Origin: Pseudomonas sp. ADAK13 | GTDB lineage: Bacteria > Pseudomonadota > Gammaproteobacteria > Pseudomonadales > Pseudomonadaceae | Length of the DNA stretch: 64,000 nt | NCBI RefSeq assembly: GCF_012935715.1 | Contig: NZ_CP052860.1 | Location: 3,596,001-3,660,000, forward strand | Direction: 5' to 3' | Part shown: positions 1 through 64,000 of the stretch, one piece after another | How positions within the stretch are numbered: position 1 is the stretch's first letter | Layout: each line of letters starts with the position of its first letter | The notes under the pieces: model-generated | What the model was told of the DNA's origin: nothing | Database searches by the model: none | Seen by the model: the letters and a program-made list of their open reading frames with translations, nothing else | Made by a program: the position numbers and the translations under genes

Positions 1-49
1 AGTCGCTCGCACCGAAAGCGAAACTTGAATAGCACTCCTGCAAGGATGG

Positions 50-367
50 ATGATGAACGAGCAAATTTTCGTACTGACTACTCAGAAGAAGACCACCAAT
101 CACATCTTGCACCTGTTGTTGTGCATTCCGACATTTGGGGTGTGGCTCTTGGTATGGGGTATCACGATACGGAGCAATGATGGTCATAACCGCAAGATCG
201 ATAGACAGATCAGCCAGATTATGGAATACAAGTTGCAAGGTCTGAGTGATGTCGAAGCATACCAGCGAGTAAAATCAGATGATGCTAATAGCAAATCGCG
301 TAGCGATCAGATATTTGTGATAGTCGTAATCGTCGTTACTGTGGCTGCGTTCTTTGTGTTGAAGTGA
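50..367 (+). CDS. small two-helix membrane protein of the integrated element
   Basis: I do not recognise a named family. The product is 105 residues with a hydrophobic segment at about 21-40 (motif NHILHLLLCIPTFGVW) and a second C-terminal one at about 87-104, separated by a charged linker of about 45 residues. The H-x-L-H-L...G-x-W-L-x-V-W pattern is, from memory, common in small phage and mobile-element membrane proteins. Two in-frame ATGs lie at 50 and 53; the AAGG at 42-45 is better spaced for 53. It sits on the AT-richer integrated element, next to a hairpin-rich region. Existence of the gene is likely, function unknown. Confidence 0.55.
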   Translation: MMNEQIFVLTTQKKTTNHILHLLLCIPTFGVWLLVWGITIRSNDGHNRKIDRQISQIMEYKLQGLSDVEAYQRVKSDDANSKSRSDQIFVIVVIVVTVAAFFVLK

Positions 368-382
368 TGGTGGCTGTGTCAA

Positions 383-777
383 TGCGTTAGCACAGGCAAT
401 GCGTAGCATTAAAGTCAAATATATGCACGGCGTAGCCGAAGAATAATCCTACTAGGGAAGTGACTGGCGGATTTGATTCATTCATGAATCCGCCCCTATA
501 AAGATATCGCAGGTTTCGTTTTGATCGTGCTATGTCTTGAACGAAGTTCAGATAGTACTCTTCTTTCTCTGGGGTCTTCACTTCGTTCATTAATGACCCC
601 TGACCGATTTCAGTTGTGTATGGCTATCCAAGCTTCGCTTGATCGTGCTCAATACACTGTAAGCTTTCGCTTACGGCATAGTTCCTTCGACGGTAGTCGC
701 CGAAGAAACTCTTTATTATGATAGGACTTTCTCGTTCCCCTTGGATTTAAAGGCTTACAGGTCATTTCTCGCGTAGC
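383..777. repeat. cluster of short perfect hairpins with GNA/GNNA loops (non-coding 368-800)
   Basis: This 430-base gap has no convincing ORF but holds many tiny inverted repeats whose loop, on one strand or the other, is C(GNA)G or C(GNNA)G. They are 383-392 (TGC-GTTA-GCA), 398-410 (AATGC-GTA-GCATT), 428-438 (CGGC-GTA-GCCG), 538-550 (TGAAC-GAA-GTTCA), 629-641 (loop GAA on the minus strand), 659-674 (loop GAAA on the minus strand), 688-699 (CGAC-GGTA-GTCG) and 771-777. Larger stems also occur: 466-473 with 487-494, and 571-576 with 595-600. An 11-base direct repeat TTGATCGTGCT lies at 521-531 and 639-649. GCGNAGC-type mini-hairpins are known to be exceptionally stable in DNA. The role here is unknown. 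Confidence 0.7.
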
Positions 778-797
778 TTTTTTAAAAAAGTTACGTG
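770..797 (-). terminator. probable terminator after the winged-helix gene
   Basis: An imperfect inverted repeat with a central T6A6 tract lies immediately downstream of the stop codon of the minus-strand gene ending at 801. The stem uses two G-T wobbles. Its left arm includes GCGTAGC, one of the GNA mini-hairpins. Confidence 0.45.
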
Positions 798-800
798 AAA

Positions 801-1442
801 CTACGCAGCTAGGGCGACACATTCTTCCGCACTAAAAGGACTAAGAGCGTCCGTATGCAGGTAGCCAGTTGGGCGATACCAACCGGCTATATAACGGTCG
901 CGGGCCTTGTCCGGTCCTCTGAAAATGAGTCGCGGGTTGATGGTAAGCTTGATCTCACCCTTGCGTATATCACCTTTCTTTGATGTATTGACCCTTACCA
1001 TATTGGTATCAGTCAAGGTTTTTAGCTTTTTCATCAGGTTGGATTCTATTGTGTTCAGTGCTTTCGCCAGATCAGCTTGAGGCATGATGATGACGTTACG
1101 GAACTGAACTAGCCCGTGTAGCGTGCGGAGGATATTCATCATCGGCCGGGTGATACGAAAATCCACACCTGTACTACGCCATACGCCATGAGCATTGTCT
1201 TGTGCATCGATCAGTGAATGCAGCGTATGTAGTGGGAGCTTGCGTCGGTCAACGTGCTTCAAGAGCGCACTGAGATCGTCAGCACTCCGGCACTTGTTCA
1301 GTTCGGGTTGGTGGTCAGGGTGTTCGGAGAACAACGAGGGTTTATCGTCATAGCCGAAGATTTCGCCGGTTTCTGAACTGATCAACAGTCCATCGACGTG
1401 AAGAAAGGATGTTGCGGTAAAAGCTGGACGTTCAAACTCCAT
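801..1442 (-). CDS. winged-helix, RepL-like DNA-binding/replication protein
   Basis: 213 residues. The C-terminal half (about 105-190) looks like a winged helix: a helix-turn-helix segment (PQADLAKALNTIESNLMKKL), then a basic wing and the block INPRLIFRGPDKARDRYIAGW. That NP-x-hydrophobic-FRG pattern recalls plasmid replication initiators of the RepL/Firmicute-plasmid type and related phage proteins; this is recognition from memory, not a search. The N-terminal half has no motif I know. The ATG is preceded by AGGAGA six bases upstream. It is transcribed in the same direction as the recombinase gene at 1900-3651 and may be a replication or regulatory protein of the element. A transcriptional regulator is the main alternative. 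Confidence 0.55.
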   Translation of the reverse strand: MEFERPAFTATSFLHVDGLLISSETGEIFGYDDKPSLFSEHPDHQPELNKCRSADDLSALLKHVDRRKLPLHTLHSLIDAQDNAHGVWRSTGVDFRITRPMMNILRTLHGLVQFRNVIIMPQADLAKALNTIESNLMKKLKTLTDTNMVRVNTSKKGDIRKGEIKLTINPRLIFRGPDKARDRYIAGWYRPTGYLHTDALSPFSAEECVALAA

Positions 1443-1899
1443 TGTTAATTCTCCTAATTAAGTTCATTTCATTGGCGGTACCTCGGGTATTGCCGGTTAG
1501 GTTTGTGAAATCTCAGACAGCACAAAACCGATCATCTGGCACTGTATGGGTGCGGGATGTGTTCGGATGTTTGGTTGAGTTTTGAATTGTCGCTCAAGTC
1601 ACCCTGATTTGTCAAGTCTTAGTTGTTGCGTGTTCGAATAGAATGATGTAGGTGTGTCGCACTCGCGAAGCCTTAACCACCTCTATATCCAATCCTTACA
1701 AAACCGGTTTTGTGTGGGAGAGAAAGCCTCCTGCTTAGTCCAGACAGCCATGTAAGCCCGTAAACACTGAACGGAGCGACAGTTAATGCTAAGAGCATGA
1801 TGAATCCAATGCAGGTTATGCTTGGGTTTATAGATGGTTTCTCACGGGTTCTCGAGGCCGTCAACCCTTCAGTTAATCGAGGCTGGCGGCTCGTTCAGG
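1443..1899. other. 457-base non-coding region between the element's genes
   Basis: No ORF with a credible start and ribosome binding site was found. The region must carry the promoter of the winged-helix gene. It contains a perfect 16-base palindrome (1698-1713), a half-site of the same sequence at 1522-1530 and one GCGAAGC at 1665-1671. Confidence 0.5.
1698..1713. promoter_or_regulatory. 16-base perfect palindrome, candidate operator
   Basis: ACAAAACC followed directly by GGTTTTGT. The half-site ACAAAACCG recurs at 1522-1530, nearer the start of the winged-helix gene. Position and symmetry suggest a binding site for a dimeric regulator of the element. The cognate protein is not known. Confidence 0.4.
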
Positions 1900-3651
1900 T
1901 TAGACGGGGGCTCTTGTTGCTGGCTGGCTGTTGTCGGCTGCCTCTCCAGTTACATCTGCTTCGACTACTCCATGTTTGGCTTTCCACATTGCCATGAGGT
2001 GGGGGGGTAAATCGTCCCATGATTCCGTTTTGGCAAAGATCGCTTCCACTTCATTCATGTCGCCCTGAGTAACTTGCAGATCGACATATTCGTCATACAT
2101 GGCTTCGAAGCGGATGCTGGCGCCTTCGTGTATGAAGTAGAAGAGCAGGCTTTCGGATTCTGAACTGAATGGGGTGGGGATAGCATTGCTCTTGCTGACC
2201 CAGTACGTCTCATCTGTTCTGCCGTTCTTACTGGCGAAGATGAAAAGACCAAGCCGCTTGATCAGGTTGTTAGCCGCTGCTCTCCCTTCGAACGTCACAA
2301 GGTCGAGCTTTTCAAAAAAGTCATCTTTGTTTATCACCCTGTCCGCTACCAAGTGCTCAGAGAGGGTTGCACGCTCATCTGCTAGGGCGGTGATACTGGA
2401 CTCCAGTTCACTGAGCAGCTTTGCACTGATACGCGATGGATGCTCCATGTGCGAGGCTTCTGCTTCGTCCTGACGCGCTTTGAGTTCAGAAATACGGCCA
2501 TCGATTACCTGTAGCGATTTCCGCAAGCTGCCCGAACTGTCTTGCACCAGTGACAGGCTATCAACTTTGGCTAGCACCTCTTTGAAAACAGCCTCAGAGC
2601 GAGGGGCGCTGATGATGCCCATATTGCACAGGCCCTTGGTCGATCTGGAGCACTTGTAATACTTACGGCCATGCTGACCTTGGAGGTGCATAGCCGATCC
2701 GCATTTGTAGCAATTGAGAATGCCCGCAAGCACGTTGAAATTAGTGGTGGTGCGAGTGACTTTGTGTGTCTTGCGTGAGGAGCGGGCGGCATGGGCCAGG
2801 TAGAACTCATCTTCAGTGACGACAGCCGGGAACTGTCCCTTGATGGGGGCGCCATCTGGAGTCCGCTTACCGTCTATGAAGACATGCGGCTGATACTCTC
2901 CGAGGGATGTCCTGCTGTCGAGGATGTGACGTACGGTTGAGAACCCCCACAGACCAGAGAAGTTTTTGCGTCCTGCACTGAATGCGGGGATGCCTTCCTG
3001 GTTCAGTGTCGCAGCGATGATGCGTGAGCCGTGACCCTTGGTTGATAAGGCGAAGATGCGGCGAACTACATCAGCCCTCTCAGGGTTCAGCATGTAGCCT
3101 TCTGGGGTTACATCTAACCACAACGGGCGAAGCTTGCCCAAGGGTTTGCCAGAGTCGCGGGCGTCCTTCTGCTTGTTTCTCCAGGCTGATGAAACACGCT
3201 TTCCCTTGGTGGCACTTTCTTCATGCGCACGCGACATGGTGATGATCGAAATGATCAGGTCAATTTCATTGTAATCGCGGGTGTACAAACGTTTGTCCGT
3301 GCTGGTGTAAACGTTGATGCCCTTGGCTAGCAGGTCGAGGAACCTTGGGAGGGCGTCACGCACTCGCTCACGCGACAAGCGATCAAGAGATTCGACTACT
3401 AAATAGCTACCCGCTGGAATCGTGCCGTCTTCAACGTAGGTCAAGAATCGGGCTAACTCGCCCGTGTCGTCGAGATGTCTACCTTTATACGCACTGCGGC
3501 CAGCGTCGAAGAAAAGGTAATCACGGGGATCGGCAAGCTCAAGACTGTGTTCGTCGCAGAACGCCTTTGCCGCCTTCACCTGTCTGGCGTAGCTGTCACC
3601 TGCTGACTGCTTTGCGCTACTGAATCTGATGTAACTGAAAACTTTGCCCAT
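1900..3651 (-). CDS. large serine recombinase (site-specific integrase)
   Basis: 583 residues from the ATG at 3651; the open frame extends further upstream but the family N-terminus begins at MGKVFSYIRFSSAKQ. An N-terminal resolvase domain has the Y-x-R-x-S signature with the probable nucleophilic serine at residue 11 and downstream SLDRLSR. The middle is a recombinase domain (about 165-290). A zinc-ribbon follows (CYKCGSAM ... CSRSTKGLC), then a coiled-coil region rich in Glu/Leu/Ala, as in phage- and ICE-type large serine integrases. These enzymes join attP and attB through a covalent serine intermediate. The start codon lies 14 bases from the ychJ-family stop, so the gene abuts the element boundary and the rest of the element extends to the left. 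Confidence 0.93.
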   Translation of the reverse strand: MGKVFSYIRFSSAKQSAGDSYARQVKAAKAFCDEHSLELADPRDYLFFDAGRSAYKGRHLDDTGELARFLTYVEDGTIPAGSYLVVESLDRLSRERVRDALPRFLDLLAKGINVYTSTDKRLYTRDYNEIDLIISIITMSRAHEESATKGKRVSSAWRNKQKDARDSGKPLGKLRPLWLDVTPEGYMLNPERADVVRRIFALSTKGHGSRIIAATLNQEGIPAFSAGRKNFSGLWGFSTVRHILDSRTSLGEYQPHVFIDGKRTPDGAPIKGQFPAVVTEDEFYLAHAARSSRKTHKVTRTTTNFNVLAGILNCYKCGSAMHLQGQHGRKYYKCSRSTKGLCNMGIISAPRSEAVFKEVLAKVDSLSLVQDSSGSLRKSLQVIDGRISELKARQDEAEASHMEHPSRISAKLLSELESSITALADERATLSEHLVADRVINKDDFFEKLDLVTFEGRAAANNLIKRLGLFIFASKNGRTDETYWVSKSNAIPTPFSSESESLLFYFIHEGASIRFEAMYDEYVDLQVTQGDMNEVEAIFAKTESWDDLPPHLMAMWKAKHGVVEADVTGEAADNSQPATRAPV

Positions 3652-3700
3652 GCTGGAGATTGCCTTACCTCTGGTCTTGTAGGTAATTGTGGCAGCACTT
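3649..3700. other. probable attachment-site junction of the integrated element
   Basis: The serine integrase start (3651) and the end of the conserved ychJ-family gene (3665) are almost adjacent, and the C-terminal residues after the conserved KFKKCC motif (HNYLQDQR) look atypical to me. This is the arrangement expected when a large serine recombinase inserts into the 3' end of a gene. The exact core bases cannot be set without the other junction, which lies outside the window. Confidence 0.4.
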
Positions 3701-4147
3701 CTTGAATTTCTGCCCGCTGCCGCACAGGCAGGCGTCATTGCGTCCGGCCTTCACGTCCACTGTCGGGTCGATGAAGTACCAGTGTTCATTGTTCTGTACG
3801 AACGATGAGCGCTCGCGGTGGCTGTGTTCGCCAGTGCTGTCATGCCAGCGTGCGGTAAAGGTTACAAAGGCGTGTTCCGGCTGGCCGCCGAACACTTCGG
3901 AGCTTTCCACTGTCAGGCCCAGCCAGGTGCTTTGGGAACTCCAGGCACCGATGGCGGCCGTGTCCAGCCCGGCTTGTTGCGCAGGTAACGTGGTGGCCAC
4001 GAGGTAGTCCACCAGGCCCAATACATAGGCGCTGTAGCGCGAGCGCATCAATGCTTCGGCGCAAGGAGCCGGGTGGCCGGCATGATAATGGCCGCAGCAG
4101 GCATCCAGCAGGTTGCCACTGCCGCAGGGGCAAATGGATGTACTCAT
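3665..4147 (-). CDS. ychJ: YchJ/UPF0225 family SEC-C motif protein
   Basis: 160 residues, close to the family's usual 150-160. A SEC-C zinc-binding motif lies at each end: CPCGSG...CCGHYH at about 6-20 and [14 protein letters not shown] near the C-terminus. Between them is the conserved segment [15 protein letters not shown] and an NTF2-like domain ([19 protein letters not shown]). The cellular role is unknown; SEC-C motifs bind zinc and often mediate protein contacts. I chose the ATG at 4147 because the longer frame needs a TTG and lacks family similarity. It lies 4 bases after the DUF6231 gene, probably co-transcribed. The 3' end may have been rewritten by the adjacent integrase insertion. 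Confidence 0.85.
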
Positions 4148-4151
4148 CGGG

Positions 4152-4649
4152 TTACCACCAATACTTGCCAAAGTTTTGCGGGTTGGCCCAGAAGCGGGCG
4201 TTCAGCCAATCCGGCACCTGTTTATAGTCAAGCAGATCATAGGTAAACAGTGTCAAAACCTGATCGTCACGCTGGAAACGCTCGCTGGCTTGCAGGGCCA
4301 GGGAAAAGAAGTCGGTGTCCTTCCAGTTGCAGGCGGCCAGGTCCACCAGCACTGCAATGCGGCTGGCATTGAGGTTGCGAATGCCCCCCAGCAGGGTCAG
4401 GCCCGCAGGTTTTGACAGGTGTTCCAGGCAATCGACCACCAGCGCCAGGTCGAAACGCTGGGCGGCGAGGTCGGCGGGCAAGGGGCCGGGCTCGGTAAAG
4501 GACACTACGGTATCCGGGTGGGCCTCCTTGAACGCATCCAACGCCGGGAACTGGCTGGCACCCAATAAAAGCAGGCGTTTTGGCGCGTGTAGATCAAGCA
4601 GCGCGGCGAGCGCTTGCTGGGGTGTACGGGCAGAAATACCGGCGGTCAT
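4152..4649 (-). CDS. DUF6231 family protein
   Basis: 165 residues. The arrangement of beta-strands and loops ([10 protein letters not shown] near residue 27, [17 protein letters not shown] in the middle) resembles a Rossmann methyltransferase core, but the usual SAM-binding glycine motif is not clear, so catalysis is uncertain. It ends with an aromatic tail (FGKYWW). GAGGATC lies just upstream of the ATG. It is immediately followed by the ychJ-family gene on the same strand, a pairing I associate with pseudomonads. The family name comes from recognition, the fold is inference. Confidence 0.65.
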
Positions 4650-4829
4650 CGAAGATCCTCACATCAGGACCGTAGAGACTAGCCTGCCTGAGCGTGCGGG
4701 CCTAGAGCGGGCGGCGAGAATAAACAGCCGGGCCCAATGAATACAGGGGTGTGACACGCTGGCGCAGATGAAAAGAGCCGTCTTTACTCCACTCGTCGGC
4801 CCCCGCCGATCCCCTCAGGAGAAAGTCAG

Positions 4830-5525
4830 ATGAGCATCATGCGGACAGCTCTACCCTTGGTTCTGCTAACCGGAGTATTGACAGGTTGCGCAGGCTTGCA
4901 AAAAACCGACTGGCCCACCTGCGCCGCGGTTGGCGGTGTGACCGGTGCTGCCATCGGCGCGACTGAAAGCTCTGCCTATGCGGGCTATGGTGCGTTGCTG
5001 ATTGGCGGCATGGCCGGCGCCTATTGCTGGGTGCACGGCGACGGTGACGAAGACGGCGACGGCGTGCCGGACAGCCGCGACAAGTGCCCGGGTACGCCAA
5101 AAGGCGTGCAGGTGGATGCCAATGGCTGCCCACCGGTTCCGGTAGCCGTGGTTCAAGAAGAAGTGGTGGTGGTCAAGGAAGAGACCATCGTGATTCGTGA
5201 CGTGCACTTCGAGTTCGACTCCGCCAAGCTGACGGCCGCCGATAAAACCAAGCTCGACACCATCGCCACCCGCCTGAAAAAAGAGGCCCCGAGTGCGCAA
5301 CTGCGCGTCAGCGGGCATACCGACAGCGTCGGTAAAGACGCCTACAACCAGAAGCTCTCTGAACGACGCGCTCACTCGGTAACCGACTACCTGGTCAGTT
5401 CCGGCATCCCGCGCAGCAGTTTTGTCTCGGTGACCGGCGCCGGTGAAAGCCATCCGGTGGCGGATAACAAAACCGCTGACGGCCGCGCGCTGAACCGCCG
5501 CGTGGAAATTCAGATCAACCGCTGA
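4830..5525 (+). CDS. OmpA-family outer-membrane lipoprotein with a TSP3-like calcium repeat
   Basis: 231 residues. A lipoprotein signal ends at LLTGVLTGCAG (lipobox Cys about residue 20). A short glycine-rich hydrophobic segment follows (residues 35-65), then an Asp-rich linker DGDEDGDGVPDSRDKCPGTP that matches thrombospondin-3/OmpA-linker calcium repeats. The C-terminal OmpA domain (about 120-231) contains HFEFDSAKLT and the peptidoglycan-binding stretch GHTDSVGKDAYNQKLSERRA, with NRRVEIQI at the end. It should anchor the outer membrane to peptidoglycan. AGGAG precedes the ATG. It is a single gene followed by a GC-rich hairpin. Confidence 0.9.
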   Translation: MSIMRTALPLVLLTGVLTGCAGLQKTDWPTCAAVGGVTGAAIGATESSAYAGYGALLIGGMAGAYCWVHGDGDEDGDGVPDSRDKCPGTPKGVQVDANGCPPVPVAVVQEEVVVVKEETIVIRDVHFEFDSAKLTAADKTKLDTIATRLKKEAPSAQLRVSGHTDSVGKDAYNQKLSERRAHSVTDYLVSSGIPRSSFVSVTGAGESHPVADNKTADGRALNRRVEIQINR

Positions 5526-5537
5526 CAAAGCCTCAAC

Positions 5538-5560
5538 GCCCCCGTGGGATCCACGGGGGC
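5538..5560 (+). terminator. stem-loop after the OmpA-type gene
   Basis: A GC-rich inverted repeat (GCCCCCGTGG / CCACGGGGGC) starts 13 bases after the stop codon. The T tract only begins about 10 bases further on, so termination efficiency is uncertain. Confidence 0.55.
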
Positions 5561-5653
5561 CCCTTCATCAATTTTTTAATCCTTCACTGGCACAACGCCT
5601 GTAGAAGTCGTTACTGTGCGCCCAAAGAATAATGTGCAAGGGGAGCGTGCGGG

Positions 5654-5947
5654 ATGAAGGTGTTTTGGGGGCTGGGGAAGTTTTTGACGTTGCTGTTCTG
5701 GGTCGTGGTGGTGGTCAATCTGTTCTCGCCGCTGATCAACCCGTTCCACCTGTTGGTCAATCTGGCCGGCAGCCTGTTGCTGTTGACCCACCTTCTTGAA
5801 TTGCTGCTGTTCAACGGCAGCGTGAAAAATCGTGCCCATCCCTGGCGTGACCGCTTGCAGATCCTGCTGGTGGGTATGTTCCATGTGCAGAGCCTTTCGG
5901 CGCCGGCACCGGTTAATGATGTAAACAAGGAGGCCAATCATGCGTAA
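5654..5947 (+). CDS. DUF1145 family membrane protein
   Basis: 97 residues. Two long hydrophobic segments at about 9-27 and 32-53, then a soluble basic tail including WRDRLQILLVGMFH. These features fit the DUF1145 family of small inner-membrane proteins with no assigned function. Its last 8 bases overlap the start of the collagen-like gene, so the two are translationally coupled. Confidence 0.75.
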   Translation: MKVFWGLGKFLTLLFWVVVVVNLFSPLINPFHLLVNLAGSLLLLTHLLELLLFNGSVKNRAHPWRDRLQILLVGMFHVQSLSAPAPVNDVNKEANHA

Positions 5948-6698
5948 GGTTTTTCTGTTGGCCCTGTTGGTCAGCCCCATTGCCCTGGCCCAGAGCGTCA
6001 GCGTTGACACCAACTCGTTGATGCGCCTGCCCAACAGCAGCAGCGTGTTGCAACTGGAGCGGCTGGAGGTGGCGGATTACGGCACCTTGCTGATCCCCTC
6101 AAATATCACCCAGGTGACGGTGGATGAGCTGCACCTGGGCCGCGAAGCACGTATCGCCATCGTGCCCGGCAGCACCGCCCTGCAACTGCAGGTGCGCCAG
6201 GCGCAGTTGGAGCATGGCAGTCAGATCACCTCGCGTGGTGCGCCCGGTACCCATGAACGTCCGGCCAAGGCTGGGCGTGACTTGGTGTTGCGCATCAATT
6301 CGCTGACGGCCGATGAGCTGTCGGTGGATGCCCGTGGCGGCGCGGGCGCCCAGGGTTATGCCGGACTGGACGGTGCCAACGGCGAAGACCCGGGTTGCAC
6401 CTGGGGTTCGGCCGGGCGCGGTGCCAATGGCGACAACGGTGGCGACGGGCTGCCGGGTGCGGCGGGTGCGCAGGTTCGAGTGGAATTGCCGCAAGACTTC
6501 CCGGGGGAAAAGATCAAGGTCTGGGTGGACGGCGGTGCCGGTGGTTTGGCGGGCACGGCGGGCAAGCCGGGTAAAGGCGGGCAGTCCAAGGGTTGCCTGG
6601 TGTACCGCGCCGATGGCGGCGAGAAAGGCCGGGCCGGGTTGGAAGGTCAGCCGGGGCCAGCGGGGCCTGCGGGTGCTGTGACTGTTCAACGGCTTTAA
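5940..6698 (+). CDS. secreted collagen-like (Gly-X-Y) protein
   Basis: 252 residues. A Sec signal peptide (residues 1-17, cleavage after ALA) is followed by a beta-rich N-terminal part of about 90 residues containing LQLERLEVADYGTL. From about residue 118 the chain is glycine-rich with collagen-like tracts: GGAGAQGYAGLDGANGEDPG, GRGANGDNGGDGLPGAAG, GGAGGLAGTAGKPGKGGQ and GLEGQPGPAGPAGA, interrupted by short non-repeat segments. Two cysteines (in the PGCTWG and KGCLVY segments) could form a disulphide. Exported and possibly surface-exposed; the function is unknown. It overlaps the DUF1145 gene and is followed directly by a REP cluster. Confidence 0.75.
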   Translation: MRKVFLLALLVSPIALAQSVSVDTNSLMRLPNSSSVLQLERLEVADYGTLLIPSNITQVTVDELHLGREARIAIVPGSTALQLQVRQAQLEHGSQITSRGAPGTHERPAKAGRDLVLRINSLTADELSVDARGGAGAQGYAGLDGANGEDPGCTWGSAGRGANGDNGGDGLPGAAGAQVRVELPQDFPGEKIKVWVDGGAGGLAGTAGKPGKGGQSKGCLVYRADGGEKGRAGLEGQPGPAGPAGAVTVQRL

Positions 6699-6705
6699 TG
6701 CTTTA

Positions 6706-6840
6706 CCTGTGGCGAGGGAGCTTGCTGTGGCGAGGGAGCTTGCTCCCGCTGGAGTGCGCAGCGCTCCCGCTTTTTTTGGGGCCGCTACGCAGCCCAGCGG
6801 GAGCAAGCTCCCTCGCCACAGCAAGCCCCTCGCCACAGGG
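6706..6840. repeat. REP/REPIN with doubled arm
   Basis: The Pseudomonas REP GTGGCGAGGGAGCTTGC occurs twice in tandem on the left (from about 6709 and 6727) and its complement, also partly doubled, on the right (about 6797-6840). The unit can fold into one long hairpin. It lies between convergent genes (collagen-like and CopD-like) and may also end their transcripts. Confidence 0.85.
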
Positions 6841-6851
6841 TATGGGGTGCC

Positions 6852-7316
6852 CTAGAACATCGGCCGTGCCGAAGCAATCGCCACCAGCACCAACCCCACC
6901 ATCAAGTTAATCCCCACCAACCGGCGAATCTGCCCCAGCGCCGCCGCCCCGGCCGGCCAGTCTTCAGCCGCCACCGCCGTGCGCAACTCAGGCAACTTCA
7001 ACGCCTGGATCCGGATAAACAGCGCCGTCATCACCACATACAACCCCATCATGACCTGCACATAACGCGGCGCGGTCTCAAACCCGCTGAAGCGCAGTTG
7101 CAGCAGGCCGACACCGCTGATCGGCAATACCAGCACCGCGACCCAGACCCACACAAAAAAACGTTGAAACACATTCACCCAGAGTTTCAGCCGGGCAGGC
7201 CCGTCCAGCGCGGCCATGGCGGCGGGGCGCAGGATCATCCAGGCGAAAAACATACCGCCGACCCAGATCAGGGCGGCCAGTACATGCAGGGTATAAGCGA
7301 GGCTAAACACGGTCAT
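6852..7316 (-). CDS. CopD family integral membrane protein
   Basis: 154 residues with four predicted transmembrane helices, at about 5-25, 50-75, 82-103 and 130-150. The N-terminal signature LHVLAALIWVGGMFFAW, with His11 and a conserved Trp/Gly stretch, is typical of CopD-domain proteins, some of which take part in copper transport. Nothing nearby shows a copper role, so the substrate is open. It is a single gene, divergent from dinG. Confidence 0.75.
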   Translation of the reverse strand: MTVFSLAYTLHVLAALIWVGGMFFAWMILRPAAMAALDGPARLKLWVNVFQRFFVWVWVAVLVLPISGVGLLQLRFSGFETAPRYVQVMMGLYVVMTALFIRIQALKLPELRTAVAAEDWPAGAAALGQIRRLVGINLMVGLVLVAIASARPMF

Positions 7317-7415
7317 TGGGGTACTCCGTTCTGCGCGGGATTAATTAGCGGGGTATGATAGCGGCCGATCCGAACCACTGAAAATTTATCCAGCGTTTTT
7401 TGCGCCCGACTATCC

Positions 7416-9560
7416 ATGATCAGCACTGAACTCAAAACCACGATCCAGGGCGCCTACTCGCGTTTTCTCGAAGCCAAGAGCTTGAAACCGCGGTATGGCC
7501 AGCGCCTGATGATCGCCGAAGTGGCCAAGGTCCTCGGAGATATCGACACCGACGACGAAGGCCGGCGCAGTGGCGACCCTGCGGTGGTGGCCGTCGAGGC
7601 CGGCACCGGTACCGGGAAAACCGTGGCCTACAGCCTGGCGGCGATCCCTACTGCCAAGGCCGCCGGCAAGCGCCTGGTGATTGCCACCGCCACCGTCGCC
7701 CTGCAAGAGCAGATCGTCTACAAAGACCTGCCCGACCTGATGCGCAACAGTGGCCTGAATTTCACCTTCGCCCTGGCCAAGGGCCGTGGGCGCTACATGT
7801 GCCTGTCCAAGCTCGACGTGCTGTTGCAGGAAGGCCACGCGCAAACCGCCACGGCTTCGCTGTTCGAAGAAGAAGGCTTCAAGATCGAAGTCGATGAGGT
7901 CAGTCAGAAGCTGTTTACCAGCATGATCGAGAAACTGGCGGGCAATAAATGGGACGGCGACCGCGACAGCTGGCCCAACGCCCTGGAAGACGCCGACTGG
8001 GCGCGCCTGACCACCGATCACAGCCAGTGCACCAACCGTCATTGCCCCAACTTCGGCCAGTGCGCCTTCTACAAGGCCCGGGAAGGCATGGGTAAGGTCG
8101 ACGTTATTGTCACCAACCATGACATGGTCCTCGCCGACCTGGCCCTGGGCGGCGGTGCTGTCTTGCCCGACCCCCGCGACACCCTCTACGTATTCGACGA
8201 AGGCCATCACCTGCCTGACAAGGCCATCGGCCACTTCGCCCACTACACGCGGCTGCGTTCCACCGCGGACTGGCTGGAAACCACCGCCAAGAACCTCACC
8301 AAGTTGCTTGCCCAGCACCCGCTGCCGGGCGACCTGGGCAAGTTGATCGAGCAGGTGCCGGAGCTGGCGCGGGAGATCAAGACCCAGCAGCAATTCATGT
8401 TCAGCGCCTGCGAGCAGGTGGCAGACTTCAAGCCCGGCGAAGACGTGGAAGGCCGCGAGCGGCCGCGTCATCGTTTCGTCGGCGGGCTGATTCCCGAGCA
8501 CATGCGCGAGATGGGCATTGAGCTGAAGAAGGGCTTTTCGCGCCTGACCGACCTGTTCACCCGTCTCACCGATTTGCTCAAGGAAGGCATGGACGGCGAG
8601 GTCAACATCGGCATCGCCAGCAACCAGGCCGAAGAATGGTACCCGCTGTTTGGCAGCCTGTTGTCCCGGTCCCAGGGTAATTGGGAGCTGTGGACGGCCT
8701 TTACCGTCGAAGACCCGGAAGACAACCCGCCCATGGCCCGCTGGCTGACCTTGTCGGAAAGCGGTGCATTGTTTGATATCGAGGTCAACGCCAGCCCGAT
8801 CCTGGCGGCGGAAATGCTCCGACGCAACCTGTGGAACGTGGCCTACGGCGCCCTGGTCACCTCGGCTACGCTGACCGCCCTGGGCACCTTCGACCGCTTC
8901 CGCATGCGTGCCGGGCTGCCGAAAAAGGCCGTCACCGCCGTGGTGCCGAGCCCGTTCCATCACGCCGACGCCGGTGTGCTGCGGGTGCCGGACCTCAAGG
9001 CCGACCCGCGTGATGCGCCGGCCCACACGGCGGCGATCATTCGCGACCTGCCGTCGCTGGTGGAAGGCTCTCGGGGCACGCTGGTGCTGTTCTCGTCCCG
9101 CAAACAGATGCAGGACGTGTTCGACGGCCTCGACCGTGACTGGCGCAAGCAGGTGTTTATCCAGGGCAACCTGTCGAAACAGGAAACCCTGAACAAGCAC
9201 AAGGCCCGGGTGGATGGCGGCGACTCCAGCGTGCTGTTCGGCCTGGCCAGTTTCGCCGAGGGTGTGGATTTGCCGGGCGCCTACTGTGAGCACGTGGTGA
9301 TCGCCAAGATCCCGTTCTCGGTGCCGGATGATCCGGTGGAGGCCGCGCTGGCCGAGTGGATCGAGGCCCGGGGCGGCAATCCGTTCATGGAAATCTCGGT
9401 GCCGGACGCTTCCCTGAAGCTGGTCCAGGCCTGCGGGCGCCTGCTGCGTACCGAAGAAGATCGCGGCACCATCACCTTGCTTGACCGGCGCCTGGTCACC
9501 CAGCGCTACGGCAAAGCTATCCTGAATGCTTTGCCGCCGTTCCGGCGGGAAATTTCATAA
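7416..9560 (+). CDS. dinG: ATP-dependent DNA helicase DinG
   Basis: 714 residues, the normal length for the family. An SF2, XPD-like 5'-3' helicase that resolves R-loops and forked DNA. Walker A is EAGTGTGKT. Four cysteines positioned for the [4Fe-4S] cluster are C129, C205, C210 and C216 (segment CTNRHCPNFGQC). The DEAH-type box is FDEGHH and the C-terminal motif VI is QACGRLLRTEEDRG. The ATG at 7416 gives the family N-terminus ELKTTIQGAYSRFLE. It is a single gene followed by a short hairpin. No LexA box was evident. Confidence 0.96.
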   Translation: MISTELKTTIQGAYSRFLEAKSLKPRYGQRLMIAEVAKVLGDIDTDDEGRRSGDPAVVAVEAGTGTGKTVAYSLAAIPTAKAAGKRLVIATATVALQEQIVYKDLPDLMRNSGLNFTFALAKGRGRYMCLSKLDVLLQEGHAQTATASLFEEEGFKIEVDEVSQKLFTSMIEKLAGNKWDGDRDSWPNALEDADWARLTTDHSQCTNRHCPNFGQCAFYKAREGMGKVDVIVTNHDMVLADLALGGGAVLPDPRDTLYVFDEGHHLPDKAIGHFAHYTRLRSTADWLETTAKNLTKLLAQHPLPGDLGKLIEQVPELAREIKTQQQFMFSACEQVADFKPGEDVEGRERPRHRFVGGLIPEHMREMGIELKKGFSRLTDLFTRLTDLLKEGMDGEVNIGIASNQAEEWYPLFGSLLSRSQGNWELWTAFTVEDPEDNPPMARWLTLSESGALFDIEVNASPILAAEMLRRNLWNVAYGALVTSATLTALGTFDRFRMRAGLPKKAVTAVVPSPFHHADAGVLRVPDLKADPRDAPAHTAAIIRDLPSLVEGSRGTLVLFSSRKQMQDVFDGLDRDWRKQVFIQGNLSKQETLNKHKARVDGGDSSVLFGLASFAEGVDLPGAYCEHVVIAKIPFSVPDDPVEAALAEWIEARGGNPFMEISVPDASLKLVQACGRLLRTEEDRGTITLLDRRLVTQRYGKAILNALPPFRREIS

Positions 9561-9566
9561 GCCACC

Positions 9567-9584
9567 GTGGGCGAAATCGCCCAC
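9567..9584 (+). terminator. short hairpin after dinG
   Basis: GTGGGCGA / TCGCCCAC forms a perfect stem beginning 7 bases after the dinG stop. There is no T tract, so it may stabilise the 3' end of the transcript rather than terminate it alone. Confidence 0.35.
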
Positions 9585-9655
9585 TTCGTGGTCTATCTCA
9601 CCATTGCTTCACGTCATCAGGCCAGTCATCGGCCGTTTGGGAGAACCTTGTTCAC

Positions 9656-11983
9656 ATGATTCGCACGCTGCCCGCTGTTTTTGCCTTGTTGTTTGCCGCG
9701 CCCTTGCTGGCTGCGCCTGCGGGGCAACAAACGTTGTTCAACTTTGTACGGCCCGCTGATGTGGTCAAGGTAGCGACCCAGGACGCCAGCCTGCCGCAAT
9801 ACAATGCCGAACAAACCCCTGAAGGCGAAGTGCTGCGCCGTATTACCTTCAACCCGGCGGCCGAACCGAGCCTGGTGCTCAGCCCGCAGACCGGTGCCTG
9901 GGACTGGTCGCAATCCGGCGCCATGAGCTTGCGCATTCAGAGTGCGATGGACTGGGCGTTGACCCTGTACGTCGAGGTGCAGAGCAATGACGGCCGGACG
10001 CTGTTCAGCCGTATCGACCTGCCCGCAGGCCCGGCGCAGACACTGCTGATTCCGCTGCAAGCCAACTCGCCGCTGAGCCAGGGCATGAAGGCCGGCCCGC
10101 CCATGCCGGTCACCGTCGATGGCCAGCGCGTATTGCTGGCCAGCAGTGAAGGGGAGATCGACCGCAGCCAGGTCGTGTCGGTAACCCTGTCGATGATCAA
10201 GCCCAATGTCGCCCAAAGCATTTTGTTGGAGCGCTTCGGCGTGCAGGACATCGAGCCGGTGCTCAAGGCCACCTACAGTGATCTGGTGGATGCCTACGGG
10301 CAGTCCACCCGCGCCAGATGGCCGGAGAAAGTCAGCAGTGACGACCAGTTGAGGGCCGCAGCGGTCAAGGAACAGCAACAGCTCAAGGGCTGGCTGGCCG
10401 AGCGTGACAAAGCCTCCCTGGACAAATTCGGCGGCTGGAACAAAGGCCCGGCCTTCGATGCCAGCGGCTTCTTCCGCACCGAGAAGCGCGACGGGCGCTG
10501 GTACCTGGTGACGCCGGAAGGCCATCCGTTCTACTCCCTGGGCGTCAACACCGTGGCCCCGGACAACAGCCAGACCTACGTGGCAGGCCGCGAATGGATG
10601 TTTGCCGCGTTGCCCAAGGCCGGTGAGCCCTTCGATAAGTACTACGGCAGCGGTGATAACCGTGGCGGCAATGGTGCCGATCAGGGCCGCAGCTTTAATG
10701 TCGGCCGCTGGTACGATTTTTACGGCGCCAACCTGCAGCGCACGTTTGCCCAGCCCTGTGTGCCCCCGGCGCCTTGCGCCCCGGAAGGCTTCGACCAGAA
10801 ACGTTGGGTGACCCATGCCCTGGATCGCCTGCAAGCCTGGGGTTTCAACACCGTGGGCAACTGGAGTGCGCCGCAGTTGGCGACCGCTGACCGCGTGCCT
10901 TACACCTTGCCGCTGTCGATTGTTGGCGACTACGCGAGCATCAGCACCGGCACCGATTGGTGGGGCGGCATGCCCGACCCGTTCGACCCGCGTTTCGCCA
11001 TGGCCACCGAGCGTGCGGTGGCGATTGCCGCCCGTGACCATCGCGATGACCCGTGGCTGATCGGTTTCTTTGCCGACAACGAGCTGGCCTGGGCCGGTCC
11101 CGGTGATGATCCGAAGTCCCGCTACGCCTTGGCCTATGGCACGTTGCGCATGACCACCGACGTTCCGGCCAAGCGCGCGTTTCTCAAGCAGTTGCGCGAC
11201 AAGTACCGCAACCAGGCCGGCCTGTCGAAGGCCTGGGGCATTGACCTGCCTGCCTGGGAGCTGATGGAAGACCCGGGCTTTGTGCCGCCCATGCCGAACC
11301 CCGAACACCCGGAAATCGAAGCAGACTTCAAATACTTCCAGAAGACCTTCGCCGATGCCTACTTCAAGACCATCTCCGACTCGCTGAAATGGCATGCGCC
11401 CAACCAGCTGTTGCTGGGTGGCCGTTACGCTGTCAGCACACCGGAGGCGGTGGCGTCTTGCGCGCAATATTGCGACGTGCTGAGTTTCAACATGTACACC
11501 CTCAAGCCCCAGGATGGCTACGACTTCGCGGCGCTGCGGGCGTTGGACAAACCGGTGCTGATCACCGAATTCAACTTCGGCTCGGCGGACCGTGGTCCGT
11601 TCTGGGGCGGTGTGACGCAGTTGGCCAGGGAAGAGGATCGCGGTGCTGCCTACGCCAACTTCCTCAAGCAGGCCATGGCCGAGCCGTCGATTGTTGGCGT
11701 GCATTGGTTCCAGTACCTCGACCAGCCGGTAACCGGTCGTCTGCTGGACGGCGAAAACGGCCACTTCGGCCTGGTGGGCATCACCGATGTGCCGTTTCAG
11801 GGCTTCGTTGACAGTGTTCGTAAAAGTAACCTGGCGGCCGTCGACCAGTTGGGCAAGGAGGCCGAAAAGGCCAAGGCGGCCAGCGTGGTCCATACCGGAG
11901 AAGGCGGTAAACCGGGGCATGACGGCGATGCGGCAGGGCCGGGTGCAGGGCGCTCCGGCGGGCATTCGGGCAAGGGCCATTGA
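9656..11983 (+). CDS. secreted clan GH-A glycoside hydrolase, agarase/beta-galactosidase-like
   Basis: 775 residues. A signal peptide (1-19, ending LLAAP) is followed by a beta-sandwich-like region of about 250 residues, then a TIM-barrel domain. The probable catalytic acids are Glu476 in FFADNELAWAG (acid/base after Asn) and Glu638 in VLITEFNFG (nucleophile), the pattern of retaining clan A enzymes such as GH50 agarases and GH42-like galactosidases. Pseudomonads are not usual agar degraders, so the true substrate is unknown. It ends in a Gly/His/Asp-rich tail (HDGDAAGPGAGRSGGHSGKG). It has no sugar-utilisation neighbours and lies between dinG and an esterase gene. Confidence 0.7.
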   Translation: MIRTLPAVFALLFAAPLLAAPAGQQTLFNFVRPADVVKVATQDASLPQYNAEQTPEGEVLRRITFNPAAEPSLVLSPQTGAWDWSQSGAMSLRIQSAMDWALTLYVEVQSNDGRTLFSRIDLPAGPAQTLLIPLQANSPLSQGMKAGPPMPVTVDGQRVLLASSEGEIDRSQVVSVTLSMIKPNVAQSILLERFGVQDIEPVLKATYSDLVDAYGQSTRARWPEKVSSDDQLRAAAVKEQQQLKGWLAERDKASLDKFGGWNKGPAFDASGFFRTEKRDGRWYLVTPEGHPFYSLGVNTVAPDNSQTYVAGREWMFAALPKAGEPFDKYYGSGDNRGGNGADQGRSFNVGRWYDFYGANLQRTFAQPCVPPAPCAPEGFDQKRWVTHALDRLQAWGFNTVGNWSAPQLATADRVPYTLPLSIVGDYASISTGTDWWGGMPDPFDPRFAMATERAVAIAARDHRDDPWLIGFFADNELAWAGPGDDPKSRYALAYGTLRMTTDVPAKRAFLKQLRDKYRNQAGLSKAWGIDLPAWELMEDPGFVPPMPNPEHPEIEADFKYFQKTFADAYFKTISDSLKWHAPNQLLLGGRYAVSTPEAVASCAQYCDVLSFNMYTLKPQDGYDFAALRALDKPVLITEFNFGSADRGPFWGGVTQLAREEDRGAAYANFLKQAMAEPSIVGVHWFQYLDQPVTGRLLDGENGHFGLVGITDVPFQGFVDSVRKSNLAAVDQLGKEAEKAKAASVVHTGEGGKPGHDGDAAGPGAGRSGGHSGKGH

Positions 11984-12075
11984 TCGGGCCTGATCGACGA
12001 GTGCGGGTTCACAAATCACTCAATGGCTGGAACAATGTCGGCCACTTTTTGCGGTACTTTTCCGAGGGGGCTTAG

Positions 12076-13221
12076 GTGCAGATTCAGGGTCATTACGAGC
12101 TTCAATTCGAAGCGGTGCGTGAAGCCTTCGCCGCGCTGTTCGACGACCCTCAGGAGCGCGGCGCCGCGCTGTGCATCCAGATCGGCGGCGAAACCGTCGT
12201 CGACCTGTGGGCCGGTACCGCCGACAAGGACGGTGCCGAGGCCTGGCACAGCGATACCATCGCCAACCTGTTCTCCTGCACCAAGACCTTTACAGCCGTC
12301 ACGGCGCTGCAACTGGTGGCCGAAGGCAAGCTGCAGCTGGATGCGCCGGTCGCCAGATACTGGCCGGAATTCGCGGCAGCCGGCAAAGAGGCCATCACCC
12401 TGCGCCATCTGCTCTGCCACCAGGCCGGGCTGCCTGCCCTGCGTGAAACACTGCCCGCCGAGGCGCTGTACGACTGGCAAATGATGGTCGACGCCCTTGC
12501 GGCCGAAGCGCCGTGGTGGAAGCTCGGGGAAGGCCATGGCTACGCGGCGATTACCTACGGCTGGCTGGTGGGCGAATTGCTTCGTCGCGCCGACGGTCGT
12601 GGCCCGGGCGAGTCCATCGTGGCCCGGGTGGCGCGGCCATTGGGCCTGGACTTTCACGTGGGTCTGGCCGATGAAGAGTTTTATCGAGTTGCCCATATAG
12701 CCCGGGGCAAGGGCAATGTAGGCGATGAGGCGGCACAACGTTTACTTCAAGTAACGATGCGCGAGCCGACGGCGATGACTACCCGTGCATTTACCAATCC
12801 ACCGTCTATTCTGACCAGCACTAATAAACCTGAATGGCGGCGTATGCAGCAGCCAGCGGCAAATGGTCACGGTAATGCGCGAAGTCTGGCGGGTTTTTAT
12901 AGTGGGCTGCTCGACGGTAGTTTGCTGGAAGCCGATATGCTTGAAGAGTTGACCCGCGAACACAGTATTGGCCCGGATAAAACCTTATTGACACAAACCC
13001 GCTTTGGCCTGGGCTGCATGTTGGATCAACCGCACGTGCCAAACGCCACGTTCGGCCTTGGCCCCCGGGCCTTTGGGCATCCCGGGGCCGGTGGTTCGGT
13101 GGGGTTTGCCGACCCGGAACATGATGTAGCCTTTGGTTTTGTGACCAATACATTGGGCCCCTATGTACTTATGGACCCGCGGGCGCAAAAGTTGGTAAGA
13201 ATATTGGCCGGTTGTCTGTAA
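12076..13221 (+). CDS. beta-lactamase-fold serine hydrolase (EstB/class C type)
   Basis: 381 residues. The serine motif S-x-x-K is seen in NLFSCTKTFTAV (about residues 75-78) and a tyrosine motif in AAITYGWLVGELL (about 160). The C-terminal HPGAGGSVGFADPEHDVAFG provides the third motif region. Members are esterases or amidases rather than resistance enzymes. No signal peptide, so cytoplasmic. The start is a GTG with a GAGGGGG ribosome site 6 bases upstream. The last third has visibly lower GC than the first two thirds. Confidence 0.8.
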   Translation: MQIQGHYELQFEAVREAFAALFDDPQERGAALCIQIGGETVVDLWAGTADKDGAEAWHSDTIANLFSCTKTFTAVTALQLVAEGKLQLDAPVARYWPEFAAAGKEAITLRHLLCHQAGLPALRETLPAEALYDWQMMVDALAAEAPWWKLGEGHGYAAITYGWLVGELLRRADGRGPGESIVARVARPLGLDFHVGLADEEFYRVAHIARGKGNVGDEAAQRLLQVTMREPTAMTTRAFTNPPSILTSTNKPEWRRMQQPAANGHGNARSLAGFYSGLLDGSLLEADMLEELTREHSIGPDKTLLTQTRFGLGCMLDQPHVPNATFGLGPRAFGHPGAGGSVGFADPEHDVAFGFVTNTLGPYVLMDPRAQKLVRILAGCL

Positions 13222-13363
13222 ATAGCTTGCTGTCTTGCGTTTTTTTGTTACAAAGACACCTACAAAAAGACGCTAGGCGAAATGTTGTAACTTTAATGTT
13301 CCAGAAGCGTCTGTTTAACGGGTCATTCAGGCCCCTGATTTTTTCTCATTTTGTGGATATCTC

Positions 13364-14533
13364 ATGTTATCGAACAAGTCCTTGGCACTGGCGCTATGCC
13401 TCACTATTACTGGCTGTGCACAAACCCCACAAAATGATGCCGAAGGTGGGCATTGGTGGTCATTTGGCTCCGATAAGGCTGCTACCAAGGACGCAGTGAG
13501 CCAAGCCGACACCAAACCGGATGCCAAACCTGCCGTTGCTGCCAAGGCGCCTGCGCCGGTAGCACCTGCCGCTGCAGCACCTGCTCAGGCCCCGGCCCCG
13601 GTTGCCAAGGCGGATACCGGCTCCAGCTGGTGGCCGTTCTCGTCGAAAGCCGACGATGCCAAGGCTGACCTGAAAGCCGACCTCAAGGCGGCAACGCCTG
13701 CTTCCGGCGCACCGGCTGCCGCACCGGCTGCTGCACCTGCCGTTGCCAAGACAGATACCGATACCAAGTGGTGGTGGCCGTTTGAAAGCAAGCCAAAGCC
13801 ATTGGCCAAGGTCGACGTCGCCAACATCCCGATGCCTGACCCAAAAATCACCCAGGCCTGGCTGGACGATTACGAGCCGCGCCTGCGCCTCGCGATCAAG
13901 GACAGCAACCTGCAACTGGAACGTCGCGACAACGTATTGGTGGTGATTGCCCCGGTCGACGGTTCCTACAACCCGAAACGCCCGGCGATGTTGCTGCCGG
14001 TAACCCTGGGTCCATTCACCCGCGTTGCCAAGGCGGTTGAAGGCGATCCGAAGACTGCCGTACTGGTGTTGGGCCACGTCGATACCTCGGGTGCCGAGCC
14101 AGTGAGCCAGGCCCTGACCAAGGAGCGTGCGCAGTCCATCGCCTCGATCTTCAGCCTCAGCGGCCTGAAGCAGGACCGCCTGATGCTGCGTGGCATGGGC
14201 GACCTGATGCCACGTGCCGCCAACGACAGCACCCAGGGCCGGGCCCTGAACCGTCGCATGGAAATCATGTTCACCCAGCGCACCACCATGCTGGCCCTGC
14301 TGAGCAAGTACAACTCGGCTAACCCGCCGAAGGCTGAAATGGTGGCTGTGCAGGACGTTCCTGCTCCAGCAGTTGCTCCGGTCAAAAAAGCCGCGCCGGC
14401 GAAAAAACCGGTCGCCAAGAAAGCCGCCGCCAAGCCAGCGGCCAAAAAGGCCCCGGCCAAGCCAGCTGCTAAAAAGCCAGCACCGGCCAAGGCCGCTGCT
14501 CCAGCCGCTTCGAACGACCAGGCAAAAAACTGA
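13364..14533 (+). CDS. OmpA-family lipoprotein with Ala/Pro-rich stalk and histone-like Lys/Ala tail
   Basis: 389 residues. A lipoprotein signal ends at LTITGCAQ (Cys about 18). Residues 25-140 are a low-complexity Ala/Pro/Lys stalk that repeats a Trp motif three times (HWWSFGSDK, SWWPFSSK, KWWWPFESK). The OmpA-like domain spans about 165-315 (VLGHVDTSGAEPVSQALTKE, ending NRRMEIMFT). The last 60 residues are AKKPVAK/KPAAKK repeats like histone H1 or AlgP tails. The OmpA part should bind peptidoglycan; the basic tail is unusual for an envelope protein. It is followed 27 bases later by pdxH. Confidence 0.85.
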   Translation: MLSNKSLALALCLTITGCAQTPQNDAEGGHWWSFGSDKAATKDAVSQADTKPDAKPAVAAKAPAPVAPAAAAPAQAPAPVAKADTGSSWWPFSSKADDAKADLKADLKAATPASGAPAAAPAAAPAVAKTDTDTKWWWPFESKPKPLAKVDVANIPMPDPKITQAWLDDYEPRLRLAIKDSNLQLERRDNVLVVIAPVDGSYNPKRPAMLLPVTLGPFTRVAKAVEGDPKTAVLVLGHVDTSGAEPVSQALTKERAQSIASIFSLSGLKQDRLMLRGMGDLMPRAANDSTQGRALNRRMEIMFTQRTTMLALLSKYNSANPPKAEMVAVQDVPAPAVAPVKKAAPAKKPVAKKAAAKPAAKKAPAKPAAKKPAPAKAAAPAASNDQAKN

Positions 14534-14560
14534 TTATTTGAGCAAGAAGGATAAAGCCGC

Positions 14561-15208
14561 ATGACCCAGGCACTGGCCGATATGCGCCGTGACTACACAC
14601 GGGACGGTTTGAGCGAGGCCCAGGCCCCGGACGAACCGTTTGCCTTGTTCCACCAGTGGTTCAGCGATGCGGTGAAAACCGAACAGCCGCCGGTGGAGGC
14701 CAATGCCATGACCCTGGCAACGGTCGACCAGGACGGTCGCCCCCATTGCCGGGTCCTGCTGCTCAAGGGTTTGGATGCACAGGGCTTTACCTTCTTCACC
14801 AACTATCAGAGCGCCAAGGGCGAACAGCTCGCGGTGCGCCCGTTTGCCGCCATGACCTTCTTCTGGCCGACCCTGGAGCGCCAGGTGCGTATCGAAGGCC
14901 GGGTGGTCAAGGTCACGCCTGAGGAATCGGACGCTTACTTCCAGGTCCGCCCCCTGGGCAGCCGCCTGGGCGCCTGGGCTTCACCGCAGAGCCGGGTGAT
15001 CCGGGACCGCGAAGAGTTGCAGGACCTGCTCAAGGCCACTGAGCAACGTTTCAGTGATACCCAGCCCGACTGCCCCGAGCATTGGGGCGGATATCGCCTG
15101 CTGCCGGAGCGCATCGAGTTCTGGCAAGGCCGCGCGAGTCGTTTGCACGACCGCTTGAACTACCGCTTGCAGGGTGCCGACTGGTCCCGCGAGCGGCTGG
15201 CGCCCTGA
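14561..15208 (+). CDS. pdxH: pyridoxamine 5'-phosphate oxidase
   Basis: 215 residues, the family's normal size. Oxidises pyridoxine/pyridoxamine 5'-phosphate to pyridoxal 5'-phosphate with FMN. Recognisable blocks are the N-terminal [14 protein letters not shown], the FMN-binding [20 protein letters not shown], the [15 protein letters not shown] substrate block and the C-terminal [13 protein letters not shown] with the invariant RLHDR. The ATG at 14561 is preceded by AGAAGG. A 7-bp stem with loop AGTC near 15255-15272 could end the transcript. Confidence 0.96.
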
Positions 15209-15488
15209 GCCCACCTTTCGTCACCTCGCCTGAATGCAGCGCTGCACGCCGGAGTCTCTAGTCAGAGGCTTTGGAGGTGTAACGCTGCGCCGCGTTTTCA
15301 GCCATTCGCTACAATGATGAAACAGACCATGAAGATCCCGATGGCGGTGAGGTTTATACCGTTCGTCGAGTTTTTCGGTACAGGCAGACTGTACTAAGGC
15401 TGAATGAAAACAATTTTCTGCCCGGCATGGCGTGACAGGCAGCAAGCCGCAGCGGTTTAATGATTACCTGTCCTTTGGAGTTGATGCT

Positions 15489-15953
15489 ATGCGTAAGTCT
15501 GTTTTACTGGTTGCCTGCTTTACCACCTTGTCGTTGCTGCTGGGTGGCTGCGCCTCGAGTCTGACCGGCGACTCGTACTCCCGTGACGAAGCACGTCGCG
15601 TGCAAACTGTTCGCATGGGCACCATCGAATCCCTGCGTCCGGTGAAAATCGAAGGCACCAAGACCCCAATCGGCGGCGTGGCTGGCGCAGTGGTTGGTGG
15701 TGTTGGCGGCAGCGCAATCGGTGGTGGCCGTGGCAGCATCGTCACCGGCGTGATCGGTGCCGTTGCCGGTGGCTTGCTGGGTTCCGCTGCAGAAGAGGGC
15801 CTGACCCGCACCCAAGGCGTTGAAGTCACCGTTCGTGAAGACGACGGCAGCATGCGCGCCTACGTCCAGGCCGTTGACCCGAACGAAGTCTTCCGCATCG
15901 GCGACCGCGTTCGCATCATGACCGTGAACGGGACCAGCCGCGTTACTCGTTAA
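15489..15953 (+). CDS. glycine-zipper 2TM outer-membrane lipoprotein (SlyB/PcpY-like)
   Basis: 154 residues from the ATG at 15489. The lipobox is LLLGGCAS (Cys about 20). Residues about 60-105 are Gly/Ala-rich with glycine-zipper periodicity (GGVAGAVVGGVGGSAIGGG, GVIGAVAGGLLGSAAEEG), the Rick_17kDa/2TM pattern of SlyB-type lipoproteins. The C-terminal beta region contains VRIMTVNGTSRV. The role is probably envelope integrity. I saw no clear PhoP box upstream. A strong terminator follows. Confidence 0.9.
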   Translation: MRKSVLLVACFTTLSLLLGGCASSLTGDSYSRDEARRVQTVRMGTIESLRPVKIEGTKTPIGGVAGAVVGGVGGSAIGGGRGSIVTGVIGAVAGGLLGSAAEEGLTRTQGVEVTVREDDGSMRAYVQAVDPNEVFRIGDRVRIMTVNGTSRVTR

Positions 15954-15976
15954 GAGTAAGGTCGCAGGAACAGAAA

Positions 15977-16009
15977 AACCCCAACCGGGTGACCGGTTGG
16001 GGTTTTTTG
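15977..16009 (+). terminator. strong rho-independent terminator
   Basis: CCCCAACCGG-GTGA-CCGGTTGGGG followed by TTTTTT, with a matching A tract on the other side. It can act on both the SlyB-like gene and the convergent immunity gene. Confidence 0.9.
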
Positions 16010-16028
16010 TTGGGTGGCGTATGGCGGC

Positions 16029-16259
16029 TCACGCATTGCAGGTGAGTTGAAAGTAATAAAGTGGGTCACCGAGGGCTCTGCCCACCAAGGCTTCAATAGC
16101 TGAAAGCTGAACCACCGTCAGATCGTAACCTTCCCATCCCTGTTGTTTTGTGGGCCATTGCATTATGGCTTCAAGCTCCTCTTCGCAGTCATGCGGCAGT
16201 TCGACTACGAACTCTTGCAAGTCAGTATTCTTATCAAATGCTTCCAACAAATACTTCAT
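16029..16259 (-). CDS. putative bacteriocin immunity protein (DUF7683-like)
   Basis: 76 residues, acidic (rich in Glu/Asp such as ELPHDCEEELEAI), as expected for a protein that neutralises a basic nuclease domain. It starts inside the end of the bacteriocin gene (TCAT overlap, 16256-16259), the classic toxin-immunity arrangement. The opening MKYLLEAFDKNTDLQEFVVELP recalls small immunity proteins annotated DUF7683. It does not resemble the colicin E3 immunity protein that I would expect with this toxin domain. The role is inferred mainly from position, size and charge. Confidence 0.65.
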   Translation of the reverse strand: MKYLLEAFDKNTDLQEFVVELPHDCEEELEAIMQWPTKQQGWEGYDLTVVQLSAIEALVGRALGDPLYYFQLTCNA

Positions 16260-17470
16260 GGTTCGACTCTCCTTACTTTTTTCTTCTTTGTTTTTTTCTT
16301 GGAGGTGGGCTCTCCAGTAATGTGATCAAACTCACCCAGATGCCTGCCTCTGGCGTCATACACTTCGAGCGCGCCATGTTGGAGATCCCATTCAAGTATT
16401 AACCCCGCGGGCGTTTTCCACCTTTTTCTTAGTGCTCCCCCGCCTTTCACAGGAGTTTTGCGACCTGCGACTTTGGCGTCAGGGTACGCAGGAAGCAACG
16501 CTGGCGCCGAGTGGTAGTCATGGTCCCCTGGTCTAACGCTGACCACCACGTAGAGCGGCCGAACCCCCGAGTCCGCCGGAAACACCAGAATGAAATCCCT
16601 GTATTCCGGCGGGTATATCGGGTCAACGATGATGCTGGCGGCCTTCTCGGTCGGCGGATACACCCAGATTTGCGGTGCCTGCGGCGCAGCTTCCAAAGCA
16701 GGGATACCAAGTGTGCCAGCCGGATCGATGGCAGGCGTCCAGATCAGCTCAATCCCGTCGCCCAAGTCCGCGACCTGATGTGTGCCTCGCAGCCCAAACT
16801 GCACGACATCGACCATCTCCCACTCACGATTTTTCCCTGTGTAGAAGGCGTATCCCTTGAGGGTGCCGTTAGCTAATTGCTCGACGTGCAGGCGAACCCG
16901 TGTACGCGCTTGTGGCATTGAGCGCAGTTGACGGTCGCTGTAGAGTGCGCTGTCGCCCAAGCTGGAGGGCCAGATAAGTGCTGCAACCCCAAGCATCAGG
17001 CCAGCGGCGACTGTTCCAGCACCGGCTGCGACGCTTGATGCCCCGCCTATCGCGGAACCGCCCAATGCCAATGTGCCGAGCCCTGCCGGGAGTGCGCTGC
17101 CGCTGATCTTCTTGAGCGGCAGCAGCCCCTCACTGTCCGTTTCACGGCCACCGAGCAGCACGTGCTCGCCATAGTCCCCTATGCGATCAAGCGGTATGTA
17201 ACCGGACGGATTGTTGTAGTCGATGAGGGCGTCGGGCAGGTTGCAGGACTTGGCGAACACGCATCCACCCCTGGGCAGTGGCGTTGGCGGCGACTCCACT
17301 TTGCGTCTGGCCTCGTAGGCCTCCTGTCGGGCAAGCATGGCTTCGTAGGCTCGCTGCCTGGCCTCTCGATCAGCCAACTCGCGCTCGTTCATGTTCTCGA
17401 GCTTTCGGTAGCCCCCTGTGCCGGTCCCGTAGCATCGCCAGACCTGGGGTATGTCCTTGTTGTTTGCCAT
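16256..17470 (-). CDS. S-type-pyocin-like bacteriocin/effector with colicin E3-type rRNase domain
   Basis: 404 residues. A coiled, Glu/Arg-rich N-terminus (28-60) is followed by a Gly/Ala-rich hydrophobic segment at about 125-170. A pyocin-S domain covers about 180-310 (RVRLHVEQLANGTLKGYAFY). The C-terminal 90 residues match the 16S-rRNA-cleaving domain of colicin E3/cloacin DF13: KRWKTPAGLILEWDLQHG with Asp362, His365 and Glu369 in the E3 catalytic spacing, then GRHLGEFDHITG and a very basic tail. The long receptor-binding region of classical S pyocins is missing, so delivery may be by another route such as type VI secretion. The immunity gene overlaps its 3' end. Confidence 0.88.
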   Translation of the reverse strand: MANNKDIPQVWRCYGTGTGGYRKLENMNERELADREARQRAYEAMLARQEAYEARRKVESPPTPLPRGGCVFAKSCNLPDALIDYNNPSGYIPLDRIGDYGEHVLLGGRETDSEGLLPLKKISGSALPAGLGTLALGGSAIGGASSVAAGAGTVAAGLMLGVAALIWPSSLGDSALYSDRQLRSMPQARTRVRLHVEQLANGTLKGYAFYTGKNREWEMVDVVQFGLRGTHQVADLGDGIELIWTPAIDPAGTLGIPALEAAPQAPQIWVYPPTEKAASIIVDPIYPPEYRDFILVFPADSGVRPLYVVVSVRPGDHDYHSAPALLPAYPDAKVAGRKTPVKGGGALRKRWKTPAGLILEWDLQHGALEVYDARGRHLGEFDHITGEPTSKKKTKKKKVRRVEP

Positions 17471-17596
17471 CGTGCCCTCCTGGCGTGTTGCATAACGACG
17501 TCCGACGGTGGCGCCGGGAGCACGACGTTATGGCAAGCAGCGGAGGGTGGATGTAGGACGGTTCTGTGAGATGGCGCCGAATGGGCCTAGAGGAGG

Positions 17597-17620
17597 TTGG
17601 AGCCGGCAAGCCGGCTCCAA
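17597..17620. repeat. short REP-like palindrome
   Basis: TTGGAGCCGGC-AA-GCCGGCTCCAA, a nearly perfect palindrome just beyond the nhaA stop codon. It is related to the GGAGCYGGCTTGCC REP family and may act as a 3' stabiliser for the nhaA transcript. Confidence 0.6.
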
Positions 17621-17626
17621 AAGCGG

Positions 17627-18814
17627 TTACGCCTGAACGAGTACCTGCTTGCGACTGGCCATCGCCGTCACTGCATACCCGATCAACGCCGCCAAGATCG
17701 ATCCGGTCAGGATGCCCATCCGGTCCATGCCGGCGTATTCACTGCTGCCCGGTACAAACGCCAGGGAGCCGACAAACAGGCTCATGGTGAAGCCGATGCC
17801 GCACAGGATCGCGACGCCCAACACCTGGCCCCAGTTGGCACCGGCGGGCAGCGCTGCAACGCCGGTCTTGACCATGACCCAGGCGAAACCCATCACGCCA
17901 ACGGTCTTGCCCAGCAGCAGGCCGGCGGCGATGCCCAGGGGCACGTGGTGGGTGAAGCTTTCCAGGTTGACGCCGGTCAGCGAGACGCCGGCATTGGCAA
18001 AGGCAAACAGCGGCAGGATCGCATAGGCCACCCAAGGGTGCAGCGCGTGCTCCAGGGTCAACAGCGGCGAAGGTTCGGCGTTTTTCGTGCGCAACGGGAT
18101 GCAGAACGCCAGGGTCACGCCGGCCAGGGTGGCGTGCACACCACTCTTGAGCACACAGACCCACAGGATCAGCCCGATAATCATGTAGGGCCCCAGCTTG
18201 ACTACGCCGAGCCGGTTCATCGCAATCAACGCGATCAGGCACGCCGCGGCACCGGCCAATGAGGCGCCGGACAGGTCGGCGGAGTAGAAGAGGGCGATCA
18301 CGATGATTGCACCCAGGTCATCGATGATCGCCAGGGTCATCAGGAACAGCTTCAGTGACACCGGCACGCGCTTGCCCAGCAAGGCCAATACGCCCAGGGC
18401 GAAGGCAATGTCGGTGGCCATCGGGATCGCCCAGCCACCGAGGGCGGCGGGGTTGTCCTTGTTCAGCGCCCAGTAGATCAGGGCCGGCACCACCATGCCG
18501 CCGATGGCTGCCGCGCCCGGCAGTACCACTTGCGAGGGCTTGGACAGTTGGCCGTCGAGCACCTCGCGTTTGACCTCGAGGCCGATCAACAGGAAGAACA
18601 GGGCCATCAGCCCGTCGTTGATCCACAGCAGCGCCGGCTTGGCGATTTTCAGCGCGCCAATTTGCGCGACCACGGGGACGTCGAGAAAGCTCGCGTACCA
18701 GTGCGACAGCGGTGAGTTGTTGATGATCAGCGCCAAAGCGGCGGCAGCGATCAGGAGCAGACCGCTGGCGGCTTCCAGCTGGAAGAATCGGGTGAAAGTG
18801 CTACGCAGAGGCAA
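17627..18814 (-). CDS. nhaA: Na+/H+ antiporter NhaA
   Basis: 395 residues, the usual size. Electrogenic exchange of Na+ for H+ across the inner membrane, giving salt and alkaline tolerance. About twelve transmembrane segments. The ion-binding double aspartate lies in [19 protein letters not shown], and [16 protein letters not shown] is the other conserved helix. I chose a TTG start at 18814: it gives the family N-terminus ([16 protein letters not shown]) and has GGAGAG six bases upstream (18821-18826), while the longer frame has no ribosome site. A REP-like palindrome follows the stop. Confidence 0.93.
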
Positions 18815-19030
18815 GGGATGCTCTCCAATCAAAGTTCAATAGGTGGGTACCCTAACCCGTACCGTTAGTTGTTAAAACAAAAGTTATATTCTTATTTGTT
18901 ATAAGGAATCGGCCTGATCAGTTGCTCGCCAAAGCCCGAAAATTGTGTGTCCAATTGAGTCATGACTGTATCTGTGTGGAGTGTAGGAAACATCCTAAGA
19001 TCAACTCTGAAATCCTTAGAGAAACCGATC

Positions 19031-20125
19031 ATGAGCGACAACCGCCAATGGGCCCGCGAAGCCATTCGTATTATTGAAGCGGACTTCCAGCGTAGCGCCG
19101 ACACCCACTTGATTCCCTTGCCGTTACCGGGTTTGCCGGGCATCGAGCTGTATTTCAAGGATGAGTCCAGCCATCCCACCGGCAGCCTGAAGCACCGGTT
19201 GGCGCGCTCGTTGTTCCTCTATGCGTTGTGCAATGGCTGGCTCAAGCCCGGTGCACCGGTGATCGAAGCGTCCAGCGGCTCCACGGCGATTTCCGAGGCG
19301 TACTTCGCCCGGTTGCTGGGCTTGCCGTTTATTGCGGTGATGCCGGCCACCACCTCCCAGGAAAAGATCGCGCAGATCGCGTTCTACGGTGGCAACAGCC
19401 ACCTGGTACAAGATCCGACGCAGATCTACGCCGAATCCGAGCGCCTGGCGCAGGAGAGCGGTGGCCACTTCATGGACCAGTTCACCTACGCCGAACGCGC
19501 CACCGACTGGCGGGCCAACAACAACATCGCCGAATCGATCTTCCAGCAGTTGCGCTTTGAACGTTATCCGGAGCCTAGCTGGCTGATTTCCAGCCCCGGC
19601 ACAGGCGGCACCACGGCGACGTTGGGGCGTTATGTACGTTATCGCCAGCACTGCACCCGGGTGTTGTGCGCGGACGCGGAGCGTTCGGTGTTTTTTGATT
19701 ACTACCTGAGCGGCGACGCCAGCCTGCGCCTGGAGTGTGGATCGCGCATCGAAGGCATTGGCCGTCCACGGGTCGAGGCGTCGTTCTTGCCGAAAGTGAT
19801 TGATGCGATGGTCAAGGTGCCGGATGCGCTGTCCCTGGCGGCCATGCATTACCTGGCCCAGCGGCTGGGGCGGCGAGTGGGCGGTTCCAGCGGCACCAAC
19901 CTGATCGGCGCGTTGATCGCGGCGCAGCAGATGAAAGCGGCGGGGGAGTCGGGCTCGATCGTGGCGATTTTGTGCGACGGCGGTGAGCGCTATGCCACGA
20001 CCTATTACGATCAGGCCTGGCTGGCAGGGCAGGGGTATGAGTTGGAGGGTTTGATTGCGGCCGTTGCGGCCAGTGTCGAGCGGGGAGAAGCGCTGCCTGA
20101 CAGCGTGTTGCGCGCCAATATCTGA
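19031..20125 (+). CDS. PLP-dependent cysteine synthase-family protein (Cds1-like)
   Basis: 364 residues from the ATG at 19031. A fold-type II PLP enzyme: the PLP lysine is in HPTGSLKHRLAR, the substrate/phosphate loop is EASSGSTAISEAYFA, and a glycine-rich PLP-phosphate loop is SPGTGGTTATLGRY. It is longer than CysK/CysM and diverges from them. The pattern resembles the Mycobacterium L-cysteine desulfhydrase Cds1 group, which releases H2S from cysteine. Activity is inferred. It is a single gene, divergent from nhaA, followed by a REPIN. Confidence 0.75.
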   Translation: MSDNRQWAREAIRIIEADFQRSADTHLIPLPLPGLPGIELYFKDESSHPTGSLKHRLARSLFLYALCNGWLKPGAPVIEASSGSTAISEAYFARLLGLPFIAVMPATTSQEKIAQIAFYGGNSHLVQDPTQIYAESERLAQESGGHFMDQFTYAERATDWRANNNIAESIFQQLRFERYPEPSWLISSPGTGGTTATLGRYVRYRQHCTRVLCADAERSVFFDYYLSGDASLRLECGSRIEGIGRPRVEASFLPKVIDAMVKVPDALSLAAMHYLAQRLGRRVGGSSGTNLIGALIAAQQMKAAGESGSIVAILCDGGERYATTYYDQAWLAGQGYELEGLIAAVAASVERGEALPDSVLRANI

Positions 20126-20134
20126 AACACCCAC

Positions 20135-20200
20135 TGTAGGAGCTGGCTTGCCGGCGATGGCGATCTTGAGGACGCCATCGCCGGCAAGCCAGCTCCTACA
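20135..20200. repeat. REPIN, perfect 28-bp stem
   Basis: TGTAGGAGCTGGCTTGCCGG...CG at 20135-20162 is the exact reverse complement of 20173-20200, with a 10-base loop. It lies between two convergent genes. Confidence 0.9.
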
Positions 20201-20209
20201 AGGTTTACG

Positions 20210-21823
20210 TCAGGCCTCCAGGCCCAACATATCCCGCGCCAGCGCCTCGGCGATCCGAATCCCGTCGACACCCGCCGACAAGATCCCGCCTGCATAACCG
20301 GCACCTTCACCCGCCGGGAACAAGCCCTTCACGTTCAAGCTCTGCATCGATTCGTTACGGGTAATCCGCAGCGGCGACGAGGTGCGGGTTTCGATCCCGG
20401 TCAGGACCGCATCGTGCAGCGAGTAACCCTTGATCTGCTTCTCGAACGCCGGCAGCGCTTCGCGGATGGCTTCGATGGCAAAGTCCGGCAACGCCAGGGC
20501 CAGGTCGCCCAGGGCCACGCCAGGTTTGTAGGACGGTTCCACTGTGCCGATGGCGGTGGACGGCTTGCCAGCGATGAAATCACCGACCAGTTGCGCCGGT
20601 GCTTCGTAGTTGCTGCCGCCGAGGATGAACGCGTGGGATTCCAGGCGCTCCTGCAACTCGATCCCGGCCAGCGGGCCGCCCGGGTAATCCACTTCAGGGG
20701 TGATGCCCACCACGATTCCTGAGTTGGCGTTGCGCTCGTTACGCGAGTATTGGCTCATGCCGTTGGTCACCACGCGGTTCGGCTCGGACGTTGCCGCTAC
20801 CACGGTGCCGCCCGGGCACATGCAGAAGCTGTAAACCGAACGGCCGTTCTTGGCGTGGTGCACCAGCTTGTAATCGGCCGCGCCGAGTTTCGGGTGCCCG
20901 GCGTACTTGCCCAGGCGCGCAGCGTCGATCAGCGATTGCGGGTGTTCGATGCGGAAACCCACCGAGAACGGCTTGGCTTCCATGTACACGCCACGGCCAT
21001 GGAGCATGCGGAAGGTGTCACGGGCGCTGTGGCCGAGGGCCAGGATCACGTGTCTGGACAGGATCTGCTCGCCGCCATCCACCACCACGCCATTCAACTG
21101 GCCATCTTCGATCAGCACGTCGGTGACTCGCTGCTCAAAGCGCACTTCACCGCCCAGGGCGATGATCTGCTGGCGCATGTTTTCCACGACGCCGGTCAGG
21201 CGGAATGTACCGATGTGCGGCTTGCTGACGTAGAGGATCTCGTCCGGCGCGCCGGCCTTGACGAACTCGTGCAGCACCTTGCGACCATGGAATTTCGGGT
21301 CCTTGATCTGGCTGTAGAGCTTGCCGTCGGAGAAGGTCCCGGCGCCGCCTTCACCGAATTGCACGTTGGATTCCGGGTTCAGCACATTCTTGCGCCACAG
21401 GCCCCAGGTGTCCTTGGTGCGCTGGCGCACTTCGCGGCCGCGCTCGAGGATGATCGGCTTGAAGCCCATCTGTGCCAGCAGCAGCCCGGCGAAGATCCCG
21501 CACGGGCCAAAACCCACGACGATCGGCCGCTCGGTCAGGCCTTCCGGTGCATGGCCAACAACTTTGTAGCTGATGTCCGGTGCCGGGTTGACGTTGCGGT
21601 CGTCGGCGAACTTGAGCAGCAGGGCCGCCTCGCCTTTGACGTTCAGGTCGATGGTGTAGATGAAGCACAGCTCCGACGATTTCTTGCGGGCGTCGTAGCT
21701 GCGTTTGAACAGGGTGAAATCGAGCAGGTCATCACTGGCGATGCCCAGGCGCTGCACAATGGCTGGCCGCAGGTCTTCTTCGGGATGGTCGATGGGCAGC
21801 TTGAGTTCGGTGATTCGTAACAT
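20210..21823 (-). CDS. NAD(P)/FAD-dependent oxidoreductase
   Basis: 537 residues from the ATG at 21823. An N-terminal domain of about 90 residues (LRITELKLPIDHPEEDL) precedes the FAD-binding Rossmann motif VVGFGPCGIFAGLLLAQMG (about residues 100-120). A second flavoprotein motif is HVILALGHSARDTFRML, and the C-terminus has GLFPAGEGAGYAGGILSAG, where the FAD ribityl aspartate usually sits. This is the family of large bacterial flavoprotein dehydrogenases (COG2509). No substrate is known. It is monocistronic. Confidence 0.85.
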   Translation of the reverse strand: MLRITELKLPIDHPEEDLRPAIVQRLGIASDDLLDFTLFKRSYDARKKSSELCFIYTIDLNVKGEAALLLKFADDRNVNPAPDISYKVVGHAPEGLTERPIVVGFGPCGIFAGLLLAQMGFKPIILERGREVRQRTKDTWGLWRKNVLNPESNVQFGEGGAGTFSDGKLYSQIKDPKFHGRKVLHEFVKAGAPDEILYVSKPHIGTFRLTGVVENMRQQIIALGGEVRFEQRVTDVLIEDGQLNGVVVDGGEQILSRHVILALGHSARDTFRMLHGRGVYMEAKPFSVGFRIEHPQSLIDAARLGKYAGHPKLGAADYKLVHHAKNGRSVYSFCMCPGGTVVAATSEPNRVVTNGMSQYSRNERNANSGIVVGITPEVDYPGGPLAGIELQERLESHAFILGGSNYEAPAQLVGDFIAGKPSTAIGTVEPSYKPGVALGDLALALPDFAIEAIREALPAFEKQIKGYSLHDAVLTGIETRTSSPLRITRNESMQSLNVKGLFPAGEGAGYAGGILSAGVDGIRIAEALARDMLGLEA

Positions 21824-21930
21824 GACAGGAATCCGGTAGGCGGCGGGCAAAGAGGCCGGCTGTTTTGCAAACCGGCGATTATAAGCCCCAACTGCACTTT
21901 CCCGTCATGTTAAAACAGCGCAGGGGTCAA

Positions 21931-22602
21931 TCAGTCGTCCCGGGAACCGCCGAATGACGCGCAGCCGCGCTGCACCTGGCCGTTCACCCGCAACTCGGCA
22001 GACATGTGTTGCAGGCTGCCGCTGGCGCTGTCGACACAACGTTGCGGGGCTACCCACAGTTCGATGTGCTGGTTATTGGCTTCGGTCATCAGGTTGAACC
22101 GTCCGTCGCCCGATTGCTCTTCCACATAAGGCACGGCCAATGGCGGCTGGCCTTCGCGTTCCAGCACCATGCCCTTGGCAGTGACGTTCATCGCCCAGGC
22201 CGGCTTGTGGCCGTTGGCCCGCAGGATCATGCGCTTGAAGTCCGGGTCATCGCAGGCCGAAGTCGAGCGTTCGACGCGATACACCTGTTGCAGGTCGACG
22301 GTGCCCTGGGTGCCGCTGGCTACGCCGGAGAACTTGCCACGCACATCGGCAAACAACGCGCCCTGCTGGCCGGCCAGGGAGGCGGCTTCCTGCAGGATGC
22401 TGGTGCCGCCGGTGTCGTTGACCACGTAGTTGCGTTTGTCGTTGCAGGGCTGGAACAGCAGTTTGTCACCCTGGGCCGTCAGCTCACCCTGCATGCGGGT
22501 CAGCCCGGCGAGAGAGGGCTTGGCCGGCTCGTTGTCGAACATCTGGCAGGCGGCGAACAGGGGCAACAGGGCAAACAAAGCTAGGGTACGGGCGGCACGC
22601 AT
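21931..22602 (-). CDS. COG3650-type lipoprotein
   Basis: 223 residues from the ATG at 22602, which has AGGAG upstream. The lipoprotein signal is LALFALLPLFAACQ (Cys about 19). The body has a block LLFQPCNDKRNYVVNDTG and a later RVNGQVQRGCASFGG. This C-terminal CASFGG-type block is characteristic of the COG3650/YcgK-like periplasmic lipoproteins of unknown function. Outer-membrane location is likely as the residue after Cys is not Asp. Confidence 0.7.
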   Translation of the reverse strand: MRAARTLALFALLPLFAACQMFDNEPAKPSLAGLTRMQGELTAQGDKLLFQPCNDKRNYVVNDTGGTSILQEAASLAGQQGALFADVRGKFSGVASGTQGTVDLQQVYRVERSTSACDDPDFKRMILRANGHKPAWAMNVTAKGMVLEREGQPPLAVPYVEEQSGDGRFNLMTEANNQHIELWVAPQRCVDSASGSLQHMSAELRVNGQVQRGCASFGGSRDD

Positions 22603-22676
22603 TATCGGGTCTCCTGATAAGTGCCGCCACGTTACGCAGGCTGGCGGTGCATCACAAGCCCGGGACACAGGTTGAA

Positions 22677-23276
22677 TCAACCAACAATAAACGTCTGCCC
22701 CGTTTGCAAGCCTTCCACGCTTTTCGCGTAGGCCAACGCGACTTCTGCACCCGGAGCCGGCTTGTAGCCGCGGAAGTACGGTGCGTAGCTGCCCATGGCT
22801 TCCAGCAGGACGGTAGGGCTGACCGAGTTGATACGCAGGCCGCGCGGCAGTTCGATTGCTGCGGCTTTTACGAATGCATCCAGCGCGCCGTTGACCAGGG
22901 CTGCCGAAGCACCGGTGCGAATCGGATCACGGTTGAGGATGCCGCTGGTGAAGGTGAACGACGCGCCGTCATTGGCGAACTCACGGCCGATCAACAGCAG
23001 GTTGACCTGCCCCATCAGCTTGTCTTGCAGGCCCAGGTCGAAGTCGGTCGCGCTCATTTCGCCCAAGGGCACGAAGTTGACGCTGCCGGCGGCGCAGATC
23101 AATGCGTCGAACTTGCCGGTTTGTTGAAACAGTTTGCGGATCGAGGCGCTGTCGCTGATGTCGACCTGAAAGTCGCCGCTCTTGCGACCGATGCTGATCA
23201 CTTCGTGACGTTGGGACAGTTCTGCCTTGACCGCCGAGCCCACGGTGCCGCTTGCGCCAATCAACAGGATTTTCAT
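22677..23276 (-). CDS. short-chain dehydrogenase/reductase
   Basis: 199 residues, short for an SDR. NAD(P)-binding motif GASGTVGSAV at about 8-17, the acidic/Arg switch after the second strand (SIGRKSGDFQVDIS), and an ALICAAGSVNF block corresponding to NNAG. The usual Y-x-x-x-K pair is replaced by ALVNGALDAFVKAAA with no tyrosine in the standard place, which fits the subgroup of atypical YxxxN-type SDRs. It is divergent from a LysR gene 104 bases away that probably regulates it. Confidence 0.85.
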   Translation of the reverse strand: MKILLIGASGTVGSAVKAELSQRHEVISIGRKSGDFQVDISDSASIRKLFQQTGKFDALICAAGSVNFVPLGEMSATDFDLGLQDKLMGQVNLLLIGREFANDGASFTFTSGILNRDPIRTGASAALVNGALDAFVKAAAIELPRGLRINSVSPTVLLEAMGSYAPYFRGYKPAPGAEVALAYAKSVEGLQTGQTFIVG

Positions 23277-23380
23277 CGTGCCTTCCTCCAGATATGTAGG
23301 TGAGATTTCAGTCTAGAGTGATTTTTTGCGCGGATAAGTGCACTAATAGGCAACCTTTGGTTTTCAATTGGAAACAATCC

Positions 23381-24289
23381 ATGAGCGAAATGGATGACCT
23401 CGCGGCATTTGCCGTGTTGATCGAAGCCGGCAGCTTTACCTTGGCGGCCCAGCAATTGGGCTGCAGCAAGGGTCAACTGTCCAAGCGCATCAGCCAGTTG
23501 GAGGCGCAGTTTTCGGTGGTGTTGCTGCATCGGACCACGCGCCGCCTGAGCCTGACGGCGGCGGGTGCGGCGCTGTTGCCGCAAGCCCAGGCGTTGGTGG
23601 TCCAGGTGGAGCGGGCACGTCAGGCATTGGCCCGGCTCAAGGATGATCTCGTCGGCCCGGTGCGTATGACGGTTCCGGTGTCCCTGGGCGAAACCTTCTT
23701 CGACGGGCTGTTGCTGGAGTTTTCCCGGGAGTACCCACAGGTGCAGATCGAGTTGGAACTCAACAACCAGTACCGGGACCTGGCGCGGGATGGCTTCGAC
23801 CTGGCGGTGCGTTCGGAGGTCGCCAACGACGAGCGTCTGGTCGCCAAGCCGTTGCTCGCCTGGCACGAGATGACCTGCGCCAGCCCGGCGTATCTGGAGC
23901 AGCATGGCGAGCCGCTGGCACCGGCAGAACTGGTGGGCCACAACTGCCTGCTGAACAGCCACTACAGCGGTCGTGAAGAGTGGCTGTATCACCAGCAACA
24001 TGAGCTGCTGCGGGTTCGCGTATCCGGCACCTTTGCCTCCAACCACTACAACTTGTTGAAGAAGGCTGCGCTGGTAGGGGCGGGCATCGCACGTTTGCCG
24101 TCCTATGTGCTACACGCGGAATTGGCTGACGGTCGCTTGCGCTGGCTCCTGCGGGATTACCAGACCCGCAGCATGCCGATGTACCTGGTCCATCCCTATC
24201 AAGGTGGCCTGCCGCGGCGCACCCAGGTGCTGGCGGATTATCTGGTGGGCTGGTTCAAGCGCAGCGGCGAAGCCCTGGACCGCCTTTAG
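23381..24289 (+). CDS. LysR-family transcriptional regulator
   Basis: 302 residues from the ATG at 23381. N-terminal winged HTH (DLAAFAVLIEAGSFTLAAQQ, then KGQLSKRISQLEAQF) and a C-terminal periplasmic-binding-like effector domain (VRMTVPVSLGETFFDGLLLE). It belongs to the CrgA-like subgroup by its DDL and PLLAWHEMTCASPAYLE blocks. It is divergent from the SDR gene, so the shared intergenic region (23277-23380) is the likely operator. Its last four bases overlap the end of the DoxX gene on the other strand. Confidence 0.9.
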   Translation: MSEMDDLAAFAVLIEAGSFTLAAQQLGCSKGQLSKRISQLEAQFSVVLLHRTTRRLSLTAAGAALLPQAQALVVQVERARQALARLKDDLVGPVRMTVPVSLGETFFDGLLLEFSREYPQVQIELELNNQYRDLARDGFDLAVRSEVANDERLVAKPLLAWHEMTCASPAYLEQHGEPLAPAELVGHNCLLNSHYSGREEWLYHQQHELLRVRVSGTFASNHYNLLKKAALVGAGIARLPSYVLHAELADGRLRWLLRDYQTRSMPMYLVHPYQGGLPRRTQVLADYLVGWFKRSGEALDRL

Positions 24290-24771
24290 CGGTAGCGCCG
24301 GGCGATCAGGTGATCAAGGGAGAAACTGCCCGGCCCCTTGGCCATCAACAGCAACAGCAGGGCGATCCAGGTGCCGTGGGTCGGGTAGGCTTCCGGGTAG
24401 ACGAACAGCTGGATGGTCAACGTCATGCCCAGCAACGCCAGCGCCGAGAAGCGAGTGGCAAACCCTACCAGGATCAGCACCGGGAAAAAGTGCTCGGCGA
24501 ACGCGGCCATGTGCGCCGCCACTTCGGGCGACAGCAGCGGCACGTGGTATTCGCTGCGAAACAGCGGCAGCGTGGACGGCGCCAGGTGCGGCCAGCCCAG
24601 TTGAAAGGTGCCGCCGATGAGGTCCACGGCGAAGCCCTCAACCTTGGTTTGGCCGGACTTCCAGAACACCGCCGCAATGGAGAAGCGTGCGACGAAAGCG
24701 ATCAGGCTGTAGGGGATTCTCTCGAAGAGTTGAATGATCTTTTGGATCGGGCCGGGGGCGGTGGTGTTCAT
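24286..24771 (-). CDS. DoxX family membrane protein of the bufferin operon
   Basis: 161 residues from the ATG at 24771. Four hydrophobic helices in the DoxX pattern: SLIAFVARFSIAAVFWKSGQTK opens the family, followed by AAFAEHFFPVLILVGFATRF and LLLLLMAKGPGSFSLD. It is the last gene of the operon, overlapping the HvfC/BufC gene by 4 bases. It corresponds to GigD of the Caulobacter gigABCD cluster, where the DoxX protein accompanies a DUF2282 peptide and its modification enzymes. A role in membrane redox or export is inference. Confidence 0.85.
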   Translation of the reverse strand: MNTTAPGPIQKIIQLFERIPYSLIAFVARFSIAAVFWKSGQTKVEGFAVDLIGGTFQLGWPHLAPSTLPLFRSEYHVPLLSPEVAAHMAAFAEHFFPVLILVGFATRFSALALLGMTLTIQLFVYPEAYPTHGTWIALLLLLMAKGPGSFSLDHLIARRYR

Positions 24772-25544
24772 GGCGATACCTTTTGTTCTGTGTGCAAGTG
24801 GGTGATGGCGCCGTGGCCGATCAGCAGGGCCAGGCATTGGTGCAGATCAAATTCGTCGGCCGCATCGAGGGCGTAAGCCACGGCCATCTCCAGCGGCCAA
24901 CCGTTGTTCAGGCTGTTGATAAACGCTGCCGAGCCGCTGTCGATATGAAATACCTGCACCTGCAAGCCATTGCGCAGTACCAGCGCGCTTTGGGCGTGGA
25001 AGGGGTCGAGCGTGGCAAGGGATTCGTCCGTCTGGTGCGCGGCCCATAAAGCCACCACGGCGTAGGCCGAGTTCAGGGTGGCCAGTGACGGATGCAGTTG
25101 CAGGCGCAGTTCGCCCAGGTCCGACTGTTGTTGCAGGGTGGCGATGAGCGCCTGTTGATCCAGGGGTGTGGCGTCTGCCGCGTGATACGCCCTGACCCGC
25201 AGCCGCTCCAGGCGCGCCACGTCAGCCAGGTACGGCACGCTGGCAGCGGGGGCGAAACCCTGGATAAAGTCGGGCAGGTCGGCGCCGTACTCATTGATCA
25301 GCGGACTTGCCGGCGGGAACGCCTGGACGTACACACCGGCCATCGCCCGAAAAAACGCATCACCCACCAACTGCAGGGTGACCGGGTAGCCAGCGGCCAG
25401 GGCGTTGATCAGCGAGCTGTGAACGTTGTTGCGATACACCGCAAAACGGCTGGCCGGGTCAGCGCCGTTGCGGCTGAACACACCTTGCGGGCACGTTTCG
25501 TCTGCCGACAACAGGGCGCTGGCAAATTCCTCCTGGCGGCTCAT
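24768..25544 (-). CDS. bufC: HvfC/BufC-type partner protein (DUF2063)
   Basis: 258 residues. The N-terminal domain (about 5-95) has the family block [21 protein letters not shown] and [21 protein letters not shown], diagnostic of HvfC/BufC N-terminal domains. The C-terminal half ([18 protein letters not shown]) is less conserved. These proteins pair with DUF692 oxidases and are thought to act as a RiPP recognition element that presents the precursor peptide. It overlaps both neighbours by 4 bases, giving tight translational coupling. Confidence 0.88.
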
Positions 25545-26416
25545 GTGCGCACCTCCAGCAGAAACCGTTCGGCCTGGCGCGCTTCGGCGTGCAGCACGCT
25601 GAACGCCGGCACCTGGTTGTCACGTTCGATCAGCGTGGCGACCGGCCCGGTGCGTGTGAGCACGTGCTGGTAGAGCTGCCATACCGCGTTGTCGATCGGG
25701 GCGCCATGATCATCAATCAGCAGACGATCACCCAGGCTGTCGGTGTCTTCGGCAAACCCTGCCAGATGAATTTCGCCCACGGCGTGCAACGGCAGGGCAT
25801 CGATGTACTTCAGCGGGTCTTGCTGATGGTTGATGCACGACACATACACATTGTTCACATCCAGCAACAGCCCGCAGCCGGTGCGGCGGATCACTTCGCT
25901 GATGAAGTCCGTCTCCTCCAGGGTGGAGCACTGGAACTGCAGGTACGTCGAAGGGTTCTCCAGCAGCATGGGGCGCTGCAGGCGGGTTTGCACCTGGTCG
26001 ATGTGTTCGCACACCCGCGTCAGGGTTTCATCGTCATACGCCAGCGGCAGCAAATCATTGAGAAACACCGGGCCGTGGCTGGACCAGGCCAGGTGTTCGG
26101 AAAAAGAGTGGGGTTGATAGCGTTCGATCAGCGTCGCGAGGCGCGCAAGGTGCTCGCTGTTCAGCGGACCTTCGCCGCCGATGGACAGGCCCACGCCGTG
26201 CAGTGACAGCGGGTACTGTTCGCGGATCAATCCCAGGTAGTGATGGAAAGGCCCGCCGGCCACCATGTAGTTTTCGGCGTGGACTTCAAAAAAACCGATG
26301 TCGGGGGAAGTCTCGAGCACTTCACTGAAGTGCTCGTTCTTGAGCCCCAGCCCGGCCCTACGTGGGAGGCCGGGCGCCTGAGCCTGGTGGATGGAGTGAG
26401 GGCATGGGAGCGTCAT
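25541..26416 (-). CDS. bufB: DUF692 multinuclear non-heme iron oxidase (BufB/MbnB-like)
   Basis: 291 residues, the family's usual size. A TIM-barrel iron enzyme that modifies cysteines of a precursor peptide. Metal-ligand blocks visible are [60 protein letters not shown] and LLIDDHGAP, in the order seen in MbnB, TglH and BufB. The related enzyme BufB1 converts bufferin cysteines to 5-thiooxazoles. It is 26 bases after the precursor gene and overlaps bufC, so substrate and enzymes are co-expressed. Confidence 0.92.
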
Positions 26417-26442
26417 CGTCAGTACTCAGGCTGCGCGGGGGT

Positions 26443-26748
26443 TCAGGACTTGGCGGTGAAGGCCGCTTCCTGGCCGAAACCGGTTGGCGAGGTGGCGCTT
26501 GGGGTTTTCAGGCAGGTGCCGGCCGGGACCAGTTTCCAGGCGTTGGCTTGATCCTTGACTTTCGACGTGCCGGCGCAAGTGGTGCCAGCGCCTGCAGCGC
26601 AATCGTTCTTGCCGGCTTCAGCTACGCCGAAGCACTTCTGCATGTCATCGGCAGCGTGGGCGGTGGTGGTCAGGGCGGACAGGCTCAGGGCCGAACCCAG
26701 GGCCAGGACGAGGGTGGCGGCGGACAGCGAACGGGTTTTGGTAGTCAT
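26443..26748 (-). CDS. bufA1: BufA1-type bufferin precursor (DUF2282), periplasmic metallophore RiPP
   Basis: 101 residues. A long Sec signal peptide (1-32, ending TTAHA) is unusual for a RiPP but is the mark of bufferins. The mature part has exactly four cysteines (39, 50, 58, 79) in [21 protein letters not shown] and [10 protein letters not shown], matching DUF2282/BufA1 where two central cysteines are modified to thiooxazoles that bind copper. GGAG precedes the ATG. It is the first gene of bufA-bufB-bufC-doxX. Copper as the ligand follows from studied family members, not from this sequence. Confidence 0.92.
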
Positions 26749-26805
26749 GGTGTATCTCCAGCAGTGGGTTGAGTTGGCAAGCGTAGTTGCCTGCTTACAC
26801 CACTA

Positions 26806-26831
26806 GAGACAGGGGGAAGGGATTCGTTACA
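26806..26831 (-). promoter_or_regulatory. candidate ECF-sigma promoter of the bufferin operon
   Basis: On the minus strand TGTAACG (26825-26831) is followed 14 bases later by GTCTC (26806-26810). AAC-containing -35 and GTC-containing -10 elements are the general form of ECF sigma promoters, and bufferin/gig operons elsewhere are often ECF-controlled. No sigma gene is in the window. The spacing is slightly short, so this is tentative. Confidence 0.35.
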
Positions 26832-26868
26832 AACACGGCGAAATTAATTTCAGGTTTCGCAAAACAAG

Positions 26869-26955
26869 TGTGGGAGCTGGCTTGCCTGCGATGCTGACGC
26901 CTCGGTGTTTCAGAACCACCGAAGCGATGCTATCGCAGGCAAGCCAGCTCCCACA
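26869..26955. repeat. REPIN
   Basis: TGTGGGAGCTGGCTTGCCTG..AT at 26869-26892 is the exact reverse complement of 26932-26955, separated by 39 bases. It lies between the 3' end of livF and the bufferin promoter. Confidence 0.9.
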
Positions 26956-26965
26956 GAGGCCGGCG

Positions 26966-27667
26966 TTAACCGCCTAAATAAGCCTCACGCACTTTCGGAT
27001 CGGTCAGCAGTTGTTCGCCGCTGCCCTGCATCACCACCCGGCCGTTTTCCAGCACATAGGCGCGGTCGGCGATCTTCAGTGCCTGGTTGGCGTTCTGCTC
27101 CACCAGGAACACCGTTACACCGTCCTTGCGCAGCTGTTCGATGATGTCGAAGATCTGCTGGATGATGATCGGCGCCAGGCCCAGGGACGGTTCGTCCAGT
27201 AGCAGCAGCTTGGGCTTGCTCATCAGTGCACGGCCGATGGCGAGCATTTGCTGTTCGCCGCCGGACATGGTGCCGCCGCGCTGGCTGAAGCGTTCCTTGA
27301 GCCGAGGGAACAGGTGCAACACCTTGTCCATTTGCTCCTGGTAATCGCCCTTGTCGGTAAAGAACCCGCCCATGGCGAGGTTCTCCTCCACGGTCAGGCG
27401 GGCAAATACCCGACGGCCTTCCGGAACCACGGCAATGCTCTTGCGCATGATCTCGGAGGAGGCCTGCCCCACCAGTTCCTCACCCATGTAGCGGATGCTG
27501 CCGCTGTGAGCCTGGGGCGAACCGCACAGGGTCATCAGCAGCGTGGACTTGCCGGCACCGTTGGCGCCGATCAGGGTAACGATTTCGCCCTGGCGCACTT
27601 CGACGTTGACGCTGTGCAGCGCCTGGATCTTGCCGTAGAAAGTGGAAACGTTTTCGAATTGCAGCAT
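26966..27667 (-). CDS. livF: branched-chain amino acid ABC transporter ATPase LivF/BraG
   Basis: 233 residues, the same length as P. aeruginosa BraG. Energises uptake of Leu/Ile/Val (and alanine) as one of two nucleotide-binding subunits. Walker A GANGAGKST, signature MSGGEQQMLAIGRALM, Walker B LLLLDEPSLGLAP, H-loop region FLVEQNA. It is the last gene of the transporter operon, one base after livG. Confidence 0.95.
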   Translation of the reverse strand: MLQFENVSTFYGKIQALHSVNVEVRQGEIVTLIGANGAGKSTLLMTLCGSPQAHSGSIRYMGEELVGQASSEIMRKSIAVVPEGRRVFARLTVEENLAMGGFFTDKGDYQEQMDKVLHLFPRLKERFSQRGGTMSGGEQQMLAIGRALMSKPKLLLLDEPSLGLAPIIIQQIFDIIEQLRKDGVTVFLVEQNANQALKIADRAYVLENGRVVMQGSGEQLLTDPKVREAYLGG

Positions 27668-27668
27668 T

Positions 27669-28436
27669 TTACGCTTCCCCCAAATAGGCTTTGATCACGG
27701 CCGGGTTGTCGCGGATCTGCTCCGGCGTACCGTCAGCCAGTGGCGTGCCCTGGTTGATCACGACGATATGGTCGGAAATGCTCATGACCAGTTTCATGTC
27801 GTGTTCGATCAGCAGCACCGTGGCGTTGTTTTCTTCACGCAGCACACCGATCAGCGCCTTGAGGTCTTCGGTTTCCCGTGGGTTCAGGCCGGCGGCCGGT
27901 TCGTCGAGCATGAGGATCCGCGGGCGGGTCATCATGCAGCGGGCGATTTCCAGACGACGTTGCTGACCGTAGGCCAGGGTGCCGGCAGGGCGGTTGGCAA
28001 ACTCGGTGAGGTTGACCTTGTCCAGCCAGTATTCGGCGTATTCCATGGCCTCACGCTCGCTCTTGCGGAACGACGGGGTCTTGAACAGGCCGGCAAAGAA
28101 GTTGGTGTTCAGGTGACGATGCTGGGCGATCAACAGGTTCTCGACCGCCGTCATGTCCTTGAACAACCGCACGTTCTGGAAGGTTCGCACCACGCCCTTG
28201 CGGGCAATCTCGTGGCCGGCCAGGCCCTGGATCGGCTGGCCGTCCAGCAGGATGCTGCCACCGCTTGGCTTGTAGAAGCCGGTCAGGCAGTTGAACACCG
28301 TGGTCTTGCCGGCGCCGTTGGGGCCGATCAGCGCTACAACCTGTTTCTCTTTTACGGTCAGGGCCACGCCGTTGACCGCCAGCAAACCGCCGAAGCGCAT
28401 GCTCAAGTTTTCGACTTTCAGGATCTCGCGGCTCAT
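27669..28436 (-). CDS. livG: branched-chain amino acid ABC transporter ATPase LivG/BraF
   Basis: 255 residues, matching BraF in length. The second ATP-binding subunit of the transporter. Walker [10 protein letters not shown], the LivG-type insertion after [16 protein letters not shown], signature [16 protein letters not shown], Walker [14 protein letters not shown] and H-loop LLIEHDM. It overlaps livM by 4 bases (28433-28436). Confidence 0.95.
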
Positions 28437-29686
28437 TTGCGCAGCTCCATGTGTGGACGTTGCATGGGCAGCAGGCCTTGAGGACGCCAGATCATCATCA
28501 GCACCATCATGGCGCCGAACATCAACATGCGGTATTCGCTGAACTCACGCATCATTTCCGGCAGCAGGATCATCACGATCGCCGCGAGGATCACGCCCAG
28601 CTGCGAGCCCATGCCACCCAGTACCACGATGGCGAGGATGATCGCCGACTCGATGAAGGTGAACGACTCGGGTGTCACCAGCCCCTGGCGCGCGGCAAAG
28701 AAGCTGCCGGCAAAACCGGCGAATGCGGCGCCGAGGGTGAAGGCCGAGAGCTTGATGATGGTCGGGTTCAGGCCCAGTGCGCGGCAGGCGATCTCATCTT
28801 CGCGCAACGCTTCCCACGCACGGCCGATCGGCATGCGCAGCAGGCGGTTGATCACGAACAGCGCGGCCAATGCCAGCAACAGCGCCACCAGGTACAGGAA
28901 CACCACCTTGCTGATGGGGTTGTAATCCAGCCCGAAGTACTCGTGGAAGGTTTGCATGCCTTCTGCGGCGGAACGATCGAACGACAGCCCGAAGAACGTC
29001 GGCTTGGGAATGTTGCTGATGCCGTTGGGGCCGCCGGTGATGTCCGTCAGGTTACGCAGGAACAGACGGATGATTTCACCGAAGCCCAGGGTCACGATCG
29101 CCAGGTAGTCGCCCCGTAGGCGCAACACCGGGAAGCCCAGCAGGAAGCCGAAGGTGGCCGCCGCCATACCCGCCAGTGGCAGGCATATCCAGAAGCTCCA
29201 GCCCAGGTAGTGCGACAGCAACGCATAGGTGTAGGCACCCACGGCGTAGAAGCCCACATAACCCAGGTCGAGCAGGCCAGCCAGGCCCACCACGATGTTC
29301 AGGCCCAGGCCCAGCAACACGTAGATCAGGATCAGCGTTGCGATATCCACCGCGCCACGGGACCCGAAGAACGGCCAGATCAGCGCGGCCACGATCAGGC
29401 CGATGATGATGTAGCGCTGGGTGCGCGGCAGGGTCAGGAACTGGCTGACCTTGGGCGATACCAGGGGGCCACGGTTGGACTTGAGGAGCGCACCGACCTG
29501 CTGGGTGAACAGCACGCGCAGGAACATCAGCACCGAGCACAGGGCAATGATGGTCAATGTCACCGGGCCGGTGCCATGCACTTCAAGGTTGATCCCGACA
29601 ATGCTCAGCTTGAGCCCGAGTACCGGAAAGGCCACGGCCCAGACCAGCAAGGCGCTGAAAAACGCCGATTTAAGATATCTGCTCAT
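28433..29686 (-). CDS. livM: high-affinity branched-chain amino acid permease LivM/BraE
   Basis: 417 residues, the same as BraE. Inner-membrane permease subunit with about ten helices. Conserved LivM blocks are [43 protein letters not shown] and the ATPase-contacting [19 protein letters not shown]. The extended N-terminal 100 residues with two extra hydrophobic segments are normal for the LivM subgroup. It overlaps both livH and livG by 4 bases. Confidence 0.95.
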
Positions 29687-30606
29687 ACTTTCTCAACCTC
29701 CGGACGGCCCAGAATGCCGGTCGGCCGGAACAACAGCACCAGAACCAATAGACCGAATGCCACCACGTCCTTGTACTGGTCGCCGAACACATCGGCGCCA
29801 AAGGCTTCAGCCACCCCCAGCACCAGCCCGCCGAGCATCGCGCCCGGAATGCTGCCGATGCCGCCCAATACCGCTGCGGTGAAGGCCTTGAGGCCCACCA
29901 GGAAGCCGGCGTTGGGGTTGATCACGCCATACTGCATGCTCAGCAACACGGCAGCGATGGCGGCCAGTGCGGCACCGATGACGAAGGTCAGGGCGATGAT
30001 GTTGTTGGTGTTGATGCCCAACAGGTTGGCCATCTTGATGTCTTCGGCGCAGGCCCGGCAGGCGCGCCCCAGACGGGAGCGGGAGATGAACAGGGTCAGG
30101 CCGAGCATCGCCACCAGGGTGACGACGAAGACCAGGATCTGCATGTAGGAAATCAGCACTTCTTGTGCGCCGCCTGGGCCGAAGGAGATGCTCCCCGGGA
30201 TCAGGTTGGGAATGGATTTGTCCTTGGAATCCTGGGACAGCAATACAGTGTTCTGCAGGAAAATCGACATGCCGATCGCGGAGATCAGCGGGATCAAGCG
30301 GTTGCTGCCACGCAAGGGGCGGTACGCAACGCGTTCGATACTGTAGCCATAGGCACTGGTTACGACGATGGACGCCAGGAACGCAGCGGTCATCAACAGC
30401 GGCAGGGAATGGATACCCAGCATGGCCAGCCCGGCAAGGGCGATGAAGGCCACGTAGGAACCAATCATGTACACCTCGCCATGGGCGAAGTTAATCATTC
30501 CAATGATGCCGTAAACCATTGTGTAGCCAATGGCTATCAAGGCATAGGTGCTGCCAACGGTCATCCCGTTAACCAGCGTTTGGAAAAAATGATAGATCTC
30601 AGGCAT
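29683..30606 (-). CDS. livH: high-affinity branched-chain amino acid permease LivH/BraD
   Basis: 307 residues, the same as BraD. Partner permease of LivM. Conserved stretches are [55 protein letters not shown] and [20 protein letters not shown]. It is the first gene of the livHMGF block and is separated from the binding-protein gene by 227 bases that include a terminator, so it is transcribed at a lower level or by read-through. Confidence 0.95.
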
Positions 30607-30788
30607 TACAGCGCTCCTAAAAACCCGATACGCATTTCACTGGTGGAGTCAATTTCCGGCCTGGTGCCCTGTTCTGTGATCAGGTTGCACGAAGCGTTTG
30701 CCAGCGAACCGCTGGTGACGGTTTTAAGATTTTCAGGTGAGCCAGCTCCCGGATCGCGGGTGTCAGGCCCATAAACCTCGTAAAACAA

Positions 30789-30812
30789 AGCCCACTGCTT
30801 GCACAGTGGGCT
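30789..30812 (-). terminator. terminator/attenuator between livK and livH
   Basis: AGCCCACTG / CAGTGGGCT stem 22 bases after the livK stop, followed on the minus strand by TTGTTTT. It would allow the binding protein to be made in excess over the membrane components. The remaining bases of the 30607-30833 gap show no ORF. Confidence 0.8.
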
Positions 30813-30833
30813 TGTTGACCAGTAACGCCTGGC

Positions 30834-31961
30834 TTACTGAGGGGAAACTTCGGTTTTTGGTTTGCCGAAGTGCCATTCGTAGACCACGAACTTGAAGTCC
30901 TTCAGGTCGCCCTTGGCGTCGAAGCTCAGGTCGCCGGTTGGGGTCTTGAAGGTACCGGCGTGGATGGCAGCAGCCACCTTGGCGGTGTCTTCGCTCTTCG
31001 CGGCAGCGATACCGCCGGCGATCACTTCAACAGCCGAGTAGGCCGGGAACACGAACGGACCGGTTGGGTCCTGCTTGTTCTTGGCGAACTCTTCAACGAT
31101 TGCCTTGTTGGCAGGATCGGTGTCGAACGACTTCGGCAGGGTAACCAGCAGGCCTTCGGAAGCGCCCTGGGCGATTTGCGAGATGGAGTCGTTGCCGACG
31201 CCTTCAGGGCCCATGAACTTGGCGTTCACGCCTTTTTCCTTGGCCTGGCGCAGGATCAGGCCCAGCTCTGGGTGGTAGCCGCCGTAGTAGACGAAGTCGA
31301 CGTTGGCTTGCTTGAGCTTCTGGATCAGCGAACCGAAGTCCTTGTCGCCAGCGTTGATGCCTTCGAAGAGGGCAACTTTCACGCCTTTCTTCTCGAGGGT
31401 CTGTTTAACGGCGGTGGCGATGCCTTCACCGTATTGCTGTTTGTCGTGGATAACGGCAACGACTTTCGGCTTCACGTGGTCGGCGATGTAGTTGCCGGCG
31501 GCTGGGCCCTGGGCGCTGTCCAGGCCGATGGTACGGAAGACCAGCTTGTAGCCACGGGAAGTGATTTCCGGGCTGGTAGCCGCCGGGGTGATCATGATCA
31601 CGCCTTCGTCTTCGTAGATGTCGGAGGCTGGCTGAGTGGAGCTGGAGCAGAGGTGACCGACCACGAACTTGACGCCGTCGTTGACCACTTTGTTGGCTAC
31701 GGCCACGGCTTGTTTTGGATCGCAAGCGTCGTCGTATTCTTTGGCTTCAAGCATTTTGCCATCGACGCCGCCCTTGGCGTTGATGTCGGCGATGGCCTGC
31801 TTGGCGCCCATGAACTGCATGTCGCCGTACTGGGTCACAGGGCCGGTTTTAGGGCCGGCAATACCGATCTTGATGGTGTCAGCTGCGAACGAATGGCTGG
31901 CAACCCCGGCCAGGACCATAGCGGCAAACAGTTTGGAAATCTGCTTAGTAGCCTTATTCAT
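30834..31961 (-). CDS. livK: branched-chain amino acid periplasmic binding protein LivK/BraC
   Basis: 375 residues (BraC is about 373). Signal peptide 1-26 (VASHSFA). The mature part begins ADTIKIGIAGPKTGPVTQYGD, the typical type I periplasmic-binding start, with VVGHLCSSSTQPASDIYEDEG and FVFPAYSAVEVIAGGI further on. It delivers Leu/Ile/Val to LivHM. It is separated from livH by a terminator. The upstream region 31962-32300 contains a perfect 16-base palindrome. Confidence 0.95.
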   Translation of the reverse strand: MNKATKQISKLFAAMVLAGVASHSFAADTIKIGIAGPKTGPVTQYGDMQFMGAKQAIADINAKGGVDGKMLEAKEYDDACDPKQAVAVANKVVNDGVKFVVGHLCSSSTQPASDIYEDEGVIMITPAATSPEITSRGYKLVFRTIGLDSAQGPAAGNYIADHVKPKVVAVIHDKQQYGEGIATAVKQTLEKKGVKVALFEGINAGDKDFGSLIQKLKQANVDFVYYGGYHPELGLILRQAKEKGVNAKFMGPEGVGNDSISQIAQGASEGLLVTLPKSFDTDPANKAIVEEFAKNKQDPTGPFVFPAYSAVEVIAGGIAAAKSEDTAKVAAAIHAGTFKTPTGDLSFDAKGDLKDFKFVVYEWHFGKPKTEVSPQ

Positions 31962-32300
31962 AGTGCTCCACTCTTACTGTTGTATTTTTTATAGTTCTAG
32001 CGGCCTTGTGAGCTGCAGAACCGGATCAGATATCTCGGATATCCCCCGGCAGCGGCCTGGCAACTGTACCGGTACAGTGTAGAGCGCCGGTTGATCGCTT
32101 GAAAAGCTGGCTGCTGGGGGCAAAACCCGGGTATGTCGCTTAAATGAAAGAAAAAGACAGAATTGCGGCGGGGTGATGCCAGAGTTTCGGGCAATCCTTG
32201 GCTTTCCTGACACTTTCGTTCGGTGCCTCATTTGCAACTGGGTTTTTCTGCCTGCCGCTCGACGTTATGATTGCGCCGATTTTTCTTCAGGTGAACTCCC
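31962..32300. promoter_or_regulatory. 339-base divergent promoter region (livK / DUF2288) with a 16-base palindrome at 32063-32078
   Basis: ACTGTACC followed by GGTACAGT is a perfect palindrome about 100 bases upstream of livK. GATATC occurs twice at about 32030-32042. The symmetry suggests a dimeric regulator, for example of the GntR/MocR type, but I cannot name it. AGGTGA precedes the DUF2288 start. No ORF lies in this stretch. Confidence 0.5.
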
Positions 32301-32603
32301 ATGACGCAAGAACCTAGCACCCTCTATGCCAAGCTGCTTGGTGAAACCGCCGAAATTTCCTGGAAGGAGCTTGAGCCGTTCTTTGCCAAGGGTGCCCTAT
32401 TGTGGGTCGACGCCGGGCTGGATTTGATCGAGGCCGCCGAGGGTATGGCTGAGGACAACCGTGAGAAAGTCGCTGCCTGGCTGGCTGCGGGGAGTCTGGG
32501 CGAGGTGTCTGCGACGCGGGCATTGGACCTGGTTGAGCGGGATCCGAGCTTGTGGGCGGTGGTGGTTTCGCCGTGGATTCTGATCCAGGAAAGGGCGGGG
32601 TAA
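32301..32603 (+). CDS. DUF2288 family protein
   Basis: 100 residues, soluble and mostly helical. The family blocks are LYAKLLGETAEISWKELEPF, FAKGALLWVDAGLDLIEAA and the C-terminal DPSLWAVVVSPWILIQER. The function is unknown. A single gene with AGGTGA upstream, followed by 175 bases with no features and then the large inverted repeat. Confidence 0.85.
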   Translation: MTQEPSTLYAKLLGETAEISWKELEPFFAKGALLWVDAGLDLIEAAEGMAEDNREKVAAWLAAGSLGEVSATRALDLVERDPSLWAVVVSPWILIQERAG

Positions 32604-32778
32604 GAAATGTCTGCGCGAAAATGGTGCGTGATTTTTCTGAGTTTAAGTGTGTAGCGGGGTAACCGCATTTGCGGTGATGGCACGTTGCCGTAGAGAAAGG
32701 TCACAGGCGGGGGTTACGTGCGCGTCATGGGAACAGTTTTGTTTGCGCCGGAATGCGGTGGGAATTGTTTCTTCGTGT

Positions 32779-33478
32779 GTGTACATATCCGTTATTCAGG
32801 TAACGGCTACTTATGGTTTCGCTCTTACAGCGAGTCACTTTGGAAAAGCCCCAAAGTAACCAAAGGGCTCTGCCCCGCCTGTCGGCACCTCGCCTAGGCT
32901 CGGTGTTCCCTCACTCCGGCATTGCTCCGCGGGCCGCCGCGACGGGGCGTCCCTGCCCCGTCGCGGCTAAACCGGCGTCCTGCCGGTTTACCCGCTCCTC
33001 AATCCCTGCGTTCGGCCTCGGGCTTATTGGGGCAGTCAGATCAAGATCAAAAGCCAGAGCACAGCGGCCTACAGGCCGGCTTGAGTGGTAGAAGCCAGCT
33101 CCCACATTTAACTGTGCCCGCTCTGGCTTTAGATTTTGATTTTGCCTTTGCTTCACACCACTCAAGCCGGCCTGTAGGCCGCTGTGCTGTTGATCTGCTG
33201 TTGATCTTGATCTTAGGCGCCCCGTTAAACCACGCTGGCCGAACGCAGGTAGTACGGAGCGGGTAAACCGGCAGGACGCCGGTTTAGCCGCGACGGGGCA
33301 GGGACGCCCCGTCGCGGCGGCCCGCGGAGTAGTACCGGAGAGAGGGCACACCGAGCCTAGGCGAGGTGCCGAGTGGTGGGGCAAGAGCCTTTTGGTTACT
33401 TTTGGGCTCTTTTCAAAAGTGACCCGCTGTAAGAGCGGAACCCATCGAAGCCATCACCCAAATAACGGATATACACCC
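32779..33478. repeat. large inverted repeat, copy 1
   Basis: About 310-330 base arms (about 32779-33090 and 33150-33478) are imperfect reverse complements around a 60-base centre. Outer ends read ACATATCCGTTATT and AATAACGGATATA. Each arm holds smaller perfect hairpins, for example GACGGGGC-GTCCCT-GCCCCGTC and AAACCGGC-GTCCT-GCCGGTTT. No transposase-like ORF is inside; the ORFs it contains are low-complexity artefacts. A second copy is at 46611-47433. It resembles the dispersed large repeats described for P. fluorescens genomes. Confidence 0.85.
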
Positions 33479-33497
33479 CACCCCAGCAACAACAAGC

Positions 33498-35675
33498 CTA
33501 CGCAGTCTTCCCGGTATGGTTATTCAGCGAAATAACCTTGGTCTTCCCAATCCGGTGACGATAAATCTCACGCAGGTACTTGATCGCCTTCTTCACGCAA
33601 TCCCGCGACAACCGGATATCGTTGATCGACACAAACTTGTCCTTGTCGTTGATCAACTCACGGTATTTCTTCTCATACATCGGTTTGATCGCATACCAGT
33701 TGGTATCCAGAATCTTCGCCGGGTTCTCAAACTCATTGAGCAGCTCATCAATCCGGTCTTCATCAAAATCCTCATGGATGATGAAATCCAGAATCGAATT
33801 ATCCAGCGTGTCATCAAACCGATACGGATTGCGCGCAAAGCAGCGCTTGATAAACGCCACGATCAACGTCAAAAAGTCATCCGACAAACACGGGCTCTTG
33901 GCGATCAACGTGGTCAGGGACAAGTTGGCCGACGCCCCGATCACCAGCGCATAACGCTTGAGGGTCGTGTTGGGAAACAGGCTGTTGAGGTGGGTCTTGA
34001 GCCGGTTCAGGTCCATGTAGGACAGCTTGTAGTCCTTGGGCAACGACACAATCGACACCACCGACGAGCAGTTCTTGAAGAAGTGCAGGTCATGCAGCGC
34101 CGCCGCGTCATACCCGGAGTTCTTGTACTGCTCCAGGGATGCCTTGTAGCGCTTGGACTCAATCGGCAGCAGGCTGATGCCTTCGATCGCCTGGGTCACT
34201 TTGTTGAAGTGCGGCAGGTCAATGGAACGGAAAAACAGGTCGTCGATGTTCAGCCGCTGCGGCTCTTTTTCGAACACCTTGAACTTGTCGCTTGAAGGCG
34301 CCGGGGTTTCCGGCACCACCGATTCGGCGTAGGCAATCGCCACCGGGCCAGCCAGGCTCATGAACAGGTCGTTGGCATCCAGGCGGATGGTCTCGCCGAT
34401 GTCGATCCCGGCCCGGCGGAAATAGTTCTGGTCGTAGTCGGTCGTCACCGCCTGGGCCGTCAGGATGTTGAAGATCTGCTGCGAGATGTACTGGTTGGCG
34501 TGCTTTTCCATGGCATTGACATCAATGTTCTGGATGTTGCCGTCATCGCTTTCCTCGGCGTAACGCATGATGTCGTTGGAGATCAGCATCATCGCGTTCC
34601 ACGGCCGGATGCGGCCTTTCACGCTGGCTTCGCTGCTGTCTTCATTGTCGAAGTTGTACGAGAAGTCCCATTCTTCCGACAGGTATTTGCACAACAGGCG
34701 CCCGGCGTTGATGTGCAAGGCTTCGGACATTTCACTGCGGTGATCTGAGATGTTCGGCAGCACGCAAATGCCGCTGGTGAAGATCGGCTCGAACACGAAG
34801 GCGTGGCCGCTCTTGCTGTCGTGCTCGTCGGCGGGCTTGGTGTCGAACGTCTTGTTCATGTACGAGTGCTGCTGGGCCAGGCCGAATTCCGAGGCCATGC
34901 CCGAGCCGGTCCCGCCGCCGGCGCTGAAGATCGAGAAGTACAGGCGCGACTGGTTGGCCTTGATGCCGCAGGAGTCGATCAGGTACGAATGGATCATCTT
35001 CCAGTCGGGGCTGGAAAAACGTTGGGTGTCTTTGTTGAGGATGATCTTGGCCAGGTACTGGCCGAGGATCGGCGCGTTACCGGCGCCACCGGCATGGACC
35101 TCCGAGAGGTCCATGATTTTCATTTTGCTGTAGTCCCGCAGGAAACCGCTTTTCTCACCCTTGCGCGAGAAGCGGATGCGCCCGGCAATGTCCTTGTCCA
35201 GGTCGCCCAGCATCACCAGCGGCTCGACCAGGAATACCGGCTTGGTGCCCTTGTTCGAACCCAGGCGCAAGTTGTTGCGAATCCACTGGGCCGGGCGGTA
35301 GCCCTTGTCGGTGGATTTATCTTCGTTGCTGAATTCGTTGAGGTAGAACTTGCGGGCGTTGTAGACCAGCTCAGCCACGTCCAGGGCAATGTTCGAACCG
35401 CAGCGGCCCAAGCCGATCAGGCACACCGAGGGGAATTCCTGCTCGTTGCGCAGTTCACCGTCGACTTCCAGGTGCGGTGCACGCGGGAACACCATGTCGC
35501 GCAGGCCGTCGAGGTTGTCGAGGATGCGGTCGGTGTTGGTCTCGGTGAAGTACAGGTACTGCTGGGTGGCCAGCGGGCGGGCGGTGCTCAATGACTTTGA
35601 ACCTGAGGGTTTTTCCGCAGGAGTTGTCAGCAACACGTCGGATACCGCGGTGGCAGAGTTATTTTTAGAAGTCAT
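33498..35675 (-). CDS. tubulin/FtsZ-superfamily protein of unknown role
   Basis: 725 residues. An N-terminal Rossmann-like glycine loop SVCLIGLGRCGSNIALDV (about 83-100) and, about 165 residues later, the tubulin/FtsZ G-box FSAGGGTGSGMASEFG (about 250-265) identify a GTPase of the tubulin superfamily. The spacing is larger than in FtsZ because of an insertion, and the C-terminal 400 residues match nothing I know. It is far longer than FtsZ or phage PhuZ, and fits the tubulin-like (Tubulin_2/FtsZl) group proposed to act in membrane remodelling. No strong ribosome site is seen. It is a lone gene; its 3' end is 20 bases from a large inverted repeat. Confidence 0.8.
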   Translation of the reverse strand: MTSKNNSATAVSDVLLTTPAEKPSGSKSLSTARPLATQQYLYFTETNTDRILDNLDGLRDMVFPRAPHLEVDGELRNEQEFPSVCLIGLGRCGSNIALDVAELVYNARKFYLNEFSNEDKSTDKGYRPAQWIRNNLRLGSNKGTKPVFLVEPLVMLGDLDKDIAGRIRFSRKGEKSGFLRDYSKMKIMDLSEVHAGGAGNAPILGQYLAKIILNKDTQRFSSPDWKMIHSYLIDSCGIKANQSRLYFSIFSAGGGTGSGMASEFGLAQQHSYMNKTFDTKPADEHDSKSGHAFVFEPIFTSGICVLPNISDHRSEMSEALHINAGRLLCKYLSEEWDFSYNFDNEDSSEASVKGRIRPWNAMMLISNDIMRYAEESDDGNIQNIDVNAMEKHANQYISQQIFNILTAQAVTTDYDQNYFRRAGIDIGETIRLDANDLFMSLAGPVAIAYAESVVPETPAPSSDKFKVFEKEPQRLNIDDLFFRSIDLPHFNKVTQAIEGISLLPIESKRYKASLEQYKNSGYDAAALHDLHFFKNCSSVVSIVSLPKDYKLSYMDLNRLKTHLNSLFPNTTLKRYALVIGASANLSLTTLIAKSPCLSDDFLTLIVAFIKRCFARNPYRFDDTLDNSILDFIIHEDFDEDRIDELLNEFENPAKILDTNWYAIKPMYEKKYRELINDKDKFVSINDIRLSRDCVKKAIKYLREIYRHRIGKTKVISLNNHTGKTA

Positions 35676-35773
35676 TGTGCGCCATGTGCCTGGACGGATG
35701 GCTGAAGAGGTGCCAAATAGCCATCACGGAATGAGAGATCGCGACTTTACAGTGCGTCCTGGTCCTGGGCGAT

Positions 35774-35792
35774 AGGGTTTAACCCTAGGGTT
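35774..35792. promoter_or_regulatory. overlapping palindromes upstream of the tubulin-like gene
   Basis: AGGGTT-T-AACCCT (35774-35786) overlaps AACCCT-AGGGTT (35781-35792). The half-site AACCCT is thus repeated three times in alternating orientation about 100 bases before the gene start. A regulator-binding site is possible. Nothing else is seen in 35676-35881. Confidence 0.4.
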
Positions 35793-35881
35793 TTAAGGGG
35801 AAATCCTGGCCGGACTCTGATGAATCGGCCGTTCGTCGGGGTTCTTTAATGAAATGATGGCGATTTGCCAAATTTTCGGCG

Positions 35882-38158
35882 TCAGCGAATTGGCCGAACG
35901 ATGGCGGGTGGGCTCGCACGGCCCGAGGGCGGGTCTTTGGGTGCGGGTTCACCGCCGGTAATGCCCAGCAGGCTGAACATGTTGTGCGAATCAAGGCCGT
36001 TGATCACTGCGCTGATATCACTCATCGGCACTGCAGCACTGAGCAAGTAACCCTGGACGAAATCACAGCCGTGTTTTTGCACCACTTCCAACTGTTGCAG
36101 GGTTTCCACGCCTTCGGTCACCACCTGCAGGTGCAGGGTGTGGGCCATGCCGATAATGGCCTGGACAATCTCTATGTCGGCGTTGGACTTGGGGATGTCC
36201 TGGATAAAGGAGCGGTCAATTTTCAAGGTGTTCAGCGGCAGGCGCTTGAGGTAGGCGAGGGACGAATAGCCGGTGCCGAAGTCGTCAATCGACAGCGAGA
36301 CACCCAAGGCTCGGATTTGCCGCAGCAGCGCCAGGGTGCTGCTGATATTGCCCATCAGGGCGTTTTCGGTCACTTCCAGTTCCAGGCGATTGGCAGCGAT
36401 GCCGCCGAAACGCAGGGCGTTTTCGATTTCATCGGCCAGCTCGTCGCGGGTCAGGTTCAGGGCCGAGCAATTGACCGCCATGATCAATTCAGTATGACCC
36501 TGCTCCGACAGCAAACTCAGGTCGTGACAGGCCTGGCGCAGTACCCAGTGATCCAGTTCGGCAATCAGCCCGTTATTTTCGGCAATGCCGATGAATCGGT
36601 CCGGGGTCAGCAGGCCGTGTTGCGGGTGCTGCCAGCGCACCAGGGCTTCAAGGCGCGTGATCTTGCCTTTTTTCAGGTCCAGGATCGGTTGGTAGAACAG
36701 CACCAGCTCGTTCTTGCCGCGCAGGGCGGCGCGCAGTTCTTCTTCCAGTTGCAGTTCCAGGAAGGCCCGGGTTTTCAGGTTGGAGCTGAAGAAGTTCAGG
36801 CTGTTGCGCCCGGCATCCTTGGACTGATACAGCGCCAGGTCGGCGGTTTTCAGCAATTCTTCGCTGGTTTTGCCGTCTTCGGGGAAGAGGCTGATGCCGA
36901 TGCTGGTGGTCATTACCATGCGCCGGCCCGCCAGTTCGATGGGGTCTTTCATTTTCTGCATGATGCGCTGGGCCATGTGCCGCGCCTCATCGCGATGATG
37001 GATGCTGATCAGGATGCAGAACTCGTCACCGCCAAACCGCGCGACCACGTCGTCATGGCTGCGCACCGAGCTTTTGATATGGCCGGCCAGCACGGTCAGC
37101 AGTTCGTCACCGGCGTCATGGCCGAGGCTGTCGTTGATGCGCTTGAAGTGGTCGATATCCAGGAAGATCACCGCCAGCATGCCGTCGGTGGCGGTTTTTT
37201 CCGCGAGTTTCTCGGCGAAGATCTGGTTGAAACCACGGCGGTTGAGCAGGCTGGTCAAGGCGTCGTAATGCGCCACCTGTTGCAGGGAAGCGCGGGCCTG
37301 GTCCAGCTCGGTGAGCAGGGCATTGACCCGGCGCAGGTCGGTTTCCTTGTGCTGCAGTTTCTTGTCGGCCAGGGCTGCGCTGATGCTGCTGCCGATCACC
37401 AGCAGGGCGATGACCGCCACCAGCAGGCCCAGTTGGATCGGGTTGTTGTCCACGGGCAGCGCCGAGGGCACGACATCCTCGGGCACCAGCAGTTGCAGGG
37501 CCGCCATGCCGGTGAAGTGCATGCTGATAATGCCGGCACCGAGCACCAGGCTGGCCGCGTACTTGAGCAATTGATGGAACATGCCGGTGCCGTTGCGCAG
37601 GTACAGCGACAGCAGCAGTGCCGCCAGGCTGGCGCCGATGGCAATCACCACCGAGGCCAGGAACAGCCCTGTCTGAAAGTACACGCTCGCTTCGGAGCGC
37701 ATGGCCGACATGCCGACGTAGTGCATCAGCGCAATACCCAGGCCCATCCACACCGACGCCAGCACATATTGGTAAGCGCGTAGCTTTGGATGACTGAGGG
37801 TTTGCATGGCGAACAGCGACGCGATCAGGGCGATCAGCAGCGAGGCGAACGTCATGATCAATTCGTAGTGAATCGCGATGGGCGCCTGGAAGGCCAGCAT
37901 GCTGATGAAGTGGGTGGCCCAGATTCCGCCTGCCAGGCAGCCCGCGCCTACCCAGCGCCAGTGCCGTTGAGCCTTGAGGTTATCGACATGGCCGACACGC
38001 TCGGCCATGTCCAGGGTGCCAAAGCCCGCTGCACACGCCACCACGTAAGCCAGTAGCACCAGAAAGGGGTTATGACTGCAATTGAGTAATAAGTGCCCGC
38101 TGTCCGGAAGGTCGGTAAAAAAATGCAAACCAAGCCATTCCATAGCATGTCCCGTCAT
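35882..38158 (-). CDS. MHYT-GGDEF-EAL cyclic-di-GMP signalling protein
   Basis: 758 residues from the ATG at 38158; an ATG at 38143 (MEWLGLHFF) has a better GGGA ribosome site and may be the true start. The N-terminal 250 residues form the seven-helix MHYT sensor with the repeated motifs THFISM, MHYVGMSAM and MHFTGMAAL, thought to bind copper and sense a diatomic gas. A GGDEF domain follows with intact RFGGDEFCI, then an EAL domain with EALVRWQHP and DDFGTGYSSLAYLKRLP. Both catalytic motifs look intact, so it could make and break cyclic-di-GMP. It is monocistronic. Confidence 0.92.
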   Translation of the reverse strand: MTGHAMEWLGLHFFTDLPDSGHLLLNCSHNPFLVLLAYVVACAAGFGTLDMAERVGHVDNLKAQRHWRWVGAGCLAGGIWATHFISMLAFQAPIAIHYELIMTFASLLIALIASLFAMQTLSHPKLRAYQYVLASVWMGLGIALMHYVGMSAMRSEASVYFQTGLFLASVVIAIGASLAALLLSLYLRNGTGMFHQLLKYAASLVLGAGIISMHFTGMAALQLLVPEDVVPSALPVDNNPIQLGLLVAVIALLVIGSSISAALADKKLQHKETDLRRVNALLTELDQARASLQQVAHYDALTSLLNRRGFNQIFAEKLAEKTATDGMLAVIFLDIDHFKRINDSLGHDAGDELLTVLAGHIKSSVRSHDDVVARFGGDEFCILISIHHRDEARHMAQRIMQKMKDPIELAGRRMVMTTSIGISLFPEDGKTSEELLKTADLALYQSKDAGRNSLNFFSSNLKTRAFLELQLEEELRAALRGKNELVLFYQPILDLKKGKITRLEALVRWQHPQHGLLTPDRFIGIAENNGLIAELDHWVLRQACHDLSLLSEQGHTELIMAVNCSALNLTRDELADEIENALRFGGIAANRLELEVTENALMGNISSTLALLRQIRALGVSLSIDDFGTGYSSLAYLKRLPLNTLKIDRSFIQDIPKSNADIEIVQAIIGMAHTLHLQVVTEGVETLQQLEVVQKHGCDFVQGYLLSAAVPMSDISAVINGLDSHNMFSLLGITGGEPAPKDPPSGRASPPAIVRPIR

Positions 38159-38422
38159 AAGTCTTTGCCTGACAATGCTCTGAGTATAGAGAGCCTGAGC
38201 GGGTTGCAAGGGCTGATGGCAGATTGCTTCTAATCATTTGGCGATGAATTTATAAACAACTAGAACTAAATGAATAGGGATGACAGCCAGGGTCGCCCGA
38301 TGGAGTGACATCAGACTTACGAATCATTACAGACAATCCCCACGGGGCTGACTAGATTGCAGGTTCCGGGCTCAGGATGCGTCTGGCATCGCGGCTCACA
38401 TAACAATAAAAGAGACGGACCC

Positions 38423-39769
38423 ATGCAGAACTCGACCCAAGCGGCGAATGCCTGGCGCATTCTGTTCCTGCTGTTCCTGGCCAACCTGTTCAACTTTTTC
38501 GACCGCACCATTCCCGCGATCATCATCGAACCGATCCGCATGGAATGGCACCTCAGTGACTTCCAGCTCGGCATCATCGGCACCGCGTTTACCATTGTTT
38601 ATGCGATTGCCGGACTGCCCCTCGGGCGCATGGCCGACACCGGCTCACGCAGCAAACTCATGGGCTGGGGCCTGGCGGCGTGGAGCGGGCTGACGGCCGT
38701 CAATGGTCTGGTGGGCAGCTTCTGGACCTTTCTGCTGGTGCGCATGGGCATCGGGATCGGTGAGGCCAGTTATGCGCCAGCGGCCAACTCGCTGATCGGC
38801 GACCTGTTTCCGGCCCATCGCCGGGCCCGGGCCATGGGGATCTTCATGCTGGGCCTGCCGTTGGGCCTGTTGCTGGCGTTCTTCACCATCGGTGCGATGG
38901 TCAAGGCGTTCGACAGCTGGCGCGCACCGTTCTTCATTGCCGCGGTGCCGGGGCTGATCCTCGCGGTCTTCATGTTCTACATCAAGGAACCCAAGCGCGG
39001 CGCGGCTGAAACCGTGCAAGTTTCCCAGGAGAAAGTCGACCGGCCGATTCGCCGGGTGCTGGCGGTGCCGACGTTCCTCTGGCTGGTGCTGGCCGGCTTG
39101 TGCTTCAACTTCGCCACCTACGCGTGCAACTCGTTCCTGGTGCCGATGCTGCAGCGCTATTTCCTGCTGCCGTTGCAGGATGCGGCAGTCGCCACGGGTG
39201 TTATCGTCGGTATTACCGGCCTGGTAGGCCTGACTCTGGGCGGCTGGATTGCCGACAAGATCCATCAACGTATCGCTAATGGCCGGCTGCTGTTCGCGGC
39301 GTGCAGCCTGATCATCTCCACCGTCACCACGGCTTGGGCGCTGCACGCGGGGCGGATCGAGATTGGTGTGTTTGTGGCGTTGTTCAGTGTGGGCTGGCTG
39401 TTTGCCTACAACTTCTACACCTGCGTGTACACGGCGATCCAGGATGTGGTTGAGCCGCGCCTGCGGGCGACGGCGATGGCGTTATTCTTCGCCGGCTTGT
39501 ATTTGCTGGGCGGTGGCATGGGGCCGATTGTGGTGGGTGGGTTGTCGGATCATTTTGCTCATTCGGCGATGTATGCGGCGGGTGCGGAGCAGATGACCGA
39601 GGCTTATAAAGCCATTGGGTTGCACGATGCCATGTACCTGATTCCGGTGGCGCTGTTCCTGACCATGCTGTTTCTGTTCCAGGCGTCCCGCAGTTTTGTG
39701 CGTGATGCCAAGCGGATGAAGGATGGGTTGGGGGCGGTGGAGGTGCCGGCCAGGGCGGTGACTGCCTGA
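38423..39769 (+). CDS. MFS transporter (spinster-like)
   Basis: 448 residues from the ATG at 38423. Twelve predicted helices. NLFNFFDRTIPAIIIEPI in helix 1 (conserved Asp-Arg) and the loop 2-3 motif GRMADTGSRSKLMGWGL are typical of spinster-type major facilitators, which export lipids, sugars or drugs. The substrate is not deducible. It is a single gene. A REPIN and a bidirectional terminator separate it from rapA. Confidence 0.85.
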   Translation: MQNSTQAANAWRILFLLFLANLFNFFDRTIPAIIIEPIRMEWHLSDFQLGIIGTAFTIVYAIAGLPLGRMADTGSRSKLMGWGLAAWSGLTAVNGLVGSFWTFLLVRMGIGIGEASYAPAANSLIGDLFPAHRRARAMGIFMLGLPLGLLLAFFTIGAMVKAFDSWRAPFFIAAVPGLILAVFMFYIKEPKRGAAETVQVSQEKVDRPIRRVLAVPTFLWLVLAGLCFNFATYACNSFLVPMLQRYFLLPLQDAAVATGVIVGITGLVGLTLGGWIADKIHQRIANGRLLFAACSLIISTVTTAWALHAGRIEIGVFVALFSVGWLFAYNFYTCVYTAIQDVVEPRLRATAMALFFAGLYLLGGGMGPIVVGGLSDHFAHSAMYAAGAEQMTEAYKAIGLHDAMYLIPVALFLTMLFLFQASRSFVRDAKRMKDGLGAVEVPARAVTA

Positions 39770-39780
39770 ATACATAATCC

Positions 39781-39878
39781 CTGTGGCGAGGGGGCTTGTC
39801 CCCCGTTGGGCTGCGTAGCGGCCCCAAAAGAGCGGGAGCGCTGCGCACTCCAACGGGGGACAAGCCCCCTCGCCACAG
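39781..39878. repeat. REPIN, perfect 29-bp stem
   Basis: CTGTGGCGAGGGGGCTTGTC...TTGG (39781-39809) is the reverse complement of 39850-39878. The loop shares the CTGCGTAGCGGCCCC/GAGCGCTGCGCAC type sequence seen in the repeat at 6706-6840. Confidence 0.9.
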
Positions 39879-39895
39879 CGGTTACCGATACCCAT

Positions 39896-39926
39896 AAAAA
39901 GGCCCGCATTGCGCGGGCCTTTTTTG
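39896..39926. terminator. bidirectional terminator
   Basis: AAAAAGGCCCGC-ATTGC-GCGGGCCTTTTTT between the convergent MFS and rapA genes, with T tracts in both directions. Confidence 0.9.
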
Positions 39927-39947
39927 TTCAGCAGGGCAGGGCGGTAA

Positions 39948-42794
39948 TCAACCCGCGACCAACACCCGAATCGCTTCCAGTCGCAGCGCCGCCTTGTCGA
40001 GCATGGCCAGGCCTTGCTCGCGCTGTTGGCGCAGGGCAACCAGTTCGCTGTCACGTACGGTCGGGTTGACCGCTTGCAACGCAGTCAGGCGTGCCAGTTC
40101 TTCATCGGTATCCGCCGCCAGACGGCGCTTCGCCTCGGCCACACGCTCGGCATGACGCGGGGCGATCTTCTCTTCGCCGGCGTTGATCCGTGGCGTCAGC
40201 TGGTCGCGCTGGGCCTGCACGAACTTGTTGGCGCTGGCCCGTGGCACGCTTTCGAGCTGGTCGTTCAAGGTCAGGAACGAGACGCGGCCCGACAAGTCAT
40301 TGCCGTTGGCATCCAGCAGGCAACGCAACGCGGCCGGTGGCAGGTAGCGGCCCAGTTGCAGCGAGCGCGGGGCGACCACTTCGCTGACGTAGAGCAGCTC
40401 CAGCAACACGGTGCCGGGCTTCAGCGCCTTGTTCTTGATCAATGCCACGGCGGTGTTGCCCATGGAACCGGACAGCACCAGGTCCATGCCGCCCTGCACC
40501 ATCGGGTGTTCCCAGGTGATGAACTGCATGTCTTCGCGCGACAGCGCCTGGTTGCGATCGTAGGTGATGGTCACACCTTCGTCGTCGCCGAGGGGGAAGC
40601 TGGCGTCGAGCATTTTTTCGCTGGGCTTGAGGATCAGCGCGTTTTCCGAATGGTCTTCGCTGTCGATGCCGAAGGCGTCGAACAGGGTTTCCATGTAGAT
40701 CGGCAGGGTGAACTGGTCGTCTTGCTCAAGGATGTCTTCCACCAGCGCATCACCTTCGCCCGCGCCGCCGGAGTTGAGCTCCAGCAGGCGGTCGCGGCCG
40801 GTGTGCAGCTCGGCTTCGAGGCGCTCGCGTTCGGTGCGGGCTTCGTCGATCAGCGCTTGCCACTCGCCGTCGTCGGCGTTTTCCAGCAGCGGCAGCAGGC
40901 GTGGGCCGAACTGATGCTGCAAGGCGTTGCCGGTCGGGCAAGTGTTGAGGAACGCGTTCAGCGCTTCGTGGTACCACTGGAACAGCCGCTCTTGCGGGCT
41001 GGTTTCGAGGTACGGCACGTGCAGTTCGATCACATGCTTCTGGCCGATCCGGTCCAGACGACCGATCCGCTGTTCCAGAAGGTCCGGGTGGGACGGCAGG
41101 TCGAACAGCACCAGGTGGTGGGAGAACTGGAAGTTGCGGCCTTCACTGCCGATTTCAGAGCAGATCAGCACCTGGGCGCCAAACTCTTCGTCAGCAAAGT
41201 ACGCAGCAGCACGGTCACGCTCAAGGATGTTCATGCCTTCGTGGAACACTGTGGCCGGGATGCCGGAGCGCACGCGCAGGGCGTCTTCCAGGTCCATGGC
41301 GGTTTCAGCGTGGGCACAGATCACCAACACTTTGGTGCGCTTGAGCATCTTCAGCTGGTCGATCAGCCACTCGACGCGCGGGTCGAAACGCCACCAGCGT
41401 TGTTCTTCGTCCACGTCCGGCTGCGACTGGAAGCTGACTTCCGGGTACAGCTCGGCGTGTTCGCCCAGGGGCAGTTCGAGGTATTCGTCCGGGCATGGCA
41501 GCGGGTAGGCGTGCAGCTTGCGCTCCGGGAAGCCTTGCACCGCGGCGCGGGTGTTGCGGAACAGCACGCGGCCGGTGCCGTGGCGGTCCAGCAGTTCGCG
41601 CACCAGGCGGGCGCTGGCTTCGGCGTCGCCATCGTTGACGGCGGTCAGCAGGGCTTCGCCTTCGTTGCCGAGGAAACCCTGGATGGTCTTGTGGGCGGCG
41701 GGCGACAGGCGGCCTTTGTCCAGCAACTCCTGAACGGCTTCGGCCACCGGGCGATAGTTTTCGCTCTCGGCGCGGAAGGCGTGCAGGTCGTGGAAACGGT
41801 TCGGGTCCAGCAGGCGCAGGCGCGCGAAGTGGCTGTCCTGGCCCAGTTGCTCAGGGGTTGCGGTGAGCAGCAGGACGCCGGGAATCACTTCGGCCAATTG
41901 TTCGACCAGCGAGTACTCGGGGCTGGCTTTCTCTTCGTGCCAGACCAGGTGGTGAGCTTCGTCGACTACCAGCAAATCCCAGCCGGCAGCGAACAGCGCG
42001 TCCTGGGCTTTCTCGTCGTCCACCAGCCATTCCAGGGCCACCAGCGCGAGCTGGGTGTCTTCGAACGGGTTGGCGGCATCGCTTTCGATAAAGCGTTCTT
42101 CGTCGAACAGCGCGACTTGCAGGTTGAAGCGGCGGCGCATTTCCACCAGCCATTGGTGCTGGAGGTTTTCCGGGACCAGGATCAGTACGCGGCTGGCGCG
42201 CCCCGACAGCAACTGGCGATGGATCACCAGGCCGGCTTCGATGGTCTTGCCCAGGCCCACTTCGTCTGCCAGCAGAACCCGTGGCGCGATACGGTCGGCG
42301 ACTTCACGGGCGATGTGCAGTTGGTGCGCGATAGGTTGCGCACGCACGCCGCCCAGGCCCCAGAGCGAGGACTGCAACTGGCGGCTGGTGTGTTCCAGGG
42401 TGTGGTAGCGCAGGGAGAACCAGGCCAGCGGGTCGATCTGGCCGGCGAACAGACGGTCGCTGGCCAGACGGAACTGAATGAAGTTCGAGAGTTGGGTTTC
42501 CGGCAGGGTGACCTGTTCGTTCTGCCCATTGAGGCCGTGGTAGACCAGCAGGCCGTCGACGTCGTCGACCTCTTGCACGGTCATTTTCCAGCCTTCGAAA
42601 TGGGTGATGGTGTCACCCGGCGAAAACCTCACGCGAGTGAGGGGCGCATTCCGTAGCGCATACTGGCGGGTGTCGCCAGTGGCCGGATAGAGCACGGTCA
42701 ACAAGCGGCCGTCCTGTGCCAGAACGGTGCCTAACCCCAGCTCTGCTTCGCTGTCACTAATCCAGCGTTGCCCCGGTTGATACTGCTGCACCAT
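39948..42794 (-). CDS. rapA: RNA polymerase-associated ATPase RapA
   Basis: 948 residues, the normal size. An SWI2/SNF2 ATPase that recycles stalled RNA polymerase. N-terminal Tudor-like domain ([16 protein letters not shown]). Helicase motif [17 protein letters not shown], motif II VDEAHH, motif III LLTATP, motif [13 protein letters not shown] and [13 protein letters not shown]. The C-terminal RapA-specific region is present ([18 protein letters not shown]). The ATG at 42794 gives the family N-terminus [11 protein letters not shown]. It is monocistronic. Confidence 0.96.
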
Positions 42795-43012
42795 GCTGCC
42801 TGACTCCCGCCGTGAAAAAGCCGACTATCTTAACGGAACAAGGGCCCCAGCCAAAGGACTCTGACAAAAACTACCAAGCTTTACGGGTGGTTCGGGCTGC
42901 AATCGACGGGTGGCAAGGCACTTGCGACTGACGACTGAGTCACAACTTGGCACACGCAGCCTCAAGTGGATGCCGCGCCAGCCGACAGCCTGCTGACAGG
43001 AGACTGATAATT

Positions 43013-43354
43013 ATGATCCCACCCATGCTGCCCTTGAGTGTTGTGCCGGTCACGTCACAGCTCGATCCGGTGCGCCAGAAGCCGGATATCCCGCCCGTGG
43101 TGCCGGTTCAGCCAGGCTCCAACGAAAGCACCATCGACCTGCAAAAACGCGACCCCGAGGAAGCGGCACTGTTGCTGCGCGAAGAACAACGTCGTCAGCA
43201 GGAACAGCAAAAGCGCCGCCGCGAAGCCGATGAAGATCCGCAGGAGCACCTGGCTGTGCCCGGTGACGAACTCAACGCCGACAACACCGTGCCGGTGGTG
43301 CCGCTGATCGAAGATGCGCCCCGGCAAGGCTTGTGGGTGGACGTCGAGGTTTAA
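43013..43354 (+). CDS. hypothetical Pro/Glu/Arg-rich small protein
   Basis: 113 residues from the ATG at 43013. The N-terminus is Pro/Val-rich (MIPPMLPLSVVPVTS), the middle is a charged helix probably forming a coiled coil (AALLLREEQRRQQEQQKRRR), and the C-terminus is acidic. Mostly disordered, no signal peptide. I recall homologues in pseudomonads carrying the label aspartate-semialdehyde dehydrogenase, which the sequence does not support. It ends 4 bases inside the convergent aminotransferase gene. Confidence 0.65.
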   Translation: MIPPMLPLSVVPVTSQLDPVRQKPDIPPVVPVQPGSNESTIDLQKRDPEEAALLLREEQRRQQEQQKRRREADEDPQEHLAVPGDELNADNTVPVVPLIEDAPRQGLWVDVEV

Positions 43355-44547
43355 TCCTGCAGTTCCCGCAGGGCGGCGATCAGTTGCTCGATGTCTTGCA
43401 CCGTATTGAGGTAGCTCACGGAAATTCGCGCCACGCTGTCCAGCTCGCGGGCCTGCATGTCCAGCGGGGTGTAGGGCACGCCGTTGGCACCGATGTTGAT
43501 CCGCTTGAGTCCCAGGCGCCGCTTGAGCTCGAAGGCGTCCCAGCCGGCCAGGTTGAACGCGATCAAGCCGGACTGGTTTCCCGCCGTTCCCAGATCATGC
43601 AAGGTGATCCCGTCGACCTGGCGCAGAGCTTCGCGGAGTGTGTTGCTTAGAAGCTGGACCGTCTGGCGGATTCGCTCAACCCCCAATCGATTGACCTCCA
43701 GCAACGCATTGCCCAGGCCTGCCAGCAACGCGAATGACACTTCGCTGGTTTCAAAGCGCCGCGCGTCGTTGCGCAAGTCGAAACCCGCAGGGCTCCAGGG
43801 CGCAGAGAACACGTCGCGCTGGGCCGGGTTCAAGCGCTCCAGAAAATCCGGCCGTACATAGAGCAGGGCGGTCCCGCGCGGGCCCCGCAGATGTTTGCGC
43901 CCGGCGCCCTTGAGCACATCGCACCCCAGCGCTTGCACATCCACCGGCACCTGGCCGAGGGCTTGGCCGGCGTCGATGAAGTAGGCGATGCCGTGGCGCT
44001 TGGCCAACTGGCCGATGGCTTCGGCGGGGTTGATCAAGCCGCTGTTGGCGGGCAGCCAGGTCAGGTCGATCAACCGCACACGGGCGTCGAGCATGGCTTC
44101 CAGGCCGGCCACGGACACGGCGCCGGTTTCATCGCAAGGGATCACCTCCACCCGCGCACCGGCTTGCACGGCCGTCTGCATGCTCGCCAGGTTGCCGCCC
44201 CATTCGTGGCGCCCCACCAGAATACGATCGCTCGGTTGCCACGGGCCCAGCGCCTGGAACGCCATGCTCCAGGCGGTGGAACCACTGCTGGCAAAGGCAA
44301 TCGATGACACCGGCGCGTTGAGCAATTGCGCGGCGGCGCGACGGGCTTTTTCCGCCAGTAGCGCACCGTGTTCGCCCGCTTCCATCGGGCCGTCGCGGGC
44401 CTCACGTTGTAGTTGTTCAGTGATCGCGTCGAGCGTTCCCTGGCTGGGCAGGGACGCACCGGCGTGGTTGAAGTGGACGATGCCGGACTGGCAGCCCGGC
44501 GTTTCGTCCCGCAGCGCCCGGACTTGCGCCAGGGACAGCGCATTCAC
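43351..44547 (-). CDS. class V aminotransferase-fold PLP enzyme
   Basis: 398 residues. PLP fold-type I with an N-terminal HFNHAGASLPSQ, the substrate block ASSGSTAWSMAFQ, the PLP aspartate in YFIDAGQALGQV and the Schiff-base lysine in KGAGRKHLRGPRG. It resembles cysteine desulfurase and isopenicillin-N-epimerase-like enzymes, but lacks a clear catalytic cysteine loop, so the reaction is unknown. It overlaps the RidA gene by 4 bases, a link that makes sense because RidA removes reactive enamine intermediates of PLP enzymes. Confidence 0.85.
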   Translation of the reverse strand: MNALSLAQVRALRDETPGCQSGIVHFNHAGASLPSQGTLDAITEQLQREARDGPMEAGEHGALLAEKARRAAAQLLNAPVSSIAFASSGSTAWSMAFQALGPWQPSDRILVGRHEWGGNLASMQTAVQAGARVEVIPCDETGAVSVAGLEAMLDARVRLIDLTWLPANSGLINPAEAIGQLAKRHGIAYFIDAGQALGQVPVDVQALGCDVLKGAGRKHLRGPRGTALLYVRPDFLERLNPAQRDVFSAPWSPAGFDLRNDARRFETSEVSFALLAGLGNALLEVNRLGVERIRQTVQLLSNTLREALRQVDGITLHDLGTAGNQSGLIAFNLAGWDAFELKRRLGLKRINIGANGVPYTPLDMQARELDSVARISVSYLNTVQDIEQLIAALRELQD

Positions 44548-45014
44548 GGCTGCAGCTCGAAAATCGCGTCGATCTCCACGGCCACGCCGCCCGGCAAACT
44601 GGCGACGCCCACCGCCGTGCGAGCGTGGCGGCCTTTGTCGCCGAGGGCGTTGACCAGCAGGTTCGAGGCACCATTGGCCACCGCGCCCTGGCGCTGGAAA
44701 TCGCCGCTGCTGGCGATAAACACGCCCAGCCGGATGATGCGCACCAGCCGCGACAGGTCATCGCCCAAGGCATCGCTCAACTGCGCCAGCAGCCCCAGCG
44801 CGGCGAGTTCGGCGGCCTTGGCGCCTTCGTCTTCGCTGATGGATTCGCCGAGCCGGCCAATGTACACAGGCTTGCCGTCCAGCAGCGGGATTTGGCCGGA
44901 GATGAACAGTTGGTTCTGGCTGATGACGTAATTGACGTAGTTGGCGATTGGCTGGCTAGGTGTCGGCAGGCTCAGGCCGAGGGCTTGTACGCGTTGCGAG
45001 AGGGACTGGCTCAT
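44544..45014 (-). CDS. RidA-family (YjgF/UK114) enamine deaminase
   Basis: 156 residues, from the YjgF-like subgroup of about 150 residues that differs from canonical RidA. Blocks LFISGQIPLLDGKPVYIGRLG and RTAVGVASLPGGVAVEIDAI; the last carries the R-x-A/T-V...LP-x-G-x-x-V-E-I pattern. The conserved arginine that binds the carboxylate is at RTAVGV. It is co-transcribed with the aminotransferase-fold gene and probably protects against its enamine/imine by-products. Confidence 0.88.
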   Translation of the reverse strand: MSQSLSQRVQALGLSLPTPSQPIANYVNYVISQNQLFISGQIPLLDGKPVYIGRLGESISEDEGAKAAELAALGLLAQLSDALGDDLSRLVRIIRLGVFIASSGDFQRQGAVANGASNLLVNALGDKGRHARTAVGVASLPGGVAVEIDAIFELQP

Positions 45015-45102
45015 GGTGAATCCTCATGGGAAGAGTCTTCAGCATGGGCGGCGTGGTGTTGGCCGACAAACGGATAGATCTCACTCGACGTATCGAAATA
45101 AC

Positions 45103-45975
45103 TCATGCATCGGCGCAGATTTCCCGCAGCCATTCACTGAAGCAGGCGGCCGCTTCGCGGGAATCGCCTTGCGGGGCGATCAGCCAGTAGCCGATCTCGC
45201 TGTGGTAGGGCGGCCAGTCGAAGGCCTCCACCAACGTGCCGTCCTTGAGCCTGCGCTCGATCAAGCGGTGGCGGCCCATGGCGATGCCCTGGCCGGCGAC
45301 GGCGGCTTCGACCACGATGTTGTAGTCGTGCAGCAGCGCCTTGGGGTAGTGCTCCACATCCACTTGGTGATGCCGGGACCAGTCGGTCCACTCGAAAGGA
45401 CGGTGCGAGGTGGCCATCAACAGCGGGCCGTTGGCCAGTTGGCTGGCCTTGAATGCCGGGCTGCACACCGGTGACAGGGTTTCACTCATCAGGCGAGTGG
45501 CCTGCACATCGTCCCAGTCGCCCTTGCCGTAGCGAATCGCCAGGTCGACCTCGGCGGCGGCGACGTCTGCCAGTTGAATCGCCGGCACCAACTCCACCTG
45601 GATGTGCGGGTAGCGGCTGAGAAACCCGGCCAGGCGCGGTGCCAGCCACAAGGTGGCGAACGAGGCGAGCAGGCCGATTCGCAGCACGGTGCTGGCGGGC
45701 GGTGTTTGTTGCTGGCGCGTCGCGGCGGCGATGGCGTCGAGGGCGGGGCGGATCTGGTCGTAGTAGTGTTGACCGTCTTCGGTCAGATCGATGGCGCGAG
45801 TGCGTCGGATAAAGAGTGGCTTGCCCAGGTGTTGTTCGAGCTTTTGCACTTGATGGCTGAGGGCGCTCTGGGTCACCGACAGCTCGGCGGCGGCCTTGAT
45901 AAAACTCAAATGCCGGGCCACGGCCTCAAAGGCGCGCAGGGCCAGAAGTGGGGGAAGGTCCTTGTGCAGTGCCAC
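45103..45975 (-). CDS. LysR-family regulator (GcvA-like)
   Basis: 290 residues. The N-terminal HTH PPLLALRAFEAVARHLSFIKAAAELSVTQSALSHQ is the GcvA/AmpR-type opening, and the effector domain has LRIGLLASFATLWLAPRL and DLAIRYGKGDWDDVQATRL. It lies upstream of and on the same strand as the RidA/aminotransferase pair, with an 88-base gap, so it could belong to that operon or regulate it. Confidence 0.9.
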   Translation of the reverse strand: MALHKDLPPLLALRAFEAVARHLSFIKAAAELSVTQSALSHQVQKLEQHLGKPLFIRRTRAIDLTEDGQHYYDQIRPALDAIAAATRQQQTPPASTVLRIGLLASFATLWLAPRLAGFLSRYPHIQVELVPAIQLADVAAAEVDLAIRYGKGDWDDVQATRLMSETLSPVCSPAFKASQLANGPLLMATSHRPFEWTDWSRHHQVDVEHYPKALLHDYNIVVEAAVAGQGIAMGRHRLIERRLKDGTLVEAFDWPPYHSEIGYWLIAPQGDSREAAACFSEWLREICADA

Positions 45976-46107
45976 GTCGAACGCTCTGTGTGAGGGTTGG
46001 GATGGGGGATTTTGCGGGCAAATGCGCGGGATGACATCGATTTTGTTTACGCGGGATCGGCGCAGGACGCATTATTGGGGCATCCAAGCCATTACGTAAG
46101 CCAAGCC

Positions 46108-46275
46108 ATGAGTGACGATGACAAGCTGATTGACCTGAATGCCGAGCGGGCCAAACGGGTGCATGACCTGAATGACAAACGACTGAATGAAGTGCGCCAG
46201 GCGTTTGAGCAAGCGATGCCGTTGGGCAAAGGCAAAGGTAAGAAAAAGCCGAAAAACAAACCGAAAAAGCGTTGA
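46108..46275 (+). CDS. small basic hypothetical protein
   Basis: 55 residues from the ATG at 46108. An acidic start (MSDDDKLIDLNAERAKRVHD) is followed by a helix and a strongly basic tail of Lys/Pro/Gly (GKGKGKKKPKNKPKKR). Likely nucleic-acid binding. The function is unknown. The longer frame from 45997 reads into sequence with no coding character, so I chose this start. Confidence 0.6.
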   Translation: MSDDDKLIDLNAERAKRVHDLNDKRLNEVRQAFEQAMPLGKGKGKKKPKNKPKKR

Positions 46276-46418
46276 TATAGCCTGCATCACTTGATGCAGG
46301 TCAGTTATTTCCCTTCTTTACGCCCCGTCGCGGGCGACATTGATCCTCGTCAATTTCTTCTTTCGTCTTCTTGGTTAACTTAGCCCTATCGCAACAGGGC
46401 AAGTGCAGGAGGCCGGTC

Positions 46419-46535
46419 ATGTTTTTCGATAATGTGGTATTTGCCGGAGTGCTGACGGTTGGCCTCATGGTGATGTTCTTTGTTGGGTTTGGAATTTTTA
46501 TCTGGAAAGACGCTAACAAGCGTAAGAAGCCTTAG
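46419..46535 (+). CDS. 38-residue single-helix membrane protein
   Basis: An ATG at 46419 has a perfect AGGAGG six bases upstream (46407-46412). The product is MFFDNVVFAGVLTVGLMVM followed by more hydrophobic residues and a basic tail WKDANKRKKP, a classic bitopic small membrane protein with positive-inside anchor. The TAG at 46535 is followed 37 bases later by a strong terminator, so this is a complete transcription unit. The function is unknown. Confidence 0.75.
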   Translation: MFFDNVVFAGVLTVGLMVMFFVGFGIFIWKDANKRKKP

Positions 46536-46571
46536 GTCTTTTCGGGATACATGAGCACGCAAGGCATTTTG

Positions 46572-46595
46572 GGCGACTTCGGTCGCCTTTTTTTT
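46572..46595 (+). terminator. strong rho-independent terminator
   Basis: GGCGAC-TTCG-GTCGCC with the stable cUUCGg loop, followed by eight T. It ends the 38-residue protein's transcript and lies just before the large inverted repeat copy 2. Confidence 0.95.
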
Positions 46596-46610
46596 GTTTT
46601 GTTTTTATTG

Positions 46611-47433
46611 GGGTGAGTACATATCCGTTGCTGCGGTAATGGCTGCTTAGGGTTTCGCTCTTACAGCGACTCACTTTGGAAAAGCCCCAAAGTAAGCAAA
46701 AGGCTCTGCCCCGCCTGTCGGCACCTCGCTAAAGCTCGGTGTTCCCTCACTCCGGAATTGCTCCGCGGGCCGCCGCGACGGGGCGTCCCTGCCCCGTCGC
46801 GGCTAAACCGGCGTCCTGCCGGTTTACCCGCTCCTCAATCCCTGCGTTCGGCCTCGGGCTTATTGGGGCAGTCAGATCAAGATCAAAAGCAAGAGCACAG
46901 CGGCCTACAGGCCGGCTTGAGTGGTAGAAGCCAGAGCAAAAGCCAAAGCGAAAACAGAGCTGCTTTTCTGTAGGAGCCGGCTTGCCGGCGAAAAACGTGA
47001 GGTCGCCGCGTTCATTCAGGACGCCAGCGTCATCGTTAACGACCATCGCCGGCAAGCCAGCTCCTACAGGGGATCGTGCCCGCTTTAGATTTTGATCTTG
47101 CCTTTGCTTCACACCACTCAAGCCGGCCTGTAGGCCGCTGTGCTGTTGATCTGCTTTTGATCTTGATCTTAGGCGCCCCGTTAAACCACGCTGGCCGAAC
47201 GCAGGTAGTACGGAGCGGGTAAACCGGCAGGACGCCGGTTTAGCCGCGACGGGGCAGGGACGCCCCGTCGCGGCGGCCCGCGTAGTAATGCCGGAGTGAG
47301 GGAACACCGAGCCTAGGCGAGGTGCCGAGTGGTGGGGCAAGAGCGTTTTGCTTACTTTTGCGCTGTTCAAAAGTGAGCCGCTGTAAGAGCGGAACCCATA
47401 TCAGCCATCACCCAAAAAACGGATATACACCCA
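46611..47433. repeat. large inverted repeat, copy 2
   Basis: The same element as 32779-33478: outer ends ACATATCCGTTGCTG and the matching AAAACGGATATACAC, arms about 46611-46927 and 47106-47433, with near-identical internal hairpins. The centre is longer than in copy 1 because it carries a REPIN (46968-47069). No transposase ORF. Apparent ORFs inside (for example 46747-47370) are repeat translations. Confidence 0.85.
46968..47069. repeat. REPIN nested in large inverted repeat copy 2
   Basis: CTGTAGGAGCCGGCTTGCCG.. at 46968-46991 and its complement at 47046-47069 with one mismatch. It sits in the central spacer, where copy 1 has no counterpart. Confidence 0.85.
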
Positions 47434-47445
47434 AACCCCAGCCAT

Positions 47446-47476
47446 AAAAAAAGGCGCAACCCTCACAGGTCGCACC
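47446..47476 (-). terminator. terminator of pitA
   Basis: On the minus strand GGTGCGACC-TGTGAG-GGTTGCGCC, with two G-U wobble pairs, followed by seven T, 23 bases after the pitA stop. Confidence 0.85.
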
Positions 47477-47498
47477 TTCTTCACAAGCATCAGAACTG

Positions 47499-48974
47499 TC
47501 AGCTACCCAAAGCCTTGGACGCCAACCAGAACAACCCGGCCGAAAGGCCCACAGTCGCCGGCAACGTCAACACCCAAGCCATCAGAATGGTCTTGACGGT
47601 GCCACCTTGCAGGCCGCTCTTGTTAGCCACCATGGTCCCCGCCACACCCGACGACAACACATGGGTCGTGGAAACCGGCAGGCTGAAGATGTTAGCCAGG
47701 CCAATCATGCTGGCCGTGGTGATCTGCGCCGACATGCCCTGGGCATAGGTCATGCCTTGCTTGCCGATCTTCTCGCCAATGGTCAACACCACACGCTTCC
47801 AGCCCACCATAGTGCCCAGGCCCAAGGCCAACGCTACGGCCAGGATCACCCAGAACGGTGCGTATTCGGTAGTCGCCGTCAGGTCCTTGCGCAATTTGTC
47901 CAGGTCTGACTTCTCACGCGCATCCAGGCCAGGCAACTTGCCCACTTTCTTCGCGGTGTCGTCCAGGCACAACAGGTAGCGGCGCACTTCAATCCGGTGC
48001 TCGGCGGTCAGTGAATGGTAGTCAGAGACACCTTTCAATGTACCCAGCAGGGCGTTGATGGTCGGTTCAGTCTGCTGCGGATTGCACTGGAACTTGCCCG
48101 GCAGGTCGTCTTTCACGCTTTTGCCCAAGGCGAGGAACTCTCCGAGGGTCTCTTGATTGCGCTGGTAGAACTGATTCAGGTGCAGCGTGGCGTCGCGGGT
48201 ACGCTCGATCTGGTAGGTGGTGCTGCCCAGGTCCAGTACGAACTGCGCCGGCACAATACCAATCAACACCAGCATGATCAGGCCGATGCCTTTCTGCCCG
48301 TCGTTGGAACCGTGCACAAAGCTCACGGCCATGGCCGAAATCACCAGTACCAGGCGGTTCCAGAACGGTGGGTGCTTTTTGTCGTCGAGCTTGCGGCGCT
48401 GGTCCGGCGTCTTGTGCATTTTCGACAGCGGGCGCCACCATTTCAGGCCCAGCAGCACCAGGGCTGCCACCACGAAACCGGCCATGGGCGAGAACACCAG
48501 CGAAGCGCCGATATCGATCGCTTTCTGCCAGTTCACGCCGTCAGCCAGGGGAATGTCGTTGATCAGGGCGTTGGCCAGGCCGACACCGAGGATCGAACCG
48601 ATCAGGGTGTGGGAGCTGGACGCCGGGATCCCGAAATACCAGGTGCCGAGGTTCCAGGTGATCGCCGCTGCCAATAATGAGAAGACCATGGCCAGACCGT
48701 GGCCGGTGTTCACATTGATCAGCAGCTCCACCGGCAGCAAGTGCACGATGGCATACGCAACACCGACACCACCGAGCAACACGCCGAGGAAGTTGAATAC
48801 CCCGGAGAAGAACACGGCCAGATGCGGAGGCATGGCTTTGGTATAGATGACTGTGGCAACCGCGTTAGCGGTGTCATGAAAGCCATTGATGAACTCGAAG
48901 GCGAGGACAAAGGCCAGGGCGAGCAACAGGCTCACGAGAACCCAAGCATCCAGTCCGCTGAATAAATCGATCAT
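47499..48974 (-). CDS. pitA: low-affinity inorganic phosphate transporter PitA
   Basis: 491 residues from the ATG at 48974. A metal-phosphate/H+ symporter of the PiT family. The N- and C-terminal PiT signatures are FINGFHDTANAVATVIYTKA and VHGSNDGQKGIGLIMLVLIG, and AAAITWNLGTWYFGIPASSS matches E. coli PitA closely. A soluble loop of about 120 residues lies between helices, as in PitA. No Pho box was evident upstream. It is a single gene with its own terminator. Confidence 0.94.
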   Translation of the reverse strand: MIDLFSGLDAWVLVSLLLALAFVLAFEFINGFHDTANAVATVIYTKAMPPHLAVFFSGVFNFLGVLLGGVGVAYAIVHLLPVELLINVNTGHGLAMVFSLLAAAITWNLGTWYFGIPASSSHTLIGSILGVGLANALINDIPLADGVNWQKAIDIGASLVFSPMAGFVVAALVLLGLKWWRPLSKMHKTPDQRRKLDDKKHPPFWNRLVLVISAMAVSFVHGSNDGQKGIGLIMLVLIGIVPAQFVLDLGSTTYQIERTRDATLHLNQFYQRNQETLGEFLALGKSVKDDLPGKFQCNPQQTEPTINALLGTLKGVSDYHSLTAEHRIEVRRYLLCLDDTAKKVGKLPGLDAREKSDLDKLRKDLTATTEYAPFWVILAVALALGLGTMVGWKRVVLTIGEKIGKQGMTYAQGMSAQITTASMIGLANIFSLPVSTTHVLSSGVAGTMVANKSGLQGGTVKTILMAWVLTLPATVGLSAGLFWLASKALGS

Positions 48975-49285
48975 GAAGGTTTTCTGACCCGGTCGTAAGG
49001 GGGCGCGATTATGCCAGAAAACATCGGTAATCAATGCACTAGCTGCTCATCGGTAACATTCTTCAACGAAAAAAAAAGCGGGGCAGGGGCGCATCCCGGT
49101 GTTTTCGGGGATCTGGCAAGTGTTTGATTTATAAGGGAGATAGCGAAAATAGACGGGTTAAACCGTCGAAAGGGAATATCTGAAACAATTGTATGAAATT
49201 TCGCTAAGACGGCATGAAGGGGCCTCCCTCCGCCAGTGCGGTACTGGCAGAGAGATGGCACCTTGGGACGCTCAACCCGAATCGC
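48975..49285. other. 311-base gap upstream of pitA
   Basis: Contains the pitA promoter region and, at 49232-49248, a GCCAGT-GCGGT-ACTGGC stem-loop that could end the transcript of the 66-residue gene. I see no ORF or known regulatory motif. Confidence 0.4.
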
Positions 49286-49486
49286 TTATGGCTCTTCGGC
49301 TTTGAGGTCCTGTTCAATCTTTTGGATTTCCTGGGCAAAGGCCTGGTCGAGCAGACTGGCTCGTTTCCGCCATGGCTTGCGTTCAGGTTCTGGCTGGGCG
49401 GCGTAGGTGGTGACTTCCCCGCCGTAAACATCCTTGTAACGTTGTTCCTGGCGCTCAAGTTCCGCGCGCAGTTCGTCTTTCGTCAC
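49286..49486 (-). CDS. 66-residue hypothetical protein
   Basis: GTG start at 49486 with AGG seven bases upstream. The product (VTKDELRAELERQEQRYKDV...QEIQKIEQDLKAEEP) is charged, helical and rich in Glu/Gln/Lys/Arg, with a Tyr/Thr-rich centre (YGGEVTTYAAQPEPERKPW). I chose the GTG because the upstream frame (to 49678) has no coding character. I recall similar proteins in other pseudomonads. A TATAAT-type promoter lies about 260 bases upstream. Confidence 0.65.
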   Translation of the reverse strand: MTKDELRAELERQEQRYKDVYGGEVTTYAAQPEPERKPWRKRASLLDQAFAQEIQKIEQDLKAEEP

Positions 49487-50108
49487 ATTGTTACCTAATT
49501 GAGTTGAGTTTAATTCCGGTGAAGCGCGATGCCAGAAAGGAAAAAACACTTCTTTATTGCACGCGGCCACGATACCGGAGAAGAACAGCTGTCGTAGCAA
49601 CAGTTTTCTTTTCACAGCCACAAGCAGTTGGCAGGCATTTGAAATGAGTGTCAGGTACTTGCGGCGCAGCTTGCACAAAGCCAGTGCACGGCTGGGTGAG
49701 GTTCGTCCTCGGGGGCTAGACGAGGCTGGCCTCTACACAGGATGCATTATAGCGATGCGTTTGAATAACACTATCGTCATCAAGTTAAAAATCGTCAACT
49801 TTGTGTGAGGGTTTTGTTACGCGTGCATGTGGGGTACTTGCTGAACTATTGGCGCCATAAATTGTGCCGCGTTCTACCGGCGGTAAATAACCCGCAACTT
49901 CGCTCGTACATCAGTCGTTTCCGAAAGTCGGTCAAGTAGGGCGCCGCTGTAGGGCGTGTACCGGTCAGCGGTGAAAAATTGCGATTATCGAATGACCGTC
50001 CGATAATCGCCCAATGTTGGCGGCCCTGCCTTGTGTATCAATTGCAGGGCGGCTTGTAATAGCGGTCGCCCTCCCGCAGCGGTTAAAAATAAGAGAAAGG
50101 ACCCCAAA
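49487..50108. other. 622-base region between the 66-residue gene and pcaR
   Basis: Divergent promoter region. On the minus strand TATAAT (49746-49751) would give a leader of about 260 bases for the 66-residue gene, with a CCTCG/CGAGG stem near its start. On the plus strand the pcaR control site lies at 49981-50010. A possible ORF at 49557-49808 has no ribosome site. Otherwise nothing recognised. Confidence 0.4.
49981..50010 (+). promoter_or_regulatory. PcaR-type inverted repeat upstream of pcaR
   Basis: GCGATTATCG and CGATAATCGC, 10 bases apart, about 100 bases before pcaR. The half-sites match the known PcaR target (GTTCGATAATCGCAC in P. putida), suggesting autoregulation. Confidence 0.75.
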
Positions 50109-50951
50109 ATGAACGATCAATTGCGCAACTCCTTTGCATCAGTGGCGCCGCCGATCGTTGCGTCACCTGCCAAACGTATCCAGGCATTTACCGGCGATCC
50201 GGACTTCATGACCTCCCTGGCCCGCGGGCTGGCCGTGGTGCAGGCGTTCCAGGAGCGCAAGCGCCACCTGACCATCGCCCAGATCAGCCATCGCACGGAA
50301 ATACCCCGCGCCGCCGTGCGACGTTGCCTGCATACCCTGATCAAGCTCGGCTACGCCACCACCGACGGGCGCACCTATTCGCTGCTGCCCAAGGTGCTGA
50401 CCCTCGGCCACGCGTATCTGTCGTCCACGCCCTTGGCGGTGTCGGCCCAGCCATACCTGGACCGCATGAGCGAGCAGCTCCACGAGGCCTGCAACATGGC
50501 GACCCTGGAAGGCGATGACATCCTCTACATCGCCCGCTCGGCCACCACCCAGCGCCTGATTTCCGTCGACCTGTCGGTGGGCGGCCGCCTGCCGGCCTAT
50601 TGCACCTCGATGGGTCGTATCCTGCTGGCGGCGCTGGATGACGCCTCGCTGCAGGACTACCTCGACCACGCCGACCTGCAAACCAAGACCAGCCGCACCC
50701 TCACCACGCCGCAAGCGTTGCTCGAATGTTTGCAGGAAGTGCGGCAGCAAGGCTGGTGCATTGTCGACCAGGAACTGGAGCAGGGCCTGCGTTCCATCGC
50801 CGTGCCGGTGTACGACGCTTCCGGCCAGGTGCTGGCCGCGCTGAACGTCAGCACCCATGCCGGAAGGGTCAGCCGCAGTGAGCTGGAGCAGCGTTTCCTG
50901 CCGAGCATGCTCAGCGCCAGCCAGGAGCTGAGTGCCCAGCTGTTTGCCTAA
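50109..50951 (+). CDS. pcaR: IclR-family pca regulon activator PcaR
   Basis: 280 residues from the ATG at 50109, with AAAGGA upstream. An N-terminal winged HTH (MTSLARGLAVVQAFQERKRH, then IPRAAVRRCLHTLIKLGY) and a C-terminal IclR effector domain (ISVDLSVGGRLPAYCTSMGR). It responds to beta-ketoadipate in P. putida and activates pcaK, pcaF, pcaBDC and pcaIJ. It is the first gene of the cluster, followed by pcaK 148 bases later, and its own promoter has a PcaR-type box. Confidence 0.94.
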   Translation: MNDQLRNSFASVAPPIVASPAKRIQAFTGDPDFMTSLARGLAVVQAFQERKRHLTIAQISHRTEIPRAAVRRCLHTLIKLGYATTDGRTYSLLPKVLTLGHAYLSSTPLAVSAQPYLDRMSEQLHEACNMATLEGDDILYIARSATTQRLISVDLSVGGRLPAYCTSMGRILLAALDDASLQDYLDHADLQTKTSRTLTTPQALLECLQEVRQQGWCIVDQELEQGLRSIAVPVYDASGQVLAALNVSTHAGRVSRSELEQRFLPSMLSASQELSAQLFA

Positions 50952-51099
50952 GGTGTTCGGTGACCGCACAGATCCCGGCTGGATGAATTGACGGTGTTTC
51001 CCAAGGCTTATTAATGTGCGGCAGCGCTTCATGGCGCCGCCCCAATAATAATGACGACCCAACGTCGTTCGCCCGCCCATCGGTGTGGAAATAAAAATA

Positions 51100-52446
51100 A
51101 TGAATCAGCCTTCACCTGCTGTCGGTACTTGCCTGGACGTTCAGTCCTTCATCAACGCCCAGCCGCTGTCGCGGTATCAATGGCGGGTGGTGATCCTGTG
51201 TTTTCTCATCGTTTTCCTCGACGGCCTCGACACCGCCGCCATGGGCTTTATCGCCCCGGCGCTGTCTCAGGACTGGGGCATCGACCGCGCCAGCCTCGGC
51301 CCGGTGATGAGCGCTGCCCTGATCGGCATGGTGTTTGGCGCCCTCGGCTCCGGCCCACTGGCCGACCGTTTCGGGCGCAAAGTGGTGCTGGTGGGGGCGG
51401 TGCTGGTGTTTGGTGCCTTCAGCCTGGCGTCGGCCTACAGCAGTAACGTCGATCAACTGCTGATCCTGCGCTTCCTCACCGGCCTGGGCCTGGGCGCCGG
51501 CATGCCGAACGCCACGACGCTGCTCTCCGAATACACCCCGGAACGCCATAAGTCGTTGTTGGTGACCAGCATGTTCTGCGGCTTCAACCTGGGCATGGCC
51601 GGTGGCGGGTTTATCTCGGCCAAGTTGATCCCGGCGTTTGGCTGGCACAGCTTGCTGATGATCGGCGGGATTTTGCCGTTGATCCTCGCGGTGGTGTTGC
51701 TGGTGTGGCTGCCGGAGTCGGCGCGTTACCTGGTGGTGCGCAATCGGGGCACCGACAAGGTGCGCAAGACCCTTGCGCCGATCGAGCCGGGCATTGTCGC
51801 CCAGGCCTCAAGCTTCAGCGTCCCGGAACAAAAGACCGTCAAGGCGCGCAACGTATTCGCAGTGATCTTCTCCGGCACCTACAGCGCCGGCACCTTGCTG
51901 CTGTGGCTGACTTACTTCATGGGCCTGGTGATTGTTTACCTGTTGACCAGTTGGCTGCCGACCCTGATGCGCGACAGCGGCGCCAGCATGGAACAGGCCG
52001 CGTTTATCGGTGCGCTGTTCCAGTTTGGCGGCGTATTGAGCGCGGTCGGCGTGGGCTGGGCGATGGACCGGTTCAATCCCCACAAGGTCATCGGTACGTT
52101 CTATCTGCTGGCCGGGGTGTTTGCCTACGCGGTAGGGCAGAGCCTGGGCAATATCACGCTGCTGGCGACCCTGGTGCTGATCGCCGGGATGTGCGTCAAC
52201 GGTGCACAGTCGGCGATGCCGTCGTTGGCCGCACGTTTCTACCCGACCCAGGGCCGTGCCACCGGCGTGTCGTGGATGCTCGGCATCGGCCGGTTTGGCG
52301 CGATCCTCGGCGCATGGATGGGCGCGACCTTGCTGGGCCTGGGCTGGAACTTCGAACAGGTGCTGACGGCCCTGGTGATTCCAGCGGCTCTGGCCACCAC
52401 GGCGGTGGTCATCAAGGGCATGGTCAGCCACGCGGACGCCACCTGA
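51100..52446 (+). CDS. pcaK: MFS aromatic acid:H+ symporter PcaK
   Basis: 448 residues, as in P. putida. 12 helices. The AAHS-family signature FLDGLDTAAMGFIAPALS (helix 1, with the DGxD motif) and the loop 2-3 motif GPLADRFGRKVVLVG identify the 4-hydroxybenzoate/protocatechuate permease, also the chemoreceptor partner in P. putida. I chose the ATG at 51100. Followed by a strong PcaR palindrome and pcaI. Confidence 0.94.
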   Translation: MNQPSPAVGTCLDVQSFINAQPLSRYQWRVVILCFLIVFLDGLDTAAMGFIAPALSQDWGIDRASLGPVMSAALIGMVFGALGSGPLADRFGRKVVLVGAVLVFGAFSLASAYSSNVDQLLILRFLTGLGLGAGMPNATTLLSEYTPERHKSLLVTSMFCGFNLGMAGGGFISAKLIPAFGWHSLLMIGGILPLILAVVLLVWLPESARYLVVRNRGTDKVRKTLAPIEPGIVAQASSFSVPEQKTVKARNVFAVIFSGTYSAGTLLLWLTYFMGLVIVYLLTSWLPTLMRDSGASMEQAAFIGALFQFGGVLSAVGVGWAMDRFNPHKVIGTFYLLAGVFAYAVGQSLGNITLLATLVLIAGMCVNGAQSAMPSLAARFYPTQGRATGVSWMLGIGRFGAILGAWMGATLLGLGWNFEQVLTALVIPAALATTAVVIKGMVSHADAT

Positions 52447-52473
52447 AACCGACCGATAGCAAGATAACAATCC

Positions 52474-52509
52474 GTTCGATAATCGAACACTCAGTCGATT
52501 ATCGGATTG
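52474..52509 (+). promoter_or_regulatory. PcaR operator upstream of pcaIJF
   Basis: GTTCGAT-A-ATCGAAC (52474-52488) is a perfect 15-base palindrome, followed by CGATTATCGG at about 52495-52504. It lies 85-120 bases before pcaI and matches the PcaR consensus. Confidence 0.8.
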
Positions 52510-52593
52510 TTTGGCCACAACCCCCGGCTTAATCTTCAAACACTTCGGCGCTGCCTCCAGCGCCTTTTTCGATCGATACCGGGAGCCCACCCC

Positions 52594-53451
52594 ATGGCTG
52601 AAATTCTTTCGCTGGCTGATGCGGTAAAGCAGTTCGTGAATGACGGCGACACCGTTGCACTCGAAGGCTTTACTCACCTGATCCCTACGGCGGCAGGTCA
52701 TGAAATCATTCGTCAGGGCAAGAAAGACCTGACGCTGGTGCGCATGACCCCCGACCTGATCTACGACCAGTTGATCGGCGCCGGCTGCGCACGCAAATTG
52801 ATTTTCTCGTGGGGCGGCAACCCGGGTGTGGGCTCCCTGCATCGCCTGCGGGACGCCGTTGAAAAACAATGGCCGCAACCGCTGGAGATCGAAGAGCACA
52901 GCCACGCCGACCTGGCCAATGCCTACGTCGCCGGCGCCTCCGGCCTGCCGTTCGCGGTGCTGCGCGCCTACGCCGGCTCCGACCTGCCCAAGGTCAACCC
53001 GCTGATCAAGACCGTGACCTGCCCGTTCACCGGTGAAGTGCTGGCAGCCGTGCCGTCGGTGCGCCCGGACATCACCGTGATCCACGCCCAAAAGGCTGAC
53101 CGCAAGGGCAACGTGCTGCTGTGGGGCATCCTCGGGGTGCAGAAGGAAGCGGCCCTGGCGGCCAAGCGCTGCATCGTCACCGTCGAAGAAATCGTCGACG
53201 ACCTCAATGCGCCGATGAACGCCTGCGTATTGCCGACCTGGGCCCTGACTGCCGTGTGCCACGTGCCCGGCGGCGCGCATCCGTCCTACGCCCACGGTTA
53301 CACAGAGCGTGACAACCGTTTCTATCAGGCCTGGGACCCGATCGCCCGGGACCGTGAGACGTTTACCGCTTGGATCAACGAATACATCCACGGCACCGCC
53401 AATTTCAGTGAATTCCAGGCCAAGCTGGCCACCGCGCAGGAGGCCAAATAA
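52594..53451 (+). CDS. pcaI: 3-oxoadipate CoA-transferase subunit A PcaI
   Basis: 285 residues. Class I CoA-transferase alpha subunit with the glycine-rich CoA-binding region VNDGDTVALEGFTHLIPTAAGHE and GCARKLIFSWGGNPGVG. Together with PcaJ it moves CoA from succinyl-CoA to beta-ketoadipate. GGGAG precedes the ATG at 52594. Its stop codon overlaps the pcaJ start by one base. Confidence 0.94.
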   Translation: MAEILSLADAVKQFVNDGDTVALEGFTHLIPTAAGHEIIRQGKKDLTLVRMTPDLIYDQLIGAGCARKLIFSWGGNPGVGSLHRLRDAVEKQWPQPLEIEEHSHADLANAYVAGASGLPFAVLRAYAGSDLPKVNPLIKTVTCPFTGEVLAAVPSVRPDITVIHAQKADRKGNVLLWGILGVQKEAALAAKRCIVTVEEIVDDLNAPMNACVLPTWALTAVCHVPGGAHPSYAHGYTERDNRFYQAWDPIARDRETFTAWINEYIHGTANFSEFQAKLATAQEAK

Positions 53452-54230
53452 TGGCTTACTCCACCAACGAAATGATGACCGTCGCCGCCGCGCGCCGCCT
53501 GAAGAACGGCTCGGTGTGCTTTGTCGGCATCGGCCTGCCCTCCAAGGCTGCCAACCTGGCACGCCTGACGTCGTCGCCTGATGTGGTGCTGATCTACGAG
53601 TCCGGCCCGATTGGCGCCAAACCGTCGGTGCTGCCGCTGTCCATCGGTGACGGCGAACTGGCGGAAACCGCCGACACCGTGGTGCCGACCGGTGAGATTT
53701 TTCGCTACTGGCTGCAGGGCGGGCGCATTGACGTCGGCTTCCTCGGTGCGGCCCAGGTCGACCGTTTCGGCAACATCAACACCACCGTGGTCGGTGATTA
53801 TCACCAGCCCAAAGTGCGCCTGCCGGGTGCCGGTGGCGCGCCAGAGATCGCCGGTTCTGCCAAGAGCGTGCTGATCATCCTCAAGCAGTCGGCCCGTTCG
53901 TTTGTCGACAAGCTGGATTTCATCACTTCGGTGGGCCACGGCGAAGGCGGCGACTCGCGCAAACGCCTGGGTCTGCCAGGCGCCGGTCCCGTAGGGATTA
54001 TTACCGACCTGTGCATCATGGAGCCGGAGGAGGGCAGCCACGAGTTTGTCGTCACCGCCCTGCACCCCGGCGTGACCCGTGAGCAAGTGGTGGCCGCCAC
54101 CGGTTGGGCGATTCGGTTTGCCGACCAGGTCACCACCAGCGCCGAACCGACCGACATTGAACTGACCGCCCTGCGCGACCTTGAAGCACGCACCGCTGCC
54201 GCCCACGGCCAAGCCCCCGGAGAAGCCTGA
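53451..54230 (+). CDS. pcaJ: 3-oxoadipate CoA-transferase subunit B PcaJ
   Basis: 259 residues. Class I CoA-transferase beta subunit. The probable catalytic glutamate is Glu50 in VLIYESGPIGAKP. Also conserved are FCFVGIGLPSKAANLA-like residues 23-37 and GPVGIITDLCIMEPE. It is translationally coupled to pcaI and pcaF (each overlaps by one base), giving one transcript IJF. Confidence 0.94.
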   Translation: MAYSTNEMMTVAAARRLKNGSVCFVGIGLPSKAANLARLTSSPDVVLIYESGPIGAKPSVLPLSIGDGELAETADTVVPTGEIFRYWLQGGRIDVGFLGAAQVDRFGNINTTVVGDYHQPKVRLPGAGGAPEIAGSAKSVLIILKQSARSFVDKLDFITSVGHGEGGDSRKRLGLPGAGPVGIITDLCIMEPEEGSHEFVVTALHPGVTREQVVAATGWAIRFADQVTTSAEPTDIELTALRDLEARTAAAHGQAPGEA

Positions 54231-55432
54231 TGCGCGACGTATTTATCTGTGACGCCATTCGTACCCCCATCGGCCGTTTTGGCGGTGGCTTGTCCACCGT
54301 CCGCGCCGATGACCTGGCAGCATTGCCGATCAAGGCTTTGATGGAACGCAACCCGTCGGTGGACTGGAACGCGGTGGACGAAGTGTTCCTCGGCTGCGCC
54401 AACCAGGCCGGCGAAGACAACCGCAACGTGGCCCGCATGGCGGCGCTGCTGGCGGGTCTGCCGGAGAGCATTCCCGGCGTCACCCTGAACCGCCTGTGCG
54501 CTTCGGGCATGGACGCCATCGGCACGGCCTTCCGCGCCATCGCCAGTGGCGAGATGGAGCTGGCAATTGCCGGTGGCGTCGAGTCGATGTCCCGCGCCCC
54601 GTTCGTGATGGGCAAGGCGGACGCGGCGTTCTCGCGCAACATGAAGCTGGAAGACACCACCATCGGCTGGCGCTTCATCAATCCGTTGATGAAAGCCCAG
54701 TACGGCGTCGACCCGATGCCGCAAACCGCTGACAACGTGGCCGACGACTATAAAGTCTCCCGCGCCGACCAGGACGCCTTCGCCCTGCGCAGCCAGCAAC
54801 GTACTGCCACAGCACAGGCCGCCGGCTTCTTCGCTGACGAGATCGTGCCGGTGCGTGTCGCCCATAAAAAAGGCGAGACCGTGGTCGAGCACGACGAGCA
54901 TCCTCGGGCCGACACCACCCTCGAAGCCCTGACCAAACTCAAACCGGTTAACGGTCCGGACAAGACCGTCACCGCAGGCAACGCTTCGGGCGTCAACGAC
55001 GGTGCCGCAGCGCTGATCCTGGCCTCTGCTGAAGCCGTCAAAAAACACGGCCTGACCGCTCGCGCTCGTGTACTGGGCATGGCCAGCGCCGGTGTGGCGC
55101 CGCGTGTGATGGGCATCGGCCCGGTGCCGGCCGTGCGCAAACTGGTGGAGCGCCTGGGCCTGGCGGTGACCGATTTTGATGTGATCGAACTCAACGAAGC
55201 CTTCGCCAGCCAGGGCCTGGCCGTGCTGCGCGAACTGGGGATTGCCGACGATGCACCTCAGGTCAACCCGAACGGCGGCGCGATTGCCCTCGGCCATCCG
55301 CTGGGCATGAGCGGCGCGCGCCTGGTACTGACCGCCCTGCATCAACTGGAAAAAACCGGCGGCAGCAAAGGCCTGGCGACCATGTGTGTCGGTGTTGGCC
55401 AGGGTTTGGCCCTGGCGATCGAACGCGTTTGA
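54230..55432 (+). CDS. pcaF: 3-oxoadipyl-CoA thiolase PcaF
   Basis: 400 residues, the standard size. Thiolysis of beta-ketoadipyl-CoA to succinyl-CoA and acetyl-CoA. The nucleophilic cysteine is in LNRLCASGMDA (about residue 90), the His motif is GGAIALGHPLGMSGARL (about 355) and the second cysteine is in GLATMCVGVGQG near the end. It follows pcaJ with a one-base overlap, and is followed 28 bases later by pcaH. Confidence 0.95.
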   Translation: MRDVFICDAIRTPIGRFGGGLSTVRADDLAALPIKALMERNPSVDWNAVDEVFLGCANQAGEDNRNVARMAALLAGLPESIPGVTLNRLCASGMDAIGTAFRAIASGEMELAIAGGVESMSRAPFVMGKADAAFSRNMKLEDTTIGWRFINPLMKAQYGVDPMPQTADNVADDYKVSRADQDAFALRSQQRTATAQAAGFFADEIVPVRVAHKKGETVVEHDEHPRADTTLEALTKLKPVNGPDKTVTAGNASGVNDGAAALILASAEAVKKHGLTARARVLGMASAGVAPRVMGIGPVPAVRKLVERLGLAVTDFDVIELNEAFASQGLAVLRELGIADDAPQVNPNGGAIALGHPLGMSGARLVLTALHQLEKTGGSKGLATMCVGVGQGLALAIERV

Positions 55433-55460
55433 GCCCCACGAGAATAAAGAGGATTGCTCC

Positions 55461-56165
55461 ATGAGTGACAAGCCCGGATACCGGCGCCCGCAAGCGGGTA
55501 CTCAGCCTGATTACCTGCACCCGGCCTACCAATCGACGAACCTGCGTTCGCCGTCCAGGCCGTTGGTGTTCCTGCCCCATTCCCTGTCGGAAATCACCGG
55601 CCCGACCATCGGCGCCGAGCGGATCAACGAGAAGGACAACGACCTGACTGCCCAGCACGAAGGCGAGCCCCAGGGCGAACGCATCATCATTCACGGGCGC
55701 GTGCTGGATGAAAACGGCTTGCCCGTGCCCGGCATCCTCGTGGAAATCTGGCAGGCCAACGCCGCCGGCCGCTACAACCACAAGCGCGACCAGCACGACG
55801 CACCGCTGGACCCGAACTTCACCGGCACCGGGCGCACCGTCACCGACGCCGATGGCTGGTACCAGTTCCAGACCATCAAGCCCGGCGCCTACCCGTGGGG
55901 CAACCACCACAACGCCTGGCGCCCGGCGCACATTCACTTCTCGCTGTTCGGACCAAGTGTGCTGACGCGGTTGGTGACGCAGATGTATTTCCCCGGCGAC
56001 CCGTTGCTGGCCTACGACCCGATCTACAACTGCGTCCCGGACACGTCCGCCAAGGAACGCCTGATCGCCTCGTTCGATCTGGAAAAAACCATTCCGCACT
56101 ATGCCCTCGGCTACCGCTGGGACATCGTCCTGCGCGGCCGCGACGCCACGCCGATGGAGAAATGA
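55461..56165 (+). CDS. pcaH: protocatechuate 3,4-dioxygenase beta subunit PcaH
   Basis: 234 residues. Iron-containing catalytic subunit that cleaves the ring between the two hydroxyl carbons. The four Fe(III) ligands are visible with the spacing of P. putida: Tyr105, Tyr144, His157 and His159 (RYNHK, GAYPWG, PAHIHF). I chose the ATG at 55461. Followed at once by pcaG (stop TGA at 56165, start at 56167). Confidence 0.96.
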   Translation: MSDKPGYRRPQAGTQPDYLHPAYQSTNLRSPSRPLVFLPHSLSEITGPTIGAERINEKDNDLTAQHEGEPQGERIIIHGRVLDENGLPVPGILVEIWQANAAGRYNHKRDQHDAPLDPNFTGTGRTVTDADGWYQFQTIKPGAYPWGNHHNAWRPAHIHFSLFGPSVLTRLVTQMYFPGDPLLAYDPIYNCVPDTSAKERLIASFDLEKTIPHYALGYRWDIVLRGRDATPMEK

Positions 56166-56166
56166 G

Positions 56167-56733
56167 ATGAGCCTCAACGCGACTACTTCCCACACCGTCG
56201 GGCCGTATTACCACATCGGCCTGACCTGGCTGAACCGCGAAGACCTGACCGTAGCCGAGACCCTCGGCGAGCGCGTCGCGATCACCGGGCAGGTGGTGGA
56301 TGGCAACGGCGATGTGGTCAACGACGCCATGCTGGAAGTCTGGCAGGCCAATGCGGCCGGCAAGTACGACCATCCCGAGGATGAGCAGGACAAACCGGTG
56401 GACCCGAACTTCGAAGGCTTCGGCCGGGTGCCGGTGGATGCCGAAGGGCGGTTTCGCTTTACCACCATCAAGCCGGGCAGCGTGCCGGGGTTGAAGGGCA
56501 CGACCCAGGCGCCGCACCTGGTGGTGCTGGTGTTTGCCCGTGGGTTGGTGAAGCACCTGCTGACGCGGATTTACTTTGACGGTGAGGCGCTGAATGAGGA
56601 TGACGCGCTGCTGGCGTGTGTGCCGCAGGAGCGGCGGCGCACGTTGATCGCCAAGGCGGATGCGGCGGGTGTGTATCAGTGGAATGTGATTTTGCAGGGC
56701 ACAGACGAAGAGACGGTGTTCTTCGATTACTGA
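56167..56733 (+). CDS. pcaG: protocatechuate 3,4-dioxygenase alpha subunit PcaG
   Basis: 188 residues. A non-iron partner that completes the active site. The intradiol fold is recognisable (ATTSHTVGPYYHIGL, then MLEVWQANAAGKYDHPEDEQ). It pairs with PcaH. The reading frame begins one base after the pcaH stop. A REPIN follows the stop. Confidence 0.94.
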   Translation: MSLNATTSHTVGPYYHIGLTWLNREDLTVAETLGERVAITGQVVDGNGDVVNDAMLEVWQANAAGKYDHPEDEQDKPVDPNFEGFGRVPVDAEGRFRFTTIKPGSVPGLKGTTQAPHLVVLVFARGLVKHLLTRIYFDGEALNEDDALLACVPQERRRTLIAKADAAGVYQWNVILQGTDEETVFFDY

Positions 56734-56750
56734 GTTGGCTTGGAAATTTT

Positions 56751-56811
56751 CGCGAGCAAGCCCGCTCCCACAGGTGAATGCATTCCAAATGTGGGAGCGG
56801 GCTTGCCCGCG
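56751..56811. repeat. REPIN between pcaG and pcaT
   Basis: CGCGAGCAAGCCCGCTCCCA.. (56751-56772) and TGTGGGAGCGGGCTTGCCCG.. (56790-56811) pair with one mismatch. Confidence 0.9.
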
Positions 56812-56862
56812 ATGAGGCCGGCAGAGGCAACAAATATCCAAAAGTCTGCTTGCGGAACATGG

Positions 56863-56890
56863 TTGTTGCAAAGTATGTCTAGGCTATAAC
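56863..56890 (+). promoter_or_regulatory. candidate sigma-70 promoter of pcaT
   Basis: TTGTTG (56863-56868), 16-base spacer, TATAAC (56885-56890), 24 bases before the pcaT ATG. It would make the pcaTBDC block independent of the genes before the REPIN. Confidence 0.4.
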
Positions 56891-56913
56891 CGTTCCCACT
56901 GAGTGAAAAAAAC

Positions 56914-58209
56914 ATGACAACAAAAACGAGTCACTACACCGGAGAAGAACGCAGCAAAAGGATTTTTGCGATTGTCGGTGCCTCCTCCGGCAACCTCGTC
57001 GAATGGTTCGACTTCTACGTCTATGCCTTCTGCGCCATCTATTTCGCCCCGGCGTTTTTCCCGTCGGACGACCCCACCGTGCAATTGCTCAACACCGCAG
57101 GCGTGTTCGCTGCCGGCTTCCTGATGCGCCCCATCGGCGGCTGGCTGTTCGGCCGGGTGGCGGATAAACACGGTCGCAAGAATTCCATGATGATCTCGGT
57201 GCTGATGATGTGCGCCGGTTCCCTGGTCATCGCCTTTTTGCCCACCTACAAAGACATCGGCGCCTGGGCCCCGGCCTTGCTGCTGGTCGCCCGGCTGTTC
57301 CAGGGCCTGTCGGTAGGCGGCGAATACGGCACCACCGCCACCTACATGAGTGAAGTCGCGCTCAAGGGCCAGCGCGGGTTCTTCGCCTCGTTCCAGTACG
57401 TGACCCTGATCGGCGGCCAACTGCTGGCGGTGTTGGTGGTGGTGATCCTGCAACAGATCCTCACCGAAGAAGAACTGCGGGCCTGGGGCTGGCGGATTCC
57501 GTTTGTGATCGGCGCCATTGCCGCGGTGATCTCGCTGTTGCTGCGTCGCACCCTGAAAGAAACCACCAGCAAGGAAATGCGTGAAGACAAGGACGCTGGC
57601 AGCATTGCCGCGTTGTTCCGCGATCACAAGGCGGCGTTTATCACCGTGCTTGGCTACACCGCCGGCGGTTCGCTGATTTTCTACACGTTCACCACCTACA
57701 TGCAGAAGTACCTGGTGAACACCGCCGGGATGCACGCCAAGACGGCCAGTTACATCATGACCGGCGCGCTGTTCTTCTACATGTGCATGCAGCCGGTGTT
57801 CGGCATGCTGGCGGACAAGATTGGCCGCCGTAATTCGATGCTGTGGTTCGGCGCCCTGGGCACGCTGTTCACCGTGCCGATCCTGCTGACCCTGAAAACC
57901 GTCAGCAGCCCGTTCCTGGCCTTTGTGCTGATCACCCTGGCCCTGGCCATCGTGAGTTTCTACACCTCCATCAGCGGCCTGGTGAAAGCCGAAATGTTCC
58001 CGCCGCAAGTGCGTGCATTGGGCGTGGGCCTGGCGTACGCGGTGGCGAACGCGATCTTCGGTGGTTCGGCGGAGTACGTGGCCCTGGGCCTTAAGTCTTT
58101 GGGCATGGAAAACACCTTCTACTGGTACGTCACGGCGATGATGGCGGTGGCGTTCCTGTTCAGCTTGCGCCTGCCCAAAGAGGCGGCGTACTTGCACCAC
58201 GATCTGTAA
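56914..58209 (+). CDS. pcaT: MFS dicarboxylate transporter PcaT
   Basis: 431 residues. MHS-family symporter with 12 helices. [20 protein letters not shown] in helix 1 and [14 protein letters not shown] in loop 2-3 are the alpha-ketoglutarate permease-type signature. In P. putida PcaT carries beta-ketoadipate. Followed by pcaB 49 bases later. A candidate promoter lies in the preceding 80 bases. Confidence 0.9.
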
Positions 58210-58258
58210 CCGGCTGGCGCATGCCCGTTGCCGGGTATGCGCCACCTAGGGATGTTCT

Positions 58259-59623
58259 ATGACGATGCGCACGAGCAACCAACTGTTCGACGCCTATTTC
58301 ACCGCCAACCGCATGGCCGAAGTGTTCTGCGACCAGGGGCGCTTGCAGGGCATGCTGGATTTTGAAGCGGCCCTGGCCCGGGCCGAGGCTCAGGTGGGGT
58401 TGATCCCGCAAGCGGCCGTCGCGCCGATTGCCCAGGCCTGCCTGGCTTCTCTCTATGACGTTGATGCCCTCGGCGAGGCCATTGCCACGGCGGGCAACTC
58501 CGCGATTCCGTTGGTCAAGGCCCTCGGCAAGTTGATCGCCAGCGAAGATGCCGGCGCCGAACGTTATGTGCATCTGGGCGCTACCAGCCAGGATGTGATG
58601 GACACTGGGCTGGTGCTGCAACTGCGCAGCGCGGTCGAGCTGATTGAGCACGATCTGGCGCGGCTGGGTGACATCCTTGCCGCGCAGGCTCAACGTTATG
58701 CAGCAACCCCCTTGGCGGGTCGGACCTGGCTGCAGCACGCAACGCCGGTCACGCTGGGCATGAAAATCGCCGGCTGGCTCGGTGCAGTCAGCCGCAGTCG
58801 GCAACGCCTCAGCGACCTCAAGCCGCGCTTGCTGGTGCTGCAATTCGGCGGTGCTTCCGGAACCCTGGCGGCCCTCGGCGAACAGGCGATGCCGGTGGCG
58901 CAAGCCCTGGCCGCCGAGTTGCAACTGGGCCTGCCGGAACAACCCTGGCACACCCAGCGCGACCGCCTGGTGGAGTTCGCCTCGGTGCTTGGCCTGATCG
59001 CCGGCAGCCTCGGCAAACTGGGCCGCGACATCAGCCTGTTGATGCAGACCGAAGCGGCGGAAGTGTTCGAGCCCTCCGCACCCGGCAAAGGCGGCTCTTC
59101 GACCATGCCCCACAAGCGCAACCCGGTGGGCGCCGCCGTGCTGATCAGCGCCGCGACCCGCGTGCCGGGCCTGGTGGCGACGATGTTCAGCGCCATGCCT
59201 CAGGAACACGAGCGCAGCCTGGGCCTGTGGCACGCCGAATGGGAAACCCTGCCGGAGATTTGCCGGCTGGTGTCCGGTGCATTGCATCAGGCGCTGTTGG
59301 TCAGCGCAGGCCTGGAAGTCGACCCCAGGCGCATGGCACACAATCTCGACCTGACCCAGGGCCTGGTCCTGGCCGAAGCGGTCAGCATCGTCCTCGCCCA
59401 ACGGCTGGGCCGCGAAACCGCGCACCATCTGCTGGAACAATGCTGCAAACGCGCCGTCGCCGACGGGCGCCACCTGCGGGCGGTGCTGGGTGATGAACCG
59501 CAAGTGACGGCCGAGCTCTCGGCCACCGAACTCGATCGCCTGCTGGACCCGGCGCACTACCTGGGCCAGGCACACACCTGGGTTACCCGGGCCGTGGCCG
59601 AACATTTTGCATTGACTGCCTGA
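58259..59623 (+). CDS. pcaB: 3-carboxy-cis,cis-muconate cycloisomerase PcaB
   Basis: 454 residues, the standard size. Fumarase/aspartase-superfamily enzyme that closes beta-carboxymuconate to the gamma-lactone. The family signature GSSTMPHKRNPVG contains the catalytic serine loop, and GATSQDVMDTGLVLQLRS is the other active-site block. AGGGATG precedes the ATG. It is followed by pcaD 10 bases later. Confidence 0.95.
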   Translation: MTMRTSNQLFDAYFTANRMAEVFCDQGRLQGMLDFEAALARAEAQVGLIPQAAVAPIAQACLASLYDVDALGEAIATAGNSAIPLVKALGKLIASEDAGAERYVHLGATSQDVMDTGLVLQLRSAVELIEHDLARLGDILAAQAQRYAATPLAGRTWLQHATPVTLGMKIAGWLGAVSRSRQRLSDLKPRLLVLQFGGASGTLAALGEQAMPVAQALAAELQLGLPEQPWHTQRDRLVEFASVLGLIAGSLGKLGRDISLLMQTEAAEVFEPSAPGKGGSSTMPHKRNPVGAAVLISAATRVPGLVATMFSAMPQEHERSLGLWHAEWETLPEICRLVSGALHQALLVSAGLEVDPRRMAHNLDLTQGLVLAEAVSIVLAQRLGRETAHHLLEQCCKRAVADGRHLRAVLGDEPQVTAELSATELDRLLDPAHYLGQAHTWVTRAVAEHFALTA

Positions 59624-59633
59624 GGAGGCTGCT

Positions 59634-60425
59634 GTGGGATTTGTACAACTCGCCGATGGCGAACTGAACTACCAACTCGATGGCCCCGAAGACGCACCGG
59701 TGCTGGTGCTGTCCAACTCCCTGGGCACCGACCTGCACATGTGGGACATCCAGATCGAGGCGTTCACGAAGTATTTCCGGGTACTGCGTTTCGATACCCG
59801 TGGCCACGGCAAATCCCTGGTGACCGAAGGCCCCTACAGCATCGAGCAGTTGGGCCGTGACGTGTTGGCGTTGCTGGATGCATTGCAGATCGAACGCGCG
59901 CATTTTTGCGGGTTGTCCATGGGCGGCCTGATCGGCCAGTGGCTGGGCATTCATGCGGGTGAGCGTTTGCGCCGGCTGGTGGTGTGCAACACCGCAGCGA
60001 AAATTGGCACGCCGGAGATCTGGAACCCGCGGATCGAGATGGTCCTGCGGGACGGCGCGGCGGCGATGGTTGCCCTGCGTGATGCGTCAATTGCACGCTG
60101 GTTCACCGCCGACTTTGCCGAGGCCCACCCTGATCAAGCCACGCTGATCACCGACATGCTGGCGGCGACCAATCCCCAGGGGTATGCCGCCAATTGCGCG
60201 GCGGTGCGCGATGCGGACTTCCGTGAGCAACTGGCGTCGATCAAGGTGCCGACCCTGGTGATTGCGGGCAGTGAAGATGCGGTTACGCCGCCGGCCGGTG
60301 GGCAATTTATCCAGGAACACGTGAAGGGCGCCGAGTACGCCGAGTTCTATGCCGCGCACCTGTCCAACGTGCAAGCCGGTGCGGCGTTCAGCGACCGTGT
60401 ACTGGAATTTCTGCTAGCCCGCTGA
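59634..60425 (+). CDS. pcaD: 3-oxoadipate enol-lactonase PcaD
   Basis: 263 residues. An alpha/beta hydrolase that opens the enol-lactone to beta-ketoadipate. The nucleophile serine is in FCGLSMGGLIGQW, the acid in VIAGSEDAVTPP and the histidine in YAAHLSNVQAG. GTG start with GAGGAGG just upstream. It is separated from pcaC by a REPIN. Confidence 0.94.
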   Translation: MGFVQLADGELNYQLDGPEDAPVLVLSNSLGTDLHMWDIQIEAFTKYFRVLRFDTRGHGKSLVTEGPYSIEQLGRDVLALLDALQIERAHFCGLSMGGLIGQWLGIHAGERLRRLVVCNTAAKIGTPEIWNPRIEMVLRDGAAAMVALRDASIARWFTADFAEAHPDQATLITDMLAATNPQGYAANCAAVRDADFREQLASIKVPTLVIAGSEDAVTPPAGGQFIQEHVKGAEYAEFYAAHLSNVQAGAAFSDRVLEFLLAR

Positions 60426-60438
60426 GTATCGCTGAACT

Positions 60439-60572
60439 CTGTGGCGAGGGAGCTTGCTCCCGTTGGGCTGCGTAGCAGCCCTGAAAGCCGCAATAGAGAC
60501 CTTTCAGCAAGTATGCGGTGACCTTATGGGGGCCGCTGCGCGACCCAACGGGAGCAAGCTCCCTCGCCACAG
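60439..60572. repeat. REPIN inserted between pcaD and pcaC
   Basis: CTGTGGCGAGGGAGCTTGCT...TTGGG (60439-60467) and the perfect complement at 60544-60572, 29-bp stem, about 76-base loop with CTGCGTAGCAGCC and GGCCGCTGCGCG arms. It splits the pcaTBDC transcript. Confidence 0.9.
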
Positions 60573-60612
60573 GTTATGTGCCTGTCGTCAAAAATTGCAT
60601 GAGGAGCGTTTT

Positions 60613-61005
60613 GTGGACGAGAAACAACGTTATGCCGAGGGCCTGCAAGTGCGCCGCGAAGTGCTGGGCGACGCCCATGTCGACCGCAGCCTCAACGCCC
60701 TGACCGAGTTCAACAGCGAGTTTCAGGAAATGATCACCCGCCACGCCTGGGGTGATATCTGGACCCGCCCAGGCCTGCCGCGACATACCCGCAGCCTGAT
60801 CACCATCGCCATGCTCATCGGCATGAACCGCAGCGACGAGCTCAAGCTGCACCTGCGCGCCGCCGCGAGTAACGGCGTAACCCGCGCCGAGATCAAGGAA
60901 GTGCTGATGCAGAGCGCGATCTACTGCGGGATTCCGGCGGCCAATGCGACGTTTCATTTGGCCGAGTCAGTGTGGGATGAGCTGGGGGTTGAGTCGCGCA
61001 GTTAA
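60613..61005 (+). CDS. pcaC: 4-carboxymuconolactone decarboxylase PcaC
   Basis: 130 residues, the normal size. AhpD-fold enzyme that removes the carboxylate of gamma-carboxymuconolactone. The family block TRHAWGDIWTRPGLPRHTRS and LKLHLRAAASNGVTRAEIKE are present. The GTG start at 60613 has GGAG 7 bases upstream. It is preceded by a REPIN and its stop overlaps the convergent deacetylase gene by 4 bases. Confidence 0.93.
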   Translation: MDEKQRYAEGLQVRREVLGDAHVDRSLNALTEFNSEFQEMITRHAWGDIWTRPGLPRHTRSLITIAMLIGMNRSDELKLHLRAAASNGVTRAEIKEVLMQSAIYCGIPAANATFHLAESVWDELGVESRS

Positions 61006-61901
61006 TGCGAGTCAGCGTCCCACACCCAATTCCATACGCCCGGCAGGTGCACCACTTCGTCAGCGTCCTTTACCGTGCGCGCCATGGCGGCGCGCTGCAA
61101 GGCGGCCCGGTCGGTGTAGAACGGCTGCCGGGCGACCGGCACGCCGTTAATGCGCGCACTGTCCATCAGGATTTGCAGGTATTCCTTCAGGTGCCAGGCG
61201 GTATAGCGGTTGATGTCGTGAAAGGTCACCACCACCGGGATCACTCCGTCCACGGTCGGTAACTCACCCTTGGCAATACGCTCGCGCAGTACCGACAACT
61301 GGCGGATCAGGTTTTCCCGGCGCCGGGGGCTGCCATTGAAGACCCAGATCACCCCGTCGTTCGCGCTCAGGTCCGTCAACAGTACGTGCAGGCCATGCTG
61401 CTGGTAGGCGGCGAAAGTGCGTTTGTCGTAATTCCAGAACGGCGGGCGCACCAGTGTAGGCGGCTGGCCGGTGATGGATTCAAGGGTCGATGAACCCAGG
61501 CTGAGGTAGTGTTCCAGCTCAACCGGATTCTGCGAGCGATGATTGCTGTGCCACGGGGTTGCGGTGTGGAAGGCCAGGATATGGCCGGCCGCGTACTCAC
61601 GCTCCATGGTTTTTCGACCCCGTGGGTTGCCGCCGGAGCGGGGCGCCTCGGTCTGCAAAAAGAACACCGCCTTGATGCCCGGCTGTATCGGGTTATTCGC
61701 CAGGTCAGCCATCACCGAACGGCTCGGGTTCATAAAACCCGAGGCGCTGGGGCCGTCATCGAAGGTCAGTAAAAAACGAATCGGCGCCTCGGCTTTCAGG
61801 CGTTGTTCGGTCTGCGGTGTCAGGGCCAGGGGCGGACTGATGCAACCGCTGAGGCTCAGGGCCAGGACCAATAGGGCCGATACGGCGGCGAAGGGTTTCA
61901 T
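61002..61901 (-). CDS. polysaccharide deacetylase-family lipoprotein
   Basis: 299 residues from the ATG at 61901. A lipoprotein signal ends at LALSLSGCIS (Cys about 20). A NodB-homology domain follows: motif 1 LTFDDGPSASG (Asp-Asp for base and metal), a His-rich motif HTATPWHSNH and RPPFWNYD. It may deacetylate an envelope polysaccharide; the His residues are not in the exact H-x3-H spacing so activity is unconfirmed. It is not related to the pca pathway, and lies between pcaC and a porin. Confidence 0.85.
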   Translation of the reverse strand: MKPFAAVSALLVLALSLSGCISPPLALTPQTEQRLKAEAPIRFLLTFDDGPSASGFMNPSRSVMADLANNPIQPGIKAVFFLQTEAPRSGGNPRGRKTMEREYAAGHILAFHTATPWHSNHRSQNPVELEHYLSLGSSTLESITGQPPTLVRPPFWNYDKRTFAAYQQHGLHVLLTDLSANDGVIWVFNGSPRRRENLIRQLSVLRERIAKGELPTVDGVIPVVVTFHDINRYTAWHLKEYLQILMDSARINGVPVARQPFYTDRAALQRAAMARTVKDADEVVHLPGVWNWVWDADSH

Positions 61902-61986
61902 GGTGTACGGCGGACTCGAAAGACGTTGGTTGCGGGTTTCGGTCATCCATGACACGCGCGCACCATACAGCAAGTCTGTCGAGGCG

Positions 61987-63237
61987 TTACAGCAGGCTTA
62001 TCGGGTAACTGACGATCAACCGGTTTTCATCAAACTCATTGTTGTTGTAGTCCCGGCGCATGCTGGAATTGCGCCAGCGCACATTGAGGTCCTTCAATGT
62101 TCCGCTCTGCACCGTGTAGCCCACTTCACTTTCCCGGCCCCATTCCCTGCCGTCGGTGACCGTACCGCTGTGTACGTTGCTGCCGCTGATATAGCGGTTC
62201 ATCACGGTCAGGCCTGGAACGCCCAGGGCGACGAAGTTGTAGTCGTGGCGCACCTGCCAGGATTTTTCCTGGGCGTTGTCATAGCTGGCGTTGTAGCTGT
62301 CGTTGGCCAGGGTGCCGCCGCTGGTGCCGTTGACCCGCATCCAGGCGCTGTTACCGGTGAGTTTTTGCAGGCCGATGTAGAAGGTGTTGCCGCCGTATCG
62401 GGCCGAGAACAATCCGGACCAGGTCTTGTTGTCGAGCTCGCCGGCGCGGGCGCTGCCGTCGTCCTTGCCGTAGAAGAACCCGAGGTTGGCGCCCAGGGTC
62501 CAGTCGCCCACGGGCTGGCTGTGGATCAGGTTGAGGTATTGCTGGCGGTAGATGTCCTTGAGCTGGGCGTTCCACACGCCAATCTGGGTGCGCTTGTCGT
62601 TGAAGGCATATTCGCCGCCCTGGAAGTTGAAACGGTCGGAGGTGAAGGCGGTTTTTCCGAACATCGACATCTCGGTCATGCTGCTGTCGTCCCGCGGGCT
62701 GTTGGCGCGGAACTGGCCACCGTAGAGGGTCAGGCCGTCGATCTCTTTGGAGGTGATCTGGCCGCCGCGCAGGGTTTGCGGGAGTGAGCGGCCGTCATCG
62801 GAGCGCAGGATCGGCAGCACCGGCATCCACTCGCCGACCTTCACTTCGGTCTTCGAGATCCGGGCCTTGAACGCGACGCCCAGGCGACCGAAGTTATCGG
62901 CGGGCCGTCCGTCATGGTCCAGCGGCAGCAGTTGGGTACCGCCCGTGCCGCGCCCGCCGTCGAGCTTTTCCGAGTACAAGCCAAGTACGTCCATGCCGAA
63001 CCCGACGGTGCCCTGGGTGAAGCCGGATTTGGCGTCGAGGATGAAACTTTGCGTCCACTCCTGAGCGCCGCCCTGGGCCTTGGTCGGGTTGGTGAAGTTG
63101 CGGTTGAAGAAGAAATTACGCAGGTTGAGGTTGGCGCTGGCGTCTTCCAGGAAGCCGTGTTCTTCAGCGACAACGGGGAGGGCAATGCTGGCGATAGCGG
63201 TTGCCAGCAGGAGCCGGCGCGGGTCAAAAGTGCTCAT
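61987..63237 (-). CDS. OprD-family porin (BenF/OpdK-like)
   Basis: 416 residues from the ATG at 63237. Signal peptide 1-24 (ALPVVA). The mature N-terminus EEHGFLEDASANLNLRNFFF is typical of OprD-family 18-strand specific channels. Blocks AQEWTQSFILDAKSGFTQG and QTLRGGQITSKEIDGL support this. The protein ends in LLV-type beta-strand LIVSYPISLL. Proximity to pca suggests an aromatic acid channel like P. putida PcaP. It is in the opposite orientation to the pca genes. Confidence 0.88.
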   Translation of the reverse strand: MSTFDPRRLLLATAIASIALPVVAEEHGFLEDASANLNLRNFFFNRNFTNPTKAQGGAQEWTQSFILDAKSGFTQGTVGFGMDVLGLYSEKLDGGRGTGGTQLLPLDHDGRPADNFGRLGVAFKARISKTEVKVGEWMPVLPILRSDDGRSLPQTLRGGQITSKEIDGLTLYGGQFRANSPRDDSSMTEMSMFGKTAFTSDRFNFQGGEYAFNDKRTQIGVWNAQLKDIYRQQYLNLIHSQPVGDWTLGANLGFFYGKDDGSARAGELDNKTWSGLFSARYGGNTFYIGLQKLTGNSAWMRVNGTSGGTLANDSYNASYDNAQEKSWQVRHDYNFVALGVPGLTVMNRYISGSNVHSGTVTDGREWGRESEVGYTVQSGTLKDLNVRWRNSSMRRDYNNNEFDENRLIVSYPISLL

Positions 63238-63366
63238 GGTGTCAGACCTGTTGTTATTGGGGTTATGCAGGTGGCGGCCATGGTGCGGGGCGGTGTGGGG
63301 GCGACGAAAGTGGGGGAGAGCGGGTTGTGGGCGATGATCGAACGCAAAGTCAGGGGCGAAAAAAAA

Positions 63367-63388
63367 CCGCTTCCTGTGAGGGAAGCGG
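63367..63388. terminator. bidirectional terminator
   Basis: CCGCTTCC-TGTGAG-GGAAGCGG flanked by A8 and TTTTG. It lies 22 bases after the stop of the efflux gene, which enters from the right, and upstream of the porin start. Confidence 0.8.
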
Positions 63389-63409
63389 CTTTTGTTCACT
63401 GCGCCACTG

Positions 63410-64000
63410 TCAGAACAACTTCAAGGGCGGTGCTTCTTCTTTCAACGGTTCATTCTTCGCGGTTTGCTCGTTCCAGCCACCACCGAGGGCCTTGTACAGG
63501 TTGACCTCGCTGTTGAGCTGCGCCAGACGGTCGGTGATCAGCGACTGCTGGGCACTGAACAGTTGGCGCTGGGCGTCGAGGAACGTCAGGTTGCTGTCGA
63601 CACCAATGCGGTAGCGACGCTCGGCCAGTCGGTAGTAATCCTGGTTGGCCGCGACGAAGCCACGTTGGGCGTCCAGTTGCTGCTTGTAGGTCTCGCGGGC
63701 GGCGAGGCCGTCGGAGACTTCCTGGAAGCCGGTCTGGATCGCTTTCTCGTAGTTGGCGACGTTGATCTCTTTCTGGATTTTCGAGTAATCCAGGCTGGCG
63801 CGCAGGCTGCCGGCGTTGAAGATCGGGATGTTGATCTGCGGTGCGAACGACCAGGTACCCGAACCGCCCTTAAACAGGCCGCCCAGCGTCGGGCTTGCGG
63901 TACCGGCGCTGGCGGTCAGGCTGATGCTCGGGAAGAACGCCGCCCGTGCCGCGCCGATGTTGGCGTTGGCCGCCTTGAGGTTGTACTCGGCCTGCAGGAT
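63410..64000 (-). CDS. outer-membrane efflux factor (OprM/TtgC type), C-terminal part
   Basis: The 5' part lies beyond the window; 196 residues are visible, ending in a TGA at 63410-63412. The frame reads [55 protein letters not shown] and [20 protein letters not shown], which is the second half of the TolC/OprM domain (two helical hairpins and beta-strands). It would form the exit duct of an RND multidrug pump, as TtgC, EmhC or MexB-OprM do. The terminal [15 protein letters not shown] is characteristic. Confidence 0.93.

Follow-up and report, generated by a model that had tools for sequence, protein, structure and literature searches.

The window, by which we mean the whole 64,000-nucleotide stretch of Pseudomonas DNA analyzed here, carries on its minus strand an uninterrupted open reading frame (ORF; 33498..35675) that starts with ATG and encodes a protein of 725 residues, which we assign with near certainty to the FtsZl2 family of the tubulin superfamily. 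An earlier note on this DNA had proposed a 725-residue protein here, and the proposal holds up, the frame being open and full-length homologues being present in 26 of 35 same-genus genomes. That note left the strand unstated, and the ORF is to be placed on the minus strand, as the plus strand of 33498-35675 has stops in the same frame. The order of genes in the window is a 948-aa gene (presumably uvrA, by our own reading), an MFS-like gene, an MHYT-GGDEF-EAL gene, the FtsZl2 gene, a repeat-rich gap, and a branched-chain amino-acid binding-type gene, where the MFS-like and binding-type identities are likewise what we take them to be. The MHYT-GGDEF-EAL gene (35882..38209, minus strand; 775 aa; Pfam MHYT, GGDEF, and EAL) is given as gene context only. 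Downstream of the FtsZl2 gene lies a large imperfect inverted repeat (32862-33392) with 156-nt arms that are 90% complementary and 219 nt apart, with perfect 32-nt arms nested inside.

Five loop-like segments of the protein follow the order of T1, T3, T4, T6, and T7 in FtsZ. All lie on the minus strand, as follows: a T1-like glycine loop, GLGRCGSN (residues 88-95; 35391..35414), in which GRCGSN (90-95) is invariant in 47 of 47 homologues; a T3-like loop, AGGAGNAP (residues 195-202; 35070..35093), overlapping the invariant run 199-208; the predicted T4 GTP-binding loop, GGGTGSG (residues 253-259; 34899..34919); a T6-like segment, LISNDIM (residues 364-370; 34566..34586), itself an invariant run; and a T7-like loop, RLDANDLFMS (residues 431-440, including D433 and D436; 34356..34385), invariant in 47 of 47. 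The last two were assigned by order. Both the GGGTGSG box and the upstream glycine loop named in the earlier note are therefore present. The distance from T1 to T4 is 165 residues, compared with 88 or 89 in 14 FtsZ proteins, in most of which the five loops lie near positions 18, 68, 106, 165, and 208.

Beyond the T7-like loop, a variable linker (residues 453-476; 34248..34319, minus strand), in which the fraction of invariant columns is 0.00, leads into two regions delimited by predicted secondary structure. The first (residues 477-600; 33876..34247, minus strand) is an alpha/beta region with strands predicted at 496-500, 538-545, 572-579, and 585-592 and helices at 507-519 and 553-566; its 10-residue pLDDT blocks range from 55 to 87 up to residue 570 and from 39 to 47 over 571-600. 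The second (residues 601-725; 33501..33875, minus strand) is a mostly helical C-terminal extension, with pLDDT blocks of 56 to 90 up to residue 710 and 26% of its columns invariant. Altogether 289 residues follow D436, with strands and helices predicted there, so the C terminus of 400 residues claimed previously shrinks to about 290. The claim that the protein differs in length from FtsZ, TubZ, PhuZ, and BtubA is sound, since the 14 FtsZ proteins have 382 to 419 residues; the lengths of TubZ, PhuZ, and BtubA also differ from that of the window protein.

These features fit FtsZl2 (FtsZ-like 2), a family defined by Makarova and Koonin in 2010 with PFL_1302 of P. fluorescens Pf-5 as its type (PMC2875224). 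As described there, its members have a GGGTG(S/T)G loop together with the elements T1, T4, T6, T7, and H7; inserts lie between T1 and T4, coiled coils are absent, and the C-terminal region is about 300 residues long, with mixed alpha/beta structure; the family is restricted to Proteobacteria, and the legend of a figure lists Marinomonas and Chromobacterium (PMC2875224). The genes were found in association with no other genes, and the paper offers no functional clue, although in a response its authors predicted that FtsZl2 forms filaments (PMC2875224). The window protein is thus not an orphan in the sense of being undescribed, and the membrane remodeling that the earlier note held to be predicted for similar proteins was predicted for the sister family, FtsZl1, not for FtsZl2 (PMC2875224). 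Within the literature searched, the family name FtsZl2 and PFL_1302 appear in no paper besides PMC2875224, and the search, in the text it made available, returned no experimental work on FtsZl2. A 2023 paper on the evolution of the superfamily leaves out the Tubulin_2 "FtsZ-like" proteins and makes no mention of "FtsZl" (PMC9871819). The window protein is therefore of a kind already known, described without a function, rather than a new discovery. What FtsZl2 does is directly testable, as this is a well-conserved tubulin-superfamily protein in easily manipulated bacteria.

The protein is conserved far beyond chance: across 47 homologues chosen for their diversity, invariant positions make up 263 of the 725 columns. 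T4 falls in the longest unbroken run of them (250-264); next come 398-409 and 234-245, then two runs of 10 residues each at the T7-like (431-440) and T3-like (199-208) loops; the shorter runs include 364-370 (T6-like) and 90-95 (T1-like). The two 12-residue runs, 234-245 (DSCGIKANQSRL) and 398-409 (SQQIFNILTAQA), were matched to no FtsZ loop, and the latter may occupy the position of helix H7. D436 is absent from alignment A2 only in P0027, a row that lacks the region. Identity is 77% between the Pseudomonas and Arsukibacterium proteins and about 57% for the most distant member of alignment A1, and proteins 100% identical to that of the window are on record for P. yamanorum IPO3780 and Pseudomonas sp. 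K2I15, among others. Because the whole protein is so highly conserved, the invariant aspartates alone are no proof of catalysis.

Placement in the tubulin/FtsZ superfamily, as the earlier note had claimed, is favored by profile searches and by the T4 segment. The two best Pfam models for the window protein are Tubulin_2 (PF13809; E = 8.9e-4) and Tubulin (PF00091; E = 0.002), with the next family at 0.11, but both matches fall below their cut-offs (19 bits against 27 and 18.8 bits against 33, respectively). FtsZ_C gave no Pfam match at E ≤ 1, no match was obtained with NCBIfam, PADLOC, or PHROGs, and a genome search of the window's genome with PF13809 returned nothing at E ≤ 0.001. At E ≤ 0.05, Tubulin_2 matches 37 of the 47 members (best E = 8.3e-4) and Tubulin matches 32 (best E = 3.1e-5). 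In alignments of individual segments (8 of the 47 rows against 6 of the 14 FtsZ proteins, with 100 column shuffles), the T4 segment scored a z of 8.4 and the T3-T4 segment 5.1, neither score being reached by any of the 100 shuffles. T3 (z = 1.5; reached by 4 of 100 shuffles) and T1 (z = 1.4; 8 of 100) were marginal, and T2, T5-T6, T6, T6-T7, T7-H8, and two C-terminal segments did not rise above the shuffles, whose scores against FtsZ reached those of T6 in 67 and of the T7-like segment in 65 of 100 cases. Sequence tests therefore robustly support the GTP loop (T4) only. A tubulin-superfamily GTPase fold is nevertheless very probable on the evidence as a whole.

A protein search at E ≤ 0.001 returned 663 relatives, and the 120 listed are mostly unnamed or "hypothetical." Besides the window's own genome, the gene occurs in the 26 same-genus genomes noted above, being absent from 9 of the 35, and in 1 of 21 genomes of the same order. 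An even sample of the class gave matches in 3 of 274 genomes, including the window's genome and one GlnE-like match, which was dropped; a sample of the phylum gave 9 of 398, including the window's genome and one broken copy; and a second class sample, queried with the Arsukibacterium protein, gave 4 of 379. Within individual families, matches were found in 1 of 3 genomes (f59), 29 of 48 (f193), 2 of 6 (f14), and 11 of 12 (f213, counting the broken copy in G697), where f193 and f213 are, at a guess, Marinomonas and Chromobacterium. The named matches among those listed (including Arsukibacterium, Rheinheimera, Alkalimonas, Cellvibrio, Catenovulum, Echinimonas, and Atopomonas) are proteobacterial, and across gammaproteobacterial groups the gene has a patchy distribution. 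The broken copy (L034; G697 C1, about 2486898-2489729) lies in pieces with stops, with a GDSL-lipase-like ORF between two of them. Another copy, L210, is rather diverged, with an end branch of 1.21; its genome, G856, measures about 1.7 Mb.

The window's genome is a single contig of 7,300,098 bases with one FtsZl2 match, and the matches listed comprise one per matching genome, save for the pieces of the broken copy. One FtsZ scores over the cut-off in the window's genome, located elsewhere than FtsZl2. FtsZl2 of the window is thus chromosomal, single copy, distinct from the cell's own FtsZ, and, because so many same-genus genomes lack it, accessory. In a quick tree of 47 rows with SH-aLRT support only, most f193 rows fall inside f213 and the f59 row falls inside Pseudomonas, which suggests transfer between families; several branches, that of the f59 row among them, are long enough to have drawn a program warning.

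The best explanation, to which we give a probability of roughly 0.6, is that FtsZl2 is an accessory, GTP-dependent, polymerizing tubulin-superfamily protein that acts apart from FtsZ; here we infer GTP binding, polymerization, and role alike. GTP would be held in a pocket formed by T1, T3, T4, and T6, monomers would stack head to tail, and the T7-like loop of one subunit, through D433 and D436, would complete the GTPase site of the next, with hydrolysis rendering the filament dynamic. Contacts particular to the protein's function, which would be that of a non-division scaffold or positioning filament, may come from the family-specific inserts and the helical C-terminal extension. T7 residues of FtsZ and tubulin work across the subunit contact in the filament, and the invariance of the T7-like residues accordingly argues for head-to-tail stacking. 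Taken by itself, GTP-dependent polymerization is about as probable as the reading of which it forms part.

Among the alternatives, it is unlikely but conceivable that FtsZl2 serves within the tubulin superfamily as a GTP-binding regulator or switch and makes no filaments, with a C-terminal extension that would bind a client and a T7-like loop with a structural role. The large inserts and the roughly 125 extra residues at the C terminus would suit such a protein, and the assignments of T6 and T7 have no score support, but the T7-like loop is invariant in all 47 homologues, and the 2010 prediction was of filaments (PMC2875224). That FtsZl2 instead modulates cell division, co-assembling with FtsZ or regulating it, is quite improbable. 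The presence of one FtsZ in the same genome would allow it, but 9 of the 35 same-genus genomes do without the gene, so there is no general need for it, and no division gene was recognized among the neighbors scanned with Pfam.

It is also highly doubtful that an FtsZl2 filament is under cyclic-di-GMP control, the neighboring GGDEF-EAL protein acting as its regulator, a possibility raised by the gene context. The earlier note saw no partner gene nearby; no operon mate is indeed evident, but the MHYT-GGDEF-EAL gene is on the same strand, upstream, and ends just 206 nt away. The note's suggestion of examining the co-occurrence of neighbors in other genomes yields a divided answer: a GGDEF-EAL gene is close to FtsZl2 in fluorescens and putida lineages, but contexts differ by lineage. 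Members of the GGDEF-EAL cluster occur in 79 of the 92 loci mapped, not always adjacent. When presence is scored at E ≤ 1e-200 over the best 18 candidates per genome, 21 same-genus genomes have both genes, and 19 of these place them no more than 1.2 kb apart; the other two, G013 and G027, carry them on separate contigs. Among the 12 f193 loci, 7 have a member of an Amt-PAS-GGDEF-EAL cluster as the adjacent ORF on one side of FtsZl2 (Pfam having been run on L044 only), and in L042 a PAS-GGDEF-EAL gene lies two ORFs away. The last three of these findings would fit such a regulator. Against it, each gene is also found without the other: by this scoring, the GGDEF-EAL gene is missing from 5 of the 26 same-genus genomes that have FtsZl2 and present in 4 of the 9 that do not. 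L211 and L212 (G031 and G018) retain the flanks together with the GGDEF-EAL gene but have no FtsZl2, and in L214 and L036 it is the GGDEF-EAL gene that is missing, FtsZl2 lying between those same flanking clusters. Many named loci have a 3-hydroxyisobutyrate-dehydrogenase-like gene (Pfam on L077) on the other strand between the two, so they do not form one operon there. Our own grouping, made with the data already in view, gives 13 distinct contexts, of which just 3 place a GGDEF-EAL gene within two ORFs of FtsZl2. Some chance nearness is to be expected because these genomes carry many GGDEF domains (35 in the window's genome, 48 in G737, 62 in G092, and 35 to 64 in 10 of the 14 genomes tested). 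The association, noticed after the fact, is weak.

Other features of the neighborhoods recur. L044 encodes an ammonium transporter fused to PAS, GGDEF, and EAL domains (L044:5568-8630) that adjoins FtsZl2; a phosphofructokinase-cluster gene directly follows FtsZl2 in all seven f213 loci mapped (L034 and L166-L171; Pfam on L034), with differing upstream genes; and xylose-isomerase-like TIM-barrel and 3-hydroxyisobutyrate-dehydrogenase-like genes recur near FtsZl2 in the Pseudomonas loci L036, L037, L182, and L183. A more ambitious picture, in which FtsZl2 would jointly be a second, chromosomal, GTP-driven cytoskeletal filament of free-living gammaproteobacteria, encoded by a single self-sufficient gene passed between lineages, tied to cyclic-di-GMP lifestyle switching, and built with a C-terminal half in which an FtsZ-type second domain (strands and helices in the order S7-H9-S8-H10-S9-S10) precedes a new helical module, is improbable as a whole.

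That the protein is no relative of tubulin, its glycine-rich loop having arisen by chance or convergence, is very improbable. No tubulin fold was predicted: the GTPase half had a mean pLDDT of 44 with 77 rows and 38 with 8 rows, its 10-residue blocks of about 21 to 51 gave no confident model, and neither VIA nor Foldseek placed FtsZ or tubulin among the 50 matches that each listed. Whole-profile HHalign with FtsZ scored 26.8, below the 29.5 of the reversed profile, and the profile segment 140-280 beat 40 of 40 shuffles against FtsZ, but not its own reversal. DUF6562, an unrelated family, matches 10 of the 47 members, in one of them at E = 7.5e-4, level with the best Tubulin_2 match. Nonetheless, the two superfamily models head the Pfam list by number of members, the loop-like segments follow the FtsZ order, and PFL_1302 gave a significant HHpred match to PF00091 (E = 0.0033; PMC2875224). 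Finally, it is hardly credible that FtsZl2 is a TubZ- or PhuZ-like filament by which a mobile element is segregated or positioned. The patchy distribution and the signs of transfer in the tree might speak for one, but no match turned up in 72,556 plasmid and 50,697 phage records, and a chromosomal context is repeated in named Pseudomonas loci.

Among known systems, the window protein comes closest to FtsZl2 as typified by PFL_1302, with which it shares the GGGTGSG loop, the loop order as we assign it, the T1-T4 inserts, a C-terminal region of about 300 residues, occurrence in Pseudomonas, and the lack of an evident operon partner; on comparison with the published description of PFL_1302, we found no difference. 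FtsZl1 resembles it in having large extra regions, and Pfam ranks its Tubulin_2 model first for the window protein, but that match is below the cut-off, and no gene for a vWA domain, a trait of FtsZl1 operons, was present among the neighbors scanned with Pfam. FtsZl1 also contains a coiled coil, and its distribution extends over diverse bacteria and archaea (PMC2875224). With TubZ and PhuZ, the window protein shares membership in the tubulin superfamily outside cell division, but its gene is on a 7.3-Mb chromosomal contig and has no plasmid or phage homologue among the records searched. BtubA and BtubB are likewise bacterial tubulin-superfamily proteins but form a two-gene pair, whereas FtsZl2 has one match in the window's genome, with no gene for a second subunit seen among the neighboring ORFs. 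FtsZ itself has the T4 loop and, by our own assignment, the same order of the other loops, but it is far shorter and without the extra C-terminal extension, and the window protein differs further in its subthreshold PF00091 match, its lack of an FtsZ_C match, and its absence from a quarter of the same-genus genomes (9 of 35). If FtsZl2 does polymerize, bacteria that possess FtsZ would have, in addition, a tubulin-like filament that is chromosomally encoded and not used for division.
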